The notes beneath the pieces are model-generated. The model ran no database searches. It was given only the letters and a program-made list of their open reading frames with translations, and had not been told where the DNA came from. The position numbers were made by a program, and so were the translations under genes. From Candidatus Aquidulcis sp. (GTDB lineage: Bacteria; Chloroflexota; Anaerolineae; UBA4142), in assembly GCA_020723345.1 (NCBI GenBank), contig DYJA01000041.1, forward strand, positions 1-53,557: 53,557 nucleotides of DNA, written 5' to 3'. Below, one piece after another: positions 1 to 53,557 of the stretch; the stretch's first letter is position 1; each line of letters starts with the position of its first letter.

Positions 1-102
1 GGCGGCGGCTCGCCGGAAGCGGAACGGCTCGCGATTTATCGGAGTTATGATTTGGAAACGCGCGAAGAGTTGGCGAAGAAAGCGGCGGGGATTACAACGT
101 GA
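1..102 (+). CDS. C-terminal fragment of an unidentified protein
   Basis: Frame 1 is open from the first base to a TGA at 100-102 and encodes about 33 residues ending in KKAAGITT. The segment is hydrophilic and rich in Glu, Arg and Lys, with no recognisable motif. The gene begins upstream of the window, so its function cannot be judged. The next gene starts about 80 bases later and has its own ribosome binding site. Confidence 0.45.
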   Translation, partial: GGGSPEAERLAIYRSYDLETREELAKKAAGITT

Positions 103-184
103 GGTGTGATGCGTGAAAAGTGTGTGGCGTGTATTGTGTTGCACATTCACCGCGCCTCTATCAGACACGCAAGGAGAAAATGTA

Positions 185-1825
185 ATGACTCGATTGACCC
201 GGCGCGAATTCTTGAAATTATACGGAACATCGTCTATCGGCTTGGCTCTTGTGGCTTGTGGTGTTACTCCTGCACCAACAGCAACGCCTGCGCCAGCGAG
301 TACATCGATACCAACAGCGACGGCGACACTAACACGCACGCCTACCCAAAGGAGTACGGCGACGGCAACCGCGACAGTAACAGCAACGCCAACTTCTGCG
401 ATCAGTGTTGCAATTTGGGCAAGTGATGCAAAAGGAAGAGTCAATCCACAAGTAATGTATCCGTACGTCGGTGCAGTTAACAACAAACATCGGCAAACGA
501 TTGATTTGATGATGGGAGGTTTGCGCTTGGCAGTGATTAATGATCAAGACTTGATCAAGTTGAATGATGAGGCGCAGAAAGATTTAAGAACAAAATTGGT
601 TGTGCAACTGGCTCGGAATGAAACATTGCAGAGCCAACTGGTAAACGCGCGCAGGAATCTAACCCAAGTGAATCCATCCGAAACCAATGTCACCCTGATT
701 TTGGAAGGAGGAAAACTGGCACAGGCGGTAGCCGAATTGGAGACGCAGAAAAAGCGATTTGCGGTTGAGGCTGACGGGCGTCTGGTAGGAATTTCGCGAA
801 CCAATTTATTACCTCGTCTCGCCTTTAGCGATAAGGGAGAAATGATTAGGAGCGATTTAAGAAACGATGATCTGAATAGAAAAGTCAGCCTTAACGGCTT
901 CGTGACAATTAGTCCGATTGATGCATATCAACAATGGCCCATCGACAAAACTTTCGGTAATATCCTGATTGCAAAGAGATTGGGAGCGAATGTTATACGC
1001 TTGAACATTATTCCTCAACTAGCTTTAGATAAAATCGAAACAACCGCGAGAATTGTTGAAGAAGCTGAGAGAAACGGTATGTATATTATCCTGTCTCCTG
1101 CTTCAAAATACATCGGCACAGATTTCAATGATATAAAAAAAACCCCTTATGGGAATGGCATGCCAGATGATGAAATCGTCGGCACGGTCACCCAATTGGC
1201 AGAAAAACTTGATCCTTATGATAATGTCATTTTGGATACATGGACAGAAATCGGAGGGGAATGGGGCAGAGATGCCCAATTACACGGCGTCCTGACGAGG
1301 ATGATTAGTAGTATACGAGCTGTTAATAAACATGCGATCATAGCAGTGCCATCATGCCGAGCCTCGATGGATTTTCGCTACTATGTTGATCATCCTATCA
1401 ATGATCCTTGCGTGATATATGGGATAAACGATGATCCCTACCAGCCCTTCGACAACCCAGGCAAGGAGGAAAATGTACGAAACTTGTGGACCCCATTAAT
1501 TCCAGCCCAAAGGCCAATTCTGATTCGAGAAAGCGCTTTTCCGTATCCAAATGATGAGCAACGGAAAAGAGAACCAGTATGGATATCACAGTCACTGCAA
1601 TTTACGCTTGATTATCCATATCAAGTACACTTTACCGGCTTTTTGCTCGCCGGAGAAGGATGGAAAAATGACATCGTTGCCACCGAGAGGACGGCCAATG
1701 CTCTTAATGCTATCAAATTACCCAAAGACCTTGCCCCTGATTTACAAGACATCTACCTGACTCCGCGGGGTTACCCAATGGCAGAGAAGTACAAAAAAAA
1801 TCCTCCGACGCAATTCGATAAGTGA
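185..1825 (+). CDS. Tat-type lipoprotein with glycoside-hydrolase-like barrel domain
   Basis: 546 aa. I chose the ATG at 185 because AGGAG lies just upstream and the protein then opens with a twin-arginine signal (TRREFLK), a hydrophobic stretch and a lipobox ending LVAC. It should be exported folded and lipid-anchored on the cell surface. A Thr/Pro/Ala-rich linker (residues about 30-75) follows. The C-terminal 300 residues look like a cellulase/GH5-type TIM barrel: an alternating strand-helix pattern (GANVIRLNI, GMYIILSP), a TEIGGEW segment where many clan A enzymes have NEP, and a late RESAFPY segment. The catalytic pair is not certain, so substrate and even activity are open. Base composition is clearly AT-richer than the neighbouring genes, which fits recent acquisition. 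Family assignment is by overall pattern only. Confidence 0.65.
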   Translation: MTRLTRREFLKLYGTSSIGLALVACGVTPAPTATPAPASTSIPTATATLTRTPTQRSTATATATVTATPTSAISVAIWASDAKGRVNPQVMYPYVGAVNNKHRQTIDLMMGGLRLAVINDQDLIKLNDEAQKDLRTKLVVQLARNETLQSQLVNARRNLTQVNPSETNVTLILEGGKLAQAVAELETQKKRFAVEADGRLVGISRTNLLPRLAFSDKGEMIRSDLRNDDLNRKVSLNGFVTISPIDAYQQWPIDKTFGNILIAKRLGANVIRLNIIPQLALDKIETTARIVEEAERNGMYIILSPASKYIGTDFNDIKKTPYGNGMPDDEIVGTVTQLAEKLDPYDNVILDTWTEIGGEWGRDAQLHGVLTRMISSIRAVNKHAIIAVPSCRASMDFRYYVDHPINDPCVIYGINDDPYQPFDNPGKEENVRNLWTPLIPAQRPILIRESAFPYPNDEQRKREPVWISQSLQFTLDYPYQVHFTGFLLAGEGWKNDIVATERTANALNAIKLPKDLAPDLQDIYLTPRGYPMAEKYKKNPPTQFDK

Positions 1826-1835
1826 GATACCCCAA

Positions 1836-2042
1836 ATGAGCCAAAATAAATCACCACTTGGTATTGCAAATCACTACCTCGCCAAACCAAAATCTGGAAA
1901 AGGTAAAGCCGTCCTTGTCCTGCACGCGTGGTGGGGCTTGAATCCGTTCATCAAGAAATTCGGCGTCAACGAATTGCTTCGCGCAACGAATAAACGAATG
2001 ACACTCGCGCGCGGATTCGTTTATTCGTTCCTAATTCGTTGA
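1836..2042 (+). pseudogene. Truncated 5' copy of a dienelactone hydrolase
   Basis: The first about 42 codons (MSQNKSPL..., then LHAWWGLNPFIKKF) match the start of the intact dienelactone hydrolase at 2527. Near-identity is concentrated in the last 40 bases before position 1960. Downstream of that point homology stops abruptly at a nested inverted repeat, and the frame ends in unrelated residues. Nucleophile, Asp and His are all missing, so this is a broken paralogue rather than a working small protein. Confidence 0.7.
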
Positions 2043-2045
2043 CGC
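1963..2045. repeat. Nested inverted repeat (two stems)
   Basis: An outer perfect 13-bp inverted repeat (1963-1975 with 2033-2045, GCGTCAACGAATT) encloses an inner perfect 15-bp inverted repeat (1985-1999 with 2015-2029, AACGAATAAACGAAT) around a 15-base loop. The element begins where the broken hydrolase copy loses homology. No U-tract follows, so it looks more like a small palindromic mobile element than a terminator. Confidence 0.75.
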
Positions 2046-2071
2046 GGTCGTCATTGTCACGAGGAGGAGCT

Positions 2072-2263
2072 ATGGAAGGTATTCAGTACGTCACCAATGA
2101 CAAAGGCAAACGAGTTGCCGTAATGATTGACCTGAAAAAATACGGCGAACTCTGGGAAGATTTCTACGACAGTCTGACTGCCCGTTTACGAGCAAAGGAA
2201 CCGCGAGAGACGCTGGAATCGGTCAAGAAGCATCTCCGTAAACAGGGTAAACTCGGTGGCTGA
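2072..2263 (+). CDS. Type II antitoxin, small Phd/YefM-like partner of RelE
   Basis: 63 aa. The ATG at 2072 follows a strong GAGGAGGAG Shine-Dalgarno. The protein begins MEGIQYVTNDKGKRVAVMID, a sheet-forming N-terminus typical of antitoxins encoded before RelE toxins. It ends in a charged helix (ETLESVKKHLRKQGKLGG) expected to wrap around the toxin. The stop overlaps the toxin start by 8 bases, the usual translationally coupled arrangement. By family knowledge it should bind its own promoter and neutralise the toxin. Confidence 0.75.
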   Translation: MEGIQYVTNDKGKRVAVMIDLKKYGELWEDFYDSLTARLRAKEPRETLESVKKHLRKQGKLGG

Positions 2264-2516
2264 TTACGCCGTTACCTTTGCCCGCTCGGCGCGCAAGGAA
2301 TTGGAATCATTTGACGCGCATATCGTCAACCGTATCGTTCCCAAGATTGAGGCGTTGGCGAGAGAGCCGCGTCCTGCCGGTTGTCGCAAATTGCAAGTCG
2401 AGAAAAACCTCTGGCGGATTCGCGTCGGCAATTATCGCGTGGTGTACGCCATCTACGACGATGAAGGGCGAGTTGATATTGTTGCAGTTCGGCATCGCAG
2501 CAAAGCATACGAATGA
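2256..2516 (+). CDS. RelE/ParE-family toxin
   Basis: 86 aa, GTG start overlapping the antitoxin end. The sequence ADYAVTFARSARKELESF, the LEREPRP-like middle (here LAREPRPAGCRKL), WRIRVGNYRVVYAIYDDE and the final VRHRSKAYE are the classic RelE/ParE plan, with a basic C-terminus. RelE members cut ribosome-bound mRNA and ParE members poison gyrase; the sequence alone does not decide which. The pair sits between the broken and intact hydrolase copies, which suggests insertion or rearrangement there. Confidence 0.85.
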   Translation: MADYAVTFARSARKELESFDAHIVNRIVPKIEALAREPRPAGCRKLQVEKNLWRIRVGNYRVVYAIYDDEGRVDIVAVRHRSKAYE

Positions 2517-2526
2517 GTGTGACGAA

Positions 2527-3192
2527 ATGAGCCAAACCAAATCCCACTCCACCATCGCGCCCCGCTACCTCGCCAAGCCAGGAACTGGAACAGCCAAAGG
2601 CGTTCTGGTTCTGCACGCGTGGTGGGGCTTGAATCCGTTCATCAAAAAATTCTGCGACCGGCTGGCGAAAGAAGGATTCATCGCGCTCGCGCCGGATCTG
2701 TATCACGGCGCGGTTGCGTCAACCATCGCGGAAGCAAAGAAACTGCGCGGCACGCTCAAGCGCGAGATCGTCGCCGATGAAATCGCGCAAGCCGCCGCGC
2801 ATCTGCGCGCGCTGTGCGGAAACAAGCGCGCGATTGGCGTCGTCGGATTTTCGCTGGGCGGCTATTGGGCGCTCTGGTTCGCGGAGCAGAAAACGAGCGC
2901 GGTCGCCGCAACCGTCGCGTTCTACGCGTCACGCAACGGCGATTATCGCGACAGCCCATCCGCGTTCCAGTTCCATCTCGCCGAGCGCGACGATTACGTG
3001 GCGGCGTCGGGCGTCAAGAAACTGGAAAAGCAACTCAGCGCGGCGGGCAAGGACGCAGAATTTTTCACCTACCCAGGTACGTCGCATTGGTTCTTCGAGA
3101 GTGATCGCGCGGATGCTTACAACGCGCGCGCGGCAAAACTAGCGTGGAGTAGAACAGTCGCGTTTCTCAAAGAACACGTCAAGTGTGATTGA
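2527..3192 (+). CDS. Dienelactone hydrolase family protein
   Basis: 221 aa alpha/beta hydrolase. The ATG at 2527 was chosen because homology with the broken upstream copy begins exactly there. Visible features are the oxyanion/strand region VLVLHAWWGLNP, the nucleophile elbow GFSLGG with Ser at about residue 109, Asp at about 155-156 in AERDDY, and His at about 187 in GTSHWF. Classical dienelactone hydrolases use Cys as nucleophile; the Ser elbow here is common in the wider family. Likely a cytosolic esterase or lactonase of unknown substrate. Confidence 0.85.
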   Translation: MSQTKSHSTIAPRYLAKPGTGTAKGVLVLHAWWGLNPFIKKFCDRLAKEGFIALAPDLYHGAVASTIAEAKKLRGTLKREIVADEIAQAAAHLRALCGNKRAIGVVGFSLGGYWALWFAEQKTSAVAATVAFYASRNGDYRDSPSAFQFHLAERDDYVAASGVKKLEKQLSAAGKDAEFFTYPGTSHWFFESDRADAYNARAAKLAWSRTVAFLKEHVKCD

Positions 3193-3219
3193 CGCATTGG
3201 TGGGTGCAGAGGATGACGA

Positions 3220-3450
3220 ATGAAAACGACGGACTATTTTGATACCAGCGTTGTGGCTCGCCGCCCTGACATCAAAACGGAATGGATTGAGCAAGTGTTG
3301 AGCAATCCAATTCGCATGGTCACTCAAGCCAATGGACGTATTCGTCGGTGGGCGTTTATCGCGCAAGTTGGAAAATATTTGCGGGTTGTAACCGAATCTG
3401 ACGGTGAGACGGTGCATAATGCGTTTTTCGACCGTCGTTTCAAACCATGA
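3220..3450 (+). CDS. DUF4258-type small protein
   Basis: 76 aa. The order of elements (WIEQVLSNPIR, GRIRRWAFI, KYLRVVTESDGETVHNAFFDRRF) matches the DUF4258 family, small RelE-fold-like proteins often found in two-gene modules. The stop (3448-3450) is followed after 11 bases by a DUF2283 gene with its own ribosome binding site. The pairing suggests a toxin-antitoxin-like module. The biochemical role is not established from this sequence. Confidence 0.65.
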   Translation: MKTTDYFDTSVVARRPDIKTEWIEQVLSNPIRMVTQANGRIRRWAFIAQVGKYLRVVTESDGETVHNAFFDRRFKP

Positions 3451-3461
3451 AGGAGGCAGAC

Positions 3462-3698
3462 ATGCTTTTTGAATATCACCCAGATAGCGACATGCTCTAC
3501 ATTAAACTTGCTGACGGAGCAAGTACCGAGTCTGAAGAAATCGCGCCAGGCGTCGTGCTGGACTTTGACGCCAGCAATCGCGTTCTTGGCGTCGAGATCG
3601 AAGATGCCAGCAAGTTCATCGACCTATCGCGGTTGGAGTTACGGGCTTTGCCTATCGCCGATTTGATCCTCCGCGAAAGAATTCCTGCCGGGGCATGA
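3462..3698 (+). CDS. DUF2283 family protein
   Basis: 78 aa. The ATG at 3462 was preferred over one at 3447 because AAGGAGG lies at the right distance before it. The sequence FEYHPDSDMLYIKLAD, SEEIAPGVVLDFDA and VLGVEIEDASKFIDLS is the hallmark pattern of DUF2283. This is a small beta-rich protein usually encoded beside a DUF4258 or similar partner, as here. It may be the antitoxin of the pair; that is inference. Confidence 0.75.
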   Translation: MLFEYHPDSDMLYIKLADGASTESEEIAPGVVLDFDASNRVLGVEIEDASKFIDLSRLELRALPIADLILRERIPAGA

Positions 3699-3700
3699 CA

Positions 3701-3728
3701 TCCAATCTCTAATCTCCAATCTCTAATC
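3701..3728. repeat. Heptamer tandem array (CCAATCT/CTAATCT)
   Basis: Four alternating 7-bp units CCAATCT and CTAATCT. The array ends directly against the ATG at 3729 and leaves no room for a Shine-Dalgarno sequence. No inverted arm is present here. Confidence 0.8.
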
Positions 3729-4013
3729 ATGTTAATCGCCAAAGTTATCGGCACCGTTGTTTCCACAGTGAAACATCCGGTATACCAAAACCAAAAAATC
3801 ATGCTCGTGCAGCCGCTGCATCTGCCCGGCGATAAACCGGACGACGCATTCGTCGCGGTGGACCTTTCGCAGTCCGGTGTCGGCGACATCGTGTTGGTCT
3901 GCCAAGAAGGCGGATCGACGCGCCAAATTCTCGGCGTGAAAGATCAGCCGGTGCGGTCGTCGATTGTGGGCGTGATTGATTCGGTGAACATGAGAGGGGA
4001 GAAGACGGCGTAG
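3729..4013 (+). CDS. EutN/CcmL bacterial microcompartment vertex protein
   Basis: 94 aa. The pattern MLIAKVIGTVVSTVKHP, KIMLVQPL and the late VGDIVLVCQEGGSTRQIL...VDSV matches EutN/CcmL/PduN pentamers, which cap the vertices of microcompartment shells. Length is normal for the family. The next gene is a PduP/EutE-type aldehyde dehydrogenase, a classic core enzyme of such shells. No hexameter-forming shell protein (BMC-H or BMC-T) is present in the window, so the rest of the shell must be encoded elsewhere, perhaps upstream. The start abuts a heptamer array with no visible ribosome binding site. Confidence 0.88.
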   Translation: MLIAKVIGTVVSTVKHPVYQNQKIMLVQPLHLPGDKPDDAFVAVDLSQSGVGDIVLVCQEGGSTRQILGVKDQPVRSSIVGVIDSVNMRGEKTA

Positions 4014-4014
4014 A

Positions 4015-4139
4015 AAGCATAAGGAGGCGAAGAGGGCGAAGACGGTGAAGAAGGCGAGAGGGCGCGCGAGCCGCACTGCCTTCTGTGCCCTCTCTGCCTT
4101 CTTTGCTCTCTTATGCCCTCTCAAGCCATCTTCCCCTTC
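4015..4139. repeat. 9-mer array followed by its inverted copy
   Basis: The left part iterates GGCGAAGAG-like 9-bp units. The right part runs in the complementary sense (GCCTTC, CCCTCTC, CTCTTATGCCCTC). Together they can fold into a long imperfect hairpin between the shell-protein gene and the aldehyde dehydrogenase gene. Confidence 0.7.
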
Positions 4140-4150
4140 TGGAGGTTCCT

Positions 4151-5563
4151 ATGGCTGAACTCAGCGAACGCGACGTAACCAACATCGTCCAATATGTTTT
4201 GGCGGAATTGAAAGAGCGACGACCGGACGCGCCCGCGGCTACCGGTTTGTTTCCCGACGTGAACGGCGCAGTCGCGGCGGCGCAGCGCGCGCAAAAAATG
4301 TGGATCGCGCTGCCGCTGGAGAAGCGCAAAGAGATCATCGCGCACGTGCGCGAGCGTCTGCGCGAGAACGCGCAAGTGTTGTCGTGGGCGGCGTGGCGCG
4401 AGACCGGCTTGGGGCGGTACGAAGACAAGATCGAAAAGAACTTGCTCGTCATCAACAAAACGCCGGGGATCGAAGACCTGGAGCCGATTGCGTGGAGCGG
4501 CGACCGCGGCTTGACCTTGCTCGAGCGCGCGCCCTTCGGCGTCATCGGTTCGATTACGCCGGTGACGAATCCGACCGCGACGGTGATCAACAATTCGATT
4601 GCGATGATCGCGGGCGGCAACGGCGTCGTCTTCAATCCGCACCCGAGCGCGAAGGAATGTTCCGGGCGCGCGGTTGCGATCATCAATCAAGCCATCGTCG
4701 AAGCAGGCGGTCCCGCGAATCTTGTTTGTGGAATCGCCGAACCGACGATTGAGAGCGCGCAGGAATTGATGAAGCATCCCGGCACGCAACTCACGCTCGT
4801 CACCGGCGGCGAAGCGGTCGTCCACGTCGCGATGCAGTCGGGCAAGCGTGCGATTTGCGCGGGTCCCGGCAATCCGCCCATCGTCGTCGACGAGACCGCC
4901 GATCTTGACGAAGCCGCGCGCGACATCATCAAGGGCGTCTCGTTCGACAACAACATTATTTGCACCGACGAAAAAAATCTGATCGTCGTGGACGCAATTG
5001 CCGACCGGCTGCTTGCCGCGCTGCGCGGGTTGGGCTGCCACATCTTGACCCAGGACGAATTGACGCGACTTGAAAAAGTGATTTTCGCAGAACCGATGAA
5101 ACCCGGCAAGCAAACCGGCTTGAACAAGAAAATGATTGGGCAGAATCCAGCGGTGATTCTCAAAGAAATCGGGATCACCGTTGGCGACGAAGTGCGGCTC
5201 GCGATTGCGGAGGTGCCGCGCGAACACACGCTCGTTTGGACGGAGCAGATGATGCCGATTCTGCCGTTCGTGCGCGTGCCGCACGCCGACGACGCGATTG
5301 ATTTCGCGATTGCGGTCGAAGGCGGACGGCGGCACACCGCGGTCATTTATTCCAAGCATCTCGATCATTTGAGTCGCATGGCGAAAGAGATCAACGTTTC
5401 GATCTTTGTCAAGAACGGACCCTGTCTCGCGGGACTGGGCTACGGCGGCGAAGGGTTCACTTCGTTTTCGATTGCCGGTTACACCGGCGAAGGCATGACG
5501 CGTCCGAAAACGTTTACGCGTGAACGGCGGTGCGTTTTGGTCGATGCTTTTAGGATTGTGTAA
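4151..5563 (+). CDS. CoA-acylating aldehyde dehydrogenase (PduP/EutE type)
   Basis: 470 aa. The ATG at 4151 follows GGAGG at 4141. The enzyme oxidises an aldehyde with NAD+ and CoA to acyl-CoA, normally inside a microcompartment. Evidence is the Rossmann and catalytic regions ITPVTNPTATVINN, LVTGGEAVV, CAGPGNPP, and the active-site Cys at about residue 271 in NNIICTDEK. The first about 18 residues (SERDVTNIVQYVLAELKE) form an amphipathic helix followed by a Pro/Ala linker, the usual encapsulation peptide of PduP. Together with the vertex protein this supports a shell-based aldehyde pathway. Physiological substrate (acetaldehyde, propionaldehyde) is unknown. Confidence 0.92.
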   Translation: MAELSERDVTNIVQYVLAELKERRPDAPAATGLFPDVNGAVAAAQRAQKMWIALPLEKRKEIIAHVRERLRENAQVLSWAAWRETGLGRYEDKIEKNLLVINKTPGIEDLEPIAWSGDRGLTLLERAPFGVIGSITPVTNPTATVINNSIAMIAGGNGVVFNPHPSAKECSGRAVAIINQAIVEAGGPANLVCGIAEPTIESAQELMKHPGTQLTLVTGGEAVVHVAMQSGKRAICAGPGNPPIVVDETADLDEAARDIIKGVSFDNNIICTDEKNLIVVDAIADRLLAALRGLGCHILTQDELTRLEKVIFAEPMKPGKQTGLNKKMIGQNPAVILKEIGITVGDEVRLAIAEVPREHTLVWTEQMMPILPFVRVPHADDAIDFAIAVEGGRRHTAVIYSKHLDHLSRMAKEINVSIFVKNGPCLAGLGYGGEGFTSFSIAGYTGEGMTRPKTFTRERRCVLVDAFRIV

Positions 5564-5566
5564 CGT

Positions 5567-8020
5567 ATGACTTTACATTTGGATTATCCCTGGCTCGCGC
5601 ATTTGATCGCGTTGGCGGTCTATGTCGACTTGATTGCATTCTTCGTGTGGCAGCATCGCTGGCGCGAGACGTTGGATCGGCGTTTGTTGCTCTACGTCGG
5701 ACTGGCGGCGTTCAGCAGTCTCATGTTGATCGCGTCGTACGGCCGAGGCGCGTTCGGCGAAATCGGCGAATTGTTCTTTCGCCTGTTCGTGTACACGCAA
5801 GCCGCGCTGCCGATATTTTTCTACGCGTTCGCGCGCGCGTTTATTCGTTTGGAACGCAAGCCGTACGGATTCATCGGCGGCGCGTTGTTGTTGGCGGTAT
5901 TGATTGCCATTGACGTGAGTCAATTTTCGTTCGACCTCGATTCCGGTTCCATTTCGACGGAGACGCTCGCTTTGCTCGTGCGCGCGATCATGTGGTTGAT
6001 CTACAACGGGTTTGTCGCGTTATTTAGTCAGCGCGAGTATCACCGGATGCGTAGTCCGATGCACCGCAATCGACTGTCGTACCTCGTGCTCGCGTCGCCG
6101 TTCATCTTTGCCGATGGCGCGTTGAGTATGCTGTTCGGTCAACCGGTGTTGCCGCTCGCGGTCGCGCTGCAAATGGCGGGGATATTGGTGATCGCGTACG
6201 CGACGTTTCAGCACGCGTTGGTGGATTTGCGAACGTTGTTGCGGCGTGTGGTTTACCTGGGCGTGACGACGACATTCGCCTTGCTCCTTTATTTCCTCGC
6301 GGTCGGCGTCGCGTTGTTCGCGTTCCACGACGCGGATTCAACTCAGATGATCGTCGGCGCGATTGTGGTTGCCGCGGCGTTGACATTGATTTACCAACCT
6401 CTGCGCGGCTGGTTCGCGCGCCAAGTCCAGACATTGGTATTCAATCAACGATACAATGTACAGGCGGTGGTGCAGGATTTCAGCCAACGCCTCGGCGCGC
6501 GGATCGATCTCGCGGAACTGACGCGCGAAGGCAGATCGCTGTTGGAAAAAGTGATGGGCGCGCGCGCGGTCACTTTGGCGTTGGTCAGCCGGGCGGCGCA
6601 GGTGTACACGATCCGCCCTGTGCTCGCGCCGACGGACGTTCCGCCGGAGATTCGCTTGGACGCGCAGTCGTCGCTCGCGCTCGCGCTGGCGCGCGCTCAG
6701 CCGGTTTTGCAGTACGATGTGGATCGTCTGCCGCAGTATGCTGATGTGTCTGCGGAAACGCGCGCGGCGCTCCAGCGCTTGCACGGCGAGGTGTACGTGC
6801 CCATCGTCAGCAGCGGCGCGCTGATTGGCGTTTGGATTATCGGACCGCGCATTTCGGGCGATCAGTACACGGACGCCGACCTGATTTTGCTGGGCACGCT
6901 CGCCGATCAGAGCGCGGTCGCGCTGGAGAACGCGCGCCTCCTCGCCGACCTGCGCGATCAGATGGTGCAGATGCGCGCGATGCGCGATTATCTCGATTCG
7001 ACGCTGGCGAGCATCGCGACCGGCGTGTTGACGCTGGATCGCGCGAACAAGATCATCAGTTTCAATCGCGCGGCGGAAGAAATTTTTCATGTGCCCGCGC
7101 CCAAAGCGTTGGGGCAAGTTTACGATCAAGTCTTGCCGCCTTTGGAAGGCGCGCAATTGCCGATGCTTCTTTCGCGTGTGTGGATGCACAACACGCAGCA
7201 CGTTGTGCGCGATGTCGTGACCCAGGTCGCCGGACGCGGCGCGGTGCATTTGACGCTGCAACTTTCGGCGATGCGGCGCGGCGACGAGACCGTCGGCATC
7301 GCGATGGTCGTCGAAGATCTCACCGACCAAGCGCGGCTCGAAATGGAGCGCCGCGCGCAAGAGCAAGAGACGCAGCGCGTCCGCGCGACGTTCGAGCATT
7401 ACGTCGCGCCGACCGTCGTGGAAGGATTGCTCGCCGATCCGCGCCGCGTCGCGCTCGGCGGCGAACGCCAACTGGTCACGGTTTTGTTCGCGGACATGCA
7501 CGGCTTTACCACACTCTCCGAGCAAGTGCCGCCTGAGGAATTGATCAAAATTCTCAACGTTTATCTGTCGCTCGCGGCAAGAACGATTCTCAAGTACGAA
7601 GGCACGCTCGATAAATTCATGGGTGACGGCGCGATGGCGATGTTCAACGCGCCGCTGCCGCAAGCGGATCACGCGTGGCGCGCGGCGTGCGCGGCGTTGA
7701 CGCTTCAGCGCGAGGTCGCCGCGATTGCGCCCAAATTGCCTTTGTCACAGCGATTGTGTTTTCGCATCGGCTTGCACACCGGCGAAGCGGTCGTCGGAAA
7801 TATCGGCACGCGCGAGTTGATGAATTACACGGCGATTGGCGATACGGTGAACGTCGCCAAGCGGCTGCAGGAAAACGCCGAGGACAATCAAATTCTGATT
7901 TCGCGCCCGACGTTTGGCTTGATCGAAACCCGGGTTGCGGCGCGCCTGGTCGATACGCTCATGGTGAAAGGACGCGCGACGCCGGTCGAAGTGTTTGAGT
8001 TGACGGGAGTGCGAAGGTAG
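5567..8020 (+). CDS. Membrane sensor adenylate/guanylate cyclase (TM-GAF-PAS-class III cyclase)
   Basis: 817 aa, starting 3 bases after the dehydrogenase stop. Roughly eight or nine hydrophobic segments fill residues 1-290. A GAF domain follows (about 305-465, ending ADQSAVALENARLLADLRDQ), then a PAS-like domain (about 475-590, FNRAAEEIFHVPAP) and a class III cyclase domain (about 625-810). Metal Asp residues lie in LFADMHGF (about 641) and FMGDGA (about 686), with substrate Lys in TLDKFMGD. Asn and Arg of the transition-state site are in TVNVAKRL. The position that is Asp in mammalian adenylate cyclases is Thr here (YTAIGD), as in several bacterial adenylate cyclases, so cAMP is the likelier product. 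Coupled placement suggests it senses something linked to the shell pathway; that is inference. Confidence 0.88.
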   Translation: MTLHLDYPWLAHLIALAVYVDLIAFFVWQHRWRETLDRRLLLYVGLAAFSSLMLIASYGRGAFGEIGELFFRLFVYTQAALPIFFYAFARAFIRLERKPYGFIGGALLLAVLIAIDVSQFSFDLDSGSISTETLALLVRAIMWLIYNGFVALFSQREYHRMRSPMHRNRLSYLVLASPFIFADGALSMLFGQPVLPLAVALQMAGILVIAYATFQHALVDLRTLLRRVVYLGVTTTFALLLYFLAVGVALFAFHDADSTQMIVGAIVVAAALTLIYQPLRGWFARQVQTLVFNQRYNVQAVVQDFSQRLGARIDLAELTREGRSLLEKVMGARAVTLALVSRAAQVYTIRPVLAPTDVPPEIRLDAQSSLALALARAQPVLQYDVDRLPQYADVSAETRAALQRLHGEVYVPIVSSGALIGVWIIGPRISGDQYTDADLILLGTLADQSAVALENARLLADLRDQMVQMRAMRDYLDSTLASIATGVLTLDRANKIISFNRAAEEIFHVPAPKALGQVYDQVLPPLEGAQLPMLLSRVWMHNTQHVVRDVVTQVAGRGAVHLTLQLSAMRRGDETVGIAMVVEDLTDQARLEMERRAQEQETQRVRATFEHYVAPTVVEGLLADPRRVALGGERQLVTVLFADMHGFTTLSEQVPPEELIKILNVYLSLAARTILKYEGTLDKFMGDGAMAMFNAPLPQADHAWRAACAALTLQREVAAIAPKLPLSQRLCFRIGLHTGEAVVGNIGTRELMNYTAIGDTVNVAKRLQENAEDNQILISRPTFGLIETRVAARLVDTLMVKGRATPVEVFELTGVRR

Positions 8021-8024
8021 GGCG

Positions 8025-8100
8025 GTGAACAGTGAACAGTGAACGGTGAACGGTGAACAGTCAACAGTCAACAGTTCACTGTTCACTGTTGACTGTTCAC
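8025..8100. repeat. Heptamer array with inverted arm (GTGAACA family)
   Basis: Seven units of GTGAACA and close variants (8025-8073) are followed immediately by complementary units TTCACTG and TTGACTG (8075-8100). The array lies in the 93-base gap between the cyclase and glucosidase genes and can fold as one hairpin. Confidence 0.9.
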
Positions 8101-8113
8101 TCGGGAAGCGGGC

Positions 8114-9448
8114 ATGGACACGCGAAAATTTCCCGATGGTTTTCTCTGGGGCGCTGCGACTGCCGCGCATCAAGTCGAAGGCGGAAACGACAACAACGAT
8201 TGGTGGGCGTGGGAGCAAACGCCGGGTCACATCAAACGCGGCGATCAATCGGGTGTGGCGTGCGATTGGTGGCGCGGCGAACGGTACCGCGGAGATTTCG
8301 ATCTCGCGTGCGCGCTGCATCAAAACGCGCATCGCCTCTCCGTCGAATGGAGCCGCATCGAGCCGCGTGAAGGCGAGTGGAACGCGGACGCCATCGCGTT
8401 TTATCGCCGCGTGCTGACCGCGCTACGCGAACGCGGGATGGCGCCGCTCGTCACGCTTCATCATTTCGCGAATCCACTGTGGCTGCGCGCGCGCGGCGCG
8501 TGGGAGACGCAAGCGATTGTGCCGTTGTTCGAGCGTTTCGCCGCGCGCGTCGTGCAGGAACTGGGCGACCTGTGCGATTTCTGGATCACGTTCAACGAAC
8601 CGATGGTGTACGCGTACACCGGATACGTCAACGCCAAATGGGTCCCCGGCAAAAGCGATTTCGCTTTGGCGATGCGCGTGCTGATGAATGTGTTGCGCGG
8701 ACACGCGGTGGCATATCACGCGATCCATCGTGTCCAGCCACAAGCGCGCGTCGGACTGGCGCACAACATTCTCGCGTTCAAGCCCGCGGATCCAGAGTCA
8801 TGGCTGAATCGCGTGATCGTGCGCTTGCAGGATTACGCGTACAATCGCGCGTTTCTGTTGACGCTGCAAGATGGTCGCGTTCGTTTTCCGATGGGCATTG
8901 GTGGGCGCGTGCCGGAAGCGATGGGCACGCAAGATTTCCTCGGCTTGAACTTTTATTTTTCGCGACGCGTCGTCGTCGATTTCTCGCAGCCCGGTTCACT
9001 CTTTGGTCGGACGTTGCCCGCGCAACCCTGGGGCGTGCCGTACGACGACGAGTTGCTCGAATGGTTCGGCAAAGGCGACATCGATCCTGCAAGTTTTTAT
9101 CGCACGGTGAAATGGCTCGCCGAGTACGGCAAAGGCGCGCCGATTTACATCACGGAAAACGGCGTGCCCGATCGCTATGACGAATTGCGCCCGCGTTATC
9201 TCGTCACGTATCTTGCCGCGCTCCAGCGCGCGATTGCCGAAGGCGCGCCGGTCAAAGGTTATTTTCACTGGACGCTCGTCGATAATTTCGAATGGGCAGA
9301 GGGTTACACTTTGCCTTTTGGTTTGATTGCGAACGATCGCGCGACGCAGACGCGCACACCCAAACCAAGCGCGGCGCTCTACGCGCGGATCGCGCGCGAG
9401 AACGGAATTGCGAGCGAGTTGATTGAAAAGTATGGACACGCGAACTGA
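8114..9448 (+). CDS. Glycoside hydrolase family 1 (beta-glucosidase-like)
   Basis: 444 aa. The protein opens FPDGFLWGAATAAHQVEGG, the N-terminal signature of GH1. The acid/base Glu is at about residue 162 in TFNEP and the nucleophile Glu at about 348 in YITENG. A substrate-binding W-E pair is seen near DNFEWAEGY. GH1 enzymes hydrolyse beta-glucosides, galactosides and related sugars with retention. Its length is near the usual 440-480. No signal peptide, so cytosolic. Its stop lies 17 bases inside the aldolase gene, pointing to one transcript. Confidence 0.93.
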   Translation: MDTRKFPDGFLWGAATAAHQVEGGNDNNDWWAWEQTPGHIKRGDQSGVACDWWRGERYRGDFDLACALHQNAHRLSVEWSRIEPREGEWNADAIAFYRRVLTALRERGMAPLVTLHHFANPLWLRARGAWETQAIVPLFERFAARVVQELGDLCDFWITFNEPMVYAYTGYVNAKWVPGKSDFALAMRVLMNVLRGHAVAYHAIHRVQPQARVGLAHNILAFKPADPESWLNRVIVRLQDYAYNRAFLLTLQDGRVRFPMGIGGRVPEAMGTQDFLGLNFYFSRRVVVDFSQPGSLFGRTLPAQPWGVPYDDELLEWFGKGDIDPASFYRTVKWLAEYGKGAPIYITENGVPDRYDELRPRYLVTYLAALQRAIAEGAPVKGYFHWTLVDNFEWAEGYTLPFGLIANDRATQTRTPKPSAALYARIARENGIASELIEKYGHAN

Positions 9449-10244
9449 AAACGATCTTCGCCAACGCATTGTCGAAATCGGCAAATTGATGCGCCAGAAA
9501 AATTTCGTCGCAGCGGGCGACGGAAATATTTCCGCGCGCCTGGATCGCGATCGCTTGCTCGTCACGCCGAGCGGTTTTAGCAAAGGATTTCTCGATCCCG
9601 AACAATTGATCGTCGTCGACCTGCAAGGCGAAAAAACCGCGCCGCAGTTTGGCAAGTGGCGCGATCTCAAACCGTCGTCCGAGATCCGACTTCACCTCGA
9701 ATGTTATCGCCAGCGCGCCGACGTGCGCGCGGTGATTCACGCGCATCCGCCGCACGCGATTGCGTGTACGCTCGCGGGCGTTTCGCTCGCGAAATGCGTT
9801 TTGCCCGAAGTGGTGTACGATCTCGGCACGATTCCGACCGCACCGTACGCCACGCCGACGAGCGCGGAAGGACCGCTCGCGGTGCGCGAACTGATCGCCA
9901 AGTACGACGCGCTGATGCTGGATCGGCACGGTTCGGTGACGGTTGGCGCGGATCTGTGGGAAGCGTACATGCGGCTCGAACGCGTCGAACATTCCGCGCA
10001 GGTGACGCTTGCCGCGCAGCAGGCGTTGGGCAAGCCGGTCTCCGCGCTTTCCGACGATGCGATTTCCAAACTTGCCGCGCTGCGCCGCGACATTTTCGCG
10101 CAGCGCAACCGCGATGTCTGCGCCGAGTGCAACGCGTGTCCCGCGAGCGAACGCCATCCGTCGCGTCAACGCGTCAGCGCGTCGCCCGATTTGGCGCGGC
10201 TCGAAATGCTGATCGAATCCGAGGTTCGTCGCGCAATGAAGTAG
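9432..10244 (+). CDS. Class II aldolase (L-fuculose-phosphate-aldolase-like) with extra C-terminal tail
   Basis: 270 aa, ATG at 9432 overlapping the GH1 end. Zn ligands are His103 and His105 in VIHAHPPH and His166 in DRHGSV; the catalytic Glu is about 84 in PSSEIRLH. Such enzymes split fuculose- or rhamnulose-1-phosphate into dihydroxyacetone phosphate and lactaldehyde. Beyond the usual fold the protein has a CxxCxxC (residues 230, 233, 236), a polar linker and a terminal amphipathic helix (DLARLEMLIESEVRRAMK) resembling a microcompartment encapsulation peptide. The aldehyde product would suit the nearby PduP-type dehydrogenase. Substrate is inferred. Confidence 0.87.
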   Translation: MDTRTENDLRQRIVEIGKLMRQKNFVAAGDGNISARLDRDRLLVTPSGFSKGFLDPEQLIVVDLQGEKTAPQFGKWRDLKPSSEIRLHLECYRQRADVRAVIHAHPPHAIACTLAGVSLAKCVLPEVVYDLGTIPTAPYATPTSAEGPLAVRELIAKYDALMLDRHGSVTVGADLWEAYMRLERVEHSAQVTLAAQQALGKPVSALSDDAISKLAALRRDIFAQRNRDVCAECNACPASERHPSRQRVSASPDLARLEMLIESEVRRAMK

Positions 10245-10302
10245 GACGCGGACAAACGCGGATGAACGCGGAAAATCATAAATCTGAAATCTGAAATCGA
10301 AA
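10245..10302. repeat. Short-unit repeats (ACGCGGA and CTGAAAT families)
   Basis: Three ACGCGGA-type units spaced about 10 bases are followed by CTGAAATCTGAAATC. The array reaches to within about 5 bases of the next ATG. Confidence 0.65.
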
Positions 10303-10587
10303 ATGGTAGTTGGAGTCTGCACGCTCGAACTGGATATTCCCGCGAGCCAATCGCTCAAAGACAAGCGCCACGTCGTCAAGTCGGTGATCGCGCGCGTGCG
10401 CCAATCGTTCAATGTTTCGGTTGCCGAAGTGGATTCGCTCGACGCGTGGCAGCGCGCGACCATCGGTATCGTTTGCGTGTCGGCAGACGCGGAGTACGCG
10501 CACGGCTTGCTCGAAAAAGTGATCGACAACATCGAGCGCAGTCGGTTGGACGCGGTGATTGCGGATTACAGCATCGAGATGTGGTAA
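10303..10587 (+). CDS. DUF503 (YlxP-like) protein
   Basis: 94 aa. The sequence VGVCTLELDIPASQSLKDKRHVVKS, a middle region NVSVAEVD and the ending IERSRLDAVIADYSIEMW are diagnostic for DUF503. This small ferredoxin-fold-like family is often encoded near translation or ribosome-binding-factor genes. Its molecular role is not settled. Here it stands alone after the microcompartment-related genes. Repeat sequence occupies the region where a ribosome binding site would be. Confidence 0.88.
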   Translation: MVVGVCTLELDIPASQSLKDKRHVVKSVIARVRQSFNVSVAEVDSLDAWQRATIGIVCVSADAEYAHGLLEKVIDNIERSRLDAVIADYSIEMW

Positions 10588-10593
10588 AGACGC

Positions 10594-11114
10594 GAAAGAA
10601 ACGCGAAAGGCGCGCGAAAGGAGACGACGCAATGTCTCAACCACAAAGAGTTGCGCGACATCAATTCGAGTCACTTTCGTACAAAGTGATCGCAGCGTGC
10701 ATTGATGTACAGCGACAATTGGGAACACATTGCAAAGAAACCGATTATCAGCGCGCGCTGGAAATTGCGTTACCCAAGTACGGTGTTCAATTCGAGCGTG
10801 AAGTTGTCGTGCCAATTTTCTATGATGGCGTTCTGGTCACAGATCGTCGCGTTGATTTTGTCTGCTGGGATGACCACAATCGTCTCTTGTTGGAAACCAA
10901 GGCAGAATTAACGATTCGTCCATCGGACGTAAAGCAATCTTTGTTATTTGTGACCAAGAGCAACGAAAAACTCTGTCTGCTGGTCAACTTTGGTCAGAAG
11001 CCAATTCGCCCACGCCGTTTTGTCAACACAGTCGCAGCGCATTCCCCGCGTTGATCGATCCCCATTCTTTCGCGTCTTTTCGCGCTCCTTTCGTGTTCCT
11101 TTCGCGTTTCTTTC
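10594..11114. repeat. Inverted repeat arms of ACGCGAAAG units framing one gene
   Basis: The left arm (about 10586-10622) contains GAAAGAAACGCGAAAGG at 10594-10610. Its exact 17-base reverse complement lies at 11098-11114 inside a longer complementary array (about 11066-11120). Both arms are built from 9-11-base units around CGCGAAAG. The GxxExxY gene lies entirely between them, giving a cassette-like structure of about 520 bp. Confidence 0.8.
10632..11054 (+). CDS. GxxExxY-family protein
   Basis: 140 aa. The ATG at 10632 is preferred to upstream in-frame starts that would run through the repeat. The pattern SYKVIAACIDVQRQLGTHCKETDYQRAL, then FEREVVVPIFYDG, DFVCWD and LLLETKA...LLVNFGQKPI matches the GxxExxY family, small PD-(D/E)XK-like proteins. 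The first Gly of the name motif is His here (HCKETDY), a variant. Function of the family is unproven. It lies between inverted repeat arms and shows no operon link to neighbours. Confidence 0.8.
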   Translation: MSQPQRVARHQFESLSYKVIAACIDVQRQLGTHCKETDYQRALEIALPKYGVQFEREVVVPIFYDGVLVTDRRVDFVCWDDHNRLLLETKAELTIRPSDVKQSLLFVTKSNEKLCLLVNFGQKPIRPRRFVNTVAAHSPR

Positions 11115-11123
11115 GTGTCACGT

Positions 11124-11152
11124 TTGCCAATCTACTAACTTGATGCTAAAAT
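11124..11152 (+). promoter_or_regulatory. Sigma-70-type promoter for the flippase-like gene
   Basis: TTGCCA (11124-11129), a 17-base spacer and TAAAAT (11147-11152). The predicted start of transcription is about 30 bases before the ATG at 11189. Confidence 0.6.
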
Positions 11153-11188
11153 AGCGCACGTTGTAAAGTTTGCGCGTCAAGGAAACGA

Positions 11189-12202
11189 ATGTTGAAATCG
11201 GCTCGCTTTTGGATCGGACTTGGCATCAGCGCGGTCTGTTTGTATTTTGCGTTTCAGGGAATTCAGTTCGACAAATTGCTCGACGCGTTGATCGGAATTG
11301 ATTGGATGTGGATGCTGGTCGCCGCGTTCTTCTTTTTTGTTAGTTATGCCGGACGCGTTTTCCGCTGGCAGTTGTTGTTTTATCCGCAAAAACCGCGCTG
11401 GGATAAAACCTTTTACGCGCTCAACATCGGCTATTTTCTGAGCAACCTTTTGCCCGCGCGCTTGGGCGACATTATCCGCGCGTACCTGATCGGCGACATC
11501 GAAAACGTGGGCAAAGCGCGCGCGCTTTCTACCGTCGTCGTCGAGCGGCTGAGCGACGGCTTGACCGTCGTGTTGCTGCTCGCGGTGACCGCGCTCTTCG
11601 TGCCGAACATTCCGATGGAAGCGCGGCAAGGCGCGATCGGCGTCGCGGCGACGGGAATTGGCGGCGTCGCGTTTTTGTTGGTCTTGTCATTTCAGAAAGA
11701 GCGCGGGATGAATTTGCTGCGTCGATTGACCGCGCCGATTCCGTTCTTGCAAAATCCAAAACTGTGGGGCGCGCTCGAATCGCTGATCGACGGTTTCGCG
11801 ATTTTGCGTTCGCCGCGCGAAATTTTTGGCGTCGCGCTCTGGTCGGTTTTTGTGTGGCTCACCGGCGGCGTGATTTACTGGGTCACGATGCGCGCGATGA
11901 ATTTGGATCTGGCGGTTGCCGCCGCGTTTCTCGTGATGCTGGTCACGTCGCTCGTCGTCGTCGTTCCCTCGTCGCCGGGTTACATTGGCGTGTTTCACTA
12001 TGCCGCGCAGTTGACGTTGATGAGTGTGTTCGGCGTGGAAAAATCTGCCGCGCTCAGTTACGCCATCGTCGTCCACGCGTTCAGTTACCTTTTGTTGATT
12101 GTGCTGGGCGTTTTTTCGATGTGGCACGAAGGTTTGAGTTATCAAAAGTTGCAGACGATTCAGCAAGGCAATCAGGCGATTGGGCAATCGGGCAATCAGT
12201 GA
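11189..12202 (+). CDS. Flippase-like membrane protein (lysylphosphatidylglycerol synthase TM family)
   Basis: 337 aa with about eight membrane segments. The motif block NIGYFLSNLLPARLGDIIRAYLIG followed by ALSTVVVERLSDGL, and a later PSSPGYIGVFHY, are diagnostic of the pfam03706-type family. This family includes the membrane half of MprF and stand-alone proteins in polyisoprenoid-glycan loci. A role in moving lipid-linked sugars is likely but unproven. The last residues (QAIGQSGNQ) are read from the repeat array that starts at about 12170. It has its own promoter and opens the surface-glycan region. Confidence 0.82.
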   Translation: MLKSARFWIGLGISAVCLYFAFQGIQFDKLLDALIGIDWMWMLVAAFFFFVSYAGRVFRWQLLFYPQKPRWDKTFYALNIGYFLSNLLPARLGDIIRAYLIGDIENVGKARALSTVVVERLSDGLTVVLLLAVTALFVPNIPMEARQGAIGVAATGIGGVAFLLVLSFQKERGMNLLRRLTAPIPFLQNPKLWGALESLIDGFAILRSPREIFGVALWSVFVWLTGGVIYWVTMRAMNLDLAVAAAFLVMLVTSLVVVVPSSPGYIGVFHYAAQLTLMSVFGVEKSAALSYAIVVHAFSYLLLIVLGVFSMWHEGLSYQKLQTIQQGNQAIGQSGNQ

Positions 12203-12236
12203 TCAGGCAATCGGGCAACTGGTTACTGATTGACTA
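12165..12236. repeat. GGGCAATC-type repeat array at a gene end
   Basis: Repeats of GGCAATC/GGGCAATC with complementary GATTG units extend from the last codons of the flippase-like gene to just before the next start. The array supplies the C-terminal residues of the upstream protein. Confidence 0.65.
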
Positions 12237-12256
12237 CTTCAAATCGGTGGAGATGT

Positions 12257-13279
12257 GTGAATAAAATCCTCGTCACCGGCGGCTGCGGTTTCATCGGTTG
12301 TAATTGGGTGGATCGATTGTTGGCGCGCGGACAGCGCGTCGTCGCGTTCGATAATTTGTCGCGGCGCGGTTCGGAAAAGAACGCGGCATGGCTGCGCGGC
12401 AAGTACGGCTCCAAGTTTGAATTGATTCGCGCCGACATTCGCGACGCGCGCGCGATTACCGACGCGGCGCGCGACGTGGACGCGATTTACCATTTCGCCG
12501 CGCAGGTCACCGTCACGACATCGGTCACCGATCCGCGCGAAGATTTCGAGATCAACGCGCTCGGCACGTTCAACGTGCTGGAAGCCGCGCGCGCGTCGGG
12601 ACGCAATCCGTTTTTTCTCTACGCTTCGACGAACAAGGTGTACGGCGGAATGGACGACGTTGCCGCCGTCGAAAAAGCGACGCGCTACGAATTTCGCGAT
12701 TTGCGCGGCGGCGTATCGGAAGCGCAGCCGCTCGATTTCCATTCGCCGTACGGATGCAGCAAGGGCGCGGCAGATCAATACGTGCGCGACTATTTTCGCA
12801 TCTACAGTTTGCCGACGGTTGTCTTTCGCCAGTCCGCGATTTACGGCTATCGCCAGTTCGGCGTCGAAGATCAGGGCTGGCTCGCGTGGTTCATCATCGC
12901 GGCAGTGCTGGGCAAGCCGATCACGATTTTCGGCGATGGCAAGCAGGTGCGCGATATGCTTTTCATCGACGATCTGCTCGACGCGTACGACGCGGCAGCC
13001 ACGCGGATTGATCGCGTCGCGGGACAAGTGTACAACATCGGCGGCGGACCGCGCAATACAATTTCAGTCTGGACAGAATTCGCGCCAATGCTCGAAAAAT
13101 TATTGGGCAAGTCAATCCCAGTTCAGCGCGGCGATTGGCGTCCCGGCGATCAGCGCGTCTGCGTCTACGACACGTCGAAAGCGCAACGCGAGTTGGGTTG
13201 GCAGCCAAAGATCGGTGTACAAGAAGGCGTGGAGAAATTGTATCGGTGGGTGGTGGAAAACGAAAACCTGTTTTGGTAG
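12257..13279 (+). CDS. NAD-dependent SDR epimerase, CDP-paratose 2-epimerase-like
   Basis: 340 aa. The GTG at 12257 was chosen because the NAD-binding TGGCGFIG then sits near the N-terminus and GGTGGAG precedes it. The catalytic Tyr165 and Lys169 are in SPYGCSKG; LYASTNKVYGGMDDVA, FRQSAIYGYRQFGVEDQGW and YGDGKQVRD-like FGDGKQVRDMLF match CDP-paratose/tyvelose epimerases. By family it would interconvert nucleotide-linked dideoxyhexoses for surface polysaccharide. Extended SDR length is normal. The genes around it fit this role. Confidence 0.85.
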   Translation: MNKILVTGGCGFIGCNWVDRLLARGQRVVAFDNLSRRGSEKNAAWLRGKYGSKFELIRADIRDARAITDAARDVDAIYHFAAQVTVTTSVTDPREDFEINALGTFNVLEAARASGRNPFFLYASTNKVYGGMDDVAAVEKATRYEFRDLRGGVSEAQPLDFHSPYGCSKGAADQYVRDYFRIYSLPTVVFRQSAIYGYRQFGVEDQGWLAWFIIAAVLGKPITIFGDGKQVRDMLFIDDLLDAYDAAATRIDRVAGQVYNIGGGPRNTISVWTEFAPMLEKLLGKSIPVQRGDWRPGDQRVCVYDTSKAQRELGWQPKIGVQEGVEKLYRWVVENENLFW

Positions 13280-13323
13280 TTGGATGGTTGGGTGGTGCGA
13301 TGGTCAGGCGAGGTCTGGTGTAA

Positions 13324-13532
13324 ATGAAGTTGGCGCGTGCCAAGATTCGTAGGTACGAGAAAAGATACGGCGTATCCTATCAAACACTCGCGCGTCGCGT
13401 CCAAACGGATGCGGGGTTCCTCCGACGCGTGGAAAAATGAACCCAATGTGGGAGTCAGACGCGATGGGATGGAAGTATCGGCTTGAAGAACGCGATGAGT
13501 TGGAAAATCAATCTCCAATCTCCAATCTTTAA
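13324..13532 (+). pseudogene. Possible frameshifted small ORF
   Basis: A 38-codon frame (MKLARAKIRRYEKRYGVSYQ...) ends in TGA at 13440. A second frame then begins MNPMWESDAMGWKYRLEER and ends in repeat-derived residues. The two together resemble a short antitoxin-like or helix-rich protein with a frame slip near 13436. Each half alone is too short to name. The region lies in the 258-base gap between the epimerase and the GT4 gene. This is a weak call. Confidence 0.3.
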
Positions 13533-13535
13533 TCT
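13511..13535. repeat. Heptamer array (CAATCTC)
   Basis: Units CAATCTC, CAATCTC, CAATCTT and TAATCTC in tandem, ending three bases before the ATG at 13539. It belongs to the same unit family as the array at 3701. Confidence 0.8.
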
Positions 13536-13538
13536 CAA

Positions 13539-14693
13539 ATGAAAATTCTGATCGCGCTTACCTATTATCGTCCCCACATCAGTGGACTGACCATCTACGT
13601 CGAACGGCTCGCACAAACGCTGGCGGCGCGCGGACATCGTGTCACCGTTCTCACTTCGCATTACCTCAAGGATTTGCCGTACCGCGAAGAAATCGAAGGG
13701 GTGACGGTCGTTCGACACCCTGTCGCGTTTCGGTTCAGCAAAGGCAGCATCATGCCGGGCTTTTTGTCGCGCGCGTACGCGTTGATGCGCGCGCACGATG
13801 TCGTCAGCGTGCATCTGCCGCAAGCCGAAGCGGGACCGCTCGCCGTGATCGGGCGATGGCTCGCGCGCAAACCCGTTGTGCTGACGTACCACTGCGATTT
13901 GCAATTGCCGCCGGGCATTCTGAATCGCGCGATCGATCGCGCGGTCTTTGCGTCCAACTGGATCGCCGGACGCTTGGCGGATCGGATCGTCGCGTACACG
14001 GACGATTACGCGCGCAACTCGCCGCTGCTCTCGCGGTTCCAAGATAAAATCGTCGTTATCTATCCGCCCGTGATCATGCCCGCTCCGGTACCCGCCGCGG
14101 TTGCTGCGTTGAAAAAGAAATATCGCGCGGATGGACACGTCATCGTCGGCTTTGCCGCGCGTTTTGCGGAAGAAAAAGGCGTGGACTGCCTCATCGAGTC
14201 GATTCCGTTCGTGCGCGAGAGAATTCCGAACGTGAAATATTTATTTGCAGGCGAGTACCAAAACGTGATCGGCGAAAATGTGTGGGCGCGCTTGCAGCCG
14301 CTGATCGAACAGTATCGCGATTATCTGGAATTTCTGGGACCGGTGCCGAACAAAGAGATGGGCAATTTCTTTGGCGCGTGCGATGTGCTGACGGTGCCGA
14401 GCATCAACTCGACCGAGTCGTTCGGTCTCGTGCAGATCGAAGCGATGCTGAGCGGCTGTCCCGTCGTCGCCTCCAATTTGCCTGGCGTACGCGAACCCGC
14501 GCGCGTGACGAAGATGGGCGAGATCGTGCCGATCAAAGACGCGCGCGCGCTCGCCGATGGCATCGTGCGTGTGCTGCAAAATCGCGCGGCGTACCTTCGC
14601 CCGCGCGTGGAAATCGAAGCGATGTTCTCGCTGGAAAATACGGTGGTGGCGTACGAATCATTGTTTGGATCGTTGCGCGGGAGGGCGGTATGA
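13539..14693 (+). CDS. GT4-family glycosyltransferase (GT-B fold)
   Basis: 384 aa. The N-terminal half has MKILIALTYYRPHISGLTIYVERLA and HRVTVLTSHY, the acceptor domain of GT4 enzymes. The C-terminal half has HVIVGFAARFAEEKGVD and the nucleotide-sugar motif STESFGLVQIEAMLSGCPVVAS with the EX7E-type Glu pair. It should transfer a sugar from a nucleotide donor to a lipid or glycan on the cytosolic face. It has no membrane spans. It follows the CDP-sugar epimerase and overlaps the broken Uma2 gene by 4 bases. Confidence 0.9.
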   Translation: MKILIALTYYRPHISGLTIYVERLAQTLAARGHRVTVLTSHYLKDLPYREEIEGVTVVRHPVAFRFSKGSIMPGFLSRAYALMRAHDVVSVHLPQAEAGPLAVIGRWLARKPVVLTYHCDLQLPPGILNRAIDRAVFASNWIAGRLADRIVAYTDDYARNSPLLSRFQDKIVVIYPPVIMPAPVPAAVAALKKKYRADGHVIVGFAARFAEEKGVDCLIESIPFVRERIPNVKYLFAGEYQNVIGENVWARLQPLIEQYRDYLEFLGPVPNKEMGNFFGACDVLTVPSINSTESFGLVQIEAMLSGCPVVASNLPGVREPARVTKMGEIVPIKDARALADGIVRVLQNRAAYLRPRVEIEAMFSLENTVVAYESLFGSLRGRAV

Positions 14694-15530
14694 CCAAGCC
14701 ACGCAAGACGCGGTCGGCGTACAAACCGCGCGCGCGGCGCGTCGCGGGAGCGCGCGTCGCCGCGCCGACAGCGGAATATCATTATCCAGAACAAGGGCAA
14801 TGGACGTACGACGATTGGGCGCGCCTGCCCGACGATGGCACGCGCTATGAAGTCATCGATGGAGAATTGTTTATGACGCCACCACCTGCGCTCGCGCATC
14901 AATATTCGGCATGGTTCAAGTTAGCTTGACACTTTTCCAGGACAGAAGACTTGGCGAACTGGACATAAGAGTCAAGAATCCACAGTTTTATGCTCAAAAT
15001 AGCCACTTCGAGGCACTTGGTTGCCGAAAAATTTCCGAACCGTTGTGCAAAAGTGTCAATCTAACTTTTCAGAGTTTTTGAACCATGCCCAATATTCGCT
15101 TGACGATTTGTTGTTTGCGATGACCAATTTCGTGAAGGCGCGGCGACTGGGGAGAGTAATATCGTCGCCTGTCGGCGTTCGTTTGCCGACTCAACCCGTG
15201 CCGCTCGAACCCGACATCGTTTTTGTTTCGACCGCGCGCAAATCTATCATTGCGGAAAAATACATCGAAGGTGTGCCCGATTTGGTGGTGGAAGTCCTCT
15301 CGCCGAGCAATTGGATCTATGATCGCAAGGAGAAATTTCAGGTGTATCAAACGGCGGGCGTGCCAGAATATTGGATTGTCGATTACCGCGCCAAGACGGT
15401 GGAAGTGTTTGTGTTGGAAAAAGGCGAGTACACTTTGCTGGGTAAGTGGGGCATGGGCGAAACCGCGACGTCGCGCATCCTCGTCAGCTTTCAAGTCGCG
15501 GTCGCCGAAATTTTCCGCGACATTGATTGA
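14690..15530 (+). pseudogene. Uma2-family nuclease-like gene split by a 182-bp insertion
   Basis: The first part (14690-14907) gives a basic N-terminus and then YEVIDGELFMTPPPALAHQYS. The second part (15090-15530) continues the same protein with LDDLLFAMTNFVKARRLG, LEPDIVFVS, PDLVVEVLSPS and VYQTAGVPEYWIVD. These are Uma2 hallmarks of a PD-(D/E)XK-like fold. Removing the insertion plus one copy of its 8-bp target duplication rejoins the frame exactly (HQYS-LDDLL). As it stands the first part ends early at TGA 14927-14929 after SAWFKLA. The downstream part could still be translated from 15021 or an internal start, but would lack the first active-site region. Confidence 0.85.
14908..15089. mobile_element. 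182-bp MITE-like element with terminal inverted repeats
   Basis: Terminal inverted repeats GGCATGGTTCAA (14908-14919) and TTGAACCATGCC (15078-15089) are perfect over 12 bp. A second inverted pair lies inside them: GTTAGCTTGACACTTTT at 14920-14936 with AAAAGTGTCAATCTAAC at 15049-15065. The target duplication CAATATTC flanks it at 14900-14907 and 15090-15097. No transposase is encoded, so it is non-autonomous. The transposase family is unknown; an 8-bp duplication is compatible with several. Confidence 0.88.
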
Positions 15531-15532
15531 TC

Positions 15533-16315
15533 ATGCCACGCGATTACCTCGTCGAACATCTCATTGCGATTCCATCTTTCCGCGCGCTGCTGCGCGCGGT
15601 CGAAGCGCGCAAGATCGCCGCGCTCGATCTGCCGCGTCCGATTCTCGATCTCGGCTGCGGTGACGGACATTTCGCGCAGGCGACGTTCACTGCGCCGCTC
15701 GACGTGGGAATCGATCCGTCGCCGCAAGCGATTGCCGAAGCCGCGCGCCGCGAGATGCACCGCGAACTGCGCGTCTTGAATAGCAACCAGATGCCATTCG
15801 CCGACGGCGCGTTCGCGACGGTACTGAGCAATTCCGTCGTCGAGCACATTCCCGACATCGACGCGACGCTGCGCGAGACGCACCGCGTTCTGAAACCCGG
15901 TGGTCTGTTCGTTTTCACGACGCCGTCGCATCACTTTGCGGAATTTCTTTTCTTTGCCGATTCTTTGCGCGCCGTGCGTTTGACGCGATTGTCGCGCGCG
16001 TACGAAAATTATTTTAATCGTATCTCGCGCCACTATCGCACCGATTCGCCCGACGTGTGGATCGAGCGGCTCGCTCGATTCGGCTTTGGCGTGCGCGAAT
16101 GGCACGCGTACTTTTCGCGCGCCGCGTCGCACCTGTTCGATCTCGCGCACTACTATTCGTCGCCGACGCTGTTGTACAAGAAATTGTTCGGACGCTGGAT
16201 CATCGCGCCGTACCGCGCCAATTTCATTCTGATCGAATCCTTGTGGCGACGTTTCTACGACGAGCCGCCGACGGACCAAGGCGCATATCTTTTTTTCCTG
16301 TGTGAGAAAAAGTGA
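15533..16315 (+). CDS. SAM-dependent class I methyltransferase
   Basis: 260 aa. The ATG at 15533 lies just after the Uma2 stop. SAM-binding motif I is ILDLGCGDGHFA, with acidic loop DVGIDPSPQAI. Motif IV is ATVLSNSVVEHIPD, followed by the post-motif RVLKPGGLFVFTTPS. This is the Methyltransf_11 plan. The substrate is not visible; its place between glycosyltransferases suggests a sugar or polyprenyl-linked target. Its stop overlaps the GTG start of the GT39 gene. Confidence 0.85.
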   Translation: MPRDYLVEHLIAIPSFRALLRAVEARKIAALDLPRPILDLGCGDGHFAQATFTAPLDVGIDPSPQAIAEAARREMHRELRVLNSNQMPFADGAFATVLSNSVVEHIPDIDATLRETHRVLKPGGLFVFTTPSHHFAEFLFFADSLRAVRLTRLSRAYENYFNRISRHYRTDSPDVWIERLARFGFGVREWHAYFSRAASHLFDLAHYYSSPTLLYKKLFGRWIIAPYRANFILIESLWRRFYDEPPTDQGAYLFFLCEKK

Positions 16316-18351
16316 ATCATCTCCGCTCGCTTTCTCAACCCGCGCTTGCGCTTGCTGCGATTTTGTTCGCCGCCGCCGCGCAAAACCTGCACGTTTACCG
16401 CCAGATGGACCAAGCCGCAATTTTTCTTTTTGGCGCGGCAGTTTGTGTGTGGCTGTTCGCATTGCTCACGACGCGTGTCGCCATCGGTACACGGCTGAAC
16501 GAAACCGCCCCGGTCGAAGAAAAACCGCGCGCGCTCTCGCGCACGTTCGTCGTCAGTGCGTTCGCGCTTGCCGCGCTCACGTTTCTCTTTTCAACGGGCA
16601 ATGAGTTCACGCCCGACAACGTGCTGGCGTGGTTTCTCAGCCTCGCCGTCTTTTTCTACGCGTTTTGGATTCCCGAAAAAACCTGGGAAGAATGGCGTGC
16701 GTGGCTCGCCGCGCGCGCGGGATCGACGCGCGAAATTCTGGCGCACGGCGCGCGCGTCTCGCCGCAAATCATCGCGCTGCTCGGCGTGACGGCGCTCGGC
16801 GTGTTCTTTTACTATCACGATCTCGATCTGACTCCGGTGGAGATGGACAGCGACCATGCGGAAAAATTGCTTGATGTGAACGACGTCGTCAACGACGGGC
16901 GCACGCCGATTTTTTTCGAGCGGAACACGGGGCGCGAGCCGATGCAATTTTATCTGACTGCCGCGTTCGTCAACTTAACCCAGCATCCGATTGACCACAT
17001 GGCGCTCAAACTGATCGCCGCGTTGATGGGCGTGCTGGTCATCCCGTTCACGTTTCTGCTCGCGCGCGAATTGTTCGACGACGATGTCGCGCTGCTTGCC
17101 GCGCTTTTCATCGCGTTTAGCAAGTGGCCCCTGACGATTGCGCGGATGGGTTTGCGTTTTCCGTTCACGCCGGTCTTTGTCGCGCCGACGGTGTATTTTT
17201 TGTTTCGCGCGCTCAAATCGGGTCGCCGCAACGATTTTCTGATGGCGGGATTGTTTCTCGGCTTGGGCTTGCTTGGCTACAACGCGTTTCGCCTCGCGCC
17301 GATTTTGGTTGTCGCGTTTCTCGGCTTGTGGTGGCTGACGCACTCGATGTCGTCGGCGCAACTCGTTCGCTTGGTCAGGAACAGCGCGCTGATGTTTTTG
17401 CTCGCGCTCTTCATCACGATGCCGCTCGTGCGCTATATGACCGAAGAGCCCGAAAACGTTTGGTATCGCGCGGCAACGCGTTTGATGGGCGAAGGGAACG
17501 CGATCCCAGGAAATCCGCTGAAGGTGTTGGCGCAAAATCTGGTGAACGCGGCGCGCATGTTCAACTGGACGGGCGATTCGGCGTGGCCCAATTCGCTGCC
17601 CGGCGATCCCGCGCTCGATTACATTTCGGGCGGCTTGTTTCTGTTGGGCGTCGTGTACGCGCTGTATCGGCTGGCGCGGTACCGCGAAAACGAGTACGCG
17701 TTTGTACTGCTTGGCATCGGCGTTATGCTGCTGCCGTCCGCGCTCAGTCTCGCGTTTCCAAACGAGAATCCGAGCGTCGTCCGCGCGGGTGGCGCGATTC
17801 CGTTCGTCTTTATCATCGCCGCGCTGCCGCTCGCGTGGTTGCTGCGCGCGCTGCGCGAATCGTCTGCGAAATTTGCGTGGGGCAGAGCCGCATCAGTCGC
17901 GATTCTCGTTGTGCTGTTCGCGCTCATCGTCCGCGCGAATTATCTGCGCTATTTCCGGGAATTCGACGCGAACTATCGGCAGGCGTCGTGGAATTCGTCC
18001 GAAGTCGCGCAGGTGATCCGCAGTTTCGCGGGCAGCGTCGGCGATGTGGAGCACGCATGGATTTTGCTGTATCCGCACTGGATCGACACGCGCAATGTCG
18101 CGATCAACTTGCGCGAAATCGGTTGGGAGCAAACGCTGCCGAGCGCGGAGGCGGCGCAATCGCACGTCGAGGATCCCGCGAATAAACTGTACATTTTGAA
18201 CCCAGGTGATACGGTGAACCTTGTTCGCCTGCGCGAGATTTTCCCGGATGGACAAGAACGAACTTTTCACGCGCGCACGCCCGGACACGACTTTGTAATT
18301 TTCTATGTTTCCGGTGCAGCCGCGCCCGGCGGATTTCTGGAGTCGAAATGA
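16312..18351 (+). CDS. GT39-type membrane glycosyltransferase
   Basis: 679 aa with about 11-13 membrane segments. GTG start overlaps the methyltransferase stop. The first outer loop after a membrane helix holds the acidic signature DLTPVEMDSDHAEKLLD, like the D-E site of protein mannosyltransferases and ArnT. It then has REPMQFYLTAAF and HPIDHMALKLIAALMG, with a soluble C-terminal part. Such enzymes use polyprenyl-phosphate sugars on the outer membrane face. Donor and acceptor cannot be told. It is joined to the following MerB-like gene by an ATGA overlap. Confidence 0.85.
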   Translation: MNHLRSLSQPALALAAILFAAAAQNLHVYRQMDQAAIFLFGAAVCVWLFALLTTRVAIGTRLNETAPVEEKPRALSRTFVVSAFALAALTFLFSTGNEFTPDNVLAWFLSLAVFFYAFWIPEKTWEEWRAWLAARAGSTREILAHGARVSPQIIALLGVTALGVFFYYHDLDLTPVEMDSDHAEKLLDVNDVVNDGRTPIFFERNTGREPMQFYLTAAFVNLTQHPIDHMALKLIAALMGVLVIPFTFLLARELFDDDVALLAALFIAFSKWPLTIARMGLRFPFTPVFVAPTVYFLFRALKSGRRNDFLMAGLFLGLGLLGYNAFRLAPILVVAFLGLWWLTHSMSSAQLVRLVRNSALMFLLALFITMPLVRYMTEEPENVWYRAATRLMGEGNAIPGNPLKVLAQNLVNAARMFNWTGDSAWPNSLPGDPALDYISGGLFLLGVVYALYRLARYRENEYAFVLLGIGVMLLPSALSLAFPNENPSVVRAGGAIPFVFIIAALPLAWLLRALRESSAKFAWGRAASVAILVVLFALIVRANYLRYFREFDANYRQASWNSSEVAQVIRSFAGSVGDVEHAWILLYPHWIDTRNVAINLREIGWEQTLPSAEAAQSHVEDPANKLYILNPGDTVNLVRLREIFPDGQERTFHARTPGHDFVIFYVSGAAAPGGFLESK

Positions 18352-19100
18352 AAGACAATTTGCTTTTGGGCATTTGGCGTCACTTGGTTCCCATCCCGCG
18401 CGCGGTTTGGCGGCGTGAGGTCGCGGAAACCGCCGCGCGGACCGATCAGCATCTTGGTTTTATGGCGGAGCCGCACCATCGCGTTCGGAATTTTGTCGTG
18501 CGCGAATTGCCGCGCGCCGGCAAACCACTGACGCCCGAATTCATCGCGCAGTCGGTCGGTTTGCCTGTCGCGCAAGTAATCGCGATTCTGGACGATCTGG
18601 AAAAACACAAAACGTTTTTGTTCCGAAACCCAGACGGCGCGGTCGCGTGGGCGTACCCCGTCACGGTCGAGCCGACGCCGCATCAAATCACATTCAGCAC
18701 AGGCGAACGCGTCTACGCGGCTTGAGGAATCGATGCGATCGCAACGCCCTTCGTGCAAGGGCGCTTACGCGGCGAGTATCTTGCCGTGACGATTGAAACT
18801 GAGTGTGCGCATTGCCATCGTTCGTTGCGTTTGCGCGTCGATAGCGCGATGAAGTTCGAGGTGGAGAGTGCGGGCGCTGCGCCGGTCGTCTTTGTCCCGA
18901 TGGTGAATTTCGCGCGATTGAAAGAGCCGAGCATCATCAACGCGTTTTGAAAGAATTCAATTTTCTTCTGGTCAGAAGAACACGCGCAAGAATATCGCAA
19001 GACGACGAACGGCATTCGCGGCACCTATTTCACTCTGGCGCAAGCGGCGTACATGGTTCCGCCAACGCAGAGTGCGCTCTTCGGATTTGCTCGCGAGTAG
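18348..19100 (+). CDS. merB: Alkylmercury lyase (MerB-like), candidate double selenoprotein
   Basis: One frame runs from the ATG at 18348 to TAG at 19098-19100 (250 residues), interrupted only by TGA at 18723 (residue 126) and TGA at 18948 (residue 201). The N-terminus is a winged-helix-like region (LTPEFIAQSVGLPVAQVIAILDDLEK), then PTPHQITFSTGERVYAA. In MerB the catalytic set is Cys96, Asp99 and Cys159. Here TGA126 is followed three residues on by Asp129 (GID), matching Cys96/Asp99. TGA201 stands in AF-TGA-KNSIFF, matching the FCCHVHFF context of Cys159. Conserved sequence continues between and after both TGAs (TECAHCHRSL, FFWSEEHAQEY, FTLAQAAYM). I read both TGAs as selenocysteine. MerB cleaves carbon-mercury bonds; substrate here is inferred. 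A double-stop pseudogene is the alternative. Confidence 0.8.
18723..18763 (+). promoter_or_regulatory. Candidate SECIS 1 (TGA codon plus hairpin)
   Basis: TGA at 18723-18725. A perfect 7-bp stem CGCCCTT (18745-18751) / AAGGGCG (18757-18763) closes a 5-base loop CGTGC that starts 27 bases after the TGA. A G in the first two loop positions and this distance suit the bacterial SECIS model. Confidence 0.6.
18948..18980 (+). promoter_or_regulatory. Candidate SECIS 2 (TGA codon plus GGTC-loop hairpin)
   Basis: TGA at 18948-18950. A perfect 7-bp stem TTCTTCT (18963-18969) / AGAAGAA (18974-18980) presents the loop GGTC. The Escherichia coli fdhF SECIS also carries GGUC in its apical loop, 18 bases after its UGA; here the gap is 19. 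Confidence 0.68.
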
Positions 19101-19107
19101 AAACCAC

Positions 19108-22100
19108 GTGGCAGAAAAATTATTCAATCACTCTGAATCGAATCACCGATCGCTCAATTGGTCTTGGCTCGCGCCAAATCTGCTCGCGCTGATCTTGCTG
19201 CTCGGCGCGGTGCTACGTTTGAGCGGCATCAACTGGGATGAGGATCAGCACCTGCATCCCGACGAGCGCTTTCTCACGATGGTCGAGTCTGCGATCAGCA
19301 TTCCTGGGTTGGACAAGCCAGTCGGACCGCTGCCGCCAAATTGTACCAAGTGGGGTGGCTATTTCAATACGGAATGTTCGCCGCTCAGTCCGTACAATCA
19401 CAATTTCGGTTTGTTCGTCTACGGTACGTTCCCGATTTTTCTCACGCGCTTGCTCGGCGAATTTCTTGGACAGACCGGTTACGGCGAAATCCATTTGCTG
19501 GGACGCATTTTCTCCGCGCTGTTCGATCTATTGACGGTGCTGCTGATCTTTTTCATCGGGCGACGAATGTACGACGTGCGCGCCGCGCTCCTGGGCGCGC
19601 TGTTCCTCGCTGCGTCGGCGCTCGATATTCAGCAATCGCATTTCTTCACCGTCGACACGTTCACGAACGTGCCGATTTTGCTCGCGTTCTGGTGCGCGCT
19701 GGACATCGCGGATGGAAAACATTGGCGCGCGTTTTTGTGGGCGGGCGCGGCGTTCGGGCTTGCGCTTGCGGGGCGGATCAACATCGCGCCGTTCGCGGCG
19801 GTGTTGATCGCGGCAGGCGCGCTGCGCGCGTGGCGTGTGGCGCGTGGTGCTCTCGAATCGCCCGGCGCGCCTGAATCGCTCGACCGCAGACCGCAGACCG
19901 CGGACAGTGAGCAAGGTTCAGCGGTCGGCGGTCGACAGTCAGCGGTCGTGTTTGAAGATGTTTTGCTCGGCAAACTCACGCGCGCGTTCTTTGGTCTCGC
20001 GGGCGCGGCAATCATCGCGCTGATCGTGTTTCGCACTTTTCAGCCGTACGCGGCAAACGGTCCGAATTTCATTTCGCCAAGTTTGCCCAAGTTCGATACC
20101 AGTCGCGGCGCGGTGAATGTGTTGCTCGATGTCGCGTTGTCGTGGGCGGGCGGCGTCAATCCCAAGTTCGCCGATAATATGTCGTACATCGGCGAACTGG
20201 TCGCGGGACGACAAGACTATCCGCCCGGACATCAGTGGACGAATCGTCCGGCGTACATTTTTCCGTTTGAAAACATGGCGCTGTGGGGGCTGGGCTTGCC
20301 GCTCGGACTCGCGGCGTGGGCGGGCTTTGCGTTCGCGCTGTACCGCCTGATTCGCTATCGCGAATGGCAGCATCTCTTGATCGTCGTCTGGGTTGGCGTG
20401 ACGTTCGGTTACACCGGACAGCAGTGGGTCAAGACGCTGCGGTACTTTTTGCAAATCTATCCGTTCCTCGCGCTGCTCGCGGGATATTTTCTGGTGACGT
20501 TGTGGGATTGGGCAACCGCAGACCGCAGACCGCAGACCGCAGACGACAGCGGCGGTCGGCGGTCGGTCGTCGGCGGTCGCGTTGCGCGCCTCGTCGTCGC
20601 AATCATCGCGCTCATCGTTATCGGCTATACGCTTTTCTGGGCAACCGCGTTCGCGACGATTTACACGCGACCCGTTTCGCGCGTGACCGCGTCGCGTTGG
20701 ATTTTTCAGAATGTGCCTCCGGGTTCGATCCTCGCGAACGAGCATTGGGACGATCCGTTGCCGCTCCGCATCGACGGCAAGGATCCGTTTGGTGGAATGT
20801 ATCGCAGTCTGCCGTCGTCGGGCGATGGCTTGATGCACTGGTACGACGAGGACACACCCGAAAAACGCGCGCAGGCGATCCAATGGATCGATAACGCAGA
20901 GTACATCGTTCTGTCGTCCAACCGATTGTACGGTTCGATTCCGCGCTTGCCGATGCGTTATCCGCTGACGACGAAATATTACGAATGGCTTTTTGACGGC
21001 ACGCTTGGATTCGACAAGGTCGCGGAGATCACGTCGCGTCCGCAATTGTTCGGCATTGAGATCGACGACGATAACGCGGAAGAGGCGTTCACGGTATATG
21101 ATCATCCGAAAGTTTTGATTTTCAAAAAGGCGGCGCGCTTTTCGCACGCAAATACTGCCGCGCTGTTCAACAGCGTCGATCTCAGCGAAGTGTATCGCTT
21201 TTGGCCCCGCGAAGCGACGCTCGCGCCGACCGCGCTCTTGCTTACCCCGGCGGATCGCGACGCGCAAGCACGCGGCGGTACCTGGTCGCACATCTTCAAT
21301 CCCGACGATTGGATCAATCGCGCGCCGGTGATCGTCTGGCTCGCGCTGATTGAATTCCTGGGTTGGCTCGCGTTTCCGATTGCGTTTGTCGCGTTACGTG
21401 CGCTCGCGGATCGCGGTTATATTTTCGCCAAAGCGATTGGCATTTTGCTGCCGGCGTGGATCGCGTGGACGCTGGCAAGTTATCATCTTATTCCATTCAG
21501 CCGCGCGAGCATCGCACTCGCAATCGCGCTGGTTGCCGTCGTCAGCGCGTTGGCAGTGCGGCGGCGCGGGCGTGACATTGTCGCGTTCGTGCGCGCGCGC
21601 TGGAAAATCGTTTTGGTCGAAGAATTATCGTTCCTCGTTTTCTTCGGCGCGTTCTTGTTGATTCGCTACGGCAATCCCGATTTGTGGCACCAGTGGTTCG
21701 GCGGCGAAAAGCCGATGGATTTCACGATGCTCAACGCGGTGATCAAGTCGACCTGGTTTCCGCCGTACGACGCCTGGTTCGCGGGCGGCTATCTCGATTA
21801 TTATTATTTCGGTCAGGTGATCAACGCGACGCTGATCAAATTCTCCGGTATCGTTCCCGAAGTCGCCTACAATCTCGCGCTGCCGATGTATTTTGCGATG
21901 ACGGCGATGGGCGCGTTCAGTGTGGTTTTCAATCTCAGTCGCCAGGCGCACCTTCCACCTTCCAACTTCCAATCTCCAACTTCTAATTTCCATGCGTTCT
22001 TCTTTGCTTTCTTGGGAGCGATCTTCGTCGCAGTGATCGGCAACCTGGGACAAGTGATTTTGATCGGACAAATGTTTTTGCGGATCGGCGGCGGCGATCC

Positions 22101-23754
22101 GAAAGGTTCTATCGCAAATGGGGTGACGAGCATCGCGACTGGAATGTGGCGCGTGTTTGTCGATCAGCAGCCCTTCGACGTGCCGATTGGTCAGTGGTAC
22201 TGGAATGCCTCGCGCATTGTCACGACCGGCAACGCGATCAACGAATTTCCATTCTTCACATTCTTATACGCCGATTTGCACGCGCATTTGATGGCGCTCG
22301 CGTTCACGCTCACCGTCATCGGCTTTGGCGTGAGTTTTGTCACGCGCGAACGCGATGACGACGCGCGGCTCCCACTCTTGGCGCGTTTGCCGATTTCGCC
22401 CGGCGATGTGAGCGAAGTGATCGTGGTCGCGCTCGTGTGCGGCGCGTTGCGCGCGATGAATATCGCCGATTATCCGACGTACCTCTTGTTGATCGGCTGC
22501 GCGCTGGCGATTGGCGAGTACGCGCGCCGCCGCGTGGTCGACTGGGCAGGTATCTTTGCGGTCGCGTGGCGCTTGGGCGCGATCGTCGTGTTGAGTCTGC
22601 TGCTGTACCAACCGTTCAGCAAAAGTTTCGTCACCGCGTACTCGAGCATCGAGTTGTACAAAGGCGAGCGCACGGGCTTGGGCGAGTACCTGATCGTCCA
22701 CGTCATTTTCCTGTTTGCGATTGTTACGTTCTTGGTCGCGCAAACGCTCGATACGCGCGAACGGCGCAAGTTCTTTGTGGATGTGCTGCCGCTCGTCGTC
22801 GTCGCGTTCATCGTAGTGGAAGCCGCGTTCGTCTTCACGAACATGATGGTATTTGCGGTCGCGTTTCCGCTGCTCGCGCTCGCGGCGATCTTGATCCTGC
22901 GTCCCGAATTGGACGCGCGCGCGCGTTTCATCGCGCTGTTGATCGCGGCGGGACTCGCGATGACGATGATGGTCGAAGTGATCACCGTCAAAGACGACAT
23001 TGGACGCATGAACACCGTGTTCAAGTTCTACAATCAAGTCTGGGTGTTCTTTGCGATTGCGGCGGCGGCGGGAGTCGCCAGTCTACAGTCGTCAGTCGCC
23101 AGCGAACAGTTAACAGTGAACAGTGAACAGTCGGAAGAAATCATAAATCATAAATCGAAAATCTTAAATCCCGTGTGGTGGATGTTTTTTGGATTTCTTA
23201 TCTTCATCGGCTTGTTGTACCCGATCACCGCAACGCGCGCGAAGGTGAATGATCGGTTCACGCTGGGATCGCCATCCGGGTTGAACGGTATGGATTTTTT
23301 GCGGACGGCGGTTTATCCCGACAACAACTATAATCAAGTCCTCGAACATGATCGCCAGGGAATTGAATGGCTGCGCGCGAACGTCGAAGGGTCGCCGGTG
23401 ATTTTGGAAGGGAACGCGCCGTTGTACCATTGGGCGTCGCGCGTCTCGATCTACACGGGCTTGCCGACGGTGATCGGCTGGGATTGGCATCAAAAGCAGC
23501 AGCGCTCGATCGTCGACGGCGCGATCATCGATCGGCGGCTGGACGCGGCGCGGCAAATTTACAATTCCCGAAACGCGGAGGGCGCATTGCCGTTGCTCAA
23601 ACGCTTTCGCGTCGCGTACATTTTTGTCGGCGAAGTCGAGCACGCGTTTTATGACAAAGCCGGTCTGGCAAAGTTCGACGCGATGACGCGCGCGGGGCAA
23701 CTTACGCTGGTGTACCAGAACGAGCGCGTCAGGATTTACAAAGTCAATGAGTAG
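19108..23754 (+). CDS. Giant membrane protein: GT39-like half fused to DUF2298 (YYY) half
   Basis: 1548 aa with more than 20 membrane segments. The GTG at 19108 lies 8 bases after the MerB-like stop. The N-terminal half has the acidic first-loop motif NWDEDQHLHPDERF of GT39 enzymes. After about residue 740 the C-terminal half shows DUF2298 (Chlor_Arch_YYY) features: KPMDFTMLNAVIKS, PPYDAWFAGGYLDYYYFGQ, NEFPFFTFLYADLHAHLMAL, and DIGRMNTVFKFYNQVW. DUF2298 proteins are known mainly from Chloroflexi and Archaea. Lipid-linked sugar transfer is the likely job; not proven. Four short-unit repeat arrays are read through in frame in hydrophilic loops. Confidence 0.82.
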   Translation: MAEKLFNHSESNHRSLNWSWLAPNLLALILLLGAVLRLSGINWDEDQHLHPDERFLTMVESAISIPGLDKPVGPLPPNCTKWGGYFNTECSPLSPYNHNFGLFVYGTFPIFLTRLLGEFLGQTGYGEIHLLGRIFSALFDLLTVLLIFFIGRRMYDVRAALLGALFLAASALDIQQSHFFTVDTFTNVPILLAFWCALDIADGKHWRAFLWAGAAFGLALAGRINIAPFAAVLIAAGALRAWRVARGALESPGAPESLDRRPQTADSEQGSAVGGRQSAVVFEDVLLGKLTRAFFGLAGAAIIALIVFRTFQPYAANGPNFISPSLPKFDTSRGAVNVLLDVALSWAGGVNPKFADNMSYIGELVAGRQDYPPGHQWTNRPAYIFPFENMALWGLGLPLGLAAWAGFAFALYRLIRYREWQHLLIVVWVGVTFGYTGQQWVKTLRYFLQIYPFLALLAGYFLVTLWDWATADRRPQTADDSGGRRSVVGGRVARLVVAIIALIVIGYTLFWATAFATIYTRPVSRVTASRWIFQNVPPGSILANEHWDDPLPLRIDGKDPFGGMYRSLPSSGDGLMHWYDEDTPEKRAQAIQWIDNAEYIVLSSNRLYGSIPRLPMRYPLTTKYYEWLFDGTLGFDKVAEITSRPQLFGIEIDDDNAEEAFTVYDHPKVLIFKKAARFSHANTAALFNSVDLSEVYRFWPREATLAPTALLLTPADRDAQARGGTWSHIFNPDDWINRAPVIVWLALIEFLGWLAFPIAFVALRALADRGYIFAKAIGILLPAWIAWTLASYHLIPFSRASIALAIALVAVVSALAVRRRGRDIVAFVRARWKIVLVEELSFLVFFGAFLLIRYGNPDLWHQWFGGEKPMDFTMLNAVIKSTWFPPYDAWFAGGYLDYYYFGQVINATLIKFSGIVPEVAYNLALPMYFAMTAMGAFSVVFNLSRQAHLPPSNFQSPTSNFHAFFFAFLGAIFVAVIGNLGQVILIGQMFLRIGGGDPKGSIANGVTSIATGMWRVFVDQQPFDVPIGQWYWNASRIVTTGNAINEFPFFTFLYADLHAHLMALAFTLTVIGFGVSFVTRERDDDARLPLLARLPISPGDVSEVIVVALVCGALRAMNIADYPTYLLLIGCALAIGEYARRRVVDWAGIFAVAWRLGAIVVLSLLLYQPFSKSFVTAYSSIELYKGERTGLGEYLIVHVIFLFAIVTFLVAQTLDTRERRKFFVDVLPLVVVAFIVVEAAFVFTNMMVFAVAFPLLALAAILILRPELDARARFIALLIAAGLAMTMMVEVITVKDDIGRMNTVFKFYNQVWVFFAIAAAAGVASLQSSVASEQLTVNSEQSEEIINHKSKILNPVWWMFFGFLIFIGLLYPITATRAKVNDRFTLGSPSGLNGMDFLRTAVYPDNNYNQVLEHDRQGIEWLRANVEGSPVILEGNAPLYHWASRVSIYTGLPTVIGWDWHQKQQRSIVDGAIIDRRLDAARQIYNSRNAEGALPLLKRFRVAYIFVGEVEHAFYDKAGLAKFDAMTRAGQLTLVYQNERVRIYKVNE
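19881..19950. repeat. In-frame heptamer hairpin array (GACCGCA/GCGGTCG)
   Basis: Units GACCGCA, GACCGCA and GACCGCG are followed by complementary AGCGGTC, GGCGGTC, GACAGTC and AGCGGTC. The array is translated as a polar loop (DRRPQTADSEQGSAVGG) between membrane helices of the 1548-aa protein. Confidence 0.85.
20514..20580. repeat. In-frame heptamer hairpin array (GACCGCA family, second copy)
   Basis: Four GACCGCA units are followed by GGCGGTC-type complementary units. Translated as ATADRRPQTADDSGGRRSV in a loop of the same protein, 630 bases after the first copy. Confidence 0.85.
21949..21993. repeat. In-frame heptamer array (CACCTTC/CAATCTC)
   Basis: Six 7-bp units (CACCTTC, CACCTTC, CAACTTC, CAATCTC, CAACTTC, TAATTTC), translated as LPPSNFQSPTSNF. 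No inverted arm. Confidence 0.8.
23073..23171. repeat. In-frame composite array (CAGTCGT, AACAGTG and ATAAATC families)
   Basis: CAGTC-type units, then AACAGTGAACAGTGAACAG, then ATCATAAATCATAAATC. Translated as about 30 polar residues (SEQLTVNSEQSEEIINHKSK) between two membrane segments. Confidence 0.78.
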
Positions 23755-24625
23755 ACGAACCCGATCGAATTTCGGCGCGTTGATTTTCGGCGCGTTGATT
23801 TTTCTGTTCTTTGGCGGCGCGGTTGCGTTTGCGGATTCGCCGCGCGCCATTCAAGCGAAACAAGTGCATATCCAGAGCGTCCATCGCGCGGGTGGGTTGG
23901 GTTGGACGGATGTCATCACGAGTTACCTGTACTTTCCCGTGGTGTTGCGCGGGTACGCGAGCGAGGTATATGGTTCGGTCGCGGTGATTGACAACCCTCT
24001 GTGCCGCGCTGCGCCGACTGATCCGCCGGCGGAAAATCATCCCGATATCAACTTGGCGGTGCGCGGTTACGTCAGCACGACCGGTACGCTCGGACTCGTG
24101 ACGCTGCCGATTTTGCCGACGGATCTGGGCGCGCCGCAATTGTATTCCTTGTTCGGCGATAATCGTACGCCCGCGTTCAGCGCGATCTATCAGGTGTACG
24201 ATTGGGACTGGGTCAACAATCGTCGCGGCGCGCCGATCACGGATCCAGCCGTGTCGTTGGCGGGCATGGTTGTGACGACGAGCGAGAGTATCCGCGTACC
24301 CGCTTCGGGCTACGATATTGGTTTGCGACCGACGGGTTATGAAGTGATGGTGCTGTACGCGGCGGCGAATCGGATCACGCTAAAGTACACGCGCGAAGAC
24401 AACACGATTTGCGGTTATACGATTCACATCGAAAACGTTCAAGTCGATCCGAATTTGCTGGCGTTGTATCAATCGTTGAATGCGGCGGGACGCGTACGCT
24501 TGCCGGCGTTGTACTCGGGGCAAAGTGTGGGTCGCCCGATTACGACGGAAATCGGCGTAGCAATTCGCGACACGGGTTCGTTCATGGACCCGCGTTCGCG
24601 CACAGATTGGTGGCAAGGAAGGTGA
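23747..24625 (+). CDS. Secreted protein of unknown function
   Basis: 292 aa. The ATG at 23747 overlaps the previous stop by 8 bases. It has a signal peptide (basic start, then ALIFGALIFLFFGGAVAFA, cleavage near ADS). The mature part is beta-rich with no catalytic motif I can name. It contains GSVAVIDNP near its start and ends VAIRDTGSFMDPRSRTDWW. Three Cys are present in the mature part or near it. The position after a surface-glycan enzyme and before a beta-helix protein suggests an exported envelope component. Family not recognised. Confidence 0.6.
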   Translation: MSRRTRSNFGALIFGALIFLFFGGAVAFADSPRAIQAKQVHIQSVHRAGGLGWTDVITSYLYFPVVLRGYASEVYGSVAVIDNPLCRAAPTDPPAENHPDINLAVRGYVSTTGTLGLVTLPILPTDLGAPQLYSLFGDNRTPAFSAIYQVYDWDWVNNRRGAPITDPAVSLAGMVVTTSESIRVPASGYDIGLRPTGYEVMVLYAAANRITLKYTREDNTICGYTIHIENVQVDPNLLALYQSLNAAGRVRLPALYSGQSVGRPITTEIGVAIRDTGSFMDPRSRTDWWQGR

Positions 24626-24681
24626 GGGGATTGGTGATTGGTCAATCAGGGATTAGGTCAGCCCGCGCAGGCGGGCTTGGC
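24626..24681. repeat. GGGATTG repeat plus short GC palindrome
   Basis: GGGATTG, GTGATTG, GTCAATC and AGGGATT units run to about 24655. They are followed by a 7-bp stem AGCCCGC/GCGGGCT around GCAG (24659-24676). No T-tract follows, so it is a repeat element rather than a clear terminator. Confidence 0.6.
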
Positions 24682-24696
24682 GCCGTTGTTGCCGCG

Positions 24697-26301
24697 ATGC
24701 TTCGACTTTGCTCAGCACAAGTTTTAATCGCTTTGTTCTTCGTAGCATCCGCGCACGCGCAAGGCGCGACGGTGACGCTGCCTGCGGGCGCGCGCGTCGA
24801 ATATCGTTTCGATTACGCGGGTAACGGCACGACGGTGCGCGTCGGGTTCAAATCGCCCGGCGCGACAAACGTGTCAATGTCGGTCTACAACCCAGGTCAG
24901 GTCGCGCTGTTGCAGCGCGGCGAACAACCGCAGCCGGTCGGGCGCGGCTCGGCGAGCCGCGACTATGAATTATATTGGCAAAGCAGTTCGCGCGAAGGCG
25001 GCACGTGGCGCGTCGTCATCGAGAATCGCAACAACTATGCGATCAAATTTCAACTCGACGTGCTGGGCGAGGGCATCAACAGCGTCGCGCAAATCGGCTT
25101 CACGTTTTTGCAGTCGCCGACGAATGTCGCAAGCGAAGGCGGGCGGAGTTATCTCGTCGTCAACTTGCCGCAGAATGTCGGCTTGGATCCGTTGCGTTTG
25201 CTGATTCCACCCAAGCCCGAAATGTGTACCAGAGCGAATCAGATGCCCGCGGTGATTTCGCAAAGCATCAAGTTGTGCCCCGGCGAGATTTATCCACCGC
25301 TCAAAATCGTCGGCAATAACATCGCGCTCTTCGTCGACGATTTGCGGACTTCGATGGTCACGAGCAAGGGTCGCCAATTCGCGGTGACCGCGGAAGGATC
25401 GAATATCTGGATTGACGGTTTGTGGATCAACGCGCAGACCGATCCGCAAGACCTGGGCGCGTGGTTGTGTTTGTACGATGAGTGTCAATTCCAAACGCAA
25501 AAAGGCGCGGTGGTGTTGCGCGGCAGCACGCGGTACGGCGGCGGCATTTTGTTGAAAGCGACAAACTCGACGGTGCGCGGCGTGACGGTCAAAGGCGGAA
25601 CGATTGGCATCGCGACGGTGAGCGGTCGCAACAACTACATTCTCGACAACGAGTTGAACGATATGAACGGCTGGGGTTCGTTCAACGTGAGCAGCGTCGG
25701 CACGTACTTTGTCAATAATCAAATGCACCGCGCGAATCATGCGTGCACGACGCCCGATGGACAAAAATATCCGTCGGGCTGCGAAACGGCGGGCTGGGTG
25801 TGTATCGGCTGCGCGGGGAATCAAATCATCAGCAACAAGTGCGAGTTGAGCGGAAATTGTTATTACATGAGCGGCGAGCGCGGACTCGCGAGCAACGACA
25901 ATCGTTTCATCGCGAATTATTGCGCGGGCGCGAGCGCGAATTGTTTCGAGATCACTTTTTCGCTTAACAACTTGCTCGTCAACAACGTCGCGACGATTGA
26001 AACGAAGACAAATACGCCGTGCAAGTACCCGTTCTGGGTCGGCGGCTCGACCGTCTTTTTCCAGAACAATCGGTGGGAATGTGCGATTAACGCGGATGAC
26101 GCGTTCAACCAGTCGCGCGATTCGACGGTCGTCGGCACGATGATCACGAATCTCGACGCGTTCGGCAAAGTGCCGATTGCGCCCGCGCCGAATGTGACGA
26201 CGGTGCCGACCGGTTCGCCGATGAGCGCACGCACGAGCAACCAGCGCGGTCCGACGATGATGCGTTTTCCGCGCGGCGACGCGGTGGAGTTGACGGAGTA
26301 A
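24697..26301 (+). CDS. Secreted right-handed beta-helix protein
   Basis: 534 aa. The ATG at 24697 gives a clean signal peptide (MLRLCSAQVLIALFFVASAHA, cut before QGAT). Residues about 22-175 look like a beta-sandwich domain (VEYRFDYAGNGTTVRVGF, LYWQSSSREGGTWRVVIEN). From about 190 onward short repeated turns (SNIWIDGLWINA, NSTVRGVTVKGGTIGIATV, NNYILDNELNDM, NQIISNKCELSGNCYYMSG, NNLLVNNV) form a parallel beta-helix like NosD or pectate-lyase folds, with many Cys probably in disulfides. Carbohydrate binding or cleavage is possible; no catalytic site is certain. Confidence 0.72.
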   Translation: MLRLCSAQVLIALFFVASAHAQGATVTLPAGARVEYRFDYAGNGTTVRVGFKSPGATNVSMSVYNPGQVALLQRGEQPQPVGRGSASRDYELYWQSSSREGGTWRVVIENRNNYAIKFQLDVLGEGINSVAQIGFTFLQSPTNVASEGGRSYLVVNLPQNVGLDPLRLLIPPKPEMCTRANQMPAVISQSIKLCPGEIYPPLKIVGNNIALFVDDLRTSMVTSKGRQFAVTAEGSNIWIDGLWINAQTDPQDLGAWLCLYDECQFQTQKGAVVLRGSTRYGGGILLKATNSTVRGVTVKGGTIGIATVSGRNNYILDNELNDMNGWGSFNVSSVGTYFVNNQMHRANHACTTPDGQKYPSGCETAGWVCIGCAGNQIISNKCELSGNCYYMSGERGLASNDNRFIANYCAGASANCFEITFSLNNLLVNNVATIETKTNTPCKYPFWVGGSTVFFQNNRWECAINADDAFNQSRDSTVVGTMITNLDAFGKVPIAPAPNVTTVPTGSPMSARTSNQRGPTMMRFPRGDAVELTE

Positions 26302-26308
26302 ATTCACC

Positions 26309-26333
26309 GTAACTTTTCCCGCCCTTTTTCGTC
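26309..26333 (+). promoter_or_regulatory. Candidate ECF-type promoter before the sigma gene
   Basis: GTAACT (26309-26314), 16 bases, then GTC (26331-26333) resembles the group IV sigma pattern GGAACT-N16-GTC. It lies 18 bases before the sigma factor start, so autoregulation is plausible. Confidence 0.4.
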
Positions 26334-26351
26334 ATTAAGTAAGAGGACAGC

Positions 26352-26855
26352 GTGGCAGATGCGCGTCGAGAACTCGTCGAGATGTACGACACCCACGCCC
26401 CGCGAATCTTCCGCTACATTTACCATCGTTTGGGCAACCAAGCCGTCGCAGAAGATTTGACGAGCGAAGTTTTCGTTCGATTTCTCCGCGCGCGTGTTGC
26501 GCCCGAAAATCTAACGGCGTTTCTTTTTCGGATCGCGCACAATTTGATTGTGGACTATCTGCGCGGTCATCGCGCGACGCAATTGCTCGACGAGAATCTC
26601 GCGGCGGAGCAATCCGATCCCGCGCAAGTGGTCGAAGACGAAATGAAACGCGCGCGGCTGCGGCGCGCGATTGCGCGATTGACGGCGGAGCAGCAGCAAG
26701 TCATCGTCCTCAAATTTCTCGAAGGTTTTTCAAACGAAGAGGTCGCGCGCGTGCTGGACAAATCCGTCGGCGCGGTCAAACTGTTGCAGCATCGTGGTTT
26801 GGCAACTTTGCGCGATCTTCTTTCTGGTGAGGAGGATAATGTCTCGCGATCTTGA
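26352..26855 (+). CDS. ECF RNA polymerase sigma factor
   Basis: 167 aa, GTG start after AAGAGGA. Region 2 is clear: YDTHAPRIFRYIYHRLGNQAVAEDLTSEVF, with RIAHNLIVDYLRGHR. Region 4 is RAIARLTAEQQQVIVLKFLEGFSNEEVARVL followed by SVGAVKLLQHRGLATLR. The protein is the usual length for a group IV sigma. It overlaps the following gene, whose single membrane span fits an anti-sigma factor. Likely target genes are envelope genes, by analogy only. Confidence 0.9.
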   Translation: MADARRELVEMYDTHAPRIFRYIYHRLGNQAVAEDLTSEVFVRFLRARVAPENLTAFLFRIAHNLIVDYLRGHRATQLLDENLAAEQSDPAQVVEDEMKRARLRRAIARLTAEQQQVIVLKFLEGFSNEEVARVLDKSVGAVKLLQHRGLATLRDLLSGEEDNVSRS

Positions 26856-27315
26856 AACGCGACTGGACGACGCGCTCGCTCCAGGCGCGTTAGCCGACGC
26901 GCCCGAAGTGGCGAGCTTGGTTGCCGTCGCGCGCGAATTACAAATTCTCGCGCCAACACCGCAACCGCGTTTGGCGGACGGTCGCCGCAGATTCTTGAAC
27001 GAAGCCGCGCGCTTGGTTCAACCGCCGCGCGTTTTCGAGCGCGCGCTGGCGCGTCCTGCGCGGGCGTTTGGGCTCGCGGCGGCGCTGGTGTTGATTGTGA
27101 TCGGCGCGCTGTTGATCGCCGAGACAAGTTTCTTTGCGGGCAATGTGCCAGCGGTGAGTTCGCTGACTTTGACGATCTCGCCCACACACCTGACGACGCC
27201 GACTGGAACGACCGCCGCGCCGATGAACCTCGCGCCCTTTGCTCCGACGCAGGTGACTCACTTGAGTTTGCCGCAGCCCAAACCCGTGCCGACTCCGCTG
27301 GCATCGCGCGATTGA
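26839..27315 (+). CDS. Probable membrane anti-sigma factor
   Basis: 158 aa. The ATG at 26839 follows GGAGG and lies inside the end of the sigma gene, the normal coupled layout. The N-terminal 90 residues are cytosolic and helical (SRDLETRLDDALAPG, RRRFLNEAARLVQ). One membrane helix follows (ARAFGLAAALVLIVIGALLIA, about 83-103), then an outer Thr/Pro-rich tail. I see no zinc-binding HxxxCxxC, so it is not a ZAS-type anti-sigma. Call rests mainly on position and topology. Confidence 0.65.
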   Translation: MSRDLETRLDDALAPGALADAPEVASLVAVARELQILAPTPQPRLADGRRRFLNEAARLVQPPRVFERALARPARAFGLAAALVLIVIGALLIAETSFFAGNVPAVSSLTLTISPTHLTTPTGTTAAPMNLAPFAPTQVTHLSLPQPKPVPTPLASRD

Positions 27316-27329
27316 ATCGAGAAAATTTC

Positions 27330-27398
27330 TGACATGGTACATCACCATTGTCATTTCGAGCAGAGCGAGAAATGACAGACTACTGTGACATGGTACAT
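27330..27398. repeat. GTCATTTC palindrome between 13-bp direct repeats
   Basis: TGACATGGTACAT occurs at 27330-27342 and again at 27386-27398. Between them GTCATTTC and GAAATGAC (27350-27376) form a hairpin with a loop GAGCAGAGCGA. The element fills the gap before the second DUF2298 gene. Confidence 0.75.
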
Positions 27399-27403
27399 TG
27401 TTG

Positions 27404-30067
27404 ATGCTAGACGTACTTACTTGGTGGCTCATCGTCGAATTGATCGGCATCGCGGTCTTGCCCGTTGCGTTTCGATTTTTCCGCAACTTGGCTGATCGCG
27501 GCTACGCGTTCATCAAACCGCTTGGCTTGCTGCTGATCGCGTATCCGCTCTGGCTTTTGACGTCGCTCGGCTTTCTCACAAACACGCGCGGCGCGATTGC
27601 GCTTGTCGCGGTCGGCGTCGCCGCGCTGTCCTGGTTTCTCGCGAGACCACAGACCACAGAGCACAGACCACAGACGACGGACTCCCACGTAACACGCAAT
27701 ACGCAATACGCACCACGCATCACGCATCACGCGTCACTGACCGTGTGGCTGCGCGAAAACCGCTCCGTTGTAATCACCACCGAACTCGTCTTCACCCTCG
27801 CGTTCTTCGCCTGGGCGTTCGTGCGCGCGTACATGCCCGAAATCACCGCGACCGAAAAGCCGATGGACTATGCATTCCTCAACGGCATTTTGCAAAGCGA
27901 ACATTTCCCGCCACTCGATCCCTGGTTGTCGGGTTACGCGATCAGTTACTATTATTTCGGCTACCTCGTCACCGCGCTGCTGACGATGCTGAGCGGCGTC
28001 CCGTCGAGTTACGCGTTCAACTTGATGATCGCGCTCTTGTTCGCGCTTGGCGCGACGGGCGCGTTTGGGCTTGCCTATAACTTAATCAGAGATTGGAGAT
28101 TGGAGACTAGAGATTCACAAGCTCCAATTTCCAACTTCCAACTTCCAATCTCTAATCTCCAATCTCTCTTCTTCGCGCTCTTTGCGCCCATCTTTCTCGT
28201 CCTCATCGGCAACCTCGAAGGATTTTTTGAAGCGCTGCACGCGAAAGGACTTGGCACGCGCGAGTTTTGGGAGTGGCTTGATGTGAAAGGATTAGCGAGC
28301 GCGCCGCCGACGGGCGAGTTCGCGCCGATGGACAATTGGTGGTGGTGGCGCGCGTCGCGCGTCGTTCACGATGTGGTGATGGGGCAGACGCAGGAGGTCA
28401 TCGACGAATTCCCGCAATTCAGTTTCCTCCTCGGCGATATGCACCCACACGTGCTTGCGCTGCCGTTCGTGCTGCTCGCGCTCGCCGTCGCGCTCAATCT
28501 TCTAAAATCAATATTCGAAATTCAAAATTCTAAATTCGCGTTTGGCGGTTTGAATTTTGAATTACGAATTACGAATTACGAATTTCTACTCTTGCCTTTG
28601 GTGTTGGGTGGTCTCTTCTTCTTCAACACCTGGGATATTCTCCCGTACGGCTTTATCCTCGTCGCCGCGTACGCGATTGCGCGGTACCGCGCAAGCAACG
28701 AGTGGAATCGCGATGCCACGCGCGATCTCGCGGTGTTCGTCGTCGCGCTCGGCGTGTTGAGCGTGATGATGTATTTGCCGTTCTATCTCAGTTTTCAATC
28801 GCAAGCGGGCGGCATTTTGCCGACGCTTTTCGTCAAAACGCGTTTGCATCAGTACTTGATCATGTTCGGCTTGTTCGTGTTCATTCTCGGCGCGTTCCTG
28901 GCGCGATTGATTTTTGAACGACGCGACACGCTCTGCGCCGCGCGCGAATGGCTGCGCCGCGCGCTGACGCCGCTCAGCGCGATTGTCGCGTTTCCGTTGC
29001 TCGTCGCGGCGTTCGCGATCATCGTGATCGCGGCAAGCCCGCATTTGCGCGATCAAGCGCGCGCTGCGTTTCCCGTCGCGAGCGGCAATTTTCTGATGAG
29101 TGTCCTGCTCGCGTATTTCGCGCCGCTGGTTGCTGATCCCTGGTTGTTCGTTCTGCTCGCGATTTTGCTGTCCGCAATTTTCGTTCTGGCGCGCGAATGC
29201 ATCGTGGTCACTCCGCCCTGTCATTTCGAGGAGTCCTTCGACTGCGCTCAGGAGGAACGCCGCGATGAGAAATCTCCGGGCGCCACCGAGATTTCTCGCT
29301 GCGCTCGAAATGACATGTCAAGCGACAGCACGCTTTTCGCTCTGCTCCTCGCGCTCACAGGATTCTTGCTCACGTTCGGCGTCGAATTTGTTTATCTGCG
29401 CGATCAGTTTGGCACGCGGATGAACACGGTATTCAAGTTCTATTTTCAAACGTGGACGCTTCTTTCGGTTGCAGCGGCGTACGCGGTCTTTTATCTCGCG
29501 CGCGCGTTGAGTGGCGTTGCGCGCGTCGTGTGGTTCGGCGCGTTCGCGCTCTTGTTCGGCGCGAGCATGATTTATCCCGCGCTCGCGATTCCTAATCGCG
29601 CGGACGATTTCGTCAAGCAGCCGACGCTCGACGGAATCGCGTGGATTCGCGAATTGAACCCAGGCGATTACGCGGCGATTCAATGGCTCGCCGAAAACGC
29701 GCCGCGCGGCGCGGTCACGCTGGAAGCGCCGGGCGGCGAGTACTCGTACGGCAATCGCATTTCGATGGCGACGGGCTTGCCGACCGTGCTCGGTTGGGCG
29801 GGGCACGAATCGCAGTGGCGCGGCAACTCGAATTTCTTCAAGGACGATGCAGCCGGCATCGATCGCGCGGCAGACGTCAAACGGATTTATCAAACGATTG
29901 ACCCGAAAGAGGTTTTGACGTATCTCGACAAGTATGCTATAAAATTCGTCGTCGTCGGTCAGACCGAAAGGAATATGTACGGTCTCACCAAGACCCAGAT
30001 CGAAAAATTCGGCAGAGGGATGACGCTGGTGTTTGAATATGGCGATGTTAGAATTTACGGACGATAG
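27404..30067 (+). CDS. DUF2298 (Chlor_Arch_YYY) membrane protein
   Basis: 887 aa, about 14-16 membrane segments. The ATG at 27404 lies just beyond the repeat. It matches the C-terminal half of the 1548-aa protein in order: KPMDYAFLNGILQSEHFPP, DPWLSGYAISYYYFGYLV, EFPQFSFLLGDMHPHVLALP, and GTRMNTVFKFYFQTWTLLSV. The family is tied to lipid-linked sugar metabolism only by context. Three heptamer arrays and one long palindromic element are read in frame in loops. The stop overlaps the next gene, so translation is probably coupled. Confidence 0.85.
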   Translation: MLDVLTWWLIVELIGIAVLPVAFRFFRNLADRGYAFIKPLGLLLIAYPLWLLTSLGFLTNTRGAIALVAVGVAALSWFLARPQTTEHRPQTTDSHVTRNTQYAPRITHHASLTVWLRENRSVVITTELVFTLAFFAWAFVRAYMPEITATEKPMDYAFLNGILQSEHFPPLDPWLSGYAISYYYFGYLVTALLTMLSGVPSSYAFNLMIALLFALGATGAFGLAYNLIRDWRLETRDSQAPISNFQLPISNLQSLFFALFAPIFLVLIGNLEGFFEALHAKGLGTREFWEWLDVKGLASAPPTGEFAPMDNWWWWRASRVVHDVVMGQTQEVIDEFPQFSFLLGDMHPHVLALPFVLLALAVALNLLKSIFEIQNSKFAFGGLNFELRITNYEFLLLPLVLGGLFFFNTWDILPYGFILVAAYAIARYRASNEWNRDATRDLAVFVVALGVLSVMMYLPFYLSFQSQAGGILPTLFVKTRLHQYLIMFGLFVFILGAFLARLIFERRDTLCAAREWLRRALTPLSAIVAFPLLVAAFAIIVIAASPHLRDQARAAFPVASGNFLMSVLLAYFAPLVADPWLFVLLAILLSAIFVLARECIVVTPPCHFEESFDCAQEERRDEKSPGATEISRCARNDMSSDSTLFALLLALTGFLLTFGVEFVYLRDQFGTRMNTVFKFYFQTWTLLSVAAAYAVFYLARALSGVARVVWFGAFALLFGASMIYPALAIPNRADDFVKQPTLDGIAWIRELNPGDYAAIQWLAENAPRGAVTLEAPGGEYSYGNRISMATGLPTVLGWAGHESQWRGNSNFFKDDAAGIDRAADVKRIYQTIDPKEVLTYLDKYAIKFVVVGQTERNMYGLTKTQIEKFGRGMTLVFEYGDVRIYGR
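27643..27738. repeat. In-frame heptamer arrays (AGACCAC and ATACGCA families)
   Basis: Five AGACCAC-type units, then seven ACACGCA/ATACGCA/TCACGCA-type units, all 7 bp. Translated as RPQTTEHRPQTTDSHVTR and further polar residues between membrane helices 4 and 5. Confidence 0.87.
28088..28165. repeat. In-frame heptamer hairpin array (GGAGATT / CCAATCT)
   Basis: AGAGATT, GGAGATT, GGAGACT and AGAGATT (28088-28115) are followed, after 8 bases, by CCAATTT, CCAACTT, CCAACTT, CCAATCT, CTAATCT and CCAATCT (28124-28165). Translated as RDWRLETRDSQAPISNFQ and so on. Confidence 0.9.
28513..28584. repeat. In-frame heptamer hairpin array (ATTCGAA / ACGAATT)
   Basis: ATTCGAA, ATTCAAA, ATTCTAA and ATTCGCG (28513-28540), then TTGAATT twice and ACGAATT three times (28550-28584). 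Translated as FEIQNSKFAFGGLNFELR-type residues. Confidence 0.9.
29219..29315. repeat. In-frame long palindromic element (TGTCATTTCGAG ends)
   Basis: 97 bp bounded by TGTCATTTCGAG and its perfect complement CTCGAAATGACA, with an inner GAGAAATCTC/GAGATTTCTC pair. Translated in frame as CHFEESFDCAQEERRDEK and following residues, in a loop of the 887-aa protein. Confidence 0.88.
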
Positions 30068-31835
30068 CAACGCGCGCGCAATCGCGTTTCCCAGGGTAAC
30101 TATCGAGGTCGCGTTGTACGTCGCGCTCGCATTGGGTGGTTTGTTCGCGCGCTTGCTCGTACTGGGCGACGCGCCGCTGAGTTCCGCTGAAGCGCGCCAG
30201 GCGTTGGCAGCGTGGAATTTTTTCAACGGCAGAGCCGACGCGTTCACGGGCAGTCCACTATTGTTTACCGGCAACGCGCTCCTCTTTGCGTTGTTCGGCG
30301 CGAACGACGCGCTGGCGCGGTTGCTCCCCGCGCTTTTTGGCAGCGCGTTAGTTTTGCTGCCCGCGCTCTTACGCCGCGAACTCGGACGCGTTGGCGCGTT
30401 GGTGACGAGCGCGCTGTTCGTCTTCTCGCCGTCGCTCGTTTTCTTTTCGCGCAATCTCGACGGCGCGATCATCGCGGTGACGAGCGCGCTTGCCGCGCTC
30501 GCGTTCGGCTGGCGTTATCTCACGGATGGGACCGCGCGCGATCTGAATCTCGCCGCGATCTTTGCCGCGCTCGCGCTGGTCTCCGCGCGCGAAGTGTGGA
30601 CGATTGCATTCGCGCTCGCACTCTTTGTTCTCGTTGCGCGATTTGTTTTTCCAAGTATGTTATTGTCTTCACGCAACACGCATCACGCAACACGCCGTTG
30701 GTATCCTGCCATCCTCTTTGCGACGTTCTTTCTCGCCCTCGCGACCACCTTCACACTTCGCCGCGATGGGATCGGCGCAACATTCGATTTGTTCGGCGCG
30801 TGGCTCGCGGGTTTGCAGCCGGGCGCGGCGTTTTACGATCCGCTGCGTCTGCTCGTCGTCTACGATCCGATTCCGCTGTTCTTTGGCATCGTCGCGCTCA
30901 TTCAATTGGGCGTGATCGCCATCGGCGAACGCGAGCGCGCCTTCTTCAACATGCTCACGTTTTGGACAATCGTCGCGTTCGCCGCGTACTCGCTTGGCGC
31001 AGACAAGAGTCCTGCGCGCGTCGTCGTCCTGGTCGTTCCGCTGACGATGCTCGCCGGGTGGTACATCGGCGTTTGGTTGGAGCGCGCACGGCGCGAGACG
31101 GACGTGGAATTTTTTCTATCGCAGGAATTACCCGTATTTATTTTTGCGTGTGTGATCGGCGCGTTTTTGTATCTCGTCATCGTCGAATTTGCGACGCGCG
31201 GTTCGCTCGCGGCGACGATGGCGATTACGCGCGCATTCGGCTTGGAGCGTTTGCCGGACGCGGCGCTCGATCTGCAAATCATTTCCGTGCTGATGCTGAT
31301 CGCGATGGCGGCGGTCGGTTTTCTGGTCGTAGCGACTGTCGGGTGGCGGCGCGCGCCGGTGTTTGCGCTCGCGCTCGTGCTGGCGGGCATGGCGGTGTGG
31401 ACGTGGCGGCAAACCGCGATAGTGAATTATACTGACGCGTTGAACGCGCGCGAGTACCTCATCGCGCGCGCGGCAGCCGCGAACGCGCGCGATCTCGAAC
31501 GCGATCTGCGCGATATTTCGCGCTGGCGCGCAGGCGATTCGACCACGCTGTCGCTTGTCGCCGACGAGACACTGAATCCCATCGTCGCGTGGACGCTGCG
31601 CGATTTTCGCAACGCGCGTTTTGCCGCGCGCGCGTCGGTTACACAAGACCCACAGGCGTTCTTGCTGCCCGCACGCGCGCCTGCGCCGGCTTCCGGTTGG
31701 ATTCGACAAACGTACACACTTGAAAATCAACGCGCGACGGGCGGGACGCCCAGTTTTCTGCGCTGGTGGCTCTTCCGCGATGTGGGCGCGCTGGAAACGG
31801 ATGCCGTTGCGTTGTGGATTCGGCAACCGGAATAA
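30045..31835 (+). CDS. GT39-like membrane glycosyltransferase
   Basis: 596 aa from the ATG at 30045 (ATG 30039 and TTG 30033 are also possible). It overlaps the preceding stop by about 20 bases. About 12 membrane segments. The first loop has LGDAPLSSAEARQALAAWNFF, the GT39-type acidic site, followed by LLFTGNALLFALFGANDALARLLPALFGSALVLLPALLRRELG, typical of this fold. The C-terminal third is soluble-like (ARDLERDLRDISRW). A small heptamer array is read in frame at 30671. Sugar and acceptor are unknown. Confidence 0.8.
   Translation: MLEFTDDSNARAIAFPRVTIEVALYVALALGGLFARLLVLGDAPLSSAEARQALAAWNFFNGRADAFTGSPLLFTGNALLFALFGANDALARLLPALFGSALVLLPALLRRELGRVGALVTSALFVFSPSLVFFSRNLDGAIIAVTSALAALAFGWRYLTDGTARDLNLAAIFAALALVSAREVWTIAFALALFVLVARFVFPSMLLSSRNTHHATRRWYPAILFATFFLALATTFTLRRDGIGATFDLFGAWLAGLQPGAAFYDPLRLLVVYDPIPLFFGIVALIQLGVIAIGERERAFFNMLTFWTIVAFAAYSLGADKSPARVVVLVVPLTMLAGWYIGVWLERARRETDVEFFLSQELPVFIFACVIGAFLYLVIVEFATRGSLAATMAITRAFGLERLPDAALDLQIISVLMLIAMAAVGFLVVATVGWRRAPVFALALVLAGMAVWTWRQTAIVNYTDALNAREYLIARAAAANARDLERDLRDISRWRAGDSTTLSLVADETLNPIVAWTLRDFRNARFAARASVTQDPQAFLLPARAPAPASGWIRQTYTLENQRATGGTPSFLRWWLFRDVGALETDAVALWIRQPE
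30671..30697. repeat. Short in-frame heptamer array (CACGCAA/CACGCAT)
   Basis: CACGCAA, CACGCAT, CACGCAA and CACGCC in tandem, translated as SRNTHHATRR between membrane helices. Confidence 0.75.
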
Positions 31836-31910
31836 TGCGTGCTGCGTATTGCGTGTTGCGTGAAAGTCAAATCACGGAATACGCAACACGCACCACGTCT
31901 CACGCATCAC
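31836..31910. repeat. Heptamer hairpin array (TGCGTGT / ACACGCA)
   Basis: TGCGTGC, TGCGTAT, TGCGTGT and TGCGTGA (31836-31863) are followed by TCACGGA, ATACGCA, ACACGCA, CCACGTC and TCACGCA (31872-31906). It begins directly after the preceding stop codon. Confidence 0.9.
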
Positions 31911-31920
31911 TTTAGGTTGA

Positions 31921-34900
31921 ATGATCATGGAATCTGAACAAAAAAATTTTCTCGACACTCCGCTTGCCGCGGTGATGAAAATTGATTGGGAGCGCGTACT
32001 GCTCGTCATACTGATCGCGCTGACGATTTTGACGCGCTTGTGGGATTTGTCGTACCGCGCGTGGAATCACGACGAAGCGATTCACACCGATTGGTCATGG
32101 AACCTGTACACGGGGCGCGGCTATCAGCACAATCCGATTTATCACGGTCCGTTACTTTATCACGTCACTGCCTTGTCCTTTTTCCTCTTTGGCGATAACG
32201 ACGCGACGGCGCGTTTGCCGAACGCGCTGTTCGGCATCGTGCTTGTTGCACTGCCGTACTTTTTCCGCAAGTGGCTCGGCAAGCGCGGCTGGGTCGCGAC
32301 CGCCGCGATGCTCTTGATTTCACCCGCACTGCTGTACTATTCGCGTTTCAATCGGCACGATGTGTACGTCGAATTGTTCGTCGTCTTGCTCGCGCTCGCG
32401 ATCTGGAAATATTTCGACGAGCGCAAAGAGACCTGGCTAATCGCGTCGGCGGCGCTGCTCGCGCTCGCGTACACCGCGATGGAGACGACGTTTATCTTCG
32501 TCGCGATCTTCGCCGTCTTTTTGTGCGCGCATTTTACGCACGAATACTTGCGTCCGCGCGTTCGTTGGAACAAAATCGCGCTCGGTCTCTTCGCCGCGAT
32601 TTTGGGTATTCCATTCTTCGGCATCAGCGTCGCCTACTTTGTCGCGAATTCTTTGCTCGGCAGAAACAAGGCGGGCGAATCGGCGATGACTGAGCCAGAG
32701 ACGCTTGAAACGGAAACGACCGAACCGGTCGCGCCGCCCATCGGGCATCGCGCGATTCCCAGTTTCGATTTGGCAGTTGTCCTGGGAACCTTTTCGCTTC
32801 CGTTGTTGACTCCTGCGCTGTTCTATGCTCTCAACATCATTTGGAATCGTGCCTTTCACAACGACTTTTTTCCGATCAACGCGTTCACCGAAGTCAGCAC
32901 CCTCACCTCGATTCTCCAGAGTCAGCCCGACGTCATTCTGCGCGTCTTGGGCTTGACCGTTGCTGTCGTGATTCTCTCCGCGCTCATCGGCGTGTGGTGG
33001 AACGCGCGCGTCTGGGGAATTGGTGCGATCTTGTTCTGGCCCATCTTTATCGTTTTCTTCACGACCGTGTTCACGAATGGCGGCGGATTTTTCACCGGCT
33101 TGCTCGGCTCGCTCGGCTACTGGTTGTCGCAGCAGCAAGTCGCGCGCGGTGGTCAACCCGCGCACTATTATCTGCTCGTGCTGCTGCCGATGTACGAACT
33201 GCTGCCGTACTTTGTCGGCGTCGCGGCGATGGCGTGGTATTGGTGGACGTATCGCCCCGCGCGTCTGTTCGTCGTGCTTGCGTGGATGTTGTGGATCATC
33301 GTCTATTACATCGGCGCGCGTGTGGTGTTCAACACGATCGTGGTGAACGCCGATGCGCCGACTGACCTGTTCGATCAGATGACGATTGTTTTCGTCGCGT
33401 TGTTGCTCCCGCTCACTTTTTTTGCGACGTACAACCCGGACGACGCGGACAGCGCGTTTCCGACTTTTCTGTTCACCTGGGTCGTGGGCGTGATGATCAT
33501 TTTCAGTTGGGCGGGCGAAAAGATGCCCTGGCTCGCGATTCACTTTACGATTCCGCTCGCGTTCACCGCGGGCTGGGCGCTCGACAAGTTGCTCGCCGTG
33601 GATTGGCGTGATCTGCTCGCGCGCGGCGCGGTGTGGATCGGCTTGCTGGTGCTGCTCATGCTTGCCGCGCTCGGCGCGCTCGTGTTCGGCGCGCGGCCGT
33701 TCCAGGGTATGGGCATCGACCCGCTCAGCGCGACGAACGCGTTCATCGTTTCGCTGCTGATGTTCGGCTTTGCGATTGGCGCGCTCATTGTCCTGGGATT
33801 GCGCTTTCGCTTGATCGATTTCGCGCGGATCGTCGCGGTTACATTTGTCGTCATTCTCGTCGCGCTGACGATTCGCTTTGCCGCGCTGGCGGTGTACATC
33901 AACCCGGACGTCGCGTCGGAGACGATCATTTACGCGCAGGGTTCGCACGACAACGTGACGGCGATGCGCGAGATCGAAGATTTGTCGCGGCGTCTGTGCG
34001 CGCAGACGAGCACCGCCGTCGCGCAGAATATCCCGTGCGACAACGGCATGATCAAAGTCGCGTACGACGACGATTCGTCGTGGCCCTTTGTGTGGTACTT
34101 GCGGAACTATCGCAACGCGTTCTACTACGGCGCAAATCCGAACGCGATGTTCGACGCGCCCGTTGTCATCGTCGGACCCAAGAATGAGGAAGCCGTCAAG
34201 CCCTTCTTGGGCAACAAGTACATGAAACGGCAATACAAATTGATCTGGTGGCCCATCGAGGGATACAAAGATGTGAGCGCGGAACGCGTCATCGGCTATT
34301 TCACTGATTCCCAACAGCGCGCGGATTTGTTTACCGCGTGGTTCTATCATCGCTACAAGGAAAGCGCGAGCCAGTGGCCCTACGTCCACACGTTTTCGTT
34401 CTATCTACGCAAAGATGTCGCCGCGTTGTTGTGGAATTACGCGGGACAGGTTCCTCCGCAGCCAACCATCGAAGATGAGTACGACAAAAAACTTGTCAAA
34501 CTCACCGCGACGCGCGCTATCGGCAGCGAGGGCAGAGGCAACGGGCAATTTGAATTTCCAAAGAATGTCGCAATCGACGCGCAAGGTAATCTTTACGTCG
34601 CGGATTCCGACAATCATCGCGTTCAAAAGTTTTCGGCAAATGGAGAATTCGCGCTCGCGTGGGGCAGTCGTTCACCCGACAATGCCGCCGCGCCGCCGAA
34701 TACATTTAATCAGCCCTGGGGCATCGCGGTCGACAAGTCGGGGAACGTGTACGTCGCGGATACCTGGAATCATCGCATTCAGAAATTCGATGCGAATGGA
34801 AAATTCGTGACGTCGTGGGGCGTACTGGGCGATACGCGCGGAAACGCGCTCGACAATCCGCTGTTGCTTTACGGTCCGCGATCGATCGCGCTTGACGCGC

Positions 34901-35385
34901 CAGGCAATTTACTCGTCACCGATACGGGCAACAAGCGCGTGCTCAAGTTTTCGCCGAACGGCGATCCGCTCGCGCAGTACGGCGGAGTTGGCGCGGACAA
35001 TGGCAAGTTCCTCGAGCAAGTTGGCATCGCGATCGACAAGCAAGGAAATATTTTTGTCGCGGACACCTGGAACTTGCGGATTCAAAAATTCGATTCCAAT
35101 TTCAATTACATCGCGCAGTGGTCGGTCCCCGCGTGGGAAAGCCAGTCGGTTGTAAACAAGCCGTACCTCGCGGTCGACGCGGATGGCAATGTCTTTGCGA
35201 CCGATCCTGAAGGATCGCGCATTTTGAAATTCTCGAACGATGGGCAATTGCTCGCGGTGTTTGGCGCGCGCGGCGCGGATTTATCGTCGTTCAACCTGCC
35301 GACGGGGCTTGCGTTCGATGCGCGCGGAAATCTGTACGTCGCCGATTCGGGCAACCATCGGATTTTGGTATTCGCAAAACCGTAG
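31921..35385 (+). CDS. Agl23-like membrane glycosyltransferase fused to a C-terminal NHL propeller
   Basis: 1154 aa (ATG 31921; ATG 31927 is equally possible). The N-terminal about 660 residues hold 12-14 membrane helices and the TIGR03663/Agl23-type opening LTILTRLWDLSYRAWNHDEAIH with YQHNPIYHGPLLYH. A soluble region follows to about 850. The last about 290 residues contain six NHL repeats (FEFPKNVAIDAQGNLYVADS, WGIAVDKSGNVYVADTWNHR and so on), predicted to form a six-bladed propeller outside the cell. Agl23-like proteins accompany lipid-linked glycan flipping. The propeller may bind the glycan or a partner; that is inference. Confidence 0.87.
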   Translation: MIMESEQKNFLDTPLAAVMKIDWERVLLVILIALTILTRLWDLSYRAWNHDEAIHTDWSWNLYTGRGYQHNPIYHGPLLYHVTALSFFLFGDNDATARLPNALFGIVLVALPYFFRKWLGKRGWVATAAMLLISPALLYYSRFNRHDVYVELFVVLLALAIWKYFDERKETWLIASAALLALAYTAMETTFIFVAIFAVFLCAHFTHEYLRPRVRWNKIALGLFAAILGIPFFGISVAYFVANSLLGRNKAGESAMTEPETLETETTEPVAPPIGHRAIPSFDLAVVLGTFSLPLLTPALFYALNIIWNRAFHNDFFPINAFTEVSTLTSILQSQPDVILRVLGLTVAVVILSALIGVWWNARVWGIGAILFWPIFIVFFTTVFTNGGGFFTGLLGSLGYWLSQQQVARGGQPAHYYLLVLLPMYELLPYFVGVAAMAWYWWTYRPARLFVVLAWMLWIIVYYIGARVVFNTIVVNADAPTDLFDQMTIVFVALLLPLTFFATYNPDDADSAFPTFLFTWVVGVMIIFSWAGEKMPWLAIHFTIPLAFTAGWALDKLLAVDWRDLLARGAVWIGLLVLLMLAALGALVFGARPFQGMGIDPLSATNAFIVSLLMFGFAIGALIVLGLRFRLIDFARIVAVTFVVILVALTIRFAALAVYINPDVASETIIYAQGSHDNVTAMREIEDLSRRLCAQTSTAVAQNIPCDNGMIKVAYDDDSSWPFVWYLRNYRNAFYYGANPNAMFDAPVVIVGPKNEEAVKPFLGNKYMKRQYKLIWWPIEGYKDVSAERVIGYFTDSQQRADLFTAWFYHRYKESASQWPYVHTFSFYLRKDVAALLWNYAGQVPPQPTIEDEYDKKLVKLTATRAIGSEGRGNGQFEFPKNVAIDAQGNLYVADSDNHRVQKFSANGEFALAWGSRSPDNAAAPPNTFNQPWGIAVDKSGNVYVADTWNHRIQKFDANGKFVTSWGVLGDTRGNALDNPLLLYGPRSIALDAPGNLLVTDTGNKRVLKFSPNGDPLAQYGGVGADNGKFLEQVGIAIDKQGNIFVADTWNLRIQKFDSNFNYIAQWSVPAWESQSVVNKPYLAVDADGNVFATDPEGSRILKFSNDGQLLAVFGARGADLSSFNLPTGLAFDARGNLYVADSGNHRILVFAKP

Positions 35386-35393
35386 TTTGTTTC

Positions 35394-35461
35394 ATTTCAG
35401 ATTTCGGATTTCAGATTGCAGATTTGACCGATCTGAAATCTGAAATCTGAAATCTGAAATC
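35394..35461. repeat. Heptamer hairpin array (ATTTCAG / ATCTGAA)
   Basis: ATTTCAG, ATTTCGG, ATTTCAG and ATTGCAG (35394-35421) are followed by four perfect ATCTGAA units (35431-35458). It ends two bases before the GTG start at 35464. Confidence 0.92.
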
Positions 35462-35463
35462 TT

Positions 35464-36477
35464 GTGAACCCACGTCGCCTTTTCACGCTCCTGCTCAGTT
35501 TCCTCATCACCGCGATTTTTCTCGCGCTCGCGTTGTATCGCGTCGATTTCGAGAAACTCGCGCACACATTCATTTCTGCCGACTATCGCTTGGTGATTTT
35601 CGCCGCGCTGTGTTGGTTGACGGGTTATGTTTTGCGAACCGCGCGCTGGCAAAAATTTCTCGCGCCGACGAAACACGTTCCGCTCGTTCGGCTGTTCCCC
35701 GTTCTGATCATTGGCTTTGCGTTCAACAATTTGTTCCCAGGTCGCCCCGGCGAGTTCGCGCGTGCGTACTTGCTCGGCGCGCGTGAGGGCTTGTCCAAGA
35801 CGATGGGCTTGGCAACCGTCGTCGCCGAACGCGTGGCAGATGGCGTCGCGGTGATCGTGTTTCTGCTTGTCGCGCTCGGCGCGTTCATTCCGCTGCGCCT
35901 TGAACTGCCGCCGGGCGTTCAGACGATTGCCGCGCTCTCGGCGATTCTGTTCGGCGGCGCGCTCGGCGCTTTGCTGTTTTTGTTGGCGCGCGAGGACCTC
36001 GCGCTGGCGGTTCTGCGGTGGTTTACGCGTTTTTTGCCGCGCGCGCTCGCCGCGCGGATCGAAAATATGCTGAACGCGTTCGTCGTCGGACTGCACGCGT
36101 TCAAATCGGCGGGCAATGCCGCGGCAATCGCGTTGTTGACGCTAGGCGTGTGGTGTCTCGATTCGCTCGCGTATTTCGCGATCCTGAGCGCGTTCGGCGC
36201 GCTGCCGTCAACGATGTTGCGCGCGGCTGCCGCGCCGATGATGACGGGCATCATCAATTTGGGCGTGATGATTCCCGCTGCGCCCGGCGGTTTAGGTCCG
36301 TACGAAGCCGCAGGCGTCTTCGCGCTCGCCGCGTTTGGCGCGAATGAAACGCTCGCGGCGAGCGTCGCGCTCGCGGCGCACGCAGTTCAATATTTCATGA
36401 TCACCGGGCTGGGCGTGTTCTTCACCTGGCGCATGGGAATTTCGCTAGCGCAACCGCGCGAAACGAGTGATGAGTGA
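35464..36477 (+). CDS. Second flippase-like membrane protein (LPG synthase TM family)
   Basis: 337 aa, about eight membrane spans, GTG start. It shares the motif block FAFNNLFPGRPGEFARAYLLG, LATVVAERVADG and PAAPGGLGPYEAAG with the protein at 11189 and is the same length. Two members bracket the glycan region, which suggests related but separate lipid-linked sugars. Flipping activity is inferred from the family. A hairpin at 36505 may end its transcript. The start abuts a repeat array with no ribosome binding site visible. Confidence 0.83.
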   Translation: MNPRRLFTLLLSFLITAIFLALALYRVDFEKLAHTFISADYRLVIFAALCWLTGYVLRTARWQKFLAPTKHVPLVRLFPVLIIGFAFNNLFPGRPGEFARAYLLGAREGLSKTMGLATVVAERVADGVAVIVFLLVALGAFIPLRLELPPGVQTIAALSAILFGGALGALLFLLAREDLALAVLRWFTRFLPRALAARIENMLNAFVVGLHAFKSAGNAAAIALLTLGVWCLDSLAYFAILSAFGALPSTMLRAAAAPMMTGIINLGVMIPAAPGGLGPYEAAGVFALAAFGANETLAASVALAAHAVQYFMITGLGVFFTWRMGISLAQPRETSDE

Positions 36478-36504
36478 CGGGTGACAAGGGACGCAGGGAC
36501 GCGG

Positions 36505-36546
36505 AGACACGGAGAAAATACTAAACTCCGTGTCTTGTATTTTTAG
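36505..36546 (+). terminator. Possible intrinsic terminator
   Basis: A 10-bp stem AGACACGGAG (36505-36514) / CTCCGTGTCT (36526-36535) with an 11-base A-rich loop is followed by TGTATTTTTA. It lies 28 bases after the flippase-like stop and overlaps the next promoter. The left arm also belongs to an ACGCGGAG-type 8-mer repeat. Confidence 0.55.
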
Positions 36547-36563
36547 CAGTACCCGAATATAAT
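36535..36563 (+). promoter_or_regulatory. Sigma-70-type promoter for sucC
   Basis: TTGTAT (36535-36540), a 17-base spacer and a perfect TATAAT (36558-36563). Transcripts would carry the following heptamer hairpin array as leader. Confidence 0.7.
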
Positions 36564-36572
36564 GCGAACAGA

Positions 36573-36650
36573 ATTTATGATTTACGATTTATGATTTAGG
36601 ATTTGGCTAGGCGAGCGCAAATCATAAATCATAGATTCTAAATCCTAAAT
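36573..36650. repeat. Heptamer hairpin array in the sucC leader (ATTTATG / AAATCAT)
   Basis: ATTTATG, ATTTACG, ATTTATG, ATTTAGG and ATTTGGC (36573-36607) are followed by AAATCAT, AAATCAT, AGATTCT and AAATCCT (36619-36646). It fills the space between promoter and start codon. Confidence 0.9.
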
Positions 36651-36659
36651 TGTGGGGGT

Positions 36660-37802
36660 ATGGTGAAGCTACACGAGTATCAATCGAAAACGATTTTTGC
36701 TAGGCACGCGATTCCGATTCCCAGTGGCAAGGTTGCATCGAACGCGGATGAGGCGCGCCAAATCGCCGCGCAGATGGGCAAAAAAGTCGTCATCAAAGCG
36801 CAAGTGCTTGTGGGCGGGCGCGGCAAGGCAGGCGGCATCAAGGTCGCGCGCACCCCGGATGAAGCCGAGCAAATCGCCGATCGGATTCTCGCGATGCGGA
36901 TCAAGGACTTGCCCGTCCGCAAAGTTCTGGTCGATGAAGCGATCAACATCGCGAAAGAGATTTATCTCGGCGTCGTGATCGACCGCGCAGCCAAGTGCGC
37001 GACGATGATGAGTTCGGCGGCGGGCGGTGTGGAGATCGAAGAGGTCGCGCGCACGACGCCCGAAAAAATCGTGCGCGTGCAAATCGATCCCGCGTACGGT
37101 TTGCTGGATTACCAAGCGCGCGAACTCGCCTTCGGCATCGGTATTGCCAAGCCGCTCGTGCGCGATTTTATCGCAATTGCTTCGAATTTGTATCGCGTGT
37201 TTCTCGAAACCGATGCGTCACTCGCGGAAATCAATCCGCTCGTCGTCACGGCTGAAAATACGCTTATCGCAGCGGATGGCAAAATCGTCGTGGACGACAA
37301 TGCCTTGTTCCGCCATTCGTACCTCGAAGAATTGCGCGACGTGGACGAAGAAACGTCCGCCGAACGCGAAGCGCGCAAAGCGGGACTGTCGTACGTCAAA
37401 CTCGACGGCAACATCGGCTGCATGGTGAACGGCGCGGGGCTCGCGATGGCGACGATGGACGTGATTAAATTCTACGGCGGCGAACCCGCGAATTTTCTCG
37501 ACATCGGCGGCGGCGCGAAAGCGGACAAAGTCAAGACCGCGCTTGAGATCATTTTGTCTGATTCGAACGTGAAATGCGTGCTGTTCAATATTTTCGGCGG
37601 CATCACGCGCGGCGATGAAGTCGCGCGCGGCATCGTGGACGGCTTGAAAGAAGTGCGGACGCGTGTGCCGATGGTCGCGCGCATCGTCGGCACGAACGCG
37701 GAAGAAGGGCGCAAGATTCTGGCGGACGCGAACATGATCACCGCGGAGACGCTGGAAGAAGGCGCGCAGAAAGCGGTCGCGGCGGCAAGGCAGGTCAAGT
37801 GA
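36660..37802 (+). CDS. sucC: Succinate-CoA ligase (ADP-forming) beta subunit
   Basis: 380 aa. The N-terminal ATP-grasp domain has [41 protein letters not shown], and LAEINPLVV with the metal-binding residues. The C-terminal CoA-ligase-type domain has [18 protein letters not shown] and [17 protein letters not shown]. With SucD it makes ATP from succinyl-CoA in the TCA cycle. SucD normally follows directly; here an unrelated ATPase gene follows and no sucD appears in the window. The ATG at 36660 follows TGTGGGGGT. Confidence 0.95.
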
Positions 37803-37850
37803 ACAGTAGATGGCGAGCAGGCCGCCATGTGAGAAAGAATGGAGGCAAGT

Positions 37851-39629
37851 ATGCTGATCAAAAATGTCAAGATCGAAAACTTTAAACGATTTGAGAGATT
37901 GGACATAGATCTTCGCCCATTCGACTGTCTAGTCGGTCCGAACAACAGCGGCAAAACCACGTTGCTCCAGGCACTGGCATTATTTGAGTTTTGCACGCAC
38001 CTTTGCCTGAGCAGCCGGAATGGGACGATTGAACTGAAAGATCGAAGTATCTCTTTTGAAGAATTCTACGTTCTGCCTGTTTCAAGCCCGCTCGACCTTT
38101 GGACGGATCGCAAGACCCAAGCCGCAAAAAAGCATACGCTTATCAGAATCACATTGACTTTTGACGAAGGTTCGCCTGTGACTGCCACGGTTGATTTAAG
38201 CTACAACCGTTTTTCCGTGTCCATTACGTGTGCCGATCAATCCACCGAATGGTTGCAGCGCTTGAGCCAGATGCGCATTTCTTATTTGCCGGTATTTTCT
38301 ACATTCTTGCCCCAAGAGGAGCGGCGCACACCAGCGGTCATTCAAGATGAACTGGCACGTGGTCGCGTGAATAGTGTTATCCGCAATCTACTGCTTGATT
38401 TGAAGCACGCAAATCGTCACGGAGAATTGGTGGAAATCTTGCGCCGGGTCTTTCCCGCATTGACAGATATGAATATCGAATTCGATGAGGTGAATGATCG
38501 CTATATTTCTGTAACCTACAAAGAACGCGGCCATTCAAAGGGCTTTGATGTCTTCTCTGCTGGAAGCGGTTTTCAGCAATTCATTTATCTTTTTGGATTT
38601 ATCTTGTTGCGCCAACCAACCGTGATCCTGTTGGATGAACCGGATGTTCACTTGCATGGAAGTCTGCAACAGACGCTGCTTAGTGAACTGCACCGACTCG
38701 TCGGCATTGGGAAGCAGGTGTTAGTGGCGACGCATTCCAGAGATTTGATCGCGCGAATGAATCCCGAAAATATCCTAGCGTTGGAAGAAGTCGGCGGGCG
38801 GCGCTTGGCTATCGCGTTTGACGTCTATGACGCTCTTGACCAACTTGGCGCGGTCGAACTGACCCAACTTCCAGTTGTGCAAGCCTACCGACGTGTCTTG
38901 GTAGTTGAAAACCGTGCTGACTGGGACATACTTTCACTCTTTTGTTTCAAGGTGTTAGGTTCCGCGGTCTGGCAGCAGGTTGAGCGGCGCCTTGCCATTT
39001 GTTATGCCAAAGGCAATCCCTGGAAGCAGGATATTTCGCGTCTACGCCAGCAGCTTCAACAGATGATCGCAATCGAAGGTCGCGATTTGGAGATGTTTGT
39101 GGTCGCTGATCGCGACTATCATCCCGATTTGCCGTTTCTGCGCCAGTCGTTGCCTACCGCGCATATCGAATGGCACATCTGGGAAAGAGCCGAGATCGAA
39201 AACTATCTACTGTCTATTGCTGGCATCCGACGGACACTTGACCTCTTGCCGCTGTTTGAAGAATCCCTGCGCGCCGAATTGGAGCGTTTGATGGAATCGT
39301 CGCGCGATTCGTCAAATGACCATCTGGTCAAAGCCTTTCAGGAATACGGAAAAAGTCGCGAGGAAAGATGGGATGTCACAACCATTTCACGCAAGGCGCG
39401 TGAGTATCTTCAGCAACATTGGGACTCGGAGAAATTGGCGCTGTGCGATGCCAAAGAGATCGTGTTACCGGGAATTAAACGATGGGCGCAATCTCAGCGA
39501 CTCGAACAATTTTCTGACAAGTCCCTTGCTGAGACTCTTAACCCTGAGGAACTTCCAGAGGAGGTACACATTTTGGCTAAACGCCTTGCCGAGTTTGCAG
39601 GCGTTCAAACAAATGATGAGACTGGGTAA
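37851..39629 (+). CDS. OLD-like AAA ATPase with TOPRIM/DUF4435-like C-terminal domain
   Basis: 592 aa. The ATG at 37851 follows GGAGG; one at 37839 is less likely. Walker A is GPNNSGKTTLL (residues 29-39). An ABC-type signature region FSAGSGFQQFI, Walker B VILLDEPDVHLHG and ATHSRDLIARM follow by about residue 300. The C-terminal part has VVENRADWD (Glu353), VADRDYHPD (Asp420, Asp422) and EIENYLL, the acidic plan of TOPRIM/DUF4435 nucleases. Such OLD-like proteins are often phage-defence effectors. Base composition is AT-richer than its neighbours and it separates sucC from any sucD, both pointing to insertion. A defence role is inference. Confidence 0.8.
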   Translation: MLIKNVKIENFKRFERLDIDLRPFDCLVGPNNSGKTTLLQALALFEFCTHLCLSSRNGTIELKDRSISFEEFYVLPVSSPLDLWTDRKTQAAKKHTLIRITLTFDEGSPVTATVDLSYNRFSVSITCADQSTEWLQRLSQMRISYLPVFSTFLPQEERRTPAVIQDELARGRVNSVIRNLLLDLKHANRHGELVEILRRVFPALTDMNIEFDEVNDRYISVTYKERGHSKGFDVFSAGSGFQQFIYLFGFILLRQPTVILLDEPDVHLHGSLQQTLLSELHRLVGIGKQVLVATHSRDLIARMNPENILALEEVGGRRLAIAFDVYDALDQLGAVELTQLPVVQAYRRVLVVENRADWDILSLFCFKVLGSAVWQQVERRLAICYAKGNPWKQDISRLRQQLQQMIAIEGRDLEMFVVADRDYHPDLPFLRQSLPTAHIEWHIWERAEIENYLLSIAGIRRTLDLLPLFEESLRAELERLMESSRDSSNDHLVKAFQEYGKSREERWDVTTISRKAREYLQQHWDSEKLALCDAKEIVLPGIKRWAQSQRLEQFSDKSLAETLNPEELPEEVHILAKRLAEFAGVQTNDETG

Positions 39630-39655
39630 CGATATTCAGCGCAAAAGGATTCACA

Positions 39656-40345
39656 ATGTCTCGACAACTCTTTTTGCTCGGCGGCAGCGCCGCGTTCGAT
39701 GCCACGGCTAATGAATTTGTTCCCGCGTCCGGCGGACGCGACGCGCGCATCGCGCTGTTGCTGCAAGGCGGACGCGATTGGGAAAAGTACGTCCCGGAGT
39801 ACACGCGTCCCTGGTCGGCGCGCGGCGTATCGCGCTACGACGTGATCGTGCCGGACGCGCAAGGACGACTGAACCTGGACGATGTCGTCGCAAAATTGGA
39901 GAGCGCGACGGGCATTTTCATCGGCGGCGGAAACACGGCGATCTATCGACGCGTGTACGTGAGCGATCCCGTTCGTGCGATTTTGCGGAAGCGCTACGCG
40001 CGTGGGATTCCGCTCGCGGGTTGTTCCGCGGGCGCGTCGATTGCGCCCAAGACGTGCGCGTTTCATCCCGGCGAAAGCGATGGTGAGTCGCTCGTTGCCG
40101 AAGGGTTGGGCTTGGTGAGCGATCTGCTGGTCGGCGTGCATTTCAAATCGGACGATGTTTTGCCGAACCTGCTCGCGGCGATGGCGGCGTCGCGCACGCG
40201 GAATGCGTGGGGCATCGAGGAAACCGCGTGCGTTGTGCTCGAAAACGAAAAGTTCGCGCGCGTCCTGGGTCGCGCCGCGTACGAAATCGTGATGACTGAT
40301 TTCGACAAGAAATTGTACCACCTGCTCGAACATCCAATCCCGTGA
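39656..40345 (+). CDS. Peptidase S51 family (cyanophycinase / dipeptidase E-like)
   Basis: 229 aa. The fold signature is seen in FLLGGSAAFD, the ATGIFIGGGNTAIYRR helix region and the nucleophile elbow LAGCSAGAS with Ser at about residue 124. A later GVHFKSDD may hold the catalytic His. S51 members cleave Asp-containing dipeptides or cyanophycin. The length suits the short, dipeptidase-E-like group. It precedes an M20 peptidase by 15 bases, so both may act in peptide turnover. Exact substrate unknown. Confidence 0.8.
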   Translation: MSRQLFLLGGSAAFDATANEFVPASGGRDARIALLLQGGRDWEKYVPEYTRPWSARGVSRYDVIVPDAQGRLNLDDVVAKLESATGIFIGGGNTAIYRRVYVSDPVRAILRKRYARGIPLAGCSAGASIAPKTCAFHPGESDGESLVAEGLGLVSDLLVGVHFKSDDVLPNLLAAMAASRTRNAWGIEETACVVLENEKFARVLGRAAYEIVMTDFDKKLYHLLEHPIP

Positions 40346-40360
40346 CAGCTTGAGTCGAAC

Positions 40361-41701
40361 ATGCCAAATAATTGGAATGCCATTCGTGATGAAGTAACGC
40401 GTTATTTGCAAGACCTTGTTCGCATTAACACGTCGAATCCGCCGGGCAATGAAACAAAAGCGGCGGAGTACCTCGCGGATGTTTTCAAACGCGAAGAGAT
40501 CGAGTCGACGGTTTTGGAATCTGCGCCGGGGCGCGGGAATGTGATCGCGCGCTTGAAGGGCGACGGTCGCGCCGCGCCGTTGCTCTTGATGGCGCATCTC
40601 GACGTCGTGCCGGTCGAAGCGGGCAAGTGGGAACATCCGCCGTTTGGCGCGGCGATTGTGGACGGCTACATTTGGGGACGCGGCACGCTGGACACCAAAG
40701 ACCTGGTCGCCGCGGAATTGATGGTGATGTTGTTGCTCAAACGCGAAGGCAAGCCACTCGCGCGCGATATTATCTTTATGGCGAACGCGGACGAAGAAGC
40801 GGGCGGACGATTGGGCGCGGGCTGGGTTGTCGAAAAGCACCCCGATCTCATTCGCGCCGAGTACGCGATCAACGAGGGCGCGGGATTTGCATTCGATTTC
40901 TTGGGGCAGCGATTTTTCACTTGCCAGACGAGTGAGAAAGGGACGGCGCGCTTTGCGATGCGGACGCACGGCAGACCGGGGCACGGCTCGCAGCCACATC
41001 CCGATAACGCGGTTTTGAAACTCGCCGACGCGATCCAAAAAATCGGCGCGGCACGCGAAGCGTTTCCGCACCACGCGACGAAAAGCGTGCGCGATTTCTT
41101 CGAAGGGATTGCCACGCACGTGGACAAACAATATCGCGGCGACGTGGTGGCGTTGCTCGACGCGAAAAAATACAGCGTGGCGATGAAGCGTTTGCCGATT
41201 GACGACAGTATGCGTTCGATGCTCTACGCGATGCTGCACAACACGGTCACGCCGACGATGCTAAACGCGGGCACCAAGGTCAACGTGATTCCGTCGGTCG
41301 CCGAAGCGCGCTGCGACGCGCGGCTGATCCCAGGTCAGACTCCCGATGACTTGTTGCGCGAATTGCGCGCGGTGATTGGCGACCGCGTCGAGATCGCGTT
41401 TGAAGATACTCGGCTGGGACGCGAGGCAGATCACAAGACGCCTCTGTTCGATACGATTACGCGCACACTCGCGCGCTACGAACCGCGCGCGCCTGTCCTG
41501 CCGTTGCTCGTCGTCGGCGCAACCGACGCGCGGCACGTGACGAAACTCGGCACCCAAGTCTACGGCTTTCGCCCGATGATCGCGCCGATGGAAGAACTCG
41601 ACACGGTGCACGGACACAACGAGCGCGTCTCGGTTGAGAATATGCTGTTTGGCACGCGCGTGTTGTACGATGTCGTCAGCGAGTTTGCGAGCGTGCAATG
41701 A
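40361..41701 (+). CDS. M20-family metallopeptidase (carboxypeptidase/deacylase-like)
   Basis: 446 aa. Metal-site motifs are LLLMAHLDVVP, WGRGTLDTKD and ANADEEAGGRLGA, in the normal order, then the dimerisation/lid domain (THGRPGHGSQPH) and a final His region (DTVHGHNERV). Long M20 members of this type (PM20D1-like) act on N-acyl amino acids or dipeptides. It is clearly different from the shorter LysK at 51242. No signal peptide. Its stop overlaps the GNAT start by 4 bases. Confidence 0.88.
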   Translation: MPNNWNAIRDEVTRYLQDLVRINTSNPPGNETKAAEYLADVFKREEIESTVLESAPGRGNVIARLKGDGRAAPLLLMAHLDVVPVEAGKWEHPPFGAAIVDGYIWGRGTLDTKDLVAAELMVMLLLKREGKPLARDIIFMANADEEAGGRLGAGWVVEKHPDLIRAEYAINEGAGFAFDFLGQRFFTCQTSEKGTARFAMRTHGRPGHGSQPHPDNAVLKLADAIQKIGAAREAFPHHATKSVRDFFEGIATHVDKQYRGDVVALLDAKKYSVAMKRLPIDDSMRSMLYAMLHNTVTPTMLNAGTKVNVIPSVAEARCDARLIPGQTPDDLLRELRAVIGDRVEIAFEDTRLGREADHKTPLFDTITRTLARYEPRAPVLPLLVVGATDARHVTKLGTQVYGFRPMIAPMEELDTVHGHNERVSVENMLFGTRVLYDVVSEFASVQ

Positions 41702-42159
41702 CATTTAGTATTCGCTCCGCAACTGTTGCCGACGCGCCAACCATCGTCGCGCATCGCCGCGCGATGTTCGAAGACATGGGCGAACGCGCCACCGACAAAC
41801 TTGACGCGATGAGCGCGGCGTTCGAAACTTGGGTGACGGAACGACTGGTCCGCGGCGAGTATCGCGGCTGGCTGGTGACGGACGCACAGAACCAGATCGT
41901 CGCAGGCGCGGGCTTGTGGCTGCTGGCTTGGCCCGCAACGCCGAAAGATCAATCGGCGCAGCGCGGCTATATTTTCAACATCTACACGCAACCTGCGTTC
42001 CGGCGGCGCGGTTTGGCGCGGCAATTGATGCAGGTGATTTTGGACTGGTGCCGCGCACAATCCATTCGCGTGGTCGGCTTGCACGCCAGCGATGACGGGC
42101 GCGCGCTGTACAAAGCGCTTGGATTCGAACCAACAAACGAAATGAGGTTGAAACTCTGA
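41698..42159 (+). CDS. GNAT-family N-acetyltransferase
   Basis: 153 aa. Motif A is QPAFRRRGLARQLMQVILDWC with the acetyl-CoA loop R-R-x-G-L-A; a preceding beta strand reads GYIFNIYT. The C-terminal GLHASDDGRALYKALGFEPTNEMRL is typical of motif B. The acceptor is unknown. ATGA overlap with the peptidase upstream and a 1-base gap to lysY downstream place it in the same transcript as the lysine/arginine genes. Confidence 0.87.
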   Translation: MTFSIRSATVADAPTIVAHRRAMFEDMGERATDKLDAMSAAFETWVTERLVRGEYRGWLVTDAQNQIVAGAGLWLLAWPATPKDQSAQRGYIFNIYTQPAFRRRGLARQLMQVILDWCRAQSIRVVGLHASDDGRALYKALGFEPTNEMRLKL

Positions 42160-42160
42160 C

Positions 42161-43192
42161 ATGAAAGCATCCATCATCGGCGGCTCTGGTTACGCAGGCG
42201 GCGAAGTCGCGCGTTTGTTGCTCGCGCATCCCAACGTCGAACTCGCGCAGGTAACTTCAGAGTCGCATGTCGGCGAATATCTGTACAACGTGCATCCGAA
42301 TCTGCGTGGGCACACGAAATTGCAATTCACGACGCCCGATCAGATCGCGCCGTGCGATGTGCTTTTCGTCGCGCTACCACATGGCGAAGCGCAGAAGCGG
42401 ATCGACGCGTTGTCCGCGCTCGCGCCGCGCCTCGTCGACTTGTCGGCGGATTTTCGCTTGCGCGATCTTGCGGCGTACAAAAAGTGGTACGGCGAAGAAC
42501 ATCGCGCGCCAAACTGGATCGGCAAATTCGTCTACGGCTTGCCCGAATTGCATCGCGCGGAAATGAAATCGGCGAGTTACATAAGCGGTGTTGGCTGCAA
42601 CGCGACGGCGACAAACCTCGCGCTCTTACCGCTGGTGCGCGCGGATCTGCTCGACGCATCGCGTCCGATTATCGTCGACATCAAAGTTGGTTCCAGCGAA
42701 GGCGGCAATTCACCGTCACTCGCGTCGCATCATCCCGAACGTAGCGGCTCGGTGCGAACGTTCTCAGCGGTCGGGCATCGGCACACGGGCGAAGTAGAGC
42801 AAGAACTTGGATTAACAAACGTGCATCTTTCGATCACGTCAATCGAAATGGTGCGCGGTGTCCTTGCCACCGCGCATTGCTTTTTGAAAGCGGGCGCGAC
42901 GGAAAAAGATTTGTGGCGCGCGTATCGCAGCACGTACAAAGATGAGCCGTTTGTCCGCATCGTCAAAGACAAAACGGGAATCTATCGTTACCCCGAACCG
43001 AAAATTTTGGCGGGTTCGAATTACGCGGATGTTGGATTTGAGATTGACGAAGCGACGGGACGCGCGGTTTCGCTCTGCGCGATTGACAATTTGATGAAGG
43101 GCGCGGCGGGCAGCGCGGTGCAGGCGATGAATTTGATGTGCGGGTTTGCAGAGCGCGCGGGGTTGGAGTTTGCGGGACTCCATCCGATTTGA
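42161..43192 (+). CDS. lysY: ArgC/LysY-type N-acyl-glutamyl (or LysW-aminoadipyl) phosphate reductase
   Basis: 343 aa. NADPH-binding IIGGSGYAGGEVARLL is at the N-terminus; the catalytic Cys is at about residue 146 in SGVGCNATATN; HRHTGEVEQEL and the ending EFAGLHPI are conserved in the family. It reduces an acyl-phosphate to a semialdehyde. I choose LysY because the kinase (LysZ type), aminotransferase and LysK-type hydrolase of the LysW-carrier pathway lie nearby. It may work in both lysine and arginine synthesis. LysW and LysX are not in the window. Confidence 0.85.
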   Translation: MKASIIGGSGYAGGEVARLLLAHPNVELAQVTSESHVGEYLYNVHPNLRGHTKLQFTTPDQIAPCDVLFVALPHGEAQKRIDALSALAPRLVDLSADFRLRDLAAYKKWYGEEHRAPNWIGKFVYGLPELHRAEMKSASYISGVGCNATATNLALLPLVRADLLDASRPIIVDIKVGSSEGGNSPSLASHHPERSGSVRTFSAVGHRHTGEVEQELGLTNVHLSITSIEMVRGVLATAHCFLKAGATEKDLWRAYRSTYKDEPFVRIVKDKTGIYRYPEPKILAGSNYADVGFEIDEATGRAVSLCAIDNLMKGAAGSAVQAMNLMCGFAERAGLEFAGLHPI

Positions 43193-43208
43193 TTCGAGGC
43201 GATTCGTT

Positions 43209-43568
43209 ATGCCAGTGAGATTGTTGAATTCGTCCGTGCTCAAATGGCCCGACGCGCCATCGGTTGACCAAGCCGCGCGTCGATGGGCGGATCGCGTTTT
43301 GCGCGAGCGCAAGCAAATTCGTCGGATCGGCTACTTTGGCTCGTACGCGCGCGGCGATTGGGGCGTCGGCAGCGATCTCGATTTGATCGTTGTCGTGGAT
43401 GATTCAGATCAGCCGTTTGAAAGACGCGCGCGCGATTGGGATACAACAGAATTGCCCGTGCCAACCGATGTGTTGGTGTACACCTGGAAAGAATGGGAAT
43501 CGTTGCAACAAAAACGATTTCGCCAAACAATAGTGGACGAGGCAGTGTGGATTTATGATCGTAATTAA
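43209..43568 (+). CDS. Minimal nucleotidyltransferase (MNT-like)
   Basis: 119 aa. The ATG at 43209 was chosen over an upstream in-frame start inside lysY. The Pol-beta superfamily motif GSYARGDWGVGSDLDLIVVV carries both metal-binding Asp residues. MNT proteins are often antitoxins of HEPN toxins by AMP-transfer, but no HEPN gene is next to it. It overlaps the lysZ start by 14 bases, so it is translated with the lysine/arginine genes. Role uncertain. Confidence 0.8.
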   Translation: MPVRLLNSSVLKWPDAPSVDQAARRWADRVLRERKQIRRIGYFGSYARGDWGVGSDLDLIVVVDDSDQPFERRARDWDTTELPVPTDVLVYTWKEWESLQQKRFRQTIVDEAVWIYDRN

Positions 43569-44358
43569 AATCGGCGGCAGTTCAGGCATCAACCTCGACT
43601 ACGTTTGCGCGGATGTTGCCGCGTTGATGAAAGCAGGCAAACAAATCGTCGTGATGCACGGTACGGGCAAGGAAGCGGACGCGCTCGGCGAAAAACTGGG
43701 GCGTCCTGCGCGGCATGTCACATCGCCGCAAGGATTCACGTCGCGCTACACGGATCGCGATACGCTGGAAGTTTTCGTGATGGCGGCGTGCGGCAAGGTC
43801 AACACGTTTCTCGTTGAGCGTCTGCAAAAACTCGGCGTCAACGCGATTGGGTTGAGCGGCGTCGATGGTCGCTTGCTCGAAGGCGCGCGCAAAGACGCGA
43901 TCCGCATCGTCGAAAATGGTCGCCAGCGGATTTTGCGTGACGATTACACGGGGCGCGTCGAAAAAGTGAACGCCGATCTGTTGGGCGTGCTGCTAGCACG
44001 CCACTACGTCCCCGTCGTCGCGCCCCTCGCGATCAGTTACCAAGGCGACGCGATCAATGTCGATGGTGATCGTGCTGCCGCGATGATCGCGGGCGCGCTC
44101 GGCGCGGAGCAGTTGATCATTTTGACGAACGTGCCTGGCTTGCTGCAAAAATATCCCGACGAATCATCTCTGATCGCGCACATTGACAAGAGCCGCGTCG
44201 AAGCGTCCATCGATTTCGCGGAAGGACGCATGAAGAAAAAGGTGCTTGGCGCGAGCGAGGCACTGGGACTTGGCGTCAAGCAAGTGATCTTTGCCGATGG
44301 TCGCGTCGAGCAACCGATTCAGCGCGCGCTGGACGGCAAAGGCACGGTGATTGATTGA
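43555..44358 (+). CDS. lysZ: LysW-aminoadipate/LysW-glutamate kinase
   Basis: 267 aa amino-acid kinase. N-terminal [10 protein letters not shown] and [11 protein letters not shown] bind phosphate. [31 protein letters not shown]-like [13 protein letters not shown], and [14 protein letters not shown] are specific to LysZ and differ from ArgB. It phosphorylates the side chain of aminoadipate or glutamate bound to LysW. Its TGA overlaps the ATG of carA, showing tight coupling between the carrier-protein pathway and carbamoyl phosphate synthesis. Confidence 0.87.
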
Positions 44359-45572
44359 TGCGATTCCCGTCTGCTATGCTCGCGCTCGAAGATGGCACGA
44401 TTTTTCGCGGCGAATCGTTTGGCGCGGAGGGCGAAGTCTGCGCCGAAGTCGTTTTCAATACCTCGCTGACGGGCTATCAAGAAATCATCACGGACGCGTC
44501 GTATCGCGGACAGATGGTGACGTTCACCTGTTCGCACATCGGCAATGTCGGCGTGAACGCGCAGGACAACGAATCGTCGCGCGCGCAATGCGCCGCGATC
44601 ATTGCGCGCGAAATTGAGATAACGCCGTCGAACTGGCGCGCGACGAAATCGTTGCCCGATTGGCTGCGCGAGCAAAACGTGATCGCGCTGGGCGGAGTGG
44701 ACACGCGCGCGCTGACGCGCCACTTGCGCGAGCGCGGTGTGATGAAGGGCATCGTTTCGACTACTGACGGCGATGTCGTGCGTCTCATCGAAAAAGCGCG
44801 CGCGTGGGAAGGACTGGACGGACGCGACCTGGTGCGTGAGGTAACGTGCGACGAGGTTTACGCGTGGGATGAGGCGACGTGCGCGGAATTTACGCTGCAA
44901 GTCCAGCCGGATGACGGGCGACGGACGACGGAAGGCATCCGTCCACATGTCGTCGTCTACGATTTCGGCGTCAAGCAAAACATTCTGCGGCGATTGGTGG
45001 CGCGCGGTTGCCGCGTGACAGTCGTTCCTGCGACGACGAACGCGCGCGACGCGCTCGCGCTTGAGCCAGATGGCATTTTGTTGTCGAATGGTCCTGGCGA
45101 TCCTGCCGCGCTGCCGTACGCCGCGGAAACGATTCGCGACTTTCTCGCGCGCGGCATTCCGATTTTCGGAATTTGTCTCGGGCATCAATTGTTGGGAATC
45201 GCGTTGGGCGGGCGGACATACAAACTGAAATTCGGACATCACGGCGGCAATCATCCCGTGATTCATCACGCGACGGGCTGCATCGCGATCACCTCGCAGA
45301 ATCACAACTACGGTGTGGATGCGGATTCGCTTGATCCCGCGCGCGTCGAGATCACGCATCGCAGTTTGAACGACGGTTGCGTCGAGGGCTTGCGGCTGAA
45401 AGACGCGCCTGTGTTCAGCGTGCAGTACCATCCCGAATCGTCGCCAGGTCCGCACGATTCGGATGATCTGTTCGGGCAGTTTATTCAGCTTGTCATTGCG
45501 AGGAGCGTCCTGAGCGGAGCAGCAGTTTTTGCTGCGGAGTCGAAGGATCGCGACGAAGCAATCTCCAAGTAA
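44358..45572 (+). CDS. carA: Carbamoyl-phosphate synthase small subunit
   Basis: 404 aa. N-terminal domain: [34 protein letters not shown]. The glutaminase domain has Cys273 in [11 protein letters not shown] and His358/Glu360 in [12 protein letters not shown]. It releases ammonia from glutamine for CarB. The last about 25 residues ([18 protein letters not shown] and on) are not native; they are read from a palindromic element starting at 45491. The natural end is probably near FGQFIQL. Confidence 0.95.
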
Positions 45573-45609
45573 CTTGGGGATTGCTTCGCAAAGATCGCTC
45601 GCAATGACA
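45491..45609. repeat. Long palindromic element (TGTCATTGCGAG ends) overlapping the carA end
   Basis: 119 bp bounded by TGTCATTGCGAG (45491-45502) and CTCGCAATGACA (45598-45609), perfect over 12 bp. An inner pair GCAATCTCCAAGT / ACTTGGGGATTGC forms a second stem. It supplies the last codons and stop of carA. Confidence 0.9.
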
Positions 45610-45619
45610 TTGGGTTGTA

Positions 45620-48600
45620 ATGCCAAAGCGCAACGACATTCATACAATTCTCATCATCGGCTCAGGTCCCATCGTCATTGGGCAGGCGTGCGAGTTTGAT
45701 TATTCGGGGACGCAAGCGTGCAAAGCGTTGCGCGCGGAAGGTTACCGCGTCGTCCTCGTCAACTCGAATCCCGCGACGATCATGACCGATCCCGAAATGG
45801 CGGACGTGACGTACGTCGAGCCGCTCACGCCCGAAGTGCTCACCGCGATCATCGCGCAAGAACATCCCGACGCGTTGTTGCCGACGGTTGGCGGGCAGAC
45901 GGGGTTGAACCTCGCGCTGAATCTTGCCGAGTCGGGCGTGCTGGCGCAGTACGGCGTGGAGTTGATCGGCGCGCGCTTGCCCGCGATTCAAGCGGCGGAG
46001 GATCGCAAGAAGTTTCAAGAGACGATGCAAGCGGCTGGGTTGCCCACGCCGCGCAGCGGTGTCGTTAAGACGATTGACGAGGCGCGCGAACTTATCAAGA
46101 CGATTGGCTTTCCCGCGCTGATTCGTCCGTCGTTCACGCTCGGTGGCAGCGGCGGCGGCATCGCGTACAACGCGGATCAGTTGGCGGATGTCGTCGAGCG
46201 CGGCGTAAAAGCGAGCCCGATCGGTACGGTGCTTGTCGAAGAGTCGGTCCTGGGTTGGAAAGAATTCGAACTCGAAGTGATGCGCGACCGCGCCGACAAT
46301 TTCGTCGTCGTCTGCTCGATTGAAAATGTTGACCCGATGGGCGTTCACACGGGCGATTCGATCACCGTTGCGCCCGCGCAAACTCTGACCGACAAAGAGT
46401 ACCAGCGTCTGCGCGATATGGCGCGACGCGTGATGACGGCGGTCGGCGTGGAAACGGGCGGCAGCAATGTGCAGTTCGCGGTCAACCCAGACGACGGGCG
46501 CGTCGTCGTAATCGAAATGAACCCGCGCGTATCGCGCTCGTCCGCGCTCGCGAGCAAGGCGACGGGTTTTCCGATTGCCAAGATCGCCGCGCTGCTTGCG
46601 GTCGGTTACACGCTTGACGAAATCGCGAACGACATTACGCGGCAGACGCGCGCGGCGTTCGAGCCGTCGATTGACTACGTCGTCGTGAAAATTCCGCGCT
46701 GGGCGTTCGAGAAATTCCCAAACGCCGATCCGATCCTGGGTCCGCAAATGAAGAGCGTCGGCGAAGTGATGGCGCTGGGGCGGACGTTCAAAGAGTCGCT
46801 GCAAAAGGCGATGCGGTCGCTGGAAATCAAGAATTCAGAATTCACGCGAAGCGTTCAGAATTCAGAATTAGGATCGCTGGCGATTCCAACAAAAGATCGG
46901 TTGTTCAAGATTTTTGCCACGCTGCGTGGTGGCGCGTCGGTTGCCGATATTTCGCGCGTGACGCGAATCGATCCGTGGTTTATCGCGCAGATGAAGGCGA
47001 TTACGGATTTTGAACGAAACCTGACAGGTCTGCCAGACCTGTCAGGTTTACGAGCCGCCAAACGAGTTGGTGTCTCCGACGCGCGCATTGCCGAATTGAC
47101 GCGATCCGATGAAGCGACTGTCCGCGCCAAGCGCATCGCCGCAGGCATCGCGCCGACATTTTTGCGCGTCGACACGTGCGCCGCCGAATTCGAAGCGCAC
47201 ACGCCGTACCTTTATTCGGCGTACGAAACGAATGACGAGACGCGTCCAACCGACAAGCCGAAAGTGATGATTCTCGGCAGTGGTCCGAATCGTATCGGGC
47301 AGGGAATTGAGTTTGATTATTGTTGCGTGCAAGCATCGTACGTTTTGCGCGCTGCGGGTTACGAGACGATCATGGTGAATTGCAATCCAGAAACCGTCTC
47401 GACCGATTACGACACATCGGATCGTCTGTACTTTGAGCCGCTGACGTTCGAGCACGTGATGGATATTTACGAGCGCGAAAAACCGCTTGGCGTGATCGTG
47501 CAACTGGGTGGACAAACGCCGCTCAATTTGACGATGCCGCTCGCGCGCGCGGGCGTTCGCATTTTGGGAACGTCGCCTGACGCGATTGATCTCGCCGAAG
47601 ATCGCGAACGATTCAGCGCGCTGTTAACTCGGCTGGACATTCCGCAGCCCGCGCACGGACTCGCGCGGACGATGGCGGAAGCGCGCGCGGTTGCGGAAAA
47701 GATCGGTTATCCGTTGCTCGTGCGTCCGTCGTACGTGCTGGGCGGTCGCGCGATGGCAATTGTCTATGCCGACGCGCAGTTGGAGCATTTTGTCGCGCAA
47801 GCATTCGACGCCGCGCCCGATCATCCCGTGCTGATTGATCGCTACCTCGAAGACTCGTTCGAAATTGACGTGGACGCGTTGGGCGATGGCGAGCGCGTGG
47901 TGATCGGCGGCATCATGCAGCACATCGAAGAAGCGGGCGTCCATTCGGGCGATTCGGCGTGCGTGCTGCCGCCGTACAAAATCAGCCAGTATCATCTCAG
48001 CATCATTCAAGATTACACGCAGCAGATCGGTCTCGCGCTTGGCGCGCGCGGGTTGATGAACGTGCAGTACGCGATCAAAGACGACATCGTCTACGTGTTG
48101 GAAGTGAATCCGCGCGCGTCGCGCACCGTGCCGTTCGTCAGCAAAGCAACGGGCGCGCCGCTCGCGCGAATCGCGGCGCAGGTGATGCTCGGCAAATCGC
48201 TCGCCGAATTGAATTTTGTCGCGTCGCCAGCGGTGGATGGGTTTTTCGTCAAAGAAGCAGTCCTGCCGTTCAAAAAGTTCCTGGGCGTCGACGCGGTGCT
48301 CGGTCCCGAAATGCGAAGCACCGGCGAAGTGATGGGGCACGCGTCGCATTTCGGTCACGCGTTCGCCAAAGCGGAAATGGCGGCAGGCGACGCGCTGCCG
48401 CTCGCTGGCGCGGCGTTACTCAGCGTCAACGATTTCGACAAAGGCGCGATTGTCAAGATCGCGCGCGATCTGCATCACCTGGGTTTTCGATTGCTCGCGA
48501 CGCGCGGTACGGCGGAATGGCTGACGAAAATTGGACTGGCGGTCGAGCGCGTCAACAAAGTCAGCGAAGGTTCGCCGCACGTTGCCGATTTGATTCGCGC

Positions 48601-48817
48601 GGAACACGTGCAACTGATCGTCAACACGCCGCTCGGCGCGAACGCGATTTCCGACGGCGCGGCAATTCGCGCGGCAGCAATCGCGCAAGGCGTGCCGCTG
48701 TTGACAACGCTGTCGGCGGCGCAAGCGGCGGTGAGTGGCATTCGCGCGATGCGCGAAAAGTCGCTGCAGTTCAGGAGTTTGCAGGAACATCACAGAAATG
48801 GAGTCAAGCAGCAATGA
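45620..48817 (+). CDS. carB: Carbamoyl-phosphate synthase large subunit
   Basis: 1065 aa. Two ATP-grasp halves are plain: [35 protein letters not shown] and [18 protein letters not shown] in the first; [35 protein letters not shown] and [18 protein letters not shown] in the second. A C-terminal MGS-like allosteric domain ends the protein. It makes carbamoyl phosphate for arginine and pyrimidines. Between the halves two repeat elements are read in frame ([16 protein letters not shown] and [11 protein letters not shown]). TAATGCC start, 47 bases after carA. Confidence 0.96.
46832..46874. repeat. In-frame heptamer array (ATTCAGA)
   Basis: AATTCAG and AATTCAC units, a short GCGAAGCG turn, then TTCAGAATTCAGAATT. 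Translated as [15 protein letters not shown] at the boundary of the two carB halves. Confidence 0.85.
47018..47048. repeat. Perfect 31-bp palindrome inside carB
   Basis: AACCTGACAGGTCTG (47018-47032) and CAGACCTGTCAGGTT (47034-47048) are exact complements around one C. Translated in frame as [10 protein letters not shown]. Confidence 0.93.
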
Positions 48818-49983
48818 CGAACGTCGTCGAAACCGAATCGAATTACACGTCGGGCGTGAACAGCAAGCGTCCGCTCGCGATTGTGCGCGGACAAGGCGCG
48901 CGCGTCTGGGATGAGAATGGACGCGAGTACATTGATTGCGTCGGCGGACAAGGCACCGCGAACGTCGGACACGCGAACCCCGTCGTCGCGGAAGCGATTG
49001 CGGAGCAAGCGCGCACGCTGATCGCGCTCACCGAAGTGTTTTACAACGACAAGCGCGCGGCAATCGAAGAGAAACTCGCGCAAATTTCGCCGAACCACGC
49101 GAACCGCGTCTTTCTCTGCAATTCGGGTTCGGAGGCGATTGAAGCCGCGCTCAAGCTCGCGCGGTACAGCACGGGGCGCACGGGCATCGTCGCGTTCATG
49201 CGCGGCTTTCACGGTCGCACGATGGGCGCGCTCTCCGCAACCTGGGAGCCGAAATATCGCGATCCATTTGTGCCGCTCGTCCCCGATTTTTCGCACGCAC
49301 CGTACGATAATTTGGAAAAAGCGCGCGCGGCGATCACTGACAAAACCGCAGGCGTGATTGTCGAAGTCGTGCAGGGCGAAGGCGGCGTGCGTCCTGGGTC
49401 GCGCGAATTTCTTGTTGGCTTGCAGGAAATTTGCCGCGAGCGCGGCGCGCTGTTGATCGTGGACGAAGTGCAAACAGGTTTCTGCCGCACCGGCAAGATG
49501 TTCGCGTCGGAACATTTCGGGATCGAAGGCGATTTCGTCTGTGTCGCGAAATCGATCGCGGGTGGCTTGCCGATGGGCGCAGTGATGATCGGCGAGCGCG
49601 TGAAAAAGCTAGAGCCGATGATTCACGGTACGACGTTCGGCGGGAATCCGCTCGCGTGCGCGGCTGGCATCGCGGCAATTGGCTACATGGAAAAAGAAAA
49701 TCTCGCGGGACGCGCGGCTGAACTCGGCGCGTACATGAAGGGGCGACTCGAACGCATCGAATCGCCACTGATTCGCGAAGTGCGCGGACTTGGCTTGATG
49801 ATCGGCGTCGAGCTGAAGCAGAAGGTGACGCCGTACTTGCACGCGCTAATGGATCGCGGCGTGCTCGCGTTACCCGCGGGGCTGAACGTGCTGCGCTTGC
49901 TGCCGCCGCTCGTGATCGAGAAAAGCGATTTGGATGTGGTGGCGGACGCGATTGAGCAGGTGCTGCAGGAGGAAAAAGAATGA
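48814..49983 (+). CDS. lysJ: LysW-aminoadipate-semialdehyde/ornithine aminotransferase
   Basis: 389 aa, class III PLP aminotransferase. ATG overlaps the carB stop (ATGA). Motifs are [65 protein letters not shown] and Lys246 in [10 protein letters not shown], which binds PLP. In LysW pathways the enzyme aminates the semialdehyde made by LysY. ArgD is a close relative; genomic context favours LysJ. Confidence 0.88.
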
Positions 49984-50237
49984 CTGAGACTAATTTGGCG
50001 CAGCAATTGTCATTTGTTGTTGCCCAGCGTCATCAAGATGAAGCGACTGTGCTTGCCCAAGCCATGCGGGAAGGAATAAAATCGCTCTATCGTGAGTCCA
50101 TCGTTGAAGCATATTTGCTGGGGCGAGTCACGCGCGAGAATGCGTTGAAGGAATTGGGCGCGGAAGAGTTGGAAGCAATTGAATATCAACGTGACGTGTT
50201 GCGCCGCGATGTCGAATGGGGATTGAAGAATGCCTGA
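49980..50237 (+). CDS. UPF0175-like antitoxin
   Basis: 85 aa, ATGA overlap with lysJ. The helix-rich sequence has [47 protein letters not shown] and ends DVEWGLKNA, a UPF0175 layout. The next gene is a DUF3368 PIN-domain protein overlapping by 8 bases, the known partner of such antitoxins. It should neutralise the toxin and repress the operon. Confidence 0.75.
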
Positions 50238-50745
50238 CGCGATTGCCGACACAGGTCCAATTCTGCATTTGCACGAAATTGGTCGTCTGCAAGTATTACG
50301 CGTTTTCGATTCTCTTTTGATTCCCGACTTGGTCGCGGACGAAATTCGCGCTTATGGACTTGATCCAGCGCGCTTGGGCGTTATTGACCAGACCGTTACC
50401 GTCGTGACCATCGAAGAAGCGCAGTGGACGCCATTTGTCAATGTGACTGGGCGACCAAACATTCATCCTGCCGACGCGCAAGTGTTCGTTTTGGCGCAGT
50501 CGCATCAATTTGCGCTTTCCGTATTGACAGATGATCTCGACCTGCGACGCCGATTGGAAAACCAAGGAGCGGTGGTTGTTGGGTCGGTTGGGGTGCTGGT
50601 GCGCGCGTATTCCAGCGGCTATTTCAAACGCGCTGAATTGGAATCAGCGGTTCAGGCGTTGTTCATGCAAAGTACCTTGCATGTGAGTCGCGCTTTTGCC
50701 ACGTATGTTCGCGTGCTTTTAAGCGCTCTGTTGCGGGGCGAATAG
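50230..50745 (+). CDS. DUF3368 PIN-domain toxin (VapC-like)
   Basis: 171 aa. [22 protein letters not shown] carries the first acidic residue of the PIN fold. VADEI, HPADAQVFVLAQ and the conserved LTDDLDLRRRLEN with VVVGSVGVLVRAY match DUF3368. PIN toxins cleave RNA. The module lies between lysJ and a NUDIX gene and may stabilise the operon. The 50-residue C-terminal tail is helical and of unknown use. Confidence 0.83.
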   Translation: MPDAIADTGPILHLHEIGRLQVLRVFDSLLIPDLVADEIRAYGLDPARLGVIDQTVTVVTIEEAQWTPFVNVTGRPNIHPADAQVFVLAQSHQFALSVLTDDLDLRRRLENQGAVVVGSVGVLVRAYSSGYFKRAELESAVQALFMQSTLHVSRAFATYVRVLLSALLRGE

Positions 50746-50750
50746 ACGCG

Positions 50751-51245
50751 ATGCCAACCGAAGGCGCAACCGCGATTGTTTTCAACGTCGATCGTACGCG
50801 CGTCTTGATGGTCAAGCGCGAAGATTTCCGCGTCTGGGTCTTGCCAGGCGGCGGAATCGAACCAGGCGAAACGCGCGAACAAGCCGCGATGCGCGAGACG
50901 CGCGAAGAGACGGGGTACGAAATCGCGGTTGATCGTCTCGTCGGACGATACTGGCATCCGCAAACTCCGGGCGGTGGCAGCGTCCGATACTTGTTTGAAG
51001 GGCATGTCATCGGCGGCGCGGCGATTCAGAACGGACCCGAAACGCGTGGCGTTGATTTCTTTTTAATTGATGCGCTGCCAGCGCGCATGTTACCCTGGGT
51101 GAAGAAATTCATCGCGGATGCGTTGACCAATTCGCCGTCGATCATCGAGCGCACGTTGTATCTTCCAATGTGGATGGCAGTCGGAATTCGACTTGGGTAT
51201 GCTGCGCGAAATTTTCGGAAGCGTTATTTTCGAAAACAGAAATGA
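50751..51245 (+). CDS. NUDIX hydrolase
   Basis: 164 aa. The NUDIX box G-x5-E-x7-REUxEExGU is complete in GGGIEPGETREQAAMRETREETG. The N-terminal strand reads AIVFNVDRTRVLMVKRED. NUDIX enzymes cleave nucleoside diphosphates linked to another group; the substrate cannot be read from the box. A basic C-terminal tail (RNFRKRYFRKQK) is unusual. Stop overlaps the lysK ATG (ATGA). Confidence 0.87.
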   Translation: MPTEGATAIVFNVDRTRVLMVKREDFRVWVLPGGGIEPGETREQAAMRETREETGYEIAVDRLVGRYWHPQTPGGGSVRYLFEGHVIGGAAIQNGPETRGVDFFLIDALPARMLPWVKKFIADALTNSPSIIERTLYLPMWMAVGIRLGYAARNFRKRYFRKQK

Positions 51246-52285
51246 ATCCAACTGAACTTTTGCAAGGTCTCGTCCAAATCTATAGCCCTTCGATGCAAGA
51301 ACGCGCCGCGTCGGAGTACCTCGTCGCGCAGATGAACGCGCTCGGCTTGCGCGCGTTTGTGGACGACGCGGGAAACGCGGTCGGCATTCTTGGCGACGGC
51401 GCGCGCGATATCGTCCTGCTTGGGCACATTGACACGTTTCACGGCTACATCGAGCCGCGCATCGAGGACAACCAACTGTACGGGCGCGGCGCGGTGGACG
51501 CGAAAGGTTGCCTCGCGACATTTGTCTCCGCGTGTGCGCGCGTTGGCGCGCGGGAAGGCGTGCGTTTCATCGTCATCGGCGCGGTCGAAGAAGAGTGCTC
51601 GACATCGAAAGGCGCGCGCTACGCGCTGACGCAATACGCGCCGCAGTTTTGCATCATCGGCGAGCCGAGCGGCTGGGATCGCATCACGCTTGGTTACAAA
51701 GGGCGCGTGCTCGTCGAATACGAAATCGCGAAATCGGTGACGCACACCGCAAGCGGCGCGCGCGCGGCGGTCGAAGACGCGGTCGCGTTTTGGAATCGCG
51801 TCGCCGTGTTTGCCGCCGACTACAATCGCGACAAGCCACGCGTCTTCGATCAACTCGACGCGTCGCTGCGCGCGCTTAATTCCGATGACGATGGCTTTAC
51901 AGATCGCGCGAAAATGCGCGTCGCGTTGCGCGTGCCGACGGCGTTGGCGATTGCCGCTGTCGAAAAAGAAATCGCGCAATTCGTCGACGGCGCGAGCGTT
52001 ACGTTCTCGTCGGAGGAAGAACCCTTTCGCGCGGACAAGAACAACGCGCTCGTGCGCGCGTTCCTCAACGCGATTCGTGACGCGGGCGGCTCGCCCGCTT
52101 TTACGGTGAAAACGGGAACCGCCGATATGAACATCGTCGGTCCCGCGTGGGGTTGCCCGATTGTCGCGTACGGTCCCGGCGATTCCGCGCTCGATCACAC
52201 GCCGAACGAACATCTCGATCTCGCGGAGTACGCACGCGCGATTGACGTGCTGGCGCGGGTGTTGGCTGCCATCAGTATTCAGTAG
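51242..52285 (+). CDS. lysK: LysW-lysine/LysW-ornithine hydrolase (M20 family)
   Basis: 347 aa. ATG overlaps the NUDIX stop. Metal motifs are IVLLGHIDTFHG, YGRGAVDAKGCLATFVSA and GAVEEECSTSKGARY, followed by IIGEPSGWDRITLGYKG and KTGTADMNIVG, all LysK features. It frees lysine or ornithine from the LysW carrier. It completes, with lysY, lysZ and lysJ, the back half of the LysW route. The final residues SIQ are encoded by the start of a repeat array. Confidence 0.87.
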   Translation: MNPTELLQGLVQIYSPSMQERAASEYLVAQMNALGLRAFVDDAGNAVGILGDGARDIVLLGHIDTFHGYIEPRIEDNQLYGRGAVDAKGCLATFVSACARVGAREGVRFIVIGAVEEECSTSKGARYALTQYAPQFCIIGEPSGWDRITLGYKGRVLVEYEIAKSVTHTASGARAAVEDAVAFWNRVAVFAADYNRDKPRVFDQLDASLRALNSDDDGFTDRAKMRVALRVPTALAIAAVEKEIAQFVDGASVTFSSEEEPFRADKNNALVRAFLNAIRDAGGSPAFTVKTGTADMNIVGPAWGCPIVAYGPGDSALDHTPNEHLDLAEYARAIDVLARVLAAISIQ

Positions 52286-52352
52286 GCAGTGTTCAGTATT
52301 CAGTCAACCGAACACTGAAAACTGAATACTGAATACTGAATACTGAACACTG
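52272..52352. repeat. Heptamer hairpin array (TCAGTAT / ACTGAAT)
   Basis: TCAGTAT, TCAGTAG, GCAGTGT, TCAGTAT and TCAGTCA are followed by AACACTGAAA and then ACTGAAT three times and ACTGAAC. It begins inside the last codons of lysK and fills the gap to the HIT gene. Confidence 0.9.
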
Positions 52353-52370
52353 ATCCTGACCGGAGTTGCA

Positions 52371-52829
52371 ATGGAGCACATTGATTACAACTGTATCTTT
52401 TGCGCGATTGCGGCAAAGCGCGCGCCCGCTGCGATTGTGTACGAAAGTGCGGACGCGCTCGCGTTCCTCGACATTCATCCCGTTGTCGAGGGACACATGC
52501 TCGTCATTCCGAAAAAGCATTGTCGCAATCTTTTCGATCTGGACGACGAGAGCGGCAAAGCGGTGATGTGTGCGTCGCGCGTCGTCGCGCGCGCGCTGCG
52601 CGCCGCGTTCAACGCCGATGGCTTGACGGTTCTGCAATCGAACGAGCGCGCGGGCGGGCAGGCGGTGTTCCATTATCACGCGCACCTCGCGCCGCGTTTC
52701 ATCGGCGACGGCTTGATGTCGCGCGAAGGGCACGATCGCAAGATGCAGTGGCGGGCGCGCGGCAATCCGACGGCGGCTGAATTGGAACAGATCGCGCAAA
52801 AAATTCGCGCGCATGTCAAGGAAGAATGA
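52371..52829 (+). CDS. HIT-family protein
   Basis: 152 aa. ATG 52371 follows CCGGAG. It has the HIT start YNCIFCAIAAKRAPA with Cys pair, AFLDIHPVVEGHMLVIPKKH, and the catalytic triad HxHxH (residues 101, 103, 105) in VFHYHAHLAPRF. HIT proteins hydrolyse nucleoside phosphoramidates and dinucleotides such as AppppA. The 40-residue C-terminal helix is common. No clear link to neighbours. Confidence 0.9.
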   Translation: MEHIDYNCIFCAIAAKRAPAAIVYESADALAFLDIHPVVEGHMLVIPKKHCRNLFDLDDESGKAVMCASRVVARALRAAFNADGLTVLQSNERAGGQAVFHYHAHLAPRFIGDGLMSREGHDRKMQWRARGNPTAAELEQIAQKIRAHVKEE

Positions 52830-52833
52830 CCTT

Positions 52834-52913
52834 TGTCATTTCGAGGCGCGTTTTTCGCGCCGAGAAATCTCGTATGCGTGGCAAGGGGATTTCTTGCTGC
52901 GCTCGAAATGGCA
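52834..52913. repeat. Palindromic element (TGTCATTTCGAG ends)
   Basis: 80 bp bounded by TGTCATTTCGAG (52834-52845) and CTCGAAATGGCA (52902-52913), one mismatch. Inner GGCGCG/CGCGCC and GAGAAATCTC pairs add secondary stems. It lies between the HIT gene and the last gene. Confidence 0.85.
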
Positions 52914-52931
52914 AGTGGCAAAGGATGAGAA

Positions 52932-53557
52932 GTGGACGCGGACGATGTCGTCTTGGTGGCATTGCTGAACCAGCCGCGCGATTTGGAAATCGTCCGCGCG
53001 GAACGTTGGTACCGCATTCCGGCGAAGCACGCGCCCGCGCATTTGACGCAAACGCGCTACGTCGCGTTCTATTTGACGAAAGCGTTTGGTGAGACGCGGT
53101 GGACGATTCGCGAATACGCGCCCGTGCGCGGGCACGAACTGGTGCGCCGCCGCGATTTGTTTCCTGACGAAACGGATCATCCGCGCGCGAACGACGCGTA
53201 CTACAAATTGCAACTCGGCTCGCTGATCGAATTGCGGCATCCCATCGTCAGCCGCAGTGGTCGCCGTATTCTGTTCATTTGGACGACGGGCGATAAATTC
53301 TCGCGCGCGGTCGAGCTCAACGATCTGCTCGGCAAGAGCGCGGCAGACGATGCGCTGTGGGACGCGCTGAAGGAGTCGGGCATGCGCGCGGAGCGGCAAA
53401 TCGTCGTACGCGACAAACGCGCGCGCTATCGCGTCGATTTTTGGATTGCGTGTCGGCGCGGCAATGTGGCGGTCATCGTTTCCGACGCGCCGCGTAAGTT
53501 ACCTAAGCCTGTTTTCCGCACCTTAAAAATCGAATACCAGAGTGCCAGACGCGATTG
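52932..53557 (+). CDS. Open-ended gene with restriction-endonuclease-like C-terminus
   Basis: 208 codons from a GTG at 52932 to the window edge with no stop. The N-terminal part (VVLVALLNQPRDLEIVRAERWYRIP and QTRYVAFYLTKAFGETRWTIREYAPV) is not a family I can name. Near residues 155-180 ERQIVVRDKRARYRVDFWIACRRGN resembles a DUF559/Vsr-like nuclease strand pair with the Asp of a PD-(D/E)XK core. Function unknown. The start could lie elsewhere, as no strong ribosome binding site precedes it. Confidence 0.65.
   Translation, partial: MDADDVVLVALLNQPRDLEIVRAERWYRIPAKHAPAHLTQTRYVAFYLTKAFGETRWTIREYAPVRGHELVRRRDLFPDETDHPRANDAYYKLQLGSLIELRHPIVSRSGRRILFIWTTGDKFSRAVELNDLLGKSAADDALWDALKESGMRAERQIVVRDKRARYRVDFWIACRRGNVAVIVSDAPRKLPKPVFRTLKIEYQSARRD

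Follow-up and report, generated by a model that had tools for sequence, protein, structure and literature searches.

On the forward strand of the window, as the whole stretch of 53,557 nucleotides analysed here is called, a reading frame encodes a protein related to the mercury-detoxifying organomercurial (alkylmercury) lyase MerB, on condition that two in-frame TGA codons are read through. The question raised by this locus is whether these codons are stops in a decaying gene or are translated, by which amino acid, and what the product might do. The window lies on contig C60 of an assembly of 6.34 Mb (132 contigs, 95.5% complete), and its relevant features are listed in Table 1. The double UGA, its conservation, the adjacent hairpins, the decoding machinery, purifying selection and the predicted fold lead us to conclude that the gene almost certainly makes a double-selenocysteine (Sec) MerB-like protein.

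Table 1. Features of the predicted double-selenocysteine gene and its surroundings (positions in the window)
Feature	Position	Strand	Remarks
Upstream neighbour, PMT_2-type membrane glycosyltransferase	16312..18351	+	Stops at TGA; neighbour not conserved
Probable ribosome-binding site GGAG	18339..18342	+	Precedes ATG at 18348 (from sequence)
Predicted double-selenocysteine MerB-like gene	18348..19100	+	250 codons (18348-19097) and TAG (19098-19100); UGA at codons 126 and 201; Pfam MerB; 80 relatives
First predicted Sec UGA, codon 126	18723..18725	+	Aligned with MerB Cys96; Asp129, three residues on, corresponds to Asp99
SECIS-like hairpin 1, CGCCCTT-CGTGC-AAGGGCG	18745..18763	+	7-bp stem; apical loop 26 nt after UGA
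C-x-H-C motif, codons 153-156	18804..18815	+	Cys153 aligns with buried MerB Cys117
Second predicted Sec UGA, codon 201	18948..18950	+	Aligned with MerB Cys159; context F-U-K-N-S-I-F-F
SECIS-like hairpin 2, TTCTTCT-GGTC-AGAAGAA	18963..18980	+	7-bp stem; apical loop 19 nt after UGA
Downstream neighbour, PMT_2/DUF2298 membrane protein	19109..23754	+	GTG start at 19109; mechanical ORF from 19072

The interrupted frame and its relatives

The frame is interrupted by the two TGA codons only, and its ATG overlaps with the TGA (18349-18351) at which the upstream gene ends. As noted in the preliminary description, the next gene starts 8 bases after the final stop; the gene is flanked on both sides by membrane glycosyltransferase-like genes. 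Ordinary annotation reads a gene of this kind as broken, and gene finders split it into fragments, so that it escapes annotation.

Scanning 84,980 species genomes, we retained 80 relatives at 44-61% identity, one of which (L115) is frameshifted or holds N and was excluded from the readable set. TGA is present at exactly both positions in 77 of the 79 readable relatives, while the other two (L097 and L120) have swapped it for cysteine (TGC) at the first position and retain TGA at the second; a TGA elsewhere inside the gene was found in none of the 79. The nearest relatives of the window gene are Chloroflexota, and a close relative (55-60% identity) is carried by three more of the 400 genomes examined in this phylum, each with exactly two TGAs. 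The readable relatives with both TGAs span about ten phyla, and the approximately 80 carriers are mostly uncultured bacteria, many of them from sediment and groundwater. They are labelled Chloroflexota, Desulfobacterota/Thermodesulfobacteriota, Myxococcota, Acidobacteriota, Nitrospirota, Spirochaetota, Rokubacteria, Binatota, KSB1, Bacteroidota and others, although some of these MAG labels may be wrong. Shared by 77 of the 79 readable relatives across about ten phyla, the two-TGA pattern is far beyond chance, which bears out the earlier argument that random stops would not fall at just these two positions. No relative of the gene was found in the viral contigs searched, and the sole match in the plasmids searched was one distant MerB-like sequence (26.5% identity).

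The dN/dS ratio is about 0.14 before the first TGA, 0.17 between the TGAs and 0.11 after the second one. Selection on the protein therefore persists beyond either TGA, as the conserved sequence previously noticed on the far side of both codons had suggested. The two stops inside the frame, at each of which a mechanical ORF ends, and the metagenome-like assembly might indicate a pseudogene with a decaying frame or a sequencing artefact. However, the same two TGAs, and none elsewhere, occur in 77 independently assembled genomes, dN/dS stays at about 0.1-0.17 after each TGA, and the hairpins described below are conserved as well; this explanation was rejected, and its probability is negligible.

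Selenocysteine machinery and SECIS-like hairpins

TGA is a working stop in the source organism, because the upstream gene ends in TGA. The same genome encodes the complete Sec machinery, namely, selA (593.8 bits), selB (361.5 bits), tRNASec (selC, 76.3 bits) and a Sec-type selD. Close to its start the latter gene (L039) has a TGA in frame (AACAG-U-ASKLG), and its product is predicted to be a selenoprotein in its own right. In carrier genomes elsewhere selA scored above the cut-off in 37 of 42, with some selA match in 39. As the background is already high (321 of 400 genomes of this phylum, 80%, and 129 of 199 genomes in an Acidobacteriota sample, 65%), co-occurrence of selA is required but constitutes weak, non-discriminating support.

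The frame would likewise stay open if TGA were read as another amino acid (Trp, Cys or Gly) through a reassigned code or programmed readthrough. Code reassignment was rejected because the upstream gene stops at TGA and the Sec machinery is complete. Moreover, the two positions are those of the catalytic cysteines and swap with Cys, and SECIS-like hairpins follow at the spacing of the bacterial model, which makes insertion of another amino acid very improbable.

The bacterial SECIS model comprises a loop of 3-9 nt with a G within its first two positions, a stem of 4-16 bp, a spacing of 16-37 nt and an energy limit of -7.5 kcal/mol (PMC13188914). Both hairpins fit this model, hairpin 2 lying just within the energy limit. 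The fold energy of each single hairpin was nothing unusual compared with shuffles, and an equally good hairpin is found by chance at 2-6% of the window TGAs; therefore, a hairpin in one sequence proves little, and the evidence for these putative elements lies in their conservation rather than in single fold energies. Both are nearly invariant across the family even at synonymous sites. In hairpin 1, P134 is encoded by CCC in 78/78, F135 by TTC in 80/80, a GTG codon is kept in 78/80 and G138 is GGG in 76/79 sequences. In hairpin 2 (codons TTC TTC TGG TCA GAA GAA), F206 and F207 are TTC in 80/80, S209 is TCA in 75/80 and Glu is GAA in 79/80. Among 37 chosen sequences, 97.3% of the hairpin 1 pairs are kept, and seven cells show compensatory change on both sides against 1.1 for shuffled data, with none of 500 shuffles reaching this number. 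The two relatives with Cys at the first position differ in this respect. In L120 hairpin 1 is destroyed, with GTACTGGCG in place of GTGCAAGGG, and in its sister L119, which has TGA at the first position, the hairpin is intact. L097 still keeps it, as a recent change to Cys would.

Insertion of Sec competes with termination, and two successive UGAs multiply the loss. Thus, one UGA alone might be decoded efficiently, giving a truncated main product and a minor full-length double-Sec form. Both UGAs and both hairpins are equally strongly conserved across about ten phyla, and double-Sec forms occur in two separate clades (see below), both of which argue against such an outcome, and we regard it as unlikely. 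In the double-Sec reading, the hairpin just downstream of each UGA would recruit the SelB-tRNASec complex, selenocysteine would be inserted, and translation would yield one 250-residue MerB-fold protein.

Fold, active site and possible function

The readthrough product matches Pfam MerB (PF03243) with E=1.6e-16 and 60.8 bits versus a gathering score of 27. It does not reach the curated NCBIfam cut-offs of the MerB equivalog (59.8 vs 193 bits) and SaoL (NF040728; 43.8 vs 140 bits), by which the predicted protein is a distinct subfamily outside 'MerB'. The preliminary description of a candidate MerB with both catalytic cysteines replaced by Sec is thus upheld by the alignment, relatives and hairpins as regards the replacement, but not as regards the name. 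Alignment to MerB crystal-structure sequences, using a profile built from four sequences, equates the first TGA with Cys96, Asp129 with Asp99, Cys153 with Cys117 and the second TGA with Cys159, in agreement with the correspondences earlier read from the Asp three residues after the first TGA and from the F-x-K-N-S-I-F-F context of the second. The MerB signature of Cys96 and Cys159 is absent, a predicted Sec UGA standing at both positions, while Asp129 is kept in 80/80 aligned members and Cys153 in 79/80. An AlphaFold2 model (pLDDT 93.5, pTM 0.90) superimposes on seven MerB/MerB2 crystal entries with Z scores of 20.4-23.3 over 196-206 residues (rmsd 2.2-2.8); the best non-MerB chain reached Z 10.3.

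The two cysteines of MerB are its metal ligands, and Asp99 acts in proton transfer and in release (PMC4525700). Sec126, Asp129 and Sec201 would take the places of Cys96, Asp99 and Cys159, so that two selenolates may bind an organometal cation, organomercury being the likeliest, and Asp129 may protonate the carbon, breaking the metal-carbon bond. An organomercury or organometal lyase reaction of this kind is fairly likely. The metal could then be passed to cell thiols or (seleno)sulfide through ligand exchange and not to MerA, an enzyme missing from nearly all carriers searched: canonical merA was found above the cut-off in one of 46, genome G428. The MerB-like gene of that genome, L097, is of the Cys/Sec type and belongs to the pair of relatives with TGC in first place.

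Among the 697 ORFs around the 80 copies, neither a conserved partner gene nor recurrent mer neighbours were found. The commonest immediate upstream genes encode MarR-type (7) and MerR-type (6) regulators; the latter share a single Cys and score far below the Hg-MerR cut-off. The neighbourhood thus provides no strong link to mercury, and in view of the rarity of merA, mercury as the substrate is without contextual support. Upstream MerR-type (at L051, L055, L056, L067, L081 and L100) and MarR-type regulators (at L074, L078, L093, L101, L113 and L117) belong mostly to the Desulfobacterota side. Two MerA-like/dihydrolipoamide dehydrogenase-like genes (G409:C99:72361-73749 and G430:C120:4391-5722) contain one in-frame TGA each and are possible further selenoproteins.

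It is possible, if somewhat doubtful, that the double-Sec MerB-fold protein is no organomercury lyase and acts on another organometal(loid) substrate, or binds and sequesters Hg(II) or another soft metal non-catalytically. On general chemical grounds, a pair of selenolates could bind Hg(II) very tightly. The scarcity of merA and the merely occasional MarR-type and MerR-type regulators in place of mer neighbours are consistent with such roles, as is the naming of SaoL, a known Sec relative, as an 'organometallic' lyase (PMC13188914). On the other hand, the invariant Asp129, together with the metal ligands and Cys153, amounts to a full catalytic set. Taken as a whole, the best explanation is a double-Sec MerB-fold protein acting as an organometal lyase, and we consider it likely, with the activity itself predicted from the conserved active site.

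It is rare for both metal ligands of an enzyme active site to be selenocysteines. A large merB survey demanded Cys96 and Cys159 (PMC8261052), and the double-Sec genes would consequently escape it. If methylmercury is cleaved, mer-based estimates of demethylation omit an enzyme class present in Chloroflexota, Desulfobacterota, Acidobacteriota and others.

Comparison with MerB, SaoL and other Sec-containing clades

To our knowledge, SaoL has no proven substrate. In a catalogue (2026) of 119 prokaryotic selenoprotein families it is the sole MerB-like entry, with one Sec (PMC13188914). The earlier notion of MerB as a Cys enzyme without a double-Sec form thus holds in part: Sec in a MerB-like protein is already known, while Sec at both positions is new to this catalogue. 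No double-Sec MerB or organomercurial lyase was found in the literature searched, which was largely open-access.

SaoL (NF040728) and the window family are both MerB-like with predicted Sec at the Cys159-equivalent position, where we place the Sec of SaoL as read from the genomic sequences L165 and L166. They differ in that SaoL has Cys at the Cys96 position, and hence one Sec instead of two. The Cys-Sec pair of SaoL is absent from the window protein, whose two Sec are preceded by Ala and Phe, and the SaoL model gave a best E of 2.5e-16 against 76 window-family members where two true SaoL gave 1.1e-51 and 2.9e-43. L165 represents a true SaoL (169.6 bits, Cys/Sec, motif CU-NVMNFF). The NCBIfam SaoL model appears to end one residue before the Sec; L165 and L166 both run on past the TGA (TCU-NVMNFF in L165).

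Four kinds of protein emerged when the 400 Chloroflexota genomes were scanned with PF03243, and 297 genomes from the phylum to which L078 belongs with the SaoL model: Cys/Cys MerBs, a Cys/Sec clade, true SaoL (Cys/Sec) and Sec/Sec proteins. Members of the Cys/Sec clade from Chloroflexota (L010/L145, L136, L140, L142, L146, L147, L150, L155-L160, L162 and L164) have a single TGA, which stands at the Cys159 position and precedes a conserved hairpin of sequence CTCTTCCGGTCGGAAGAG or similar. This single-Sec Chloroflexota clade (e.g. L147 and L164) shares with the window family the Sec and a GGTC-loop hairpin at the second position, unlike it has Cys at the first, scores, where tested, under the cut-offs for both SaoL and MerB and is apparently also uncatalogued.

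A second group (L151-L154, L169, L171, L176, L178, L179, L182 and L183) shares predicted Sec at both positions with the window family, in the motifs FAQ-U-xFESLAV ... U-STMNLFRSEEH, but mostly has Glu in place of Asp99. The Chloroflexota genome G137 contains three copies of this double-TGA gene. In a maximum-likelihood tree of 102 proteins, with TGA codons entered as Cys and an arbitrary root, the window family (100/100) and this second group (100/93) come out as separate, supported Sec/Sec clades, and Sec-to-Cys changes at the first position occur in both. Judging from these sequences, Sec at the Cys159 position is widespread among MerB-like proteins, and since the Sec/Sec proteins form two separate clades, Sec was probably gained at the Cys96 position on two occasions. 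The broadest proposal, about which we are evenly divided, is that of a widespread double-selenolate organometal lyase that arose on two or more occasions from MerB-like ancestors with cysteine or a single Sec and breaks down methylmercury or another organometal in Sec-using, largely merA-less bacteria, by a route overlooked in all Cys-based merB surveys.

Natural Cys/Cys, Cys/Sec and Sec/Sec versions exist, and the gain from selenium versus sulfur at each MerB ligand is therefore testable. Compared with MerB itself (PF03243; PDB 3F0O, 3F2G, 1S6L and 5C17), the window protein shares the predicted fold, the equivalents of Asp99 and Cys117 and both metal-ligand positions, while it is distinguished by predicted Sec at both ligand cysteines, about 20% identity, an N-terminal extension of about 20 residues and a location outside a mer operon.
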